Notes under the pieces: model-generated
Databases searched by the model: none
Seen by the model: the letters and a program-made list of their open reading frames with translations, nothing else
What the model was told of the DNA's origin: nothing
In this document: positions 1 through 64,000 of the stretch, in pieces
Numbering within the stretch: position 1 is the stretch's first letter
Layout of the letters: each line of letters begins with the position of its first letter
Assembly: GCA_947568835.1 (NCBI GenBank)
Contig: OX387612.1
Coordinates: 2,666,001 to 2,730,000 of the forward strand
DNA from: Protonemura montana
Taxonomy: Eukaryota; Arthropoda; Insecta; Plecoptera; Nemouridae
Direction: 5' to 3'
DNA: 64,000 nt
Program-made: the position numbers and the translations under genes

Positions 1-355
1 ATGCCGCCACGTTTCGAGTGTTAAGAAATTTCATTTCGTTATTTCTCGCAGATTACTCGCATTTGAGACTGGTTTACACTCAATTAATCTTTATTCATGC
101 TAACCTCAACGATTGACAAACATGTATCGCGATATTTTGAGTCTTGTTATTTAAATTTAGAGGTTTGTTGAAAATGGCGGCAGCAAGCGCCATCTGGTGA
201 TGCCAATCGTTACCACGTGTTGACCGCCTCGTTTGCTCAGCAGAAAGTTTAACACTGGCGCGGAAACTCTATCTGTACACGAACACTAATTGCTTTTACC
301 TAATAAATTGTGTCCAGGCTCCACAAATTGCAGCAATGACCTAATCAGAGTGGAG

Positions 356-10016
<9,661 letters not shown>

Positions 10017-10140
10017 CTGAGCCCACGCAGGCAGAAACAGACATTTTGTTATTAGTGCTCAGAATTGTTAGGTGCATACTTTGTAGACATTTGAAATCGG
10101 ATTTAAATTACAAACGCTTGCAATGTGCAAAGTGATTTTT

Positions 10141-10696
10141 ATTAGGTTAGGTTAGAATGGGTGACCTAACCTAACCTAACCTAACCTAACCTAACCTAAC
10201 CTAACCTAACCTAACCTAACCTAGCCTAACCTAACCTAACCTAACCTAACCTAACCTAACCTAACCTAACCTAACCTAACCTAACCTAACCTAACCTAAC
10301 CTAACCTAACCTTACCTAACCTAACCAAACTAACCTAACCTAACCTAACCTAACCTAACCTAACCTAACCTAACCTAACCTAACCTAACCTAACCTAACC
10401 TAACCTAACCTAACCTAACCTTACCTAACCTAACCTAACCTAACCTAACCTAACCTAACCTAACCTAACCTAATCTAACCTAACCTAACCTAACCTAATC
10501 TAACCTAACCTAAACGAACCTAACCTAACCTAACCTAATCTAACCTAACCTAACCTAACCTAACCTAACCTAACCTAACCTTACCTAACCTAACCTAACC
10601 TAACCTAACCTAACCTAACCTAACCTAACCTAACCTAATCTAACCTAACCTAACCTAACCTAACCTAACCTAACCTTAACGAACCTAACCTTACCT
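10141..10696 (+). repeat. Interstitial telomere-type (TTAGG)n block
   Basis: About 110 copies of CCTAA on the plus strand ((TTAGG)n on the minus), with scattered variants such as ccttacc, ctaatc and aaacg. At its left edge two TTAGG copies read in the opposite direction before the long CCTAA run. TTAGG is the ancestral arthropod telomere unit. Unique and genic DNA on both sides shows this is not a chromosome end. Confidence 0.92.
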
Positions 10697-10720
10697 CTAA
10701 CAAATTAATGTTCAAACAAG

Positions 10721-11505
10721 GACTGGAATCCCAATCTCCTCCTGTCGTGGGTGTTGCTCTAACCAATTGAGCTACTTGGACCCCGATCTCCTCCTGTCGA
10801 GGGTGTTGCTCTAACCAATTGAGCTACTTGGACCCCGATCTCCTCCTGTCGTGGGTGTTACTCTAACCAATTGACCTACTTGGACCCCGATCTCCACCTG
10901 TCGCGGGTGTTGCTCTAACCAATTGAGCTACTTGGACCCCGATCTCCACCTGTCGCGGGTGTTGCTCTAACTCAGTGAGCTACTTGGACCCCGATCTCCA
11001 CCTGTCGTGGGTGTTGCTCTAACCAATTGAGCTACTTGGACCCCAATCTCCACCTGTCGCGGGTGTTGCTCTAACCAATTGAGCTACTTGGACCCCAATC
11101 TCCACCTGTCGCGGGTGTTGCTCTGAACCATTGAGCTACTTGGACCCCGATCTCCACCTGTCGCGGGTGTTGCTCTAACCAATTGAGCTACTTGGACCCC
11201 AATCTCCACCTGTCGCGGGTGTTGCTCTGAACCATTGAGCTACTTGGACCCCAATCTCCACCTGTCGCGGGTGTTGCTCTGAACCATTGAGCTACTTGGA
11301 CCCCAATCTCCACCTGTCGCGGGTGTTGCTCTGAACCATTGAGCTACTTGGACCCCGATCTCCACCTGTCGCGGGTGTTGCTCTAACCAATTGAGCTACT
11401 TGGACCCCAATCTCCACCTGTCGCGGGTGTTGCTCTGAACCATTGAGCTACTTGGACCCCAATCTCCACCTGTCGCGGGTGTCGCTCTAACCAATTGAGC
11501 TACTT
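10721..11505 (-). repeat. tRNA-like 52-bp tandem array, minus orientation
   Basis: About fifteen units of a tRNA-like repeat on the minus strand (plus-strand text gtcgcgggtgttgctctaac then caattgagctacttgg). Variants such as tctgaaccattgagc recur in blocks. It is the left arm of a large inverted repeat with 11636-12592 and abuts the telomere-type block. Confidence 0.85.
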
Positions 11506-11635
11506 CAACACTTCATTTCTTGCGAGGATTTTAGTGCATTTGATGAAAATAACGGATCTTTTTTTTAAGGATCATCGAGCATCCTTGGAGATCCGTCATT
11601 CTCATCAAATGCACTAAAATCCTCTCAACAATTAT

Positions 11636-12660
11636 GTGTCCAAGTAGCTCAATTGATTAGAGCAACACCCACGACAGGTGGAGATCGGGGTCCAAGTAGC
11701 TCAATTGGTTAGAGCAACACCCGTGACAGGTGGAGATCGGGGTCCAAGATGCTCAATTGGTTAGAGCAACACCTGCGACAAGTGGAGATCGGGGTCCAAG
11801 TAGCCCAATTGGTTAGAGCAACACCCGCGTCAGGTGGAGATCAGGGTCCAAGTAGCTCAATTGGTTAGAGTAACACCCGCGACAGGTGGAGATCGGGGTC
11901 CAAGTAGCTCAATTGGTTAGAGTAACACCCGCGACAGGTGGAGATCGGGGTCCAAGTAGCTCAATTGGTTAGAGCAACACCCGCGACAGGTGGAGATCGG
12001 GGTCCAAGTAGCTCAATTGGTTAGAGCAACACCCGCGACAGGTGGAGATCGGGGTCCAAGTAGCTCAATTGGTTAGAGCAACACCCGCGACAGGTGAAGA
12101 TCGGGGTCCAAGTAGCTCAATCGGTTAGAGCAACACCCGTGACAGGTGGAGATCGGGGTCCAAGTAGCTCAATTGGGTAGAGCAACACCCGCGACAGGTG
12201 GAGATCGGGGTCCAAGTAGCTCAATTGGTTAGAGCAACACCCGCGACAGGTGGAGATCGGGGTCCAAGTAGCTCAATTGGTTAGAGCAACACCCGCGACA
12301 GGTGGAGATCGGGGTCCAAGTAGCTCAATTGGGTAGAGCAACACCCGTGACAGGTGGAGATCGGGGTCTAAGTAGCCCAATTGGTTAGAGCAACACCCGC
12401 GACAGGTGGAGATCGGGGTCCAAGTAGCTCAATTGGTTAGAGCAACACCCGCGACAGGTGGAGATCGGGGTCCAAGTAGCTCAATTGGTTAGAGCAACAC
12501 CCGCGACAGGTGAAGATCGGGGTCCAAGTAGCTCAATTGGGTAGAGCAACACCCGCGACAGATGGAGATCGGGGTTCCAGTCCCCGTTTGGCAACATTTT
12601 TTGAGAGGTTATTAGTGTTCCGAATAATAAAATTATGACAGTGTGGCTTGCGGTCATGTT
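11636..12660 (+). repeat. tRNA-like 52-bp tandem array, plus orientation, with SINE tail
   Basis: About eighteen units of the same 52-bp repeat on the plus strand, exact period 52 (starts at 11900 and 11952). The last unit has a full T-arm-like end (ggggttccagtccccg) and the tail tttgagaggttattagtg. With the array at 10721-11505 and a spacer of about 130 bases it forms an inverted repeat. It ends about 290 bases before the start codon of the 208-residue membrane-protein gene. Confidence 0.85.
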
Positions 12661-12948
12661 TCTCAAAAAGCCTGCCTTGTTGTTTATAAAACTGAAAGAA
12701 TGAAGAAAATGTCTTAATTTTATTTTCAACAATATTTAAAAAATCCCTGAAACCTGTCCAACAATTAAAACGGTTATTATAAGTTATTTCGTTCCGTCGC
12801 CTTGGAAACAAAGCTAAACTAAAATGACGCTTGTCAATCGTCATTAAAACAAGCATCTTTTAAAATTCCCTGTGAAACTCAAGTCCCGACTCCGAGTCGT
12901 CATCCCTCATGGAAACCTACCCCGACTGGACTTGTCCACGAACACACG

Positions 12949-15900
12949 ATGTCTGTGACAACGACGCATCGGCCGTGCCGATCGTTTAGCGACCGATATT
13001 CAGAGAGTGCGTCGTCACGCCGTGTTCTACCGATCACTGGAAGGTGATTTATTTTCTCAAGTTCAGTTGAAAGTGCTGGGAAGTTAGTTTTAGTAATGAG
13101 GGGGTGAAACGAGGGTTCTTATGGCGAACCAAAAACAAGATCTCTGCTTGGTACCGAGTAACTTGGGAATTTGGTATCGATATTTTATATCGATATTACA
13201 TTGAGATCTCAAGATATCGATACATTGATGTATCGCTATTTTTATAAGAATTGAAATAATGAAAAATAGGAAATAAATGCTCTGATATTGATGTTGACGT
13301 CACATAGTAAAGTCTAAATTAATAAATTATCTTATTTTAGTTTTCAAATACAATTGTTACCTTATTAACTCCTGAGGTTACAATGCTTATTACATTTAAT
13401 CGATTGCAAATAATCGATTGTAGACAGTCAAATATGTCGATATATTAATATATCGATTTATATCGACTTTACTGAAGTAAAATCGTTAAGTTTTTCTTTA
13501 TTATAAATCAGAAATTTAAATCAACTAGGAAGTTATAAGAATGTGGGATCCCACGAGTTAACCAATAAGCTAGATCTGTTAAACCAAGCAAATCAATCAC
13601 TAAATTATTGTAATAATTTGTTCATTTTAATGTATTTTACCGTAATTTTATCTGAAATTTGAAGTGATTTCTTTCTTTCTATTTCTTGTCGACAGACCCG
13701 AGCGTGTGTTCTTCACGAGGTCCGGGTTCGTGTCCCGGAACGTCAACACTTCACAGTTCAGAGCGCGAGGATTCTCGACCAAGATTGTGTCAAACTCTAT
13801 CCGAGGGAACTTCAATGAAAACACTGGTAACTTTCCGAGTCGGGATCTGCAGCCCGGCGAGCTCAGGGCCGATCTCACCAAAACCATTTCAATCTTGCTT
13901 ACTTGGCGTTTAATGGGAGATTTTAGACGACATTTTGAAAGATTTAAAAGAGAATGTTGAGATAAATACACACAAAAAAGTGTAAATTTAAATTTGAATT
14001 TGGCGATGATTCAGAAAGGCTTTGTCCTGTCACAGAAAGGCACTTTTTTAAAGACATCCTTGTCAACTTTTTTTTTTTAAATCCAAATACTTGTTATGTA
14101 GATATCTGCTATGATATGATCTCCTAGACACATATTCTGCAGTGTCTTTGAAGGATCTTGAAATATCTGTACGCCTATGAAAATAGAAAAAATGTAATTC
14201 GCATTAAATTGCGTGCTGTAATCGCAAAATGGTAACTATATTAAAGTATGAAAAACCTGAAAAAATTGCTAAAATATTCAGATACATATTTTTCAGAGAA
14301 GTCATAACCTCAACACTTTTATATTCTAATTGAATTCAAATTCTAAGCAATTAAAAGGCCGAGTAAAGAAGGATTGTGCAAGTTATTGGAAATGTTTTTC
14401 CAGTGAGCATTGCAACTGAAGAATCCAGAGACTCGGCGACTAGGCATCTTAACTTGTATCACTCGAAGAAACGGGGCAAGGAAATTCTCAACTCAGAAGA
14501 CTTCGCTAAGCTCGCGCATTCAAGCTCTGAAGATAAGATGGCACAAACTATTCCACGTATGTCTAAACTGACTATCATAATCTCTCTTGATAACACCGAA
14601 GTTAAGCAACACTGCGCTGGATCAGGTATTGGATGGGTGACCATCATACACATGACCAGTTCTGTTCGGGAGAGAGGTTGGAGGGATGAAAGTTAAGCAA
14701 CACTGCGCTGAGTCAGGTATTGGATGGGTGATCATCATACACATGACCAGTTCTGTTCGGGAGAGAGGTTGGAGGGATGAAAGTTAAGCAACACTGCGCT
14801 GAGTCAGGTATTGGATGGGTGACCATTATACACATGACCAGTTCTGTTCGGCAGAGAGGTGAAAGGTATGAAAGTTAAGTAACACTGCGCTGAGTCAGGT
14901 ATTGGATGGGTGATCATCATACACATGACCAGTTCTGTTTGGGAGAGAGGTTGGAGGGATGAAAGTTAAGGAACACTACGCTGAGTCAGGTATTGGACGG
15001 GTGACCATCATACACATGACCAGTTCTGTTCGGGAGAGAGGTTGGAGGGATAAAAGTTAAGCAACACTACGCTGGATCAGGTATTAGATTGGTGACCATC
15101 ATACACATGACCAGTTCTGTTCGGGAGAGAGGTTGGAGGGATAAAAGTTAAGCAACACTACGCTGGATCAGGTATTAGATGGGTGACCATCATACACATG
15201 ACCAGTTCTGTTCGGGAGAGAGGTTGGAGGGATAAAAGTTAAGCAACACTACGCTGGATCAGGTATTGAATGGGTGACCATCATACACATGACCAGTTCT
15301 GTTCGGGAGAGAGGTTGGAGGGATAAAAGTTAAGCAACACTACGCTGGATCAGGTATTGGACGGGTGACCATCATACACATGACCAGTTCTGTTCGGGAG
15401 AGAGTTTAGAGGGATAAAAGTTAAGCAACACTACGCTGGGTCAGGTATTGGATGTGTGACCATCATACACATGACCAGTTCTGTTCGGGAGAGAGGTTGG
15501 AGGGATGAAAGTTAAGGAACACTACACTGGATCAGGTATTAGATGGGTTACCACTGAACGGTTTGGCGTGTTAGAAACACACAGTTTTTCCCTCTTTACT
15601 TCTAGCTTAGGTTACGTTCATCATCATCCACTCATTCACCTACGCCAGCAGACCACTGTCACATGGCCCGTTGTCAAAACAGTGCGTCGTTAAACTGCAC
15701 AAACTAATTATAAAATTAAAGACATTATTAGTTACTAGCAGTACCCGCTGCCTGACGGCCGCTGTTGATGTTGAGGGAGTTTTGTCAGATGCCCTTTCCA
15801 AAGCCTCTATGAGACCACGGCCAAGAGTATGTACTCAGATATAAAAAATATCTTCACTTAATAATCTTGATTATTTTGATTTACAAACAGTAACGGATTC

Positions 15901-16291
15901 CCGGTCTCGAACCCGAGCCGTCGCTACTACTGTCCGAGATGGAGTGAAGATAATATCGCCAGGGCGGGGTGAGGAGGAGTACACCTTTGCAAGCCTCCTA
16001 GCGAGCCTGGGACAAGCCTGCTACAACGCGGCGTGGGCCATCATACAAGTCGTCCTCGCTCTCGTACCTCTCATTGGAGTCGTCCTCAACTTCCTGCGCT
16101 TCTTCCTCGATAAGCTGATTGGATTGATTGACTCTTCGGGGTCGTCGACTGACCTATCCCGACAGATTATTATATTCTCGATCCAGTTCACGCTAATTGG
16201 GATCTTGATTTATTATATGCTATCGGGACTCTTTATGCCGATGTTTTGCATGTTGAGGGATGTTCTCAGGCGGATCGTGTTCTTTTTTTAA
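12949..16291 (+). CDS. Three-exon gene for a 208-residue two-pass membrane protein, function unknown
   Basis: Exons 12949-13043, 13696-13826 and 15891-16291 join in phase 2 then phase 1 with canonical AG/GT ends, giving 208 residues and stop TAA at 16289. The ATG has A at -3 and is the first in-frame ATG in an open stretch. Residues 1-100 are rich in Arg, Ser and Thr with few acidic residues, looking disordered and basic. Two hydrophobic segments follow at about 119-149 and 167-195, separated by a short polar loop (DSSGSSTDLSRQ); the protein ends in a basic-hydrophobic patch. There is no signal peptide, so a tail-anchored or hairpin membrane protein (ER or nuclear envelope) is possible. A poly(A)-type AATAAA follows the stop within about 30 bases. 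I do not recognise the family. It lies in the opposite orientation to alpha-tubulin. Intron 1 holds a CGATA cluster and intron 2 holds a 5S-like repeat array. Confidence 0.6.
13170..13475. promoter_or_regulatory. Cluster of CGATA/TATCGAT motifs
   Basis: About ten CGATA or TATCG occurrences fall in 300 bases of intron 1 of the membrane-protein gene. In Drosophila, TATCGATA is the DREF motif and CGATA clusters bind the insulator protein BEAF-32. The DNA is AT-rich and palindromic, so chance or simple-sequence drift is possible. Confidence 0.25.
14560..15695 (+). repeat. 5S-rRNA-like 91-bp tandem array with short SINE tail
   Basis: About eleven units of a 91-bp repeat contain accgaagttaagcaac and ggatgggtgacc, matching the middle of eukaryotic 5S rRNA (its internal control region). 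The array ends at about 15550 in caccactgaacggtttggcg and then a shortened copy of the SINE tail ending gtgcgtcgttaaac. It lies in intron 2 of the 208-residue membrane-protein gene. Confidence 0.82.
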
Positions 16292-16564
16292 AACAATTTA
16301 GGGTTCATTTGAATAAAAATGAAAATAAAACGTGTAACTTCACGAATGAACTGATTTTTTAAAATTAAATTATGCTAAGACATAAAAAAACTAACTAATA
16401 AAAAACAATTATTTTTAGTAGAGTTATTTTTAGAGTTTCCTCATTTTCATTAACAAACAAAGTTACGTATGTTGGTGTATGAATTGTGTGGTTTTTTTTA
16501 TTAATGCTTTTTGTAAAGGGTTTTTAGTCCTAAAAATGATTTCAACCAAAGTTTCAACAGAGAT

Positions 16565-17290
16565 CGCTCTGTCATCTTCAGGGTGAGACTGATCTCTGTC
16601 ACCTTCAGGGTGAGACTGATCTCTGTCATCTTCAGGGTGAGACTGATCTCTGTCATCTTCAGGGTGAGACTGATCTCTGTCATCTTCAGGGTGAGACTGA
16701 TCTCTGTCATCTTCAGGGTGAGACTGATCTCTGTCACCTTCAGGGTGAGACTGATCTCTGTCATCTTCAGGGTGAGACTGATCTCTGTCATCTTCAGGGT
16801 GAGACTGATCTCTGTCATCTTCAGGGTGAGACTGATCTCTGTCATCTTCAGGGTGAGACTGATCTCTGTCATCTTCAGGGTGAGACTGATCTCTGTCATC
16901 TTCAGGGTGAGACTGATCTCTGTCATCTTCAGGGTGAGACTGATCTCTGTCATCTTCAGGGTGAGACTGATCTCTGTCATCTTCAGGGTGAGACTGATCT
17001 CTGTCATCTTCAGAGTGAGACTGATCTGTTCAGGGTGAGACTGATCTCTGTCATCTTCAGGGAGAGACTGATCTCTGTCATCTTCAGGGTGAGACTGATC
17101 TCTGTCATCTTCAGAGTGAGACTGATCTTTGTCATCTTCAGGGTGAGACTGATCTCTGTCATCTTCAGGGTGAGACTGATCTCTGTCATCTTCAGGATGA
17201 GACTGATCTCGGTCATCTTCTGGGTGAGACTGATCTCTGTCATCTTCAGCGTGAGACTGATATCTGTCATCTTCAGTGTGAGACTGATCA
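16565..17290 (+). repeat. 27-bp minisatellite, about 27 units
   Basis: Tandem unit gggtgagactgatctctgtc plus atcttca, 27 bp, with a 12-base deletion near 17026. Because 27 is divisible by three, open frames run through it on both strands; these are not taken as genes. It starts 275 bases after the stop of the membrane-protein gene and runs into a SINE tail. Confidence 0.93.
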
Positions 17291-17525
17291 TCAGTTGTGA
17301 ATGGATTTGTGGAGGAATCCTGCTGTTCGCGTTGTACCGTCCTTCGGAAGGGACGTTAAGCCGGTGGTCCCCTTGGTGCTCTTCGACAGGAGTAGACTAC
17401 GTGCCAGCACCGGGTCTCCCCTCCTCCCTACTAGACTAGGTTATATCCATCATCATCCACTCATTCACCGACGCCATTAGACCAGTGCCGCATGGCGCGT
17501 TGTCAAAACAGTGCCTCGTTAAATA
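17290..17525 (+). repeat. 5S-derived SINE tail
   Basis: Tail module (tggatttgtggaggaatcc through gtgcctcgttaaa) directly following the 27-bp array. The 5S-like head is missing; the 27-bp repeat sits where it would be. Confidence 0.65.
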
Positions 17526-18119
17526 TCGGAGTAGGTTACGTGGTTTGACTTGTGTTAAAATGGTTTACTTAATCATTATCTTCACTCACGTCGATACCAC
17601 GTCAAGCAAACAAAAGAGTGGCGGACAAAAGCGAGGTTGGAACGCGTTTTACCGACACTTTTCTAGTAGATGAATAATTGATAATGATTGTGTCGTGTCT
17701 CGCGTGAGGTTGCGTTATTTGACCCAGTTTCTGCGGAAACTCATGAATCAATTTATCGAACATCCTGATGTAAGCGGCGATACAATTCCTGCACCTACGT
17801 AGTCCAAATGTAATCAAATGACTTCACCTTATAAAGAAGGAACTAATCCGTGCTAATCCATCTTTTTCCAAATCAACAAAGCAGGATCAAAGCTTAAACC
17901 CTGTCATGGTTAGATTATTTTTACAATTTATAAAACTAGATTTTATAAAGCTAGGACTTGTTAACGAAATTTTAGTCGCTTTGTAGACGAGCATAGTTTA
18001 TTTTAATCATTTGTTCTGTTATTTTCTTTGGAAAGGTGAACCCCTTATGTCTTTTTCGGAATTTTCGTTTAAAGTTAGTAAACACGTCGTGGAAATGTGC
18101 GGAATCTGATTTAAATTGC

Positions 18120-18215
18120 AAACGCTTGCAATGCGCGGGGTATTTTATTATTAGGAACACTATAATAACCTCTTAAGAATTGATGCCCAAACAGGGAATC
18201 GAATCCCGGCCACGA
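18120..18215 (-). repeat. Single-unit tRNA-derived SINE remnant
   Basis: The minus-strand tail module (cgcggggtattttattatta on the plus strand) leads to gatgcccaaacagggaatcg, a T-arm-like end. The D-arm half is missing. Confidence 0.6.
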
Positions 18216-18408
18216 CATAGGCTAACTCCAATAAACTTATGTGTACAAGTTGTTTTCACCATGGTAACGAGCACTAAATATCTGGAAACACATTCTGTAA
18301 TTGGCCGATCAACTTTATAGCCCGGGGCTAAAACTTCAACTCTGCTTTGTTGATCTGGTTACAGGAAGTTTAGTAGTAATTATTTTTCAATCAAATTTAT
18401 ATTCAATA

Positions 18409-18550
18409 ACTCACCATTTTCGGCATTTTTTACAAATCAGTTTCCTGTTTTCACGGAAAGAGTGAAAAAAATCACCAATTTTTCACCAAAATTAAGGTAA
18501 AGTATTTGTTTAAACCAGCAAAGACACTTTGATATTAGCACACTTTTATA
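18409..18550 (-). promoter_or_regulatory. Candidate promoter and start-codon exon of alpha-tubulin
   Basis: On the minus strand a TATA box (TATAAAAG, 18550-18543) lies about 126 bases before an ATG at 18417-18415 that is followed at once by a strong splice donor, GTGAGT. Joining this ATG to the acceptor at 10016 gives the expected Met-Arg-Glu-Cys start. A second ATG nine bases upstream is in frame and would add Met-Pro-Lys in front, which is unusual for a tubulin. The implied first intron of about 8.4 kb would contain the telomere-like block, the tRNA-like arrays and the plus-strand membrane-protein gene. Another gene could own this exon; transcript evidence would decide. Confidence 0.33.
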
Positions 18551-18824
18551 GTTTCAAGAATTTCACGGTCTAAAAACTGATTAACACAGGTGAAGTATCT
18601 TCGTGTTAACGAACGCCGAATGGCCGAAGACTCCACCGCTTGCTTCTCTTGAAGCTATTGAAGGTAACTGACAGGTTACCCTAAGTTGCCCTAGTGTCCT
18701 AGTTGAGCCACCGAGGCGGTAGCAACCAATACAAACAATGTTGCTAAGGCACATACAGTAGCTCATCAATCATGCACGAGCACATCGCCGATTTGGCGCG
18801 GCGTATTTTATATTAATATAAATA

Positions 18825-18985
18825 CAAATAACCTTTCAAAAATTGATGTCAAAATAGGGATAGGAACTCCGATCTCCACCTGTCGCGGGTGTTGCTCTAG
18901 CCAATTAAGCTACTTGAAAACATCATTTTTGGGAGCTTATTAGTGTTCCTAACAATAAAATGCCCCGCGCATTGCAAGCGGTTGT
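18825..18985 (-). repeat. Single-unit tRNA-derived SINE
   Basis: It contains one unit (ctgtcgcgggtgttgctcta then aattaagctacttg) preceded by the tail-side sequence, and next to it a second tail ending in aataaaatgccccgcgcatt. It lies just left of a 5S-SINE tail. Confidence 0.6.
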
Positions 18986-18989
18986 AATT

Positions 18990-19785
18990 TTTATCAGATT
19001 TTACAGCATAAAACGCATGCAAAGTCAAATTTGCAGTTACTGGAGAATGAGTATAAATGATGAGGATGATGATGAACCTTACCTTGCCTAAAAGAGAGTA
19101 GGGGAAACCCGGTGCTGCAAAGTAGCCTACTCCTGTCAAAGACCAAGAGGACCACCGGCTTAACGTCCCTTCCGAAGGACGGTACAACGCGAACAACAGG
19201 ATTCCTCCACAAATCCATGCTGTCGAGAGGTTGATAAGCAAGGCGAGTGAGGTTGCTGTACTAACTTTCATCCCTCCAACCTCTCTCCCGAACAGAACTG
19301 GTCATGTGTATGATGGCCACTCATCCAATACCTGACCCAGCGCAGTGTTGCTTAACTTTCATCCCTCCAACCTCTCTCCCGAACAGAACTGGTCATAAGC
19401 ATGATGGTTACCCATCCAATACCTGACCCAACGCAGTGTTGCTTAACTTTCATCCCTCCAACCTCTCTCCCAAACAGAACTGGTCATGTGTATAATGGTC
19501 ACCCATCCAATACCCGTCTCAGCGCAGTGTTGCTTAACTTTCATCGCTCCAACCTCTCTCCCAAACAAAACTGGTCATGTATATGATGGTCACCCATCTA
19601 ATACCTGACCCAGCGCAGTGTTGCTTAACTTTCATCCCTCCAACCTCTCTCCCGAACAGAACTGGTAATGTGTTTAATGGTCACCCATCCAATACCTGAC
19701 CCAGCGCAGTGTTGCTTAACTTTCATCCCTCCAACCTCTCTCCCGAACAGAACCGATCATGTATATGATGGTCACCCTAATTTTA
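18990..19785 (-). repeat. 5S-derived SINE: tail plus about five to six 91-bp units
   Basis: On the minus strand, about five to six 5S-like units (19262-19775) lead into the tail module (19262 back to about 19045). The apparent open frame across the junction arises from the element, not from a gene. It ends near AT-rich unique DNA at 19790. Confidence 0.75.
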
Positions 19786-19789
19786 TTTT

Positions 19790-22586
19790 TCAAGAACAGC
19801 TTTAGTTCATTATCTGTAAGAAAACGGTAACTTTTGGCTCTGAAAGTTTCGAAGTGTTGTAACAGAGACGTAAATGGCGCATGAAAATCGCACTCTTTAC
19901 GCAGCCCAGCCATCGCATGAGTCAGAGTCCCATCCGACAGCTGTTTTAAATAAACCAGATGATAGATCGGAGTCTAAGAAAAGGTATTAGAAAAATCTGC
20001 AGAACTAGTATCGTATCGTTACAATTTATTTCAGAGAAACGTTCATTTTCGTAATACATCGTTTAATTTGCGTAAAGAAAGGTTGTCGCTGCGCACAAAG
20101 AGCAACTTGAAGTCAGTCGACAACGAATGTCGACGAATGAACGACAACGTAACACAATTTCAGTGTCAAAATAATTTAAAATTTTTGGATTACACTTTCG
20201 TAAAGCTATCAAATCACGTCTGACATTTTTCAAATAAGTTTTCTTCGTGAGATCTTGCTAATTTAGGATGCCAAATCAAAACTAAATCTAATTACACTTA
20301 GTTAGGAATAATTGCACATTTAATATACCCGGTTCCTAGTCTTTACTAGCTTAAATATCTTTTCAAATTCTTATTTACAAGAAAAATACTATTTCTAGTT
20401 TACAATATAAATAAAATTCACAAATGGATGAACGGGATGAACAGTTAACTCCTGTCGGCTAATATGTCAACTGTCATCAAGGATAAAAAAGTTGAAAGCA
20501 ATTTTAGTAAATTAGTCATCAATATGTTTTTCTACAAATTATTAGGAAATTATGAAATCCTGATGCTGTAATAGAAAACAAAAAACACATGACAATTTTA
20601 TCAATTTTTCACTTTGACTTCTAACCAAGAACAAAAGAAACTTAACCTCGAAAGGTTAAGGTCTAGTAACCTATATTTTTTAACATGAATGTATCACATA
20701 TATTCATATAAAGTCGGCTACGCTAAAATACTTTTGGAAGATTAATACGCTCATACAGCCAAGGTACTAATCAACGTAAGTTTTGTCACAAATTCATGAC
20801 TTTCTAAAAATTAATTTCTAAATAAACATAACGTCTGCAAATCACCAAATTTGGAATGTCAAAATATTTACACTTTCTAGGTTAGGTTTCACTGTAAGCT
20901 ATATTCGTTACATTCCCTAATGTACTTACAATAAATTTGCTGGACGTTCGTAAATGTCTAAAATAGTGCCGTGAATAGGAATCTTAAACTTCGGCTTATC
21001 ATAAGTAGAGGTTGAATTAATCGTAGTATGTTACCTATACTTACGTTTAATCTATCTAATACAACGCAGGACACTAGAAATAATACGACAGGCATTTAAA
21101 GTCGAATCGTCTTACATCCTATTTTGACTGAGTTCAACCCATTCACTTGTGATTTTAGTAAAATAATGCAAAAACAATCACAATTATTTTATAACCTAAA
21201 TCAAAAAAACCAAACAGAATATTTTTAAAACAAATTAAAGCCATATATGATCCAGAAATTGTTCGCGATTTTCCAACCGAGCAACGAAGATAATCGCTGT
21301 AACTGCACACATAAATTATATCACCGGAAACTTATCATTAACTAATTCGTTTTCGAAATCGGCTCGACGGATTTATTGAAAAAAGTATCACACTGGCAGT
21401 CTGCATTCTGTGAAGACTTGCAGCGAAGCTCAAAGTTCTTGCCGAATTCCATTTTGTGATGAAAAACCACTTACGGAACATTTGTAAAATTGAAAATGAA
21501 ACCTTATACAATGAATCTTGTGGTTGTTTGGTTAACACTCTTCCGAGAAGGGTTTTTAGTCCTAGAAAGGACTCCTTCCGGCATTCTCTTGTTAAAACGT
21601 CAGGAGAAGTCTTTTTTTGGACCAAAATCTCTTAACAAAAGAGCACTGACCAAAAAACCGCAAGATTCATATGCAAATGGCTTTCAAAACCTCAAAGAAA
21701 TGAATCGTAATATTGCTAGTTTAATTTTAAAATGTCTCTGGCATCAAAAACTTCTCAAATTGATGTGTATCTGAAAATTTGTCTCTCATCTACCCACCTT
21801 AGAAATGATGCTAAAATCCCTGCATTTCAAAAAATTTCTCCTTGTTAAAAGATAGTGGATACTGCAATGGTAGCATCTTTAACATTTGTTAAAAATGCAG
21901 AAGTAAATAGCACTTAACCACAAAGTTCACAAGAACAAAGAAAACACGGAAAAGTTGTTCGTAAAACCGCCCAACAAATCACAGGATGCAGACTGCAAGC
22001 TTTCAAGCATCGCAACAAAGTAGCAAACGAAAACAAAGCTCAACTAAAATTGCGGCTCGTCGATCGATAAAAACACGTACTGATTGAAATGCGAGCGGAA
22101 ATCGTTGTCATCGTACTGCTCGCTGTCAGCGATGTATCCCTAACCTCAAAACTCATTACTCTAAATCACATCGCCATGTTTCACTCTAGATTATATATTA
22201 CGCTAATGTTTCGGCCACCGGTAAAAAGTACTTTTATCAAATTGCAAATGTCGGTCAACATCGAAAAATTGAATGAAATGCATCATTGCATCTTTCCACA
22301 CGTTTAATTTTTTCCCAAAATGACGATTGTGTTCAGCTTTCAGGTAGATGGACACGAAAATTGACCATCTTGCAGGCATTTTGATGAAAGCAACACTGAA
22401 AATAGTTTTTACAGCAAAAAAAAAAAAAACACTGGAGTTTTCGATATTTAAACGCACTGAACTAAAGTGACACCGACAAATTCAACCTGAAAACCAAAGT
22501 CAACATTTCCAACGCCATTTCAATCAGAACTGTGAAAGTAACGATCGTCTCTAGACGCTGCCTAGGTCGTAGAGACTAGCCGACCG
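19790..22586. other. AT-rich intergenic stretch, no gene seen
   Basis: No exon with good splice sites and coding bias was found. Around 21340-21680 is a decayed repeat sharing gggtttttagtcctagaaa with 16523 (gggtttttagtcctaaaaat). The rest is unique-looking AT-rich DNA. Confidence 0.5.
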
Positions 22587-25500
22587 TCACGACTTGGCTT
22601 CTGATTTCCGAGCCGACTTCAACGTGGGAATGTTGGACGCCACCAGACCGGTCGATGTCAGGCCCAGACTCGTCCTTCGTTGCAACGTCGGCGACGAAAG
22701 CTTCCGCGCATTCAGCGACGACTTCCGATTGCGCCAGCCGTCATTCAAACTGGAAACAAAACTAACGTTACAGATTGCAAAAAATGGAGTGGTGTATTGG
22801 GATTGTTTTCGGGTGGTCTCAGGTTCGATCCTGGTAGTGAGGGTGCTTTTTCTGCCTTGAATTTGGGAAATTTTGGGCAACTCTAATATGACTACACTGC
22901 CAAATTAATAGCTACAGCCATGCTTGTAGGTGATTCTTTTGTTTGTAATAAGCTTTGATCTACACGGGTACATGAATTTGTAGGTTATCGATTCGTTTCT
23001 CCAGTAATTGATTTAAACGCATACTTACTCCAAACTTCTGCCGAGAGCAGCATGAAACAAACCACATCAGTTTGTATTTAATATAAGTTTACGTAAAAAA
23101 TATACCATTTTATACCTGATCACAAGAACTGGCATTGACCATCAAGGAAATACACGATACAAAAGTTGATGAATAGTAAAATATCATCAAAACGATGAGG
23201 CACTTGTACTTAAATGCATAAAAACATTTTTTTCCTTACGCTTTTGTTTAGCAAATCTATGGAAATTGTTAGGTACTTGTGTTTTACGAATGTGGAAGCT
23301 ACTTAACGAGTTCTACAGAGAGCTGGTCGGCAACTTTTCTTACAAATGGAAGGTAGGCTCGTTTACGGTTGGTCCGATCGGACTGTAAGGCTAAAGTGCT
23401 TCTTAACAACACCAGACAGGTTTGTCGTTAAGTATTAACACAGATGATATATTTAATTTAATTCACCACCACTTGTAAACCCTTAGGTAATAAACTAGGA
23501 ATGGAAAACACTTCCGTCTGGCTCTACCAAAATCTCGCCTCCTGGTTGAATTGTTTGTTGAAACTGTTGCCATGACGACTTCCAATCACATGCAGTGAAA
23601 TTCAGATGTTTCTGTGAGCTAGAGATCCAACTTATAGTTGAACATTTTGTTGAAACTGTTGCCATGACGACTTCCAATCACATGCAGTGAAATTCAGATG
23701 TTTCTGTGAGCTAGAGATCCAACTTATAGTTGAACATTTTGTTGAAACTGTTGCCATGACGACTTCCAATCACATGCAGTGAAATTCAGATGTTTCTGTG
23801 AGCTAGAGATCCAACTTATAGTTGAACATTTTGTTGAAACTGTTGCCATGAAGACTTCCAATCACATGCAGTGAAATTCAGGTGTTTCTGTGAGCTAGAG
23901 ATCCAACGTATAGTTGAACACTTTGGTAAAACCAGACCGAAGTAATGAAGTTGGAACTTTGCTGCAGAGAAAGTTCTTCAATATAAATAACGTGTCTCGG
24001 AGATTATCTGATAAACCAATGGGTCTGGTTCCCCGATGTCTACGCAAGCAACATCGTGGAGGTTCGATTCTAGCGAGAGCAATAGTTGACGAGGTGCAAC
24101 CACGAGAACAAGTTGACAGCAATCAGGACGAACACACCGAGAAAAAAGTCCGTTCTGGACACCAACTCTACCTGTCCCAATCGGAAGCTGAAGGATGCAG
24201 CGTGAAAAAGAAGCAGACGGCAGACGGTTAGTGTCACATTCATACAACAGCTGTTTAAAAAGTTAGGTTAAGTATAAGTCGAGAAAAAGTGGCTTATTTT
24301 TAATGGCGAGGATGATGGGATTCTAAGATAGGTGGAAAAAAAACATAAAAAACTGGTGTTAATTTTCTTTTCATGATGTTTCAACCAAAACCATCACCAT
24401 TGAACCCGCGGCAGCAAAAGCACAGTCTCCCACAAGCATCGGCTTCCACCGACCAATTACTCCAAGTTGTAAGCTATTTTCCATTTTCCATTTGCTTTGT
24501 GGATAATTCCCCATAGAGTTTTTGTCTTTTGGTAAGTCATCGACATCGACATCCCTTCAGACTCGTTCATGACTTACAAATCCCGACTTAAACTCCAAGA
24601 ACAGCTTCTCATGAAAACTTCTAAATATATCATTTACCAACTGCATATACCTTGTGTTACCTCTTAATTTAAGTTTAATTTTGTAAATAATATTTTTAAT
24701 CGTTCATGTTTATATGTAACCATGTTTCTATTAAATCACGCTTGTCGACTTGCCTACATTGTCGATAAATAAACAATGATAACAATACTAAAGTTGCGCA
24801 CTGTCTCTCTTTCCTTCTTCACAGCAATGTTTACATTCCAGATGATAGCAGACCTGTTGCCTGTTCAGACAAAGACTCACCTGACTAACGGTCCCATGTT
24901 CCCCTCCGAGGGGAGCGACTGGAGCAGTGACGGACCCGCAGACACCGGACGAAGCTGCGTACAAGTTCGAGATTATTAATAAACAAGTTTACAAGGGGAC
25001 ACGGCCGTAACGCATCAACACTCGAAACTAAAAGCACTACGCTCGGCCCACTTTAATATACAAATCTATGACAAAAGCCCGCTCTATCAGGGACAAGTAC
25101 TCTTTAATGTCCTTCCACAATCGTTGAAAGCACTTCAAAAAACAAACCGCTTCAAAACTGAACTGAAAATATTTCTTTGCAAGATATGCTTTTATTCAAT
25201 ACATGATTACCACTCACATGTAGAAGTCAGACTCTGAATATTGATAGTTTTTAGACTCATGTCTACTTGATTTATCCTTAAAGTTGTAACGAAAACTATT
25301 TGAAATGGGTTTTGAATGCTAAGTAAAGTACAACTAAATTTCCCTAAGAATTTTAGTTGTCCTTTAATTAGCATTCTAAACCCATTTCAAATAGTTTTTG
25401 ATAGACTCTGAATTATCTTTGAATTTATATACTGAATTAATAATGTAATAATTACTTGATGCTATCCTACTGTCTGTTGCTCATCTCACTTTATGTTATC

Positions 25501-28500
25501 CATGACTTATTCTAAAACAAACCTTAATCATTTTGTAATGTATTATTCCCAGAATAAAATATATTTCATTATTATTATTATTGTAACGTCGTGAAACTCT
25601 CTACGAATATCACAACCAGACATTTGTGTCATTTCAAAGCTAAGAAAGAGAAAGTATCTATGTAAGCTCACATTTGACCTTATCTATTTCCACAATCATA
25701 ATTGGTTAGATAGTAAAAAACCACATTTTTTTGTTGAAATAACAAATTATTTTAGTTGGTAGTTGTTTTAATTATTTGTGGTCCTTTTTTTCGTAGAGAA
25801 ACGTCAGGACTGCTCTAACCCTTGAAGAAGTAACAGGTACAAGTTACGAAACGTAGGGAAATTTAGTTGTTCTTCACTTAGCATTCAAAACCCAGTTGAA
25901 ATAGTTTTTGTTAAAATTAGTGCTAAGTTTCCATCAAGTAGACATGAGTCTAAAAACCAGTATTAGTCTCTAGTTATCTAGAAAATCTTAAACTTCACTT
26001 TTAAAGCAAATGCTTACTTAAAATCACAGATTATTAGAAAAGTTTATTCAAAAAACCTTTATTGTATTGTTTATATAGATATATATATATTTTTTTAATA
26101 CTGACATATTCATATAACGACTTAAATTGTCAAATTTGAATAAATAACTTGTTATTCGTATTAAAAACCACAACATAACCTCACCCTATCCGTCTGAGTG
26201 GCAGCATTGACCCCCGCCCCGCTGTTGACAGCTTCCTGCGACGGTTGCGCGGTGTACTTGGTCATCTGCAGCTGGAGCAGCGAGACTGTGCGCTCGCGTT
26301 CCTCGACCTGCTGACGCAGGAACACCACCTGGCGGCGTAAGTCGGCGACTTCTTCGTCGGTGGAGCGACTGGCGTCGTGATCGACGACGTCGTCCTCCTC
26401 GCCCGACAGGGAGTAGAAGAGACCATTCTGTTGACGGGACGGGAACACGTTGATCCACTTGACTTAACCTTCAGGGTCATGTGTTGAGTGTCATTAGACA
26501 TTTTATTTTATTCGTTCGAGTTGTGATACGAGTATTGGTGAATACTTTCAGGGTGACCATACTTAAAAGCTTTTTAAATGTTAATAATAAAGTCATTATT
26601 TCATATATTTAGAAAATAAATATTAATATCAATATAAATCTAAGGTAGAGGAGGGTATTAAGGCCCACCTAACACAAATGATTCATTTTCTTTTATGGAT
26701 ATTTATTTTTTCCAAACGAAAGTGTTTTTTGATGTAGCCCCAACCCTTATTAACAAATCACAGTCTAAAGCACTTAACATGATTTTATACAAATTACTCA
26801 CAATTTAAGTCTTAGTTTCCCTTCTAATACTGTAAATCGATTGTGGACCAAAAAGATTAATTTTTTGTGAATCTCCATTGCAAACACCGTGAACCTAAGT
26901 GTTTAATTATCAGGAATTCTAATAACCTCTCAAAAATTGTTGTGAAAACGGGGATTCGAACCCCGATCTCCACCTGTCGCGGGTGTTGCTCTAACCAATA
27001 AAAGCAAAAGAAAAATACACTTTTGTCCACTGAAATATTTCTTAACTTATATTAAAATAATGCATGATATCGACATCCAATGAAAATGCTATAGAAAATT
27101 ATGTTTAGGTGAATTTGTTTACCTTTATTTGTGTTTCGAATGGATTGAGAGTTTCTGCCTGGAAAATGCAGGGAAAAACAAATTTTGTCAGAACCTTGGC
27201 GTGGAAATGGTTGGATGAAAAGCTTGGCAATCACCTAGGCAACCTTGTTTTGGCAACTTTGACTTGGAGGTCTGATATTCACACTTAGATAAATTGACTT
27301 TGCTGGATACCAAAGTCAACCAATAAATGATTATCAATTATTAATAAATAACTTTTAGAAGGTCCAGATTAAAGTCCTGGTGATATTTAACACCAGTGAG
27401 TTGTGTTAGTTGGCAAACCCAGGATTTAGTTCCTAAAACTGTAACTTATGACAACAAAGTAAATAATAAATACTAAAAAACTAAAAAAAAAAAACACTCA
27501 CCCTCGTCAAATTACACTCGTCATCCTGCGTTGACCAAATATAATCCATGCAAAAACAAGAAAAAGAAAATTAAGACAATCAACAATATGCAAAATGCAA
27601 AATTAAGAAAAAACAGATTATAATGTGAAAAATTACGGATTAAAAATCACTTCTATATTTTACTAATCCTGGTTTCAGGAATATTAAAAAAAAAAAAAAA
27701 TTTTGGCAGCAATATTGGGGTGCAATTTCCCTTTCATTCCAAGAAAGACTGGAGAGAATTAGATTGAAAAGTTGGTACCAACAGAAAGAAGCTTGGCGTG
27801 CATAGCTCTGAGAAAATAACAGATAATTGTGCCAAAATTATCAAAAAACTACCATTTAGAACTAAAACTTAAGAGCAGGGAGATCAATTTAATCAAAAAT
27901 CATGGAAATTTCCAAGCAATTAAGAAATGAATGGAAACAAGACTCGAGTTAATTCTTGTTTATATAAGCCCTAAGGACGAAGGGAACCTTGCCAAACGTT
28001 ACCTCCTGAAAAAGCCTCCTGAGCTTCAACAACATGGTCTTCATATTCACAATATCCTGGCACATCTGTTGATAAGTCGAGCGATCGAGCCTCATGCTTG
28101 AAGCGCCATCATCGCTCTCCGAGCCCCCGGGAAGTCGAGGAGGTCTCAGGGGTCCCGATCCCCTCGACCTTGAATCCAGGGACCTTGGAGAGTCGGGGGT
28201 ACTGTTGGGACGCGAGCGAAGCAGCCGCGTGGACCGGCCTGATAGCACCCTGCAAGGAAGACAAGAACACCATTAGATACATTGATACAGAGTACAACAT
28301 GGCTGCTCCTGTTCGACAGCACCAAGGACCGGCCACCGATTAGCCTCGTCCCTTTGACACACTGTGTTGGCTGCTCCTGTCCAACAGCACCAAGAACCGG
28401 CCACCGCTTAGCCTTGTCTCTTTGACACACTGTGTTGGCTGCTCCTGTCCGACAGCACTTAGGACCAGCCACCACTTATAGCATTGTCCCTTTGACACAC

Positions 28501-29665
28501 TGTGTTGGCTGCTCCTGTCCAACAGCACTAAGGACCGGCCACCACTTATAGCATTGTCCCTTTGACACACTGTGTTGGCTGCTCCTGTCCAACAGCACCA
28601 AGGACCGAACACCGCTTAGCCTTGTCACTTTTACACACTGTGTTGGCTGCTCTTGTCCAACAGCACCAAGGACCGGCCACCGACTAGCCTTGTCACTTTG
28701 ACACACTGTGTTGGCTTAGATTGTCGAATAGCAAACGTTTTAATATAGATAAAGAGGGAAACAAAGGAAAGAGGGGTTAGTTTTTCTAGAGCTGCACATA
28801 CAATGCGGGAAGAGGGTGGTTGCGAGAAGGTCAGAGGGGATCTGGTAGAAGCCATACAAACAAAACGCAAACATATTTGATACCTATGTTGTAAAAAATA
28901 GCGGCTAAAATAGCGGAATAGAAATGAGGACAAGAAAGCAAAATGAATGAGTTTCAGGACCGATTTTACCAACGCAGTTTTGTCGTTTAAAGTGTTAGGT
29001 TGAAATTGATTTTCCCCCTTTAGCTGACATTTTGAAAGATTTGAAAGAGAATGTTAAGATTAATACACAAAAAAGATGTAAATTTAAATTTAAATTTGTT
29101 GATGATTCAGGATGATTTGTCCTGTCACATAAAAGAAATTTTATTTAGCAGCCGTCACTATTTTCTCTCTGTCCAAATCACCGTTTAATATTTGAACCTG
29201 GAAGGACGGGGTTTAACTTTTAAACTGTCATTTGGAGGTCAGAGTAAGAAGTCCCATTGATATTTTGTTTGTATTTCCAAGTCACCAAATATTCCGTTTC
29301 GAAGCAAACACATTGTTAAAAACTATTTTATTCTTGTTCTTCGTGTGTTGTCATAGTTTCTTGGTTTGCAATTATTAAAATATCATTGTTTTAAAGCAAA
29401 TTACTGCGACGGTTAAGATAAGTACTAAACGGCGTTTAAAAGCGCTTTAAACAGCGTTGTTGAAATCGACCATCAAGTTTTGAGAACGCGTTGTCTCTCG
29501 CAACCCTGACCTATTCGGGGCAGGAGATCCACGACCCCTGTTCCTCCCCTGCGTCGGGGGTGAGTTAGGTCCTGAGGAACTTGGTGAAGACATTGGTGAG
29601 ATCCCGGCGTCTTGACTCAGTGCCGTCTTCCGACGTGCACCAAGAAGATAGTCTCTAGGATGCAT
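22587..29665 (-). CDS. Serine-rich coiled-coil protein, CCSER/FAM190-like, partial gene model
   Basis: Four exons are supported on the minus strand: 29665-29511, 28249-28003, 26457-26185 and 22749-22587 (stop TGA 22587). The first three join in frame (phase 2, then 0). The protein starts with a basic, Ser/Pro-rich stretch (MHPRDYLLGARRKTALSQ), continues with Arg/Ser/Pro-rich sequence, then a conserved-looking helix (LDRSTYQQMCQDIVNMKTML), then an acidic region with a heptad-like coiled coil (about 55 residues rich in Glu, Arg, Gln, Leu), and ends in a basic Ser-rich tail. The order of Ser-rich region, helix and coiled coil recalls CCSER/FAM190 proteins, from memory only. The ATG at 29665 may be internal, because the frame stays open upstream for over 60 bases. 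The last junction is uncertain: the strong donor at 26185 is phase 0 but the final exon needs phase 2, so a small exon may be missing, or a weak donor at 26180 is used. A 69-bp tandem repeat fills the first intron. Confidence 0.5.
23516..23938 (+). repeat. 92-bp-unit element, about four units, best-preserved ends
   Basis: It starts gtctggctctacc and ends ggtaaaaccagac, an almost perfect terminal inverted repeat. Internal starts of gttgaaactgttgcc at 23557, 23649 and 23741 show an exact 92-bp period. The plus-strand exon at 23968 begins 30 bases downstream. Confidence 0.8.
23968..24979 (+). CDS. Two 3' exons of an unrecognised plus-strand gene
   Basis: An acceptor (ttgctgcag) at 23967 opens a 259-base exon, 23968-24226, whose frame is hydrophilic and Lys/Glu/Gln-rich. 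A donor of the form GTTAGT follows. It joins in phase 1 to 24825-24979, which has a good pyrimidine tract and acceptor (ttccttcttcacag) and ends in TAA. The joined C-terminal part is polar, with Gly/Ser/Asp clusters (GSDWSSDGPADTG). No domain is recognised and no start exon was found. The first exon begins about 30 bases after the end of a 92-bp-repeat element, so part of it could be non-genic. The second exon also has a short alternative frame (NVYIPDDSRPVACSDK) that looks protein-like. It lies inside the intron of the minus-strand coiled-coil gene. Confidence 0.33.
25240..25400. repeat. Fold-back repeat of the gtttttagactcatg family
   Basis: Arms aactatttgaaatgggtttt and aaacccatttcaaatagttt face each other around ttccctaag, so the copy is a near-perfect palindrome. 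Single-arm family members lie at about 1822-1990, 4476-4650, 25798-25970, 37730-38010, 47757-48000 and 57790-57915, with a fragment at 9640-9690. Most contain a short hairpin followed by cgaaacgt. Confidence 0.75.
26920..27000 (-). repeat. Single-unit tRNA-derived SINE remnant
   Basis: The tail side (aataacctctcaaaaattg) and one tRNA-like unit with a clean T-arm (ggggattcgaaccccg) are visible; it stops within the D-arm region at ttgctctaaccaat. It lies in an intron of the coiled-coil gene. Confidence 0.6.
28290..28725 (+). repeat. About 69-bp minisatellite, six units
   Basis: Unit core cctttgacacactgtgttgg then ctgctcctgtccaacagcac, about 68-71 bp per copy. It lies in the first recognised intron of the minus-strand coiled-coil gene. 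Confidence 0.88.
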
Positions 29666-30379
29666 TCTTAACACAATCTTTGTTGAATGTGGTGCAGGTG
29701 AAGAGTTGGAAGTACGGTACTTCGATTCAGCTCCAAGGATTACAAAAATAAACGTTAGGCTTTCATTTTTTTAGTTTTGTCTTAGAAATAAAAAGAAATA
29801 GATACAAAAATAGTGAAGTATATTTTTAATTAAATTTCAAAAAACGCTTATCAAGTGAACTACATTTTTAGCCACGCAAAAAAAATGTGAATATATATTT
29901 TTTTAGTTTAGTGCCGAACGGAACAGAAGTAAAGACATGTCCTAGAACACGCGTGGTAAGTTACCACGGTAAATACCAGAAATATCACAGAAGCTAACTT
30001 CGTTGACCTTCCAGCATCAACAAGTTTCCATCGAGCCCTCCGCAATGGCGCACTTTCATGGCAAGAGAAACCAAAATCACGCCCTAAAAAACCCAGAAAC
30101 GAGACCCAAAGTCGAAAAAAGTTATAAAAATCACGGCTTTTTTGCGATTAAGTCATGCAATTACTAAAAGTATGATTGAACTGTTTCTGGTGCCGCGACC
30201 ACGATAGTGCTAGACGCCGGTCGTGTGAACTTTAATAGAGAAACCGACGCCCGGCGTCGGTTTAGACGTCAAACTAGCTCGGATTGCGCGCGCACCCGGC
30301 GCTCGATATCTCAGCTGGTCGTGCATTAAAGAGGATCACCTGTTAGGTCAGGTATTGATTTGTTGAAGTTCATTGGAGA

Positions 30380-30620
30380 CGGATGTGTTTAAGTGTCAAT
30401 CGTTTACTCTGATGTTGTTGGAAACACCGGTCCTCGTGGGATCACCGAAGTTAAGTTACATTGCGCTGGGTCAGGTATTGGATGGGTGACCATCATACAC
30501 ATGACCAGTTCTCTTCGGGAGAGAGGTTGGAGGGATAGAAGTTAAGTAACACTGCGCTGGGTCAGGTATTGGATGGATGACCACCGAACGGTTTGGCTCT
30601 TGCTCTTGTACATGCTCTTG
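30380..30620 (+). repeat. Short 5S-derived element, two units with intact 5' head
   Basis: The 5S-like 5' part (ttggaaacaccggtcctcgt then gatcaccgaagttaag) is followed by two 91-bp units, then caccgaacggtttggc and a small tgctcttgtaca repeat. It shows how the head joins the repeated unit. Confidence 0.7.
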
Positions 30621-31139
30621 TACATGCTCTTGCTTGAGAAGGCGATTGTCAACAATCTTTGCGCTCAAGTAAACTTCCAGTTTAAAGCTGGGTAAAGCAA
30701 ACTCTCTGCAAAGTTGGACGGTTTTTTATGAGGCATTAAAGAAGCATTACTGCAAGAATCGTAGTAATTTAAATTTAAAATATTGTCATATGTTTCCGGG
30801 CATATTTAATCATATTCAGCTCAGAGCTATAAAATAATTGCTTGATGGCTAAAATCAATTGATTAAACTCGTTCAAGGAGAAGAGACAAAGAGAAAGACA
30901 AAGAGAAAGATAGATGGAAGAAGAATATGGAAGAGAGAAGGATAATGATTAGAAATAGAAGAGAAATAAAGTGGATGGGCAAATAGGAAGGATGAAGTTG
31001 GTTCGGTCTATTTGGGTATGGAAAAAAAGAAGATGAAGAATTTGGCAGATCATATTTAGAAAGCCGCGTGCCGGAAATGTAAAGTTTTTTATCCTAATTG
31101 ATAAAAACAGTTGATGGAAAAATTAAACGATTAGAATTT

Positions 31140-31345
31140 TTTTTTTATGTCGATAACCAATTGAGCTACTTGGACCCCGATCTCCACCTGTCGCGGGTGT
31201 TGCTCTAACCAATTGAGCTACTTGGACCCTGATCTCCACCTGTCGCGGGTGTTGCTCAAACCAATTGAGCTACTTGGACATATAATTTGTTGAGATGATT
31301 TTAGTGCATTTGATGAGAATGACGGATCTCCAAGGAGTAGAACCA
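31140..31345 (-). repeat. tRNA-like element, two and a half units with conserved flank
   Basis: Minus-oriented units are followed by the conserved 5' flank of the family (attttagtgcatttgatgag then gacggatctccaaggagtag). The same flank occurs at 48595-48660 and at the centre of the inverted repeat near 11540. Confidence 0.7.
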
Positions 31346-31624
31346 AGAGGCTGTGAACACTCACGACCAGTAGAAGTAGTTTATAACAATGAAAAAAATA
31401 ATCCAGGAAAGTTGAAAGTTGCATTGGAGCAGGACGTGAAACCGCATCCTCTAGGCGATAACGTCAACTGATAGACGTCAGTGAATAAGTTTAAAGAGAA
31501 TTACAAGTTAGTTGTCTGGGGACAGATTCTTGGCACATGGGTGCGGGTCGGTGTCTGCCCAACTTCGCGAAGTTACCTGGTGAAATGACTTCTTACATGA
31601 AGAGCACGTGATTGAAAGTTCAAT

Positions 31625-34600
31625 ATGACATCGACTTGGCTCAATGCGGTGTTCGTCTTGGTTGTGCTTGGCCTGGTCTCGAACGCAGACCTTCAAGATG
31701 TGGTTTCAGTGAAAAGAACGTGCGAAATGTAAGCCGTTACCAAAAATTAATAAATACAATTAAATTAAATCAATAAAAATTAACAAATTTTAATTATTAA
31801 AAATAGATAAACTAAATTAATGTGGTAACCACATATTTATACATGTGGTTATTTCTGTTACCAAGGCTTTGCAAACTCAATTTTAGTAGCGTTTTGAGAT
31901 GAGCGTAGCGATATTTAGAGATGATAAAATCTGAAGCCGATCCTTTGTATGGATCAAAGCAAAACAGAAAAAATTCAAGAAAATTATGTCGTAAATTTTT
32001 CGGAAAAATAGATACGCGTTCAAAAACTTCACGACTTTTTAATTTTGATGTATTTTACATCTTTGCAAAGTTTGATGAAAAAATATTTTATAATTTGGGC
32101 TGTACAACTAAAAAACGTTTATGAAAATATTCAAAAAATATCGTAAATTTCGGCTAGTTTCAAAACTATTCGATCGATTTAGCTGAAAAACGCGTGGGGT
32201 CTAAGTTGAGATCACAAAAATGTGCGCTGCAAATTTCGTTTAAATCAGAGCAAGCGTTTAGCCGCTAGAGCTTAAACAAACAAACAAACAAACAAACAAA
32301 TGAATGAAGTGTTATCACTGCTGAAGCAACAGAAATAAGTTGTGAAACATAAGGTTTTTTTTTTAGTTAAATTTTAAATTTAAGATATAATTTGTTTGAT
32401 TCCAGATTTTTCGAGAAGTCATCGAATGACTCGGCAAGCCCCGAATGCGTAGATGCGTGCGTAAAGGAATGCACGCACGGCACGTGCGACTCACGCGGGG
32501 CTTGTAAGTGTAACCAGGGTCGAGAGAACGTGCCTGACAATCACTACACGTGCGAGTACATCTGCCCAGCCTACCAGCACCCGGAGAACACCGAGCATTG
32601 CAGTGGCAAGTGCGAGACCGAGTGCAATAACGGCACGTGCGACAATCTTGGCACGTGCACGTGCGACACGGGTAGGTGGTCACACGTAACTTAAATAATT
32701 AAATAATTTATTTTTTTATTTATTTTCAATTAAATTTTGTTTTGTCTCAAAAATCGCTGCCCCGTTTGGGCATTGGTTATAGTGTTGATAATAATAAAAT
32801 ACCCCGCGCATTGCAAGCGTTTGCAATTTAAATAAGACTAGCAGTACCCGATGCCTAACGGCACCTTAAGATTTTGAGGGATTGTGCATTTTGGTTTTAA
32901 TGTAAAGCCTCTAATGGGACCACAACCAAAAGTACCCCCATTTATTTTATTTGAAATTTGCCGCTTATTTCACTTGGGGTCACTGCATTGTGGAAACTCT
33001 GTGAATTCCAAAGTGACCACGATGACAATTTCGAAAACAAACGAAGTTGGCTGTCAAAAGATTTCCGTGTATGATTTCTTGAAATATTTTTTAGAGAGTG
33101 AAACTTGTGAAATACCTTTTAGAATCTGGGCTTACCAATCTTGCTAGCCAAGACACCAACAATATATCAGTTTTGTCATTTATTTCCCTTCAGTTTTAGA
33201 GATATTGAAAAGAATTTGACATTGACGTTGACATTGACATTGACGTTTTAATATCCTGAATGCACTGCCGCAAAGATAAGTTTAAGAATTCGTTCACCCT
33301 GCAGTGGTCAAAAAACCAGACAAATGAATGCATCTGTCACTCTTTTTGCAAAATCATTTCTATTTCACGTAAAACGAACTTAATTAACAGCGTTTGGGCT
33401 CAATTTCTTCAATAACTTTCATAGGCATGCATGAAGAGTATTACCGAGCTGCTGCGGGTGAGTAATAGGCAAGTTTTGAATCAAATAAAAATCGAACTGT
33501 GAGACATGGCTCCAATTTTCCTAGGCTGGAAATTTCAAACATAATTATCAATATTTCACCAAAAAAACGCTTTCAAATCACCCTCAAAGTGTCACAATAG
33601 GATAGAGATTTGAATTTTGAACAAATATAACCCAATTGCACACGTTTTTAACCAAATTTCGCAATTTAAAACGACATGTACAGAAAAATGTTACCCCAGC
33701 CAGCAGCCAGAGACAAACTAAAAAAGTTGAACATCGCAATTTAAGGCTTTTATATACGGTTAACTAGCAGAACCCGATGCCTAACGGCACCTTAAGATTT
33801 TGAGGGATTGTGCATTTTGGTTTTAATGTAAAGCCTCTAATGGGACCACAACCAAAAGTACCCCCATTTATTTTATTTGAAATTTGCCGCTTATTTCACT
33901 TGGGGTCACTGCATTGTGGAAACTCTGTGAATTCCAAAGTGACCACGATGACAATTTCGAAAACAAACGAAGTTGGCTGTCAAAAGATTTCCGTGAAATA
34001 TTTCCTAGAGAGTGAAACTTGTGAAATACCTTTTACATCTCCACCAGATCTGACTAAAAACCTGTTAAATGAACGGATAAGCACTTAAAATTGACAAAAT
34101 GTAAGTTTCTTCGGTAATTAAGTTGTTTGACATTGTTTGAGAACTGTCAAAACCTTTCCTTGCCAGCCAGTTTTAAATAAAATTTCTAATGAAAATCCCA
34201 TCAAATCAGCATAGAAATGTTGCGTTGGGTCGTGCTCTGAAGTCATGTAAGATTTAAAATTATTCCCAGCAATGTTTGATTGATTTCTAAAAAGTATTTG
34301 ATGTTCTAATCCTTTTTGACGTTTAAATATCCTGAATGCACTGCCGCAAAGATAAGTTTAAGAATTCGTTCACCCTGCAGTGGTCAAAAAACCAAACAAA
34401 TGAATGCATCTGTCAAACTTTTTGCAAAATTATTTCTATTTCACTTAAAACGAACGTAAATAACAGCGTTTGTGCTCAATTTCTTCAATAACTTTCATAG
34501 GCATGCATAAACAGTATTACCAAACTGCTGCAGGTCATTTAAAGGCAAGTTTTGAATGAAATAAAAATCGAACTGTGAGACATGGCTCCAATTTTCCTAG

Positions 34601-37600
34601 GCAGGAAATTTCAAACACAATTATCAATATTTCACCAAAAAAACGCTTTCAAATCACCCTCAAAGTGTCACAATAGGATAGAGATTTTAATTTTGAACAA
34701 TTATAACCCAATTGCACACGTTTTTAACCAAATTTCGCAATTTAAATCAACATGTACAGAAAAATGTTACCCCAGCTGGTCGCCAGATACAAACTAAAAA
34801 GTTGAACATCGCAATTTTAAGGCTTTTATATAAGGTTAACTAGCAGAACCCGCTGCCTACGGCCGCTTACGATTTTGAGGGAGTTGGCATTTTGGTTTTA
34901 ATGGGACCACAACCAATAGTACCATGCAATACCAGACAGTACCCCCGTTTATTTTGTTTGAAATTTGCCGCTTATGTCACTCGGGGTCACTGCATTGTGG
35001 AAACTCTGTGAATTCCAAAGTGACCACGATGACAATTTCGAAAACAAAGGACGTTGGCTGTCAAAAGATTTCCGTGTATGATTTCTTCAAATATATCTTA
35101 GAGAGTGAAACTTGTGAAATACCTTTTACAATCTGGGCTAGCCAATCTTGCTAGCCAAGACACCAACAATATTTCAGTTTTGTCATTTATTTCCCTTCAG
35201 TTCTAGAGATTTTGAAAAGAATTTGACATTGACATTGACATTGACGTTTGAATATCCTGAATGCACTGCCGCAAAGATAAGTTTAAGAATTCGTTCACCC
35301 TGCAGTGGTCAAAAAACCAAACAAATGAATGAATCTGTCAAACTTTTTGCAAAATTATTTCCATTTCACGTAAAAGGAACGTAAATAACAGCCTTTGGGC
35401 TCAATTTCTTCAATAACTTTCATAGACATGCATGAAGAGTATTACCGAGCTGCTGCGGGTGAGTAAAAGGCAAGTTTTGAATCAAATAAAAATCGAGCTG
35501 TGAGACATGGCTCCAATTTTCCTAGGCAGGAAATTTCAAACATAATTATCAATATTTCACCAAAAAAACGCTTTCAAATCACCCTCAAAGTGTCACAATA
35601 GTGTGAAGATTTTAATTTTGAACAATTATAACCCAATTCCACACGTTTTTTACCAAATTTCGCAATTTAAATCAACATGTACAGAAAAATGTTACCCCAG
35701 CTGGTCAGCTGGTCGGTCGCCAGATACAAACTAAAAAGTTGAACATCGCAAATTTAAAGCTTTTATATAAGGTTAACTAGCAGAACCCGATGCCTAACGG
35801 CACCTTATTATTTTGAGGGAGTGGGCATTTTGGTTTAAATGTAAAGGCTCTAATGGGACCTTAACCAAAAGTACCCCCATTTATTTTATTTGAAATTTGC
35901 CGCTTATTTCACTCGGGGTCACTGCATTGTGGAAACTCTGTGAATTCCAAAGTGACCACGATGACAATTTCGAAAACAAACGACGTTGGCTGTCAAAAGA
36001 TTTCCGTGAAATATTTCTTAGAGAGTGAAACTTGTGAAATACCTTTTACATCTCCACCAGATATGGCTAAAAACATGTTAAATGAACTGATAAGCACTTA
36101 AAATTGACAAAATGTAAGTTTTTTCGGTAATTAAGTTGTTTGACATTGTTTGAGAACTGTCAAAACCTTCCCTTGCCAGCCAGTTTTAAATGAAATTCAT
36201 TACGAAAATCCCATCAAATCACTGTAGAAATTTTGCGTTGGGTCGTGCTCTGAAGTCATGTATAATTTAAAATTATTTCCAGCAATTTTTGACCGATTTC
36301 TTTAAAGTATTTGACGTTCTAATCCTTTTTGACGTTTAAATATCCTGAATGCACTGCCACAAAGATAAGTTTAAGAATTCGTTCACCCTGCAGTGGTCAA
36401 AAAACCAAACAAATGAATGCATCTGTCACCCTTTTTGCAAAATTATTTCTATTTCACGTAAAACGAACGTAAATAACAGCTTTTGGGCTCAATTTCTTCA
36501 ATAACTTTCATTGGCATGCATGAAAAGTATTACCGAGCTGCTGCGGGTGAGTAAAAGGCAAGTTTTGAATCAAATAAAAATCGAACTGTGAGACATGGCT
36601 CCAATTTTCCTAGGCAGGAAATTTCAAACATATTTATCGATATTGCACCAAAAAAACGTTTTCAAATCTCCCTCAAAGTGTCACAATAGTGTTGAGATTT
36701 TAATTTTGAACAATTATAACCCAATTGCACACGTTTTCAACCAAATTTCGCAATTTAAATCAACATGTACAGAAAAATGTTACCCCAGCTGGTCAGCTGG
36801 TCGGTCGCCAGATACAAACTAAAAAGTTGAACATCGCCATTTTAAAGCTTTTATATAAGGTTAATTTCAACCTAAAAAAAAATATATATGTTAATTATAA
36901 AATTTTTAGTTAATTCAACTGTTTATTATTATTTTATTTAATATATGCATATCGATACAATATCACATATTTATACATAATATATTGGGATAAGTGTATG
37001 CATGGTCACATTTCACTTAATTTTTGTATTAATATTCTTTTAAATCAATTTTTAATTACAATTATTATTATTATTTTATTTTAAATATACATCAATATAT
37101 TATAATTTAAAATAATTTATATATAATATATAAAAGATAAAATTCTAATTAAATCATAATTCAATTAATCAGATTTAGCTTGTTTAAGTTTCATGAATGG
37201 ATTTTCACTAAATTGATGACATTTTACAAAAATGAGCAAGAAACGAGCTTCGATCAAGTAGACGATAGTTTTTAGAGCAGATTTGATATCAGTGCATGTT
37301 TTGTGATATGGAAATACGTAACGGTTTTGTCCGGCAATATTTCCTGTTAACTCTAAAAGTGGTCAACAATTTCAACCTCCAATTTCCGCGAAGACGAAAT
37401 ATTGACAGCCGATTTTTGTTTGTTTTTGAAAAAACAAAACAGTGCATTCTTCATTTAATACCAAATTTAAACGCAAAATCCCATATTTTTGGGGACTTTT
37501 TGTGTAATTCTCTTGTTTTTAAACAGAAGCTAGACAGGAATAATGTGCAAATGAACCGGGATATGAACCCAGGACCTCACAATTGCCGCTCGGTTTACCA

Positions 37601-40600
37601 ACTGAGCTATCCGGGCACACATAGATTCCAACTTTTTGGGCAGGAATAAGGAATCTCCTCAAAGGGAGAAAAACACCTTTTGGGCATTTCAAAAATAGTA
37701 AAATCAGTAAAATATTAAATGACAAATGAGGGTTTTTAGACTCATGTCTACTAGGATAATGAATTTGTTCGAGATCTTATTTCAGAAAATACAAAATACA
37801 TTAGTTTTTAAGTTATTGACCCTGATTATTATGTTTAGATGCATTTAGGAAGCTTGAACTTGGTAATTGTTATAATTTTATGTGGTTCTTTTGTTATCGA
37901 AAAATTGTCAGTGCTGCTCTAACCCTTGATAAAGTAACAGGTACATGTTGCGAAACGTCGGGAAATTTAGTTGTTCTTCACTTAGCATTCAAAACCCATT
38001 TCAAATAGTTTTTGTTAAAATTAATTGACAAAGTTTAAGCCAAGTTAAACTGATTTTTTTTTTTATAATTAGTGATTTGGTTAGTTGGTTAATTTAAATT
38101 TCTTCTCCACAGGTTTTAGCAACCATAAGTCAAACCACTACAACTGCGTCCCAGTCTGCCAGCTGGCTTGTCAGAACAGTACTTGTTCGACGCCAGACGG
38201 TCTCTGTTTCTGTGATCCTGGATTCCAGGACGACGGGGCCAATAAGTGCGTATCGCAGTGCGTAGAATGCGGCGACGGAGAATGCGTAGCGCCAGGGATA
38301 TGCGTTTGTAAAGATAGCTATGTAAGTGTCGGGGGAAAATGCGTTAAGAAAGATTGTGAGATCGATCAAGATTGTGTCGGTGAAAATAAAGAATGCTCCC
38401 AAGTTGGGAAGTGTGTTTGTACATATGGCTACGAAGATGCAGGAGATAATAAATGTATTCCAAAATGCATCGAAGAATGCACTTATGGAAGATGCACCGA
38501 ACCAAATAAATGCAGTTGCAACGAAGGATATGAAATAAAGGAAAATAAATGCATTCCAAAATGCATCGAAGAATGCACTTATGGAAGATGCACCGAACCA
38601 AATAAATGCAGTTGCAACGAAGGATATGAAATAAAGGAAAATAAATGCATTCCGAAATGCATCGAAGAATGCACTTATGGAAGATGCACCGAACCAAATA
38701 AATGCAGTTGCAACGAAGGATATGAAATTAAGGAAAATAAATGCATTCCGAAATGCATCGAAGAATGCACTAATGGAAACTGCACTGCACCGGACCGTTG
38801 TGTCTGTTTCACCGGGTATGACCTTGACAAGGACAACCAGTGCGTCCTTCAAGCAAGGGTGATGCCAGGGGTGATGCCAGGGGTGATGCCAGGGGTGATG
38901 ACAGGGGTGATGACAGACCACTTGCTGAAGGCTGCCGCTATCGGCGGGGGCGTGGCTGCGCTGGTCTTGCTGCTGGGGGTGATGATATGTGTGGGGATGA
39001 TGAGGCGGCGGTCCAGACGAAGGGAAGAGTGCCTTACAATGAGTGAGTTAACCAGTGGGAAGAATACATCCCACAAGATTATTCAACAGTACCGCTCAAT
39101 ATTTTTTAAATACCCATTCGTTCATCCATGTACAGGAATGTGGGTTAAAATCATAATCGTAGCAATTTTTTTGTAAAAAAAATAGCTGGCCTTACGATTC
39201 ATTTCAAAGTTAGCCTTTTCTATTTGCCTTAACTATTTTCCGTTGTAAGAATATTCAGTTTATCCTCTTCTTCTATCGACTTCGTTCTTTCTTCAACCAG
39301 TTCTGCTCCAGACATGTCCTGGTCAATACCCACTAAGCTTAAATATGTGTGCACCGAACGGTTTGGCGTGTTGGAAACACCGGTTCTCATGAGATCACCG
39401 AAGTTAAGCAACACTGCGCTGGGTCAGGTATTGGATGGGTGACCATCATACACATGACCAGTTCTGTTCGGGAGAGAGGTTGGAGGGATGAAAGTTAAGC
39501 AACACTGCGCTGGGTCAGGTATTGGATGGGTGACCATCATACACATGACCAGTTCTGTTCGGGAGAGAGGTTGGAGGGATGAAAGTTAGTACAGCAACTT
39601 CACTCGCCTTGCTTATCAACCTCTCGACAGCATGGATTTGTAGAGGAATCCTGTTGTTCGCGTTGTACCGTCCTTCGGAAGGGACGTTAAGCCGGTGGTC
39701 CCCTTGGTCTTCGACAGGAGTAGGCTACGTGCCGGCACCAGGTTTCCCCTCCTCCCTTCTAGGCTAGGTTAGGTTCATCATCATCCTCATCATCATCCAC
39801 TAATTCACCGACGCCATTAGACCAGTGCCGCATGGCCAGATGTCAAAACAGTGCGTCGTTAAACACCACAAATTAATTAAATTAATTGAATATGTGCGCC
39901 CGGATAGCTCAGTTGGTAGACCGACCTGCAATTGACAGGTTCCGAGATCGTATCCCAATTCAATCTCATATTGTTTCAGTCTAGCCAACTTTTCTGAATG
40001 TTGTACCAAACCATGTTTACAATGTCTGCAATGTTTTTAGATGAAGTCTGATTTAAATTGCAACCGCTTACAATTTGGGCATCAATTTTTGAGACGGTTT
40101 AAGTGGTGATAAAAGTTAAAAAATTTAAAATGCAATGTTATTCACAACAAAGGAAAATGCTAAAATCTGGGGAAGAAATCTAGTTATGAAACAGTTGTCA
40201 TAGGAAACTTTTGAATTTTCGATCAGAGCATGAACTCCAAATGAGCGCTCCTGGTGACAACTTTTGTCCCTAACACTGCAACCATAACCTTCAAGAAAGA
40301 CTCTGTCTCGACCTTGTACCAGCGAGTCTGAGTTTCTGAAAATCTGAACTTCAGTATCGTTCAGCTTTAGTTACTAATATGATGTGCAAGTCTTGTCAAA
40401 GAATCAATATTGACAAAAACTTGATTCCCATTCAACAGGGTTGACTTCTCTTATCCTTGATGTCGCTGGTGAGAATCACCCGATACCTCTGGACGCTGAA
40501 TACGAGGACGCCGCTCAAGATTGGCGTGGTAAGTTTGTTGTCATAAGCTGACACAAGCGTTTCCTACATAGAGTGGATAGATGACCATCATACACATGAT

Positions 40601-41804
40601 CAGATCTGTTCGGGAGAGAGGTTGGAGGGATGAAAGTTAAGCAACACTGCGCTGGGTCTGGTATTGGATGGGTGACCATCATACACATGATCAGTTCTGT
40701 TTGGGAGAGAGGTTGGAGGGATGAAAGTTAAGCAACACTGCGCTGGGTCTGGTATTGGATGGGTGACCATCATACACATGACCAGTTCTGTTTGGGAGAG
40801 AGGTTGGAGGGATGAAAGTTAAGCAACACTGCGCTGGGTCTGGTATTGGATGGGTGACCATCATACACATGATCAGTTCTGTTTGGGAGAGAGGTTGGAG
40901 GGATGAAAGTTAAGCAACACTGCGCTGGGTCTGGTATTGGATGGGTGACCATCATACACATGACCAGTTCTGTTTGGGAGAGAGGTTGGAGGGATGAAAG
41001 TTAAGCAACACTGCGCTGGGTCTGGTATTGGATGCGTGACCATCATACACATGACCAGTTCTGTTCGGGAGAGAGGTTGGAAGGATGAAAGTTAAGCAAC
41101 ACTGCGCTAGGTCATGTATTGGATGCGTGACCATCATACACATGACCAGTTCTGTTCGGGAGAGAGGTTGGAAGGATGAAAGTTAAGCAACACTGCGCTA
41201 GGTCATGTATTGGATGCGTGACCATCATACACATGACCAGTTCTGTTCGGGAGAGAGGTTGGAAGGATGAAAGTTAAGCAACACTGCGCTAGGTCATGTA
41301 TTGGATGCGTGACCATCATACACATGACCAGTTCTGTTCGGGAGAGAGGTTGGAAGGATGAAAGTTAAGCAACACTGCGCTAGGTCATGTATTGGATGCG
41401 TGACCATCATACACATGACCAGTTCTGTTCGGGAGAGAGGTTGGAGGGATGAAAGTTAAGAAACACTGCGCTGGGTCAGGTATTGGATGGGTGACCATCA
41501 TACACATAACCAGTTCTGTTCGGGAGAAGATTGGAGGTATGAAATTGTGTGAATTTTCATCGATTCTCCAGTTTTGTAAAGCGCCTTGAGAGACTGTCAA
41601 CATCTTAACTTTGTCAACCGGACAAAAGACTCAAACATTTACTCCTGTGTTGTCAGACGTCAACGCGGCGAGAGATTCCGTCTTCTTCTCCCAAGAGGTC
41701 GTCGACCTAGACACGTTTCCAAACCAACTGACGACGTTCAAAAATCTTACACCAAGAAAATAAACCCCAAGTTTTATGTAAAAAAAAAAGTATTTCAACC
41801 ATAA
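31625..41804 (+). CDS. Nimrod-like receptor A: signal peptide, NIM/EGF repeats, TM, cytoplasmic tail
   Basis: Five exons, 31625-31728, 32406-32671, 38113-39042, 40439-40528 and 41593-41804, join in phases 2, 1, 1, 1 to give 533 residues. Residues 1-21 are a signal peptide. Residues 36-124 hold EGF-like repeats of the long form seen in genes B and D (ICPA..PEN.. then C-rich). From about 135, NIM-type repeats follow (C.P.C...C..G.C..P..C.C..GY), including three near-identical 32-residue units at 243-338. A short VMPG-type stalk (12-bp tandem repeat) leads to a transmembrane helix at about 394-420, then an Arg-rich stop-transfer. The tail has Tyr motifs (AEYEDA, SNIYSCVV) and a stretch (LNFVNRTKDSNIY) that aligns with LNVVLEQDDCIY in gene B. 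NIM proteins are surface or secreted factors of insect phagocytes; a role here is inferred. The last acceptor (ccttgagag) is weak, so that exon is the least certain. Introns hold the 1-kb dimers, a 5S-SINE and a 5S-like array. Confidence 0.78.
31876..32302 (+). mobile_element. Truncated retroelement-like 3' segment, copy 2, with (CAAA)n tail
   Basis: Plus-strand partner of 5215-5640, ending in gagcttaaacaaacaaacaa, a simple-repeat tail typical of some LINE and SINE families. It lies in intron 1 of gene A, about 100 bases before exon 2. Confidence 0.58.
32755..32835 (+). repeat. tRNA-SINE tail fragment
   Basis: The tail motif (ataataaaataccccgcgca then ttgcaagcgtttgcaattta) with a short gtttgggcat start. 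The tRNA-like part is lost. It is immediately followed by the 1-kb dimer repeats. Confidence 0.55.
32838..36864 (+). repeat. Tandem AB-AB of about 1-kb repeats in gene A intron 2
   Basis: Four units start at 32838, 33764, 34840 and 35777, each with ctagcag(t/a)acccgatgcc or a variant. Lengths alternate: 926, 1076, 937, 1088. The short form has a segment around gctagccaagacaccaac; the long form has instead a segment around gataagcacttaaaattgac. So a two-unit dimer of about 2.0 kb was duplicated. A truncated relative is at 4778-5020 and a weaker one at 15737. No long open frame is present; the small ones are conserved only by duplication. Confidence 0.88.
37549..37617 (-). repeat. tRNA-like pseudogene or SINE head
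   Basis: On the minus strand it reads gcccggatagctcagttggt with an A box, and ggttcatatcccgg as a T-arm/B box. The anticodon arm does not form a clean 5-bp stem with a 7-base loop, so a working tRNA is unlikely. It lies in intron 2 of gene A. Confidence 0.5.
39355..39870 (+). mobile_element. Near-complete 5S-rRNA-derived SINE
   Basis: It starts caccgaacggtttggcg, ttggaaacaccggttctca and gatcaccgaagttaagcaac, closely resembling the 5' two thirds of arthropod 5S rRNA, including the polymerase III internal promoter region. Two and a half 91-bp units follow, then a tail of about 250 bases (cgtccttcggaagggacgt ... cagtgcgtcgttaaacacc). It lies in intron 3 of gene A. It is the reference copy for the tail fragments elsewhere. 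5S-headed SINEs (SINE3 class) are known in several animals. Confidence 0.78.
39898..39972 (+). repeat. tRNA-like pseudogene or SINE head
   Basis: It starts with the same gcccggatagctcagttggt as the copy at 37549 and has a possible anticodon stem (acctg/caggt). The T-arm is degraded (gagatcgtatccc). It follows the 5S-SINE in gene A intron 3. Confidence 0.5.
40560..41545 (+). repeat. 5S-rRNA-like 91-bp tandem array in gene A intron 4
   Basis: About eleven plus-oriented units with the gaaagttaagcaacactgcg core. A sub-block at 41050-41400 shares private variants (ggaaggatg, taggtcatgtattggatgcg), showing local amplification. It fills the last intron of receptor gene A, between donor 40529 and acceptor 41592. 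Confidence 0.82.
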
Positions 41805-41930
41805 CCTGTATTTTTTTGTAATTATTTCAATCTGTAGAAAAACAATACAAAATTATACTTCACATACAAATACAAACTTCAGTCTATCATTCGCAAAGGA
41901 AGCCCAAGCTCAAAGAAACAGTATTAAGTA

Positions 41931-42810
41931 ATGTCCCATGTCTCGTGTCCCAGCCTTGCCTGGACCCTGCCCCCATGTCCCATGTCTCGTGTCCCAGCCT
42001 TGCCTGGACCCTGCCTCCATGTCCCATGTCTCGTGTCCCAGCCTTGCCTGGACCCTGCCCCCATGTCCCATGTCTCGTGTCCCAGCCTTGCCTAGACCCT
42101 GCCCTCATGTCCCATGTGTCGTGTCCCAGCCTAGCCAGGACCCTGCCCCCATGTCCCATGTCTCGCATCCCAGCCTTGCCAGGACCCTGCCTTCATGTCC
42201 CATGTCACATGTCCCAGCCTTGCCTGGACCCTGCCCCCATGTCCCATGTCTCATGTCCCAGCCTTGCCTGGACCCTGCCCCCATGTCCCATGTCTCGTGT
42301 CCCAGCCTTGCCTAGACCCTGCCCCCATGTCCCATGTCTCGTGTCCCAGCCTTGCCTGGACCCTGCCCCATGTCCCATGTCTCGTGTCCCAGCCTTGTCT
42401 GGACCCTGCCCCCATGTCCCATGTCTCGTGTCCCAGCCTTGCCTGGACCCTGCCTCCATGTCCCATGTCTCGTGTCCCAGCCTTGCCTGGACCCTGCCCC
42501 CATGTCCCATGTCTCGTGTCCCAGCCTTGCCAGGACCCTGCCCCCATGTCCCATGTCTCGTGTCCCAGCGTTGCCTGGACCCTGCCCCCATGTCCCATGT
42601 CTCGTGTCCCAGCCTTGCCTGGACCCTGCCCCCATGTCCCATGTCTCGCATCCCAGCCTTGCCTGGACCCTGCCCCCATGTCCTATGTCCCATGTCTCGT
42701 GTCCCAGCCTTGCCTGGATCCTGCCCCCATGTCCCATGTCTCGTGTCGCAGCCTTGTCTGGACCCTTCCCCCATGTCCCATGTCTCGTGTCCCAGCCTTG
42801 CCTGGAGGTC
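41931..42810 (+). repeat. 44-bp GC-rich minisatellite, about 20 units
   Basis: Unit gtcccatgtctcgtgtccca then gccttgcctggaccctgccc plus four bases. The sequence has almost no stop codons in any frame, giving long false open frames on both strands. It lies between the end of gene A and gene B; the right edge (gtcgtggggtatgaaccac) is unique. Confidence 0.92.
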
Positions 42811-43173
42811 GTGGGGTATGAACCACACCATGGCTGTGCTTGCAGCGTGCCAAGAACCCACCCTGTCCCATCGCACCCTGCCTTACTTTGATCCAATGTC
42901 CATCTGTGAGGGATTTTTTTTTTTAAATATGTATAAAATAATATAAAAATGCAGTATGATGACTGTGAGCAGTTAGTCAGGAAACTGTGCCAAAAAAAGG
43001 AAGTACGATATGCACATTCCAACCACATCCCTTATGATAACACCAGCTGAGATTTCATAGCCAACATTTTGTTCAAGTTTTAAGTTCGAACTGGACATTA
43101 GTAACTGTAGTAGTAGTTGCAGTAGTCGAGCAAGTATATCGAGGTTGATCGTGAAACTTGCAGAGCCTCCAAT

Positions 43174-46100
43174 ATGTCGACCAGTCAAAGGGCGATGCTG
43201 CTTTTTATAATATTTGCACTTATTGGTATCAGCTTTGCTGCAAATACGTCAACCTGTGGACGGTAAGTCACCGAAGCGACGATAATGTAAAAAGGTTAGG
43301 TTAGGTATTGGAAAAAAAAATCGATGGTTCACGAAACCACAGAGATGAAATATTTGACACGTGTCAATTTTATGCCGCTTCGCCTTTCACTGATTTGCAA
43401 CACCAACTTCTGATTCATTTCCAGAAACTTTGAGCGACAAAAAGGGACAGCCGACCCCGGCTGCGTCAAGATCTGCCACAGAGAATGCACGAACGGCACG
43501 TGCGACCAGCACGGAGCTTGCATCTGCAGCCGAGGTTTCACAAACGTGCAACGCGCCCACTACCAATGCCAACAAATCTGTCCGGCCATCGACTTCCCCG
43601 AGAACAGCGCGTATTGCGTAACAAAATGCCGGGCACACGACGGGTGCATTCACGGTACATGCGACTCCCTAGGAGGGTGCACGTGCAACGACAGATTCAT
43701 CAACAACAGAAACTTCCTGCTTTGCGAACCTATCTGTGAACCTAAATGCAGAAACGGTCATTGCGACTCGTCCCTAAAATGCGTGTGTAAACGTGACTAC
43801 CAAATCATTGAGCCGTATGGCAACTGCGGCAAGTTGTGTACTTCTAATGATTTCTGCGGAAATGGTCAATGTTCAGAAAATGGCACTTGTAATTGTAATG
43901 CTGGCTTTGTGAACGATGGCACCAATGCATGTGTACCGATGTTGATGATACCAAGCTGTCAAACTGGTCACGTTCTGGTGAATGGAACGTGCGAGGTCAA
44001 GTGTAGTAAGGACCAAGATTGTTCAACAGAAGGTGAGAGATGTTCTCCGGAGGGGATTTGCAAACGATTGTCGATCGACTGTAAGAAGCGATGTGAACTG
44101 GAATGTCATCAAAGATGCGGTGAAGGTAAATGTGAAGATGTCGGAGGAGCCTTGAGCTGTACTGAAGATTGTGTCCAAGAGAAGTGCAATAACGGCGGCG
44201 ATATAAGTGACACAGATTTTTTGTCTAGCCAGTTTGACGACGAGCGAAGTTGGGTGATTTTCGTTGGGATTTCGGTTGTGATTTTGGTGGTTGTGATGGC
44301 GATTGTGTTGGCAGTGGTGGTGCTTATCAAGAGGCGACGGGCACGCGATGAAAGCCACACGCCGATGACAGGTAAGAAAATGTTCGCCGACTTCAAGTAT
44401 GCGTTTTGGAATCATGACTCTGTATGTGTGTCAAAACGCTTGGTTAATATGATTCCGATTTGCTTAACGAAATGCATGTTGTTTTGGTATTTAAGAGTAG
44501 AGTGAGGTAAGAGTAAGCGAGTTGAAACCTATATCAACGGGAAAGAACTACAAGTCTACGACTAAATTTGAGATAAGTGGCTAATTGACTGGATAACAAT
44601 TAAAATGAAACAAAAGCCACATTGGATACTAGGACATTGACTATTTACATTTTTAAATGTGACCAATGTTGGTTAACCTGGCTAAAGCTGGCGGTATGCG
44701 GATAATTTTGAGTGTTTTCCAACGAACGCCTTTGTCATTGTCTTGCAGATCTGACTTACCGGGAGTTGGTGGAGAATCGCCAAGAGGACCGACATTCTAC
44801 GGCGGGAGGGAGCGACAACGAGGCAGTAAGAAGTGCAAGCCCAGGTAAGACCAAGACAAAGACAAAAACAGAGCTCTTCTCAATTACAGACAAAATCAAC
44901 CGCGGAAATTCGTTGGCGGTGGTCAAGGTTCTAGCGTCAGCTTTTGGGGTACGCACTTTAGCAATGTCATTTGGGGCTGGGAATTTGAAAAGGAAGTGGA
45001 CAGGAAAAAGAAGCTGCAGCACAGAATTTGCCAGGAGTGGTTGAGAAAAATAGCGGAAAGCCACAACATGGGCTTCCGTTTGTCAGGAAGAAACTAGGGA
45101 CCCTGAAAAAAAATACGACGAACATGGCTTCAATGCATCACAGCGCATGTTATCAGCGATATGTGATTAAAAATGATGATGTCACTTCCTGTGCACCCAA
45201 AGTCAGAGCGTTTGATGTAGCAGCTAAAAATAACTATCATTTCATCAATAAACCATCAATTTCCATCTGGCTGGTTCACTAAACAAAGAATGATAGGTGT
45301 CTGTTGGCGTTTCATTTAAATCGGCGAAGTAAAGCAGCAAAATTGCATAAGATCCTCAGAACAGATTCAATAGATAAAGTTTCGACAGTAGCAAAACTTG
45401 AACTGGTTTTTCAATTTCAGACAACTTCAAACATGGTGATAAGGATGGGGCTTGGGGTGCCCAACCCCAGGGGTCCCAAAATCAGGACAATTATTACATG
45501 ACTCCTAGCAACATCAAGGTAGAAAATCGTTACGCAGAGACGCAGTCATCGGGTAAAGAAGGTAAGTCAATGGCTTTAAAAATCTTATCGATACAACTTT
45601 TACAATAACTACCCAGTAGAACACGTGAAAGTTGCACTGGGGCAGAGTCACATGCCCAGTCAAACACGTGAAAGGTGCACTGGGACAGAGTCACATGCTC
45701 AGTCGAACACGTGAAAGTTGCACTGGGACAGAGTCACATGCTCAGTCGAACACGTGAAAGTTGCACTGGGACAGAGTCACATGCCCAGTCGAACACGTGA
45801 AAGTTGCACTGGGACAGAGTCACATGCTCAGTCGAACACGTGAAAGTTGCACTGGGACAGAGTCACATGCTCAGTCGAACACGTGAAAGTTGCACTGGGA
45901 CAGAGTCACATGCCCAGTCGAACACGTGAAAGTTGCACTGGGACAGAGTGACATGCTCAGTCGAACACGTGAAAGTTGCACTGGGACAGAGTCACATGCC
46001 CAGTCAAACACGTGAAAGTTGCACTGGGACAGAGTCACATGCCCAGTCAAACACGTGAAAGTTGCACTGGGACAGAGTCACATGCTCAGTCAAACACGTG

Positions 46101-47667
46101 AAAGTTGAACTGGAACAGAGTCACATGCCCAGTCGAACACGTGAAAGTTGCACTGGGGCAGAGTCACATGCCCAGTCGAACACGTGAAAGTTACACTGGG
46201 GCAGAGTCACATGCCCAGTCGAACACGTGAAAGTTGCACTGGGACAGAGTCACATGACCAGTCGAACACGTGAAAGTTGCACTGGGGCAGAGTCACATGC
46301 CCAGTCGAACACGTGAAAGTTGCACTGGGACAGAGTCACATGCCCAGTCGAACACGTGAAAGTTGCACTGGGACAGAGTCACATGCTCAGTCGAACACGT
46401 GAAAGTTGCACTGGGATAGAGTCACATGCCCCGTTGAACACGTGAAAGTTGCACTGGGGCAGAGTCACATGTCCAGTCGAACACGTGAATGTTGCACTGG
46501 GACAGAGTCACATGCCCAGTCGAACACGTGAAAGTTGCACTGGGACAGAGTCACATGCCCAGTCGAACACGTGAAAGTTGCACTGGGGCAGAGTCACATG
46601 CCCAGTCGAACACGTGAAAGTTGCACTGGGACAGAGTCACATGCCCAGTCGAACACGTGAAAGTTGCACTGGGGCAGAGTCACATGCCCAGTCGAACACG
46701 TGAAAGTTGTACTGGGACAGAGTCACATGCTCAGTCGAACACGTGAAAGTTGCACTGGGACAGAGTCACATGCCCAGTCGAACACGTGAAAGTTACACTG
46801 GGGCAGAGTCACATGCCCAGTCGAACACGTGAAAGTTGTACTGGGACAGAGTCACATGCCTAGTTGAACACGTGAAAGTTGCACTGGGGCAGAGTCACAT
46901 GCCCAGTCGAACACGTGAAAGTTGCACTGGGACAGAGTCACATGCCCAGTCGAACACGTGAAAGTTGTACTGGGACAGAGTCACATGCCCAGTCGAACAC
47001 GTGAAAGTTGCACTGGGACAGAGTCACATGTCCAGTCGAACACGTGAAAGTTGCACTGGGACAGAGTCACATGCCCAGTCGAACACGTGAAAGTTGCACT
47101 GGGGCAGAGTCACATGCCCAGTCGAACACGTGAAAGTTGCACTGGGACAGAGTCACATGACCAGTCGAACACGTGAAAGTTGCACTGGGACAGAGTCACA
47201 TGCCCAGTCGAACACGTGAAAGTTGCACTGGGGCAGAGTCACATGCCCAGTCGAACACGTGAAAGTTGTACTGGGACAGAGTCACATGCCCAGTCGAACA
47301 CGTGAAAGTTGCACTGGGGCAGAGTCACATGCCCAGTCGAACACGTGAAAGTTGTACTGGGACAGTGTCAAAAATGACTATTGACTCCTAATTCATGCTA
47401 ATGTTGCAGGAACGGCCAGTGGCGTACCGAACATGTTCACACAAGGGAATCCTGATAAAGGTGAAAGCTATTTGAACATGGAAGGTGTGTACAGCAAATA
47501 ACCTGATTGAACACGTCTTTTATGTTGTTAAATTTGTTCAGAGTAACTAATTTAAAACGTATTTCCTTCAAGATTTATCTCAAGGTGGCGAGGCTGATCC
47601 AGTCTACTTGAATGTGGTCCTCGAACAAGATGACTGCATCTACGAGAACTTCACAGAAAGGACATAA
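43174..47667 (+). CDS. Nimrod/Draper-like receptor B with multi-tyrosine signalling tail
   Basis: Six exons, 43174-43262, 43425-44371, 44749-44844, 45421-45561, 47410-47484 and 47573-47667, join in phases 2, 1, 1, 1, 1 to give 480 residues ending at TAA 47665. A signal peptide (about 1-22) ends shortly before the Thr-Cys motif shared by all four paralogues. Cys-rich EGF/NIM-like repeats occupy about 40-280, several with the CxNGxC core. A transmembrane helix spans about 306-331, followed by KRRRAR. The tail carries Tyr at 349 (YREL), 402-403 (YYMTP), 415 (YAET), 445 (YLNM), 461 (YLNV) and 473 (YENF). By known SH2 preferences, YxN suits Grb2/Drk and YxxM suits PI3-kinase; phosphorylation itself is inferred. 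Each tail exon is small and phase 1-1, so exons could be skipped without frameshift. Intron 4 is almost entirely a 43-bp tandem repeat bearing CACGTG. It follows gene A by about 1.4 kb, across a 44-bp repeat. Confidence 0.85.
45613..47366 (+). repeat. 43-bp minisatellite, about 41 units, CACGTG in nearly every unit
   Basis: Unit cagtcgaacacgtgaaagtt then gcactgggacagagtcacat plus three bases, exact period 43 (for example 45791 and 45834). Nearly every copy keeps the palindrome CACGTG (E-box), while other positions vary between copies. It forms most of intron 4 of receptor gene B. Confidence 0.93.
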
Positions 47668-48044
47668 GAGGAAACTAGGGATAGAGACAATATCGATATT
47701 TAATGATAGAAATTATATTTATGTAGACACTCAAATGTTTGTAATAAGTTAGTATTATGGTTTTTAGACTCATGTCTACTTGATTTATCCTTAGCACATG
47801 ACCCTGATTATTTTGTTTAGATGCATTTAGGAAGCTTGAACTTGGTAATTGTTATAATTTTATGTGGTTCTTTTGTTATCGGAAAATTGTCAGGACTGCT
47901 CAAACCTCTGAAAAAGTAACAGGTACAAGTTACGAAACGTCGGGAAATTTAGTTGTCCTTCACTTAGCATTCAAAACCCAGTTGAAATAGTTTTTCTAAA
48001 AAGTTAGTATTATATTTTTGTTTTTTTTATTTTATTTTGAGGAA

Positions 48045-48660
48045 CACTAATAATCTCTCAAAAATTGACTGGAACCCCGACTGGAATGCCGATCTCTAAC
48101 CAATTGAGCTACTTGAACCCCGATCTCCACCTGTCGCGGGTGTTGCTCTAACCAATTGAGCTACTTGGACCCCGATCTCCACCTGTCGCGGGTGTTGCTC
48201 TAACCAATTGAGCTACTTGGACCCCGATCTCCACCTGTCGCGGGTGTTGCTCTAACCAATTGAGCTACTTGAACCCCGATCTCCACCTGTCGCGGGTGTT
48301 GCTCTAACCAATTGAGCTACTTGCACCCCGATCTCCACCTGTCGCGGGTGTTGCTCTAACCAATTGAGCTACTTGGACCCCGATCTCCACCTGTCACGGG
48401 TGTTGCTGTAACCAATTGAGCTACTTGGACCCCGATCTCCACCTGTCACGGGTGTTGCTCTAACCAATTGAGCTACTCAAACCCCGATCTCCACCTGTCG
48501 CGGGTGTTGCTCTAACCAATTGAGATACTTGGACCCCGATCTCCACCTGTCGCGGGTGTTGCTCTAACCAATTGAGCTACTTGGACACATGATTTTTTTA
48601 GATGATTTTAGTGTATTTGTTGAGAATGACAGTTCTCCAAGGAGTAGAACCACGAAACTG
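48045..48660 (-). repeat. tRNA-like 52-bp tandem array, about ten units
   Basis: About ten minus-oriented units run from a tail remnant (ggaacactaataatctctca) to the family flank (gatgattttagtgtatttgt then ctccaaggagtagaacc). It lies downstream of gene B. Confidence 0.8.
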
Positions 48661-48875
48661 TTTGCAATTTAAATAAGATTTCACAAAAGTATTGTTCTTG
48701 TATTTGTAGCGTACTAGTTATAAGGAATAAACCGCATTACGTAAAGTGGTAAAATATTTATCCGGAAAACCGCAGGGAAATTCTTGATTCAAGCAAAAGT
48801 CCAACCACAAGCATCGATGAGGAAAGACGGCTCGTTGCAAAGCAAACTGGTCGGTAAGGTTAGAGATCCATCATT

Positions 48876-49676
48876 GGTATGATTTTATCAAAATCTCGCC
48901 TCCTAGTTGAAGTGTTTGTTGAAACTGTTGCCATGACGACTTCCAATCACATGCAGTGAAATTCAGATGTTTCTGTCAGCTAGAGATCCAACTTATAGTT
49001 GAACATTTTGTTGAAACTGTTGCTATGACGACTTCCAATCGCATGCAAGTGAAATTCAGATGTTTCTGTGAGCTAGAGATCCAACTTACAGTTCAACATT
49101 TTGTTGAAACTGTTGCCATGACGACTTCCAATCACAAGCAGTGAAATTCAGATGTTTCTGTGAGCTAGAGATTCAACTTATAGTTGAACATTTTGTTGAA
49201 ACTGTTGCCATGACGACTTCCAATCACATGCAGTGAAATTCAGATGTTTCTGTGAGCTAGAGATCCAACTTATAGTTGAACATTTTGTTGAAACTGTTGC
49301 CATGACGAATTCCAATCACAAGCAGTGAAATTCAGATGTTTCTGTGAGCTAGAGATTCAACTTATAGTTGAACATTTTGTTGAAACTGTTGCCATGACGA
49401 CTTCCAATCACATGCAGTGAAATTCAGATGTTTCTTTGAGCTAGAGATCCAACTTATAGTTGAACATTTTGTTGAAACTGTTGCCATGACGACTTCCAAT
49501 CACACGCAGTGAAATTCAGATGTTTCTGTGAGCTAGAGATCCAACTTATAGTTGAACATTTTGTTGAAACTGTTGCCATGACGACTTCCAATCACAAGCA
49601 GTGAAATTAAGATGTTTCTGTGAGCTAGAGTTATACATATTAACTTATAGTTCAATAATTTGCTAAAACCCAACCT
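48876..49676 (+). repeat. 92-bp-unit element, about eight units
   Basis: This is the longest copy, with about eight tandem 92-bp units between the conserved start (tttatcaaaatctcgcctcc) and end (tgctaaaaccc). The following ggaccataacgtt is shared with the right flank of the copy at 768-1007, so the element may extend past its inverted ends. It lies between genes B and C. Confidence 0.75.
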
Positions 49677-50280
49677 TGCTGGACCATAACGTTATGAAGA
49701 CGAGACGCAGTTAAATATTTTGCGAGTTTCGCCAGGTCGGGCAAAGAAAACATTCGAGGATACGTTGGGGATACTGTTGTGACACAAAATCGTACTTTAA
49801 GCCTGCTATTTCGCCTCCATCCCCTTTTCAAAATGTAACAAAATGTATTGGAGTTGGCTCAAGGCCTCAAGGTACACTTTGGGCAGGGAGATCGAAAACA
49901 AGAATTAAAATCACGGAATGAATGTTTACAGTATAGAAATAAGCACGGAGAAACAGTGAAGTATTGTTGAACGGCAAACAATTTTCCCACCATGAAAACT
50001 AAAATTCCATCTGAAAATAAAGTGAATCGAATCCGGGACCAAGGGACAGGTGTTCGTCAGAAACATCATGATATAGGTATCAGCTTCACATTGAAATTTC
50101 ATTTAAAATAAGCGGGAAATCCGAAGAAAAGTTTCTTTCCAGGAAGGCGTTCATCCTTCCCGAAATTCTTCTTAGAATACTCCCGGATTTCCTTGTTAAA
50201 AAGTTCCACATAGCGCTACGCATCTCTACACTAAATGTTGTTTCAGAGAATAAGTCCGAGCAAGATTTACCACATCCTAA

Positions 50281-53200
50281 CTGAAACTTTCATCTCTCCA
50301 ACCTCTCTCCCGAACAGAACTGGTAATGTGTATGATGGTCACCCATTCAATACCTGACCCAGCGCAGTGTTGCTTAACCTTCATCTCTCCAACCTCTTTC
50401 CCAAACAGAACTGGTCATGTGTATGATGGTCACCTATCCAATACCTGACCCAGCGCAGTGTTACTTAACTTTCATCCCTCCAACCTCTCTCCCGAACAGA
50501 ACTGGTAATGTGTATGTTGGTCACCTATCCAATACCTGACCCAGCGCAGTGTTGCTTAACCTTCATCTCTCCAACCTCTCTCCCAAACAGAACTGGTCAT
50601 GTGTATGATGGTCACCTATCCAATACCTAACCCAGCGCAGTGTTGCTTAACCTTCATCTCTCCAACCTCTCTCCCAAACAGAACTGGTCATGTGTATGAT
50701 GGTCACCTATCCAATACCCGACCCAGCGCAGTGTTACTTAACTTTCATCCCTCCAACCTCTCTACCGAACAGAACTGGTCATGTGTATGATGGTCACCCA
50801 TCCAATACCTGACTCAGCGCAGTGTTGCTTAACTTTCATCCCTCCAACCTCTCTCCCGAACAGAACTGGTCATGTGTTTGATGGTCACCTATCCAATACC
50901 TGACCCAGCGCAGTGTTACTTAGCTTTCATCCCTCCAACCTCTCTACCGAACAGTACTGGTCATGTGTATGATGGTCACCCATCCAATACCTGACTCAGC
51001 GCAGTGTTGCTTAACTTTCATCCATCCAACCTCTCTCCCGAACAGAACTGGTCATGTGTTTGATGGTCACCTATCCAATACCTGACCCAGCGCAGTGTTA
51101 CTTAACTTTCATCCCTCCAACCTCTCTACCGAACAGAACTGGTCATGTGTATGATGGTCACCTATCCAATACCCGACCCAGCGCAGTGTTACTTAACTTT
51201 CATCCCTCCAACCTCTCTACCGAACAGAACTGGTCATGTGTATGATGGTCACCCATCCAATACCTGACTCAGCGCAGTGTTGCTTAACTTTCATCCCTCC
51301 AACCTCTCTCCCGAACAGAACTGGTCATGTGTTTGATGGTCACCTATCCAATACCTGACCCAGCGCAGTGTTACTTAGCTTTCATCCCTCCAACCTCTCT
51401 ACCGAACAGTACTGGTCATGTTATGATGGTCACCCATCCAATACCTGACTCAGCGCAGTGTTGCTTAACTTTCATCCATCCAACCTCTCTCCCGAACAGA
51501 ACTGGTCATGTGTTTGATGGTCACCTATCCAATACCTGACCCAGCGCAGTGTTACTTAACTTTCATCCCTCCAACCTCTCTACCGAACAGAACTGGTCAT
51601 GTGTATGATGGTCACCCATCCAATACCTGACTCAGCGCAGTGTTGCTTAACTTTCATCCCTCCAACCTCTCTCCCGAACAGAACGGTCATGTGTATGATG
51701 GTCACCCATTCAATACCTGACTCAGAGCAGTGTTGCTTAACTTTCATCCCTCCAATCTCTCTCCCGAACAGAACTGGTCATGTGTATGATGGTCACCCAT
51801 CCAATACCTGACTCAGCGCAGTGTTGCTTAACTGTCATCCCTCCAACCTCTCTCCCGAACAGAACTGGTCATGTGTATGATGGTCACCCATTCAATACCT
51901 GACTCAGAGCAGTGTTGCTTAACTTTCATCCCTCCAATCTCTCTACCGAACATAACTGGTCATGTGTATGATAGTTACCCATCCAATACCTGACTCAGCG
52001 CAGTGTTGCTTAACTTTCATCCCTCCAACCTCTCTCCCGAACAGAACTGGTCATGTGTATGATGGTCACCCATCCAATACCTGACCCAGCACAGTGTTGC
52101 TTAACTGTCATCCCTCCAACCTCTCTCCCGAACAGAACTGGTCATGTGTATGATGGTCACCCATTCAATACCTGACTCAGAGCAGTGTTGCTTAACTTTC
52201 ATCCCTCCAACCTCTCTCCCGAACAGAACTGGTAATGTGTATGATGGTCACCCATTCAATACCTGACCCAGCGCAGTGTTGCTTAACCTTCATCTCTCCA
52301 ACCTCTTTCCCAAACAGAACTGGTCATGTGTATGATGGTCACCTATCCAATACCTGACCCAGCGCAGTGTTACTTAACTTTCATCCCTCCAACCTCTCTC
52401 CCGAACAGAACTGGTAATGTGTATGATGGTCACCTATCCAATACCTGACCCAGCGCAGTGTTGCTTAACCTTCATCTCTCCAACCTCTCTCCCAAACAGA
52501 ACTGGTCATGTGTATGATGGTCACCTATCCAATACCTGACCCAGCGCAGTGTTGCTTAACCTTCATCTCTCCAACCTCTCTCCCAAACAGAACTGGTCAT
52601 GTGTATGATGGTCACCTATCCAATACCCGACCCAGCGCCGTGTTACTTAACTTTCATCCCTCCAACCTCTCTACCGAACACAACTGGTCATGTGTATGAT
52701 GGTCACCCATCCAATACCTGACTCAGCGCAGTGTTGCTTAACTTTCATCCCTCCAACCTCTCTCCCGAACAGAACTGGTCATGTGTTTGATGGTCACCTA
52801 TCCAATACCTGACCCAGCGCAGTGTTACTTAACTTTCATCCCTCCAACCTCTCTACCGAACAGAACTGGTCATGTGTATGATGGTCACCCATCCAATACC
52901 TGACTCAGCGCAGTGTTGCTTAACTTTCATCCCTCCAACCTCTCTCCCGAACAGAACTGGTCATGTGTTTGATGGTCACCTATCCAATACCTGACCCAGC
53001 GCAGTGTTACTTAACTTTCATCCCTCCAACCTCTCTACCGAACAGAACTGGTCATGTGTATGATGGTCACCCATCCAATACCTGACTCAGCGCAGTGATG
53101 CTTAACTTTCATCCCTCCAACCTCTCTCCCGAACAGAACGGTCATGTGTATGATGGTCACCCATTCAATACCTGACTCAGAGCAGTGTTGCTTAACTTTC

Positions 53201-55613
53201 ATCCCTCCAATCTCTCTCCCGAACAGAACTGGTCATGTGTATGATGGTCACCCATCCAATACCTGACTCAGCGCAGTGTTGCTTAACTGTCATCCCTCCA
53301 ACCTCTCTCCCGAACAGAACTGGTCATGTGTATGATGGTCACCCATTCAATACCTGACTCAGAGCAGTGTTGCTTAACTTTCATCCCTCCAATCTCTCTA
53401 CCGAACAGAACTGGTCATGTGTATGATAGTCACCCATCCAATACCTGACTCAGCGCAGTGTTGCTTAACTTTCATCCCTCCAACCTCTCTCCCGAACAGA
53501 ACTGGTCATGTGTATGATGGTCACCCATCCAATACCTGACCCAGCACAGTGTTGCTTAACTGTCATCCCTCCAACCTCTCTCCCGAACAGAACTGGTCAT
53601 GTGTATGATGGTCACCCATTCAATACCTGACTCAGAGCAGTGTTGCTTAACTTTCATCCCTCCAACCTCTCTCCCGAACAGAACTGGTCATGTGTATGAT
53701 GGTCACCCATCCAATACCTGACCCAGCGCAGTGTTGCTTAACTTTCATCCCTCCAACCTCTCTCCCGAACAGAACTGGTCATGTGTATGATGGTCACCCA
53801 TCCAATACTTGACCCAGCGCAGTGTTGCTTAACTTTCATCTCTCCAACCTCTCTCCCAAACAGAACTGGTCATGTGTATGATGGTCACCTATCCAATACC
53901 TGACCCAGCGCAGTGTTGGTTATCCTTCATCTCTCCAACCTCTCTCCCAAACAGAACTGGTCATGTGTATGATGGTCACCTATCCAATACCCGACCCAGC
54001 GCAGTGTTACTTAACTTTCATCCCTCCAACCTCTCTACCGAACAGAACTGGTCATGTGTATGATGGTCACCCATCCAATACCTGACTCAGCGCAGTGTTG
54101 CTTAACTTTCATCCCTCCAACCTCTCTCCCGAACAGAACTGGTCATGTGTTTGATGGTCACCTATCCAATACCTGACCCAGCGCAGTGTTACTTAACTTT
54201 CATCCCTCCAACCTCTCTACCGAACAGAACTGGTCATGTGTATGATGGTCACCCATCCAATACCTGACTCAGCGCAGTGTTGCTTAACTTTCATCCCTCC
54301 AACCTCTCTCCCGAACAGAACTGGTCATGTGTTTGATGGTCAGCTATCCAATACCTGACCCAGCGCAGTGTTACTTAACTTTCATCCCTCCAACCTCTCT
54401 ACCGAACAGAACTGGTCATGTGTATGATGGTCACCCATCCAATACCTGACTCAGCGCAGTGTTGCTTAACTTTCATCCCTCCAACCTCTCTCCCGAACAG
54501 AACGGTCATGTGTATGATGGTCACCCATTCAATACCTGACTCAGAGCAGTGTTGCTTAACTTTCATCCCTCCAATCTCTCTCCCGAACAGAACTGGTCAT
54601 GTGTATGATGGTCACCCATCCAATACCTGACTCAGCGCAGTGTTGCTTAACTGTCATCCCTCCAACCTCTCTCCCGAACAGAACTGGTCATGTGTATGAT
54701 GGTCACCCATTCAATACCTGACTCAGAGCAGTGTTGCTTAACTTTCATCCCTCTAATCTCTCTACCGAACAGAACTGGTCATGTGTATGATAGTCACCCA
54801 TCCAATACCTGACTCAGCGCAGTGTTGCTTAACTTTCATCCCTCCAACCTCTCTCCCGAACAGAACTGGTCATGTGTATGATGGTCACCCATCCAATACC
54901 TGACCCAGCGCAGTGTTGCTTAACTTTCATCCCTCCAACCTCTCTCCCGAACAGAACTGGTCATGTGTATGATGGTCACCCATCCAATACTTGACCCAGC
55001 GCAGTGTTGCTTAACTTTCATCCCTCTAATCTCTCTACCGAACAGAACTGGTCATGTGTATGATAGTCACCCATCCAATACCTGACTCAGCGCAGTGTTG
55101 CTTAACTTTCATCCCTCCAACCTCTCTCCCGAACAGAACTGGTCATGTGTATGATGGTCACCCATCCAATACCTGACCCAGCGCAGTGTTGCTTAACTTT
55201 CATCCCTCCAACCTCTCTCCCGAACAGAACTGGTCATGTGTATGATGGTCACCCATCCAATACTTGACCCAGCGCAGTGTTGCTTAACTTTCATCCCTCC
55301 AACCTCTCTCCCGAACAAAACTGGTCATGTGTATGATGGTCACCCATCCAATACTTGACCCAGCGCAGTGTTGCTTAACTTTCATCCCTCCAACCTCTCT
55401 CCCGAACAGAACTGGTCATGTGTATGATGGTCACCCATCCAATACTTGACCCAGCGCAGTGTTGCTTAACTTTCATCCCTCCAATCTCTCTCCTGAACAG
55501 AACTGGTCATGTGTATGATGGTCACCCATTCAATACCTGACCCAGCGCAGTGTTGCTTAACTTCGGTGATGATCTAACGAGAACCGTTGTTTCCAACATG
55601 CCAAACCGTCGGT
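50281..55613 (-). repeat. 5.3-kb satellite of about 58 units of a 5S-rRNA-like 91-bp repeat
   Basis: All units run on the minus strand. The transcript-sense start, at 55613-55561, is a fuller 5S-like head (ggtttggcatgttggaaac then accgaagttaagcaac), so the array reads as one element whose inner 91 bases were amplified. Each unit keeps the middle and C-box-like parts of 5S rRNA (ggtattggatgggtgacc). Variants recur over about 1.91 kb (21 units) and about 2.82 kb (31 units), which is higher-order structure. Short open frames repeating CMMVTHPIPD are by-products. It lies between genes B and C. Confidence 0.88.
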
Positions 55614-55902
55614 CCTTGGTTCCTTGTTATAAAGTTCCCTATAGCGCTATGATCCCTGGACGCATCAACGCCTAGGCCGCTAAATATTACATCAGAGCGT
55701 GGTTTCACCACATCCTGAAGCAATGCTTATCAAGAGGCTCTGTACTTTGAACAGACTGCTTGTCAGTCTCCTGGTAGCTGTGCCAGAGCAAGCATTTGTT
55801 TCACGAGCAACGCGTCGTGTTGTCATGGAAACCGATTCAAATAGTGACACTGTAACGTCCAGTTATTCGATTAGCGAGCTTTAAGAGCAAGAAACACAAG
55901 CA

Positions 55903-57576
55903 ATGCGTTCTCTTGTATGGTATGTCTTGGTTACAGTTTGCTTGGTTCAGGTTGTTGTTGTGGATGGCAATGGAAATAGAACGTGTGTGAGAAAAGTCCA
56001 GTAAGTAGCCGGCATTTTTAAGATAGGATGATTTAGAGTAGGAGTTATGCAGCAAAATAATTGACTAACTGTCGTTTGCAGGTACACTGTAACGGAACGA
56101 TATTGGTTGATTCTGTTTAAGGTAGATTAAAAGAACATATATTTCACCAAAAAGTGACTCCTTTTGATTTCCCTCTGCCCGCGATAATCGATTGCATTCT
56201 CTAGGTTCATTTGCTATGCAGCTTGTCGTGTTCCTGGTAGATAATTATAATGTACTTAAAGGCTAAAACTCGAACCAAGCCACTTGCTTCAACCAGTAAA
56301 CGTCTTTTCAGACTATCTTGAAAGAAAGGGACGGTCTCTTTTGCTGCAATGGTTACAATCCAGAGAATAAAGCACTACATTACATTGAAGTTCAGTCCGG
56401 GGATGAGTGCGAACCATTCTGTAGCCCACCATGTCCAGCAAACAGCGCCTGTCAACCACCAACCACATGTGAATGCGTTGACGGCCTGATTTCATTCTCA
56501 AAGCACTACGCAAACAAGTGCAAATGTAACGCAGGGTTCATGCGTAGCCATAGCGACCAATGCATACCCATATGTCCCGACCATTGCACTAACGGCAATT
56601 GCACCGAGCTAACATGTACCTGTCACGAAGGTTACAAGAAAAACGAGCTTGAAATGTGTGTTCCTGAATGTTCTGGAGGTTGTGGAGATTATCAAATGTG
56701 TACAAGTCCAGGAAAATGTACACAGAAAGCTTGTAATCAGGCAAGATACGAGCGAAATGAAATGGCCGAATGTGTACCAAAATGTGAAAATGGCTGCCTG
56801 AACGGAAACTGTACAGCACCTGATAATTGCATCTGTAATGAAGGTTACCAATTGAATGAAGTAAACGGGACGTGTGACGCAGTATGTGACAATTGTACCA
56901 ACGGGTTTTGCATGGGTCCCCAACAATGTGAATGTGAGATTGGTTTTAAGATTGTGGAAGAGGTCTGTGTTGAAATGTTGATAGCGGATGTGTGGTCAGA
57001 AGAAGTAACGTCTGGTGCGACTGGCTGGTTGGTGCTCGGGGTTTGTTTGGGGCTGGTCGTCGTTGTGACGGTCGCCATGGTTGGTTTCTACGTCACGAGG
57101 AGGATTCTTGATGGCAACAAACGCAATGTGGGTAGGTAAATTATTGTGAGTAATATAGACATTTTCAACAAGAAACGTTGACAGGAAATTTCATCAGCGG
57201 AATTCGATCTAAATTGAAGCCACAAAGCAAGCTGAAATGTTTTGTTTTTTCTAATTGTGCTTGTAGTTTTGTAGTGTTTTTTTTTACAGTTGGCTACGTG
57301 CCGGCAACAGGTTTCACCAGCTATATTCTAGACTAGGTTAGGTTCATCATCATCCACTCATTCACCGACGCCAATTGACCAGTGCCGCATGACCCGTTGT
57401 TATGACAGTGCGTCGTTAAACATCACGAAAAAAAAAGTTTAAGTATTGAGATTGGACTTTTCAACTTTACAGAAACACCAATCGCACTGGAACAAATAGC
57501 GCGGCCGATGTTGGACACGCCGTCCAACGACGAGGAAGAAATATGCGTCGAAAACGAACTTTACGGACGTTTTTAA
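55903..57576 (+). CDS. Nimrod-like receptor C with CCxGY motif, NIM repeats and TM
   Basis: Four exons, 55903-56000, 56082-56121, 56312-57131 and 57473-57576, join in phases 2, 0, 1 to give 353 residues. The 40-base second exon was found by phase matching: the strong acceptor at 56312 only works in frame with it. A signal peptide (about 1-23) is followed by RTCVRKVQYTVTERY and then FCCNGYNPE (CCxGY at 57-61). This Cys-to-CCxGY stretch is the N-terminal signature of Nimrod and Draper proteins, related to the EMI domain. NIM repeats follow (for example CIPICPDHCTNGNC and CVPKCENGCLNGNC); one at about 155-180 has a broken Cys pattern. The transmembrane helix is at about 284-306, with a short tail ending ELYGRF. 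Of the four genes, this is the one with the clearest Nimrod signature. It begins just right of the large 5S-like array. Confidence 0.83.
57290..57435 (+). repeat. 5S-derived SINE tail fragment in gene C last intron
   Basis: It matches the tail module from ggctacgtgccggcaac to gtgcgtcgttaaacatcac, ending in an A-rich run. It lies about 40 bases before the last exon of gene C. Confidence 0.65.
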
Positions 57577-60500
57577 AGAAGATGTGTGAACAATGGTAAA
57601 TTTGAAGTTGATGCAACTGAAGTTACTTTGACAGTTGGTTCGGCATCAGACGAGTAATGCTTTACCACCAACACACGATTAGCCAAGCCAAGCAATCGGA
57701 CTCGCAACAAGTGACAGCGGGATCGTGGTTGGTCAACCAATTCTCGACAACGACGAGTGCGTTCTTCGATTAATACTTTCTAAACTGGACTGTTAATGAT
57801 AAGTTATTGTAAATTTAGCTGTTCGTTACTTAGCTTTCAAAATCCAGTTCAAATAGTTTTTGTTAAAACTAGTGCTAAGGTTAGACAAAGTAGACATGAG
57901 TCTGAAAACAAAAGATTGACGTGGACGCTTAGTTTTTGGTTGTGTTTTAGAATTAATCTTCAAAAAAATTAAAAATAGCATTCAAATTTCAGATTTAAAA
58001 TGGGGAGAAATAGGAAAAATAATTAAAACAACAATATTAATGTGTATGTACAAATCCATTCGGGGGTGGAATGCGTGGAAGGAGATAGAAGATAGATTAG
58101 AGAAGGTAACGTTTTGAAAAAAATTGTCATGAATTTAAATTGGTGGGAAAATAATCAGGAATGAAAGAGGTTGTGATTGTTGAAAGAAATGTTGAAGAGT
58201 GGAATGAAATTAGTGGTACGGACGAAAAATAGTAAACATTTTTAGAGAATTGATTAAAGACGGGCATGTGAATGGAAGAATAGAAGGGAGTACTTAGTCA
58301 CTGTACCTAATTGTAGAAATCTGTTTCAAATAATTAATGACAAATAAAAACCGTAACAGTTTTACCGCAGAAATGTCACTTTGTACTTAAGTATTTATCA
58401 TCCTGTATCAACGATGATGTATCAATTTTAATCTTAGCCACATCCATTTCAAAGCGCAAGCAGAATTGCCGATAGCGGGTGATTTCAACCTACAAACCGC
58501 GAGGTAATTTTTCCTTTTTTTTTTTTGTATCAAATTTTGACTTTGACAGTGATTCACTGACCTCTTCTTATCTCCACAGTCACGTGGGTCTATATTTAGC
58601 ACGACCTTTCAATCCAATCAACAGGAAGAATCGACACGCCATACGACGCGAGTCCCGATAACAACAAGCAAGATTCTGTCCACCAGACGATTCAAGAATT
58701 GGACAATAGCTTAGCTTCTTCTTAGGTCAACCGGTAGCAAAAATGGAACGAGGCACAGACTTAAGTTTCTGGCACGGAAAGTTAACTTAACAAATGTATA
58801 ATTATTACAATAAAAGTAAGTGCGCTATTACCAGGGCTTGTGTCATCATCGTCCACCGCATCACCCCTCATGTCAGTCACGGCCATGTTGTTCTGGACAG
58901 AACTCTTGACCGCTAGCCAAACAGACGATTTCAAGGACATGGCTAGGTCTACAGACAATCTTTCTAACTGAGCCTTGTTTCTTTAAGTTGCCAGGAAATA
59001 ACAGAAGACGAGCGTGTTTCGGACAAGTTATTGTACAATTTTGTTTAACAGTTGAATTGCAAGTTCTTTCCCTGACCTTCTTTAGTCAACTCCAATCTCA
59101 ACGCAACCTGCAGGGGGGTTCTGACACCGAGCCACTCTTACGAAGAAGGGGCAAGAATCCTGCCATCGTATTATCAGGAAAACTAATTTTAAATGACTGG
59201 ACGCAGCGTTGCTTCGTCAAATGGTCAGAAAATAACAGCGAAACCAGGCGTGTTTTAGACAAGAAGTGGTGAAATTTTGTCCGAAACTTCAATTCTGACC
59301 GCTTCCTATGCTAATCATAAGATGGTGTTATACGAGTAGGTACGCAATCACACTTGTGCCACTATGTATTGTAAGGGATCATAACGGAATTGCTTCCAGA
59401 AATAGAAAAAAAGGCCTCCAGAAATTAGAACGCAATCTCCAGGAAAGTCTGGCACACGAGCAACGGTCGCTGATTTAACGGAAGTCCTGATAAAAACCTG
59501 GAATATCCTGTATTACTGGACCACAGTGTTGATTCATCGAGTGGTCAAGAATTAACAGCGTTAAATAATTAAAAAAACCTAACAATTAAGTGCTCATTTG
59601 TATATAAAGCTTTTGTCTAAAGCGCCCTTAAAAAGGCATTTAGCCTTCAAAATTAATTTTTACCATCGAATTGAGAGATTTAATAATGGCATTTAGACTT
59701 GAAAAAAACTCCTGTGTCCAAGGCTGTCCGTGCAGAAATTGCCAAAGTCCGTGTTTTTCGGCTTGGGTGCTTAGAAAAAATACACCCATAAGAAATAACC
59801 CGTAGTACTTTTTCGACCCCTAGCACCTAGACAAACCCCTCATCAGATAAAATTCAAATAATTTGAACAAAGTCCTCCATCCTTCCCCTGTGTTGAAATA
59901 ATTTGGCTACATGATACGATTTTTCTTTTAGCCACGGTAAGAAAATTACCGCAGGTATGTAATTAGCATGTTGCATATTTTCGTGGAGAGCTGCTCTGAG
60001 CGTGCCGGGGCCAAGCCGTAGCGTGAGCGACAGCGCTCGGAAGAAAGAATCAGTAGGGAGGGGATAGACTTTTGGTGACTTTGGCCAACGGAGCGGCTGC
60101 AGGGAAAGACAGTACTCTACAAGAGAATCGTACTCAGCTCGCAGATCGCGCCGCGCGAAAAGCCAAATATCTTACATAGTTAATTAAGAGCAGATCTATT
60201 TTTTCAGAAAATTATTTTAAATAGGTCAATTTCAATTCATACTAAAGTTACAAATCAATGGTAACAAATAATTTTGTAGGGTAAATGCCCCTTTTAAGAT
60301 TCTGACATTTTAAAAACTCTGACAGCCACGAGTCTATGACCTGGTATCATGTTTCCTTCCGTCAGGATTGCCAACCTCACAATATCAAAGTCAACATCAG
60401 GATAGACTGGTCAACCAGCAGCCGACAAAGATTAAACTGGAGTCCTGATACCACCGAGGAAAATCCCGTCTCCAGACAAGGATGAGGTTAACCGTTACAA

Positions 60501-61130
60501 ACAAATGACGCACGGCTTTCAGAAACGTTCCGATCTAATGTGGCGAAGTTTTTTTGTTTTTATCTCAAACTTTAAGCCTGGGATTTTGAACTTAAAACGT
60601 GACATGTTTTCCAGACTTAAGCTGAGTGCAAGAAGCGGTCAAGTCTGACCTTTGTGTACCAACACAACAGCACCGAATGTGACCAACACTTGCATTCAAT
60701 TCAGTTGGTAACTTCGATAGCAGGATTTCTCATGACACATAAGCAATATAGCATTTTGTTTAACATTTTTTCTTATCTTCTATCATATTGTTGACAGTTT
60801 ATCAAGCAATTAGAGAGTAAGACAGTTTTTTTAAGGTCTATGTTGACCCACATATCGATTCTCCTGAAGTACCAGAAGAGTATGCTGTGTTAAACTGTCA
60901 GGAAGTTGTAATTCCTGTATTTAAAAACACACGTCACTGACATAAAGGAAAACCGTTGAAAGTTACAACTTCAATTTCAAGGAATAAACCGTCAATCTAT
61001 CTCCATTTAATTTGGGTTCGATGAAGGTCGTTCATCTACCAAGATCGATGAAGATCTCCAAAAACCGCATCCTGTATCTTTCTCGCAAGCTAAGTATCCA
61101 TGTCACCACCTTGCTGATTCACTAGACACG
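57577..61130. other. Region between genes C and D, possible stray tail exons
   Basis: Good acceptors precede short open frames at 58574 or 58613 (C-terminal-like frame IDTPYDASPDNNKQD, stop near 58725), at 59111 (GGSDTEPLLRRRGKN, stop near 59272) and at 60365 (DCQPHNIKVNIRIDW). They resemble receptor-tail exons in phase and polarity but have no supported upstream partner. The rest is unique or decayed repeat DNA. Confidence 0.3.
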
Positions 61131-61134
61131 ATTG

Positions 61135-61320
61135 TCAACTTGTCTGTATCTTTGACAAATCCACCAAAAACTCATCCTCGAGAGTCAAGTTCAGCTTGTT
61201 GTCAACACCGACCGGCAGCAAGAACCCGTGGGTCGTGATAACGGGACAGAAATAGATCCCGACGAACCCCAGGGAGCAAAGACTGCAGCATATCTCCATG
61301 ATAAGTCTGCAGGAAGCCAT
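61135..61320 (-). CDS. Possible terminal exon or small ORF with a hydrophobic segment
   Basis: A 61-codon minus-strand frame, GC-richer than its surroundings, ends at TGA 61135. It contains a hydrophobic run (LIMEICCSLCSLGFVGIYF) and then a polar end (NKLNLTLEDEFLVDLSKIQ). A good acceptor (cttcctgcag) lies just inside the ORF near 61308, so this could be a last exon rather than a free-standing gene. No partner exon and no family were recognised. It is divergent from gene D, whose start is about 550 bases to the right. Confidence 0.35.
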   Translation of the reverse strand: MASCRLIMEICCSLCSLGFVGIYFCPVITTHGFLLPVGVDNKLNLTLEDEFLVDLSKIQTS

Positions 61321-61866
61321 CGAGTTGATAGCAGCGCTACATGTTGCTCAACTATACCTCATGAGCTGGCGTGGGGAATGCGATGGTGAAGACTGGTCGG
61401 AGCTACGGGGAAATTCAGAGCAAGCAAATTGTTTGAACCAATCAAGTGACTTTGTATCAAGTTTAAGATGAGCTTAGCAGCCATTGAAAGTTCAACTTGA
61501 ATGACCAACACAAACTTATCAGAAAACCTTGACATGTTTTCAAATAGAAAACAATTTTTTCACCCTTTAAAAGCGGTTGTTTATCCCTAAAATGGTACGT
61601 TTCAGTTTTCAGAACAAAACAATACAATTAATTTTATTTACGATAAAGCAAGCCGTGGTCTCCACTTATCGAAACGACAAAAAGAACATTATATTTAGAT
61701 TCTGCGCAATGCGACTAAAAGCCACATCCTGCGACGATGACGCGAATGTCGCTCAAGATATCGTCCCTTGCTTTGCCAGCAGGCCGTGGCCAGTGCAACT
61801 GTCAGTGATCTGGTCACGCTGAGCACGGCAACAGGTTGCAGTCAAGTCTTGCTGTCCGGTGCGGTC

Positions 61867-64000
61867 ATGTTTGGCAACGTTGGAATAGTGAAGCTCCTGT
61901 TGCTACTGGCGACCGTATTGCAGCAGGGACACTCTCAAATAACATGCAACATGTAAGTGTTCAAGCCAACTTTGAGGTTATTTTATCAGTATTTAGTTGA
62001 TCTCGCAAACCTGGACCGTCCAGACTTTGCGTACGAAGTACCGATGTTGTAATTACGACCAAATAATTACTCTTCATGTTGTCTTTTCACAGTGAGATCG
62101 ACTCTAACATAGGGTTGTGGCGCGAAACAACACCGGAGGTAAAAATTACATAAAATAATTGTTACGCTGTGTTGATATTTTTCTTAATGTCTCATCGCAA
62201 TTACATTAACCTCGACTTTGCAGCGCGGGTCAGCAAGCGTTGCTCAGTACTGCACCGGCTACACTTACAAAGAGACAAACCTGACTTGCACAACAGGGCA
62301 ATGCCAGTGGAACTCAACTGTAAACGACGCCTGTACTCTGTACTACAATGCAAACACTCAACACCCGTGTCTTGCTACTTGCAAAAAAGATTGTTCACAC
62401 GGGCACGCATGTAAAAAGGAGTGTACGTGTACGCAAGACAACGCAAGGTACAACAAGACTAAGATGTGTGTGCCGTTTAAGGCAGTTAAAGAATGCCCAA
62501 CAAAACAGATCGACGAGAAGAATAAATGCGTGAAACGGCCATCTAGCGACGACACGTGTCCCAACGGGCAAGTAAACGCAGCGGATGGGAAGTGTGTTCC
62601 GAGCGAATGTATCAGCGGCTGCGTCGGAGGAACCTGTCAGACGAACGGTACTTGTACTTGCCAGGACGGCTCGGTGACGGGACCGGAACAAGGATACAAT
62701 TGCACCGCGAGAAGTGCTGATCAAGACGAACGTATTGAGAGACGAAACTCGGGAAGATCAATGTCCAACCAGTGCGAGGGTGTAACGTGTAGCAACGGTC
62801 AATGTGTCGAGGGTCAATGCACTTCAATCCGGTGTCCCGATCCGAACCAAGCTGTCTACTGTCAAAGTCAATGTCAAGCGTCTGGCTGCACTGCTCGAGG
62901 TGGTGGTTGGTGCCAGCAAGGAGAATGCATGTGCAACTGGGGCTTCAAGAAATATTCTGGTAACCGATACCAGTGTGACATGATCGTTTGTCCAGATCGA
63001 GATCAAACTAATTATTGCCAAGTTCTATGTCAAGCGTCTGGCTGCACTGCTGGAGGTGGTGGTTGGTGCCAGCAAGGAGTATGCATGTGCAACTGGGGCT
63101 TCAAGAAATCAACTCTCAACCCCAACCAATGCGACCTAATCAAGTGTCCTGCTTCTGTGTGGGAGGACGATGCTTACTGCTATACGATTTGCAATTCCAG
63201 GTGCAAAGATGGAACATGTGACAATCAAGGTCAATGTACCTGCAATGAAGGCTTCAAGAAGGATCGAAACAACATCTACAAGTGCAACCAGATCCAGTGC
63301 CCGTCGGAAGCTGAAGATGATAAGAGGTTTTGTACTTCGCTGTGCAGTCAATTTTGCAACAATGGGTCATGTAGAAATGGAGTTCATTGCGAGTGTAAAA
63401 CAGGATTCAAGAAAGATGCTTACCAATATTACAAATGCAACCAAATCATCTGTCCTTCTTATGCCCAGGAAGACAATCGGTACTGCAAGAATAAATGTAC
63501 CCCATTTTGTACGAACGGCACGTGTGGTTTACGCGGTGTCTGCAATTGCAACGAAGGCTTTAAGAAACCAACAGAGAGCAGTTACCAATGCGACCAGATA
63601 CAATGTCCTTCTTCTGTCAAGGAAGACAATGCTTACTGCAATACTCAATGTACCCCACTTTGTACAAACGGGTGGTGTGATGTCGGAGGCACTTGCAGGT
63701 GCAACACTGGCTTCAAGAAAGAGCCATGGTACAGTCTGTACCAGTGTTATGAAGTTAAGTGTCCAGCTTCTGTCAAGGAAGACCAAGCTTACTGCAATAC
63801 TCAATGTACCCCACTTTGTACAAACGGGTGGTGTGATGTCGGAGGCATTTGCAGGTGCAACACTGGCTTCAAAAAAGAGCCAATGTACAGTCTGTACCAG
63901 TGTAATGAAGTCAAGTGTCCAGCTTCTGTCGAGACAGACAATCGGTACTGCAAGACTAAATGTATCCCATTATGTACGAACGGCACGTGTGGTATACGCG
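61867..64000 (+). CDS. Nimrod/EGF-repeat gene D, open past the window edge
   Basis: Exons 61867-61952 and 62093-62138 and a long exon from 62224 join in phases 2 and 0. The last exon has no stop through 64000, so at least 636 residues are encoded and the 3' end is missing. The signal peptide (about 1-24) ends before QITCN, matching the Thr-Cys exon-1 end of A, B and C. Near residue 52, YCTGY resembles a decayed CCxGY. After a spacer with Cys-rich units come at least eight tandem repeats of about 40-48 residues: CPxx...YC.x.C...C.NGxC......C.C..GFKK.....C. This 8-Cys pattern differs from the shorter NIM unit but matches the first repeats of genes A and B. Two adjacent units near 63637-63920 are almost identical at the DNA level, so expansion is recent. 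No membrane segment is seen yet; it may be secreted or anchored further on. Confidence 0.82.

What the first reader, a model, noticed from the sequence alone, without database searches (positions are those of the whole stretch)
50281..55613. A 5S-rRNA-derived SINE core has become a 5.3-kb satellite
The 91-bp unit carries the 5S internal promoter region and repeats about 58 times behind one fuller 5S-like head. The same unit occurs in 2 to 11 copies in at least five other places, some with a common SINE tail. So element spread and tandem growth act on the same RNA-gene fragment. If TFIIIA still binds, the array is a series of polymerase III promoters.
Basis: partly seen in the sequence, partly recalled or inferred. 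Interest (0 to 1): 0.76.

Follow-up and report, generated by a model that had tools for sequence, protein, structure and literature searches.

The report
Jumping 5S-gene fragment with variable repeats
The 5.3-kb array is an unusually long copy of a very common jumping element made from a 5S ribosomal RNA gene, whose promoter-bearing part is repeated a different number of times in different copies.

Summary
Window 50285-55563 is 58.1 copies of a 91-bp unit (94% match), minus strand, behind one 50-bp 5S 5'-part at 55564-55613. The unit is 5S-derived: head plus first unit of the copy at 39353 aligns to this genome's own 5S gene at 66 of 77 columns, score 95 against a shuffled maximum of 23.

It is one end of a range. 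The genome carries a 5S-derived SINE family: head + n x 91 bp + ~283-bp tail + AAT-type end, with target-site duplications. Junctions at up to 2 mismatches: 9,643 unit-tail and 26,802 unit-unit, about 2.4 Mb or 0.9% of the genome. In 30 tail-anchored copies n runs from 1 to at least 17, mean 3.8.

Short arrays mostly moved as arrays: units of one copy are barely more alike than units of different copies. The 58-unit array grew locally: 48 of 57 units have their nearest relative inside it. I read this as a SINE with a VNTR like that of SVA elements, the VNTR being its own 5S promoter region. Nothing here shows active promoters, and the promoter boxes are not the better-conserved part.

The parts
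50285..55563 (-). 58.1 tandem copies of the 91-bp type-A unit (5S from position 49 on, with A box, IE region and C-box core, plus SINE-specific sequence)
55564..55613 (-). single 5S-like 5' head (5S positions 1-48) of the array
50189..50278 (+). left flank with a diverged copy of an about 100-bp direct repeat also found beyond the head (local score 66 against a maximum of 34 in 500 shuffles)
55620..55716 (+). right-flank copy of the same diverged direct repeat
39353..39888 (+). complete SINE copy: head 39353-39400, two units 39401-39582, tail 39588-39870, AATTAATTAA-type end, candidate target-site duplication AATATGTG
40574..41544 (+). headless array of the 91-bp unit, 10.7 copies, no tail
14599..15553 (+). 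array of 10.5 units; preceded by a head remnant and ending in the type-B junction GGGTTACCA|CTGAACGG
19262..19777 (-). headless array of 5.7 units, followed on the minus strand by the SINE tail (about 19060-19256)
30448..30583 (+). 1.5 units preceded by a head-like stretch and ending in the type-B junction GGATGACCA|CCGAACGG

Best explanation
This is a SINE of the 5S-rRNA-derived class. Shown: copies have the layout 5S head (48 bp) + one or more 91-bp promoter-bearing modules + an about 283-bp tail ending in short AAT/AATA/AATC repeats, inserted with target-site duplications. Inferred: the one-module form came first, the module was duplicated between two AAGTTA stretches (5S position 49 and the module/tail border), and elements with two or more modules became mobile too, copied by a LINE reverse transcriptase. 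Shown: copies with many modules carry target-site duplications, and their modules are almost as different from each other as modules from different loci, from which I infer that short arrays mostly predate insertion. Inferred from the internal pattern: at single loci the module number then changes at the DNA level (slippage or unequal exchange). The window's 58-unit array is such a local expansion on a copy without its tail. The whole works like the VNTR of primate SVA/LAVA elements, but here the repeat is the element's own Pol III promoter region.
For: 5S origin: Rfam; alignment to the genome's own 5S, 66 of 77 columns, score 95 against shuffled maximum 23, unit alone 51 against 24. Helix I can pair at 8 of 8 positions with letters that differ from the cellular 5S. 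SINE nature: target-site duplications of at least 9 bp in 18 of 53 complete copies against 1.0% in mismatched controls; of at least 7 bp in 6 of 9 (n=1), 19 of 31 (n=2) and 5 of 12 (n>=3) against 6-9%. Abundance. Moving as arrays: two-unit copies, 0.044 within a locus against 0.049 between loci; 27 arrays of n>=3, 0.050 against 0.059. Local growth of the 58-mer: 48 of 57 nearest neighbours within it; 30 distinct types in 57 full units, identity peaks at lags 2, 14, 16, 21, 30 and 35 units; it holds 7 of 167 genome copies of one variant but 56 of 26,802 unit-unit junctions.
Against: Position test: first units across 62 elements are only weakly alike (p 0.09) and last units not at all (p 0.96), so no fixed multi-unit master element is seen. 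Gene conversion between loci could also make within- and between-locus distances similar. Within-array distance is below between-array distance in 23 of 27 arrays of n>=3, so some local turnover happens in short arrays too. Seven of 12 copies with n>=3 show no duplication of 7 bp or more. n does not correlate with tail identity (rho 0.11, p 0.66, 18 copies; rho 0.18, p 0.31, 35 copies). The partner LINE was not identified: the tail search returned 0 candidates, and the tool skips very common words.
Confidence: 0.74

Rival explanations
1. The unit number changes during insertion: the LINE reverse transcriptase stops at the 5' edge of the module and switches template back to the AAGTTA at its 3' edge, laying down several modules in one event.
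For: The 5' ends of headless copies pile up at the module start: 11 of 25 lie within positions -8 to +3, binomial p 2.8e-6, the same place as the tandem junction. The junction is a 6-bp microhomology. n is unrelated to tail identity.
Against: The pile-up was noticed before it was counted. Of the 11, L033 and L079 have head-like remnants further upstream, and L012 and L030 are short unit pieces, so the count of simple truncations is lower. Module diversity within short arrays looks older than insertion. The 58-mer shows block repeats expected of DNA-level exchange.
Confidence: 0.2
2. The module is multiplied because extra internal Pol III promoters help the element: truncated copies still carry a promoter and transcription rises.
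For: Two tandem types with different junctions overlap in 5S 49-92, that is A box, IE and C-box core (box borders recalled): type A (5S 49 onward) and type B (5S 1 to about 92, period 92, 2,078 junctions). A tRNA-derived SINE in the same genome also repeats its 52-bp A-box-bearing part, 13,782 junctions of one variant.
Against: Promoter boxes are not clearly more conserved than the rest of the unit (variability A box 0.034/0.020, IE 0.099/0.095, C box 0.035/0.039, rest 0.026/0.025 in 58-mer/other loci). Only 1 of 25 headless copies starts in the window 38-48 predicted for an internal start site; three more, at 31, 35 and 36, lie just outside it. A 92-bp family in an element with terminal inverted repeats is also internally tandem.
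Confidence: 0.12
3. A plain 5S-gene-derived satellite, grown in place from degenerate 5S rDNA and spread by recombination, not a mobile element (PcP190-like).
For: Long arrays exist and the unit is 5S-derived.
Against: Thousands of dispersed heads and tails, target-site duplications and a constant head-unit-tail order in the copies parsed.
Confidence: 0.02
4. The 58-unit length is an assembly artefact.
For: Copy number of long arrays can be mis-assembled; reads were not available.
Against: 30 distinct unit types in 57 full units, in blocks that recur, with flanks that are not part of the array. An array of 22 matched units occurs at C1:61901-64600 (L079).
Confidence: 0.05

Closest known systems
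5S rRNA-derived SINEs (SINE3 class; insect examples PxSE4 and PxSE5 of Plutella, passages of PMC8010984 seen)
   Same: 5S head with A, IE and C boxes, a body, a tail with short 3' repeats, thousands of copies
   Different: The Plutella families are given as 389-bp elements and the word 'tandem' does not occur in the text. Here the promoter module is repeated 1 to 58 times.
VNTR composite retrotransposons SVA and LAVA (PMC4432496, abstract and section 14 read)
   Same: Non-autonomous retroelement with a central variable-number tandem repeat; the paper reports microhomology-driven expansion and contraction at the DNA level
   Different: The VNTR there consists of short GC-rich repeats (30-50 bp in the abstract); here the repeat unit is the 91-bp 5S promoter region
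Cassandra TRIM elements of plants (PMC7215508, abstract read)
   Same: 5S sequence with Pol III promoter in a non-autonomous retroelement that forms long tandem arrays
   Different: LTR-type element; arrays of at least 12 LTRs with the internal domain as spacer; here a SINE with a 91-bp internal unit
PcP190 satellite of frogs (PMC11675491, passages read)
   Same: 5S-derived tandem repeat
   Different: About 190-bp unit described as a satellite; the words SINE, promoter and polymerase III do not occur in the text
PcH-sat of limpets, from a Nin-SINE (PMC11121367, passages read)
   Same: Satellite derived from a SINE
   Different: Built from another part of the SINE; the authors say it lacks boxes A and B
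Dimeric SINEs in general (passage of PMC5998507)
   Same: The passage says SINEs are usually monomeric or tandem dimeric
   Different: Here n is open-ended and it is an internal module, not the whole element, that repeats

Membership tests
5S-derived SINE | 5S rRNA-related 5' head | tested here: met
   Rfam and alignment to own 5S
5S-derived SINE | A box, IE and C box present in sequence | tested here: met
   A-box region and C-box core align to own 5S; [quoted passage not shown] box borders recalled)
5S-derived SINE | dispersed copies with target-site duplications | tested here: met
   18 of 53 with at least 9 bp against 1.0% in controls
5S-derived SINE | tail with short 3' repeats | tested here: met
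   AAT/AATA/AATC repeats at the ends of most of the 53 complete copies
5S-derived SINE | tail shared with a partner LINE | tested here: inconclusive
   tail search returned 0 candidates, and the tool skips very common words
5S-derived SINE | transcription by Pol III | not testable with these tools
   no RNA or ChIP data
VNTR composite retrotransposon (as a way of working) | variable internal repeat number between inserted copies | tested here: met
   n = 1 to at least 17 in 30 tail-anchored copies
SVA/LAVA family (as membership) | Alu-like 5' domain and short GC-rich VNTR | tested here: not met
   5S head and 91-bp unit; an analogue, not a member
satellite DNA | long head-to-tail arrays | tested here: met
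   58.1 units at this locus
satellite DNA | location in heterochromatin | not testable with these tools
   no cytology or chromatin data
foldback or TIR DNA transposon | paired inverted arms around a shared core | tested here: not met
   the cores of L046 and L047 show no similarity beyond chance-level matches of 12-23 bases, and the arms are separate SINE copies

The most novel reading that the evidence does not exclude
SINEs of this genome grow by multiplying their own internal Pol III promoter. Two duplications of the 5S SINE with different junctions (types A and B) and one of a tRNA SINE keep the promoter core inside the unit, with borders close to its edges, because factor-bound Pol III promoters stall replication or reverse transcription there and because promoter-rich copies survive 5' truncation. 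The long arrays would then be clusters of TFIIIA sites able to titrate the 5S transcription machinery.
Probability: 0.12. Interest if true: 0.78.

Novelty: new variant of a known kind. Interest (0 to 1): 0.52.

Why it matters
It catches a mobile element between SINE and satellite, with the stages side by side in one genome: single-module copies, mobile short arrays and a locally grown long array. Because n varies over thousands of copies, the old question whether satellites grow at insertion or afterwards can be tested by counting. If the units bind TFIIIA, the genome holds some 27,000 extra potential sites besides its real 5S genes.

Tried and rejected
Inverted-arm DNA transposon: in the list plus and minus arrays on C1 seemed paired about 3.4 kb apart. 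Two of the three pairs were fetched (L046, L047); they are opposed SINE copies with unrelated cores. Rejected.

Strand bias near chromosome ends: the list showed only plus arrays in the first 2.3 Mb of C1. Six fetched loci of that stretch, L049, L053, L057, L058, L060 and L063, carry exact minus-strand junctions that the list left out, so the lists are not strand-complete and the bias was dropped.

Internal start sites: I predicted that headless copies would begin about 49 bp before an A box (unit position about 43). 1 of 25 did. Not supported.

Missing TTTT terminators in the array: 1 on the sense strand against 17.5 expected from 200 single-base shuffles, but AAAA is also 0, so this is unit composition, not evidence for selection.

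Older copies having more units: no correlation. Partner LINE through the tail: one search returned nothing, which shows nothing. First units as a common lineage: p 0.09, last units p 0.96.

Count caveats: the head-unit pattern (10,570) also fits each unit of type-B arrays, and the cellular 5S differs from it by two letters only, so it over-counts elements; I therefore use the unit-tail count (9,643). Box borders used are recalled 5S numbering, not from a call.

Literature: the ten searches listed no title or abstract start describing a 5S SINE with a repeated promoter module; several were capped lists (for example 20 of 444 and 15 of 145). One search ('5S rRNA-derived SINE' with 'tandem') gave one paper, whose two passages do not describe it. 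Only openly licensed papers are held, so this absence is weak.

Rows dropped: the element parser dropped tail matches under about 25 bp; one search skipped first units of 25 bp or less and starts within 60 bases of a locus end. Locus L009 is the window's own copy; it was left out of the tests but was. In one search, 29 two-unit copies became 27 because two loci held two each. Loci L080-L087 were looked at only.
Full report
What is there. Window positions 50285-55563 hold 58.1 copies of a 91-bp unit, minus strand in the 5S sense, with a single 50-bp 5S-like head at 55564-55613. Five further stretches of the unit lie in the window. The 5S identity is not limited to short blocks: the head plus first unit of the copy at 39353 aligns with the genome's own 5S gene (from L001) over 77 columns with 66 identities, score 95 against a maximum of 23 in 500 shuffles; the unit alone scores 51 against 24. 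From about 5S position 93 on the letters diverge, yet the 3' part CTGTTCGG can pair with the head's CCGAACGG at 8 of 8 positions, as the cellular 5S does with other letters. The organism is probably an arthropod (inference): TTAGG-type repeats and a mitochondrial COX1 that reads open with the invertebrate mitochondrial code.

What it belongs to. Search hits for the copy at 39353 gave a clean element: head (48 bp), n units, tail (about 283 bp) and a short AAT-type end. Complete copies are flanked by target-site duplications: 18 of 53 have a match of at least 9 bp against 1.0% in mismatched controls; by n, 6 of 9, 19 of 31 and 5 of 12 have at least 7 bp for n=1, n=2 and n>=3, against 6-9%. This is a SINE. 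Genome-wide counts at up to 2 mismatches are 9,643 unit-tail and 26,802 unit-unit junctions; the reversed control patterns gave 0 and 1. That is about 3.8 units per tailed copy. Head-unit junctions number 10,570, but that pattern also fits type-B units and, at two mismatches, the cellular 5S, so it is an upper figure. Thirty tail-anchored copies (all from C1, exact tail junction, so likely young) have n=1 in 12 of 30 and n>=5 in 10 of 30, mean 3.8, the longest cut off at 17. Five 4-kb stretches from chromosome middles held no unit.

How arrays arise and move. If copies inserted with one unit and then grew, units of one copy should be much alike. They are not: 0.044 within against 0.049 between loci for 27 two-unit copies, and 0.050 against 0.059 for 27 arrays of three or more (within is lower in 23 of 27). 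So I infer that most short arrays carry diversity older than their insertion. The 58-unit array behaves differently: 48 of 57 full units have their nearest relative in the same array, against 43 of 245 units of the other arrays (where window copies are also present as L009, which lowers that second figure). It has 30 unit types in 57 units, and identity peaks at lags of 2, 14, 16, 21, 30 and 35 units. One variant found 167 times in the genome occurs 7 times here, although the array holds only 56 of the 26,802 unit-unit junctions. It therefore most likely grew in place. It lacks its tail, and both flanks carry a diverged about 100-bp direct repeat whose role is unknown.

The start of the repeat. 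The unit begins at AAGTTA (5S 49-54) and the tail begins after another AAGTTA, so the tandem junction is a 6-bp microhomology. A second type (B) joins 5S position 92 or so to position 1 with a 92-bp period at C1:1225130-1225612; its junction occurs 2,078 times, and the same junction ends the arrays at window 15553 and 30583. Both unit types contain the A box, the IE region and the C-box core (borders recalled). The ends of headless copies pile up at the type-A border (11 of 25, counted after it was noticed, and some of the 11 are not simple truncations), which would fit reverse transcriptase stopping there.

Promoter function. I looked for signs that the units are kept as promoters and found none: the boxes vary about as much as or more than the rest, the A box in other loci being slightly below it; exact A- and C-box cores survive in 31 and 24 of about 58 units against 41 and 34 for two other motifs; and headless copies do not begin at predicted internal start sites (1 of 25, with three more just outside). 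These are tests on sequence only; transcription was not tested.

Same habit in other elements. A tRNA-derived SINE repeats a 52-bp A-box-bearing part (13,782 junctions of one variant, 3,998 SINE 3' junctions). A 92-bp family (2,200 junctions at up to 3 mismatches) sits inside a small element with clear terminal inverted repeats in two of four window copies. Tandem growth inside mobile elements is thus not limited to Pol III promoters here, which speaks for a DNA-level cause.

Known relatives. 5S SINEs, including insect ones, are known (passages of PMC8010984). VNTR composite retrotransposons show DNA-level, microhomology-driven repeat change (PMC4432496, abstract and one section). Tandem arrays of 5S-bearing retroelements are known for Cassandra in plants (PMC7215508 abstract). 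5S-derived and SINE-derived satellites are known (passages of PMC11675491, and PMC11121367). The combination seen here, a SINE whose promoter module is its mobile VNTR, was not found in the searches named under Tried and rejected. I file it as a new variant of a known kind.

Noticed in passing
window 7178-7497, 10730-11505, 11638-12575, 31154-31279, 48094-48586: Arrays of a 52-bp unit from a tRNA-derived SINE; genome-wide 13,782 unit junctions of one variant and 3,998 SINE 3' junctions.
   Followed up: partly
window 806-1001, 8324-8698, 23554-23932, 48904-49661: 92-bp tandem units inside a small element; terminal inverted repeats clear in two of four copies, 2,200 junctions genome-wide.
   Followed up: partly
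window 10164-10696: About 107 copies of ACCTA (TTAGG-type telomere repeat) far from the contig end, close beside a 52-bp tRNA-SINE array.
   Followed up: no
C1:1225130-1225612 (L078): Second tandem type of the 5S SINE, 92-bp period, made of 5S 1 to about 92, junction with microhomology ACC; 2,078 junctions genome-wide.
   Followed up: partly
L046 (C1:8951001-8957500): Two opposed SINE copies share an inverted copy of at least 60 bp of upstream flank; the left copy has target-site duplication ACATCGACC, the right one none found, so this may be an inverted duplication.
   Followed up: partly
C2, places listed: 40 of 52 listed exact tRNA-SINE 3' junctions on C2 lie within 5 Mb of an end of the 29.8-Mb contig; the list holds exact matches only and may be incomplete.
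   Followed up: no
C11:70-105743: Cellular 5S genes at the start of contig C11 in mixed orientation, at first with a period of about 9.5 kb.
   Followed up: no
C4:5760925-5762262 against C34:3504-4841: A COX1 copy on C4 scoring the same as that on the probable mitochondrial contig C34, so perhaps a recent nuclear insertion of mitochondrial DNA.
   Followed up: no
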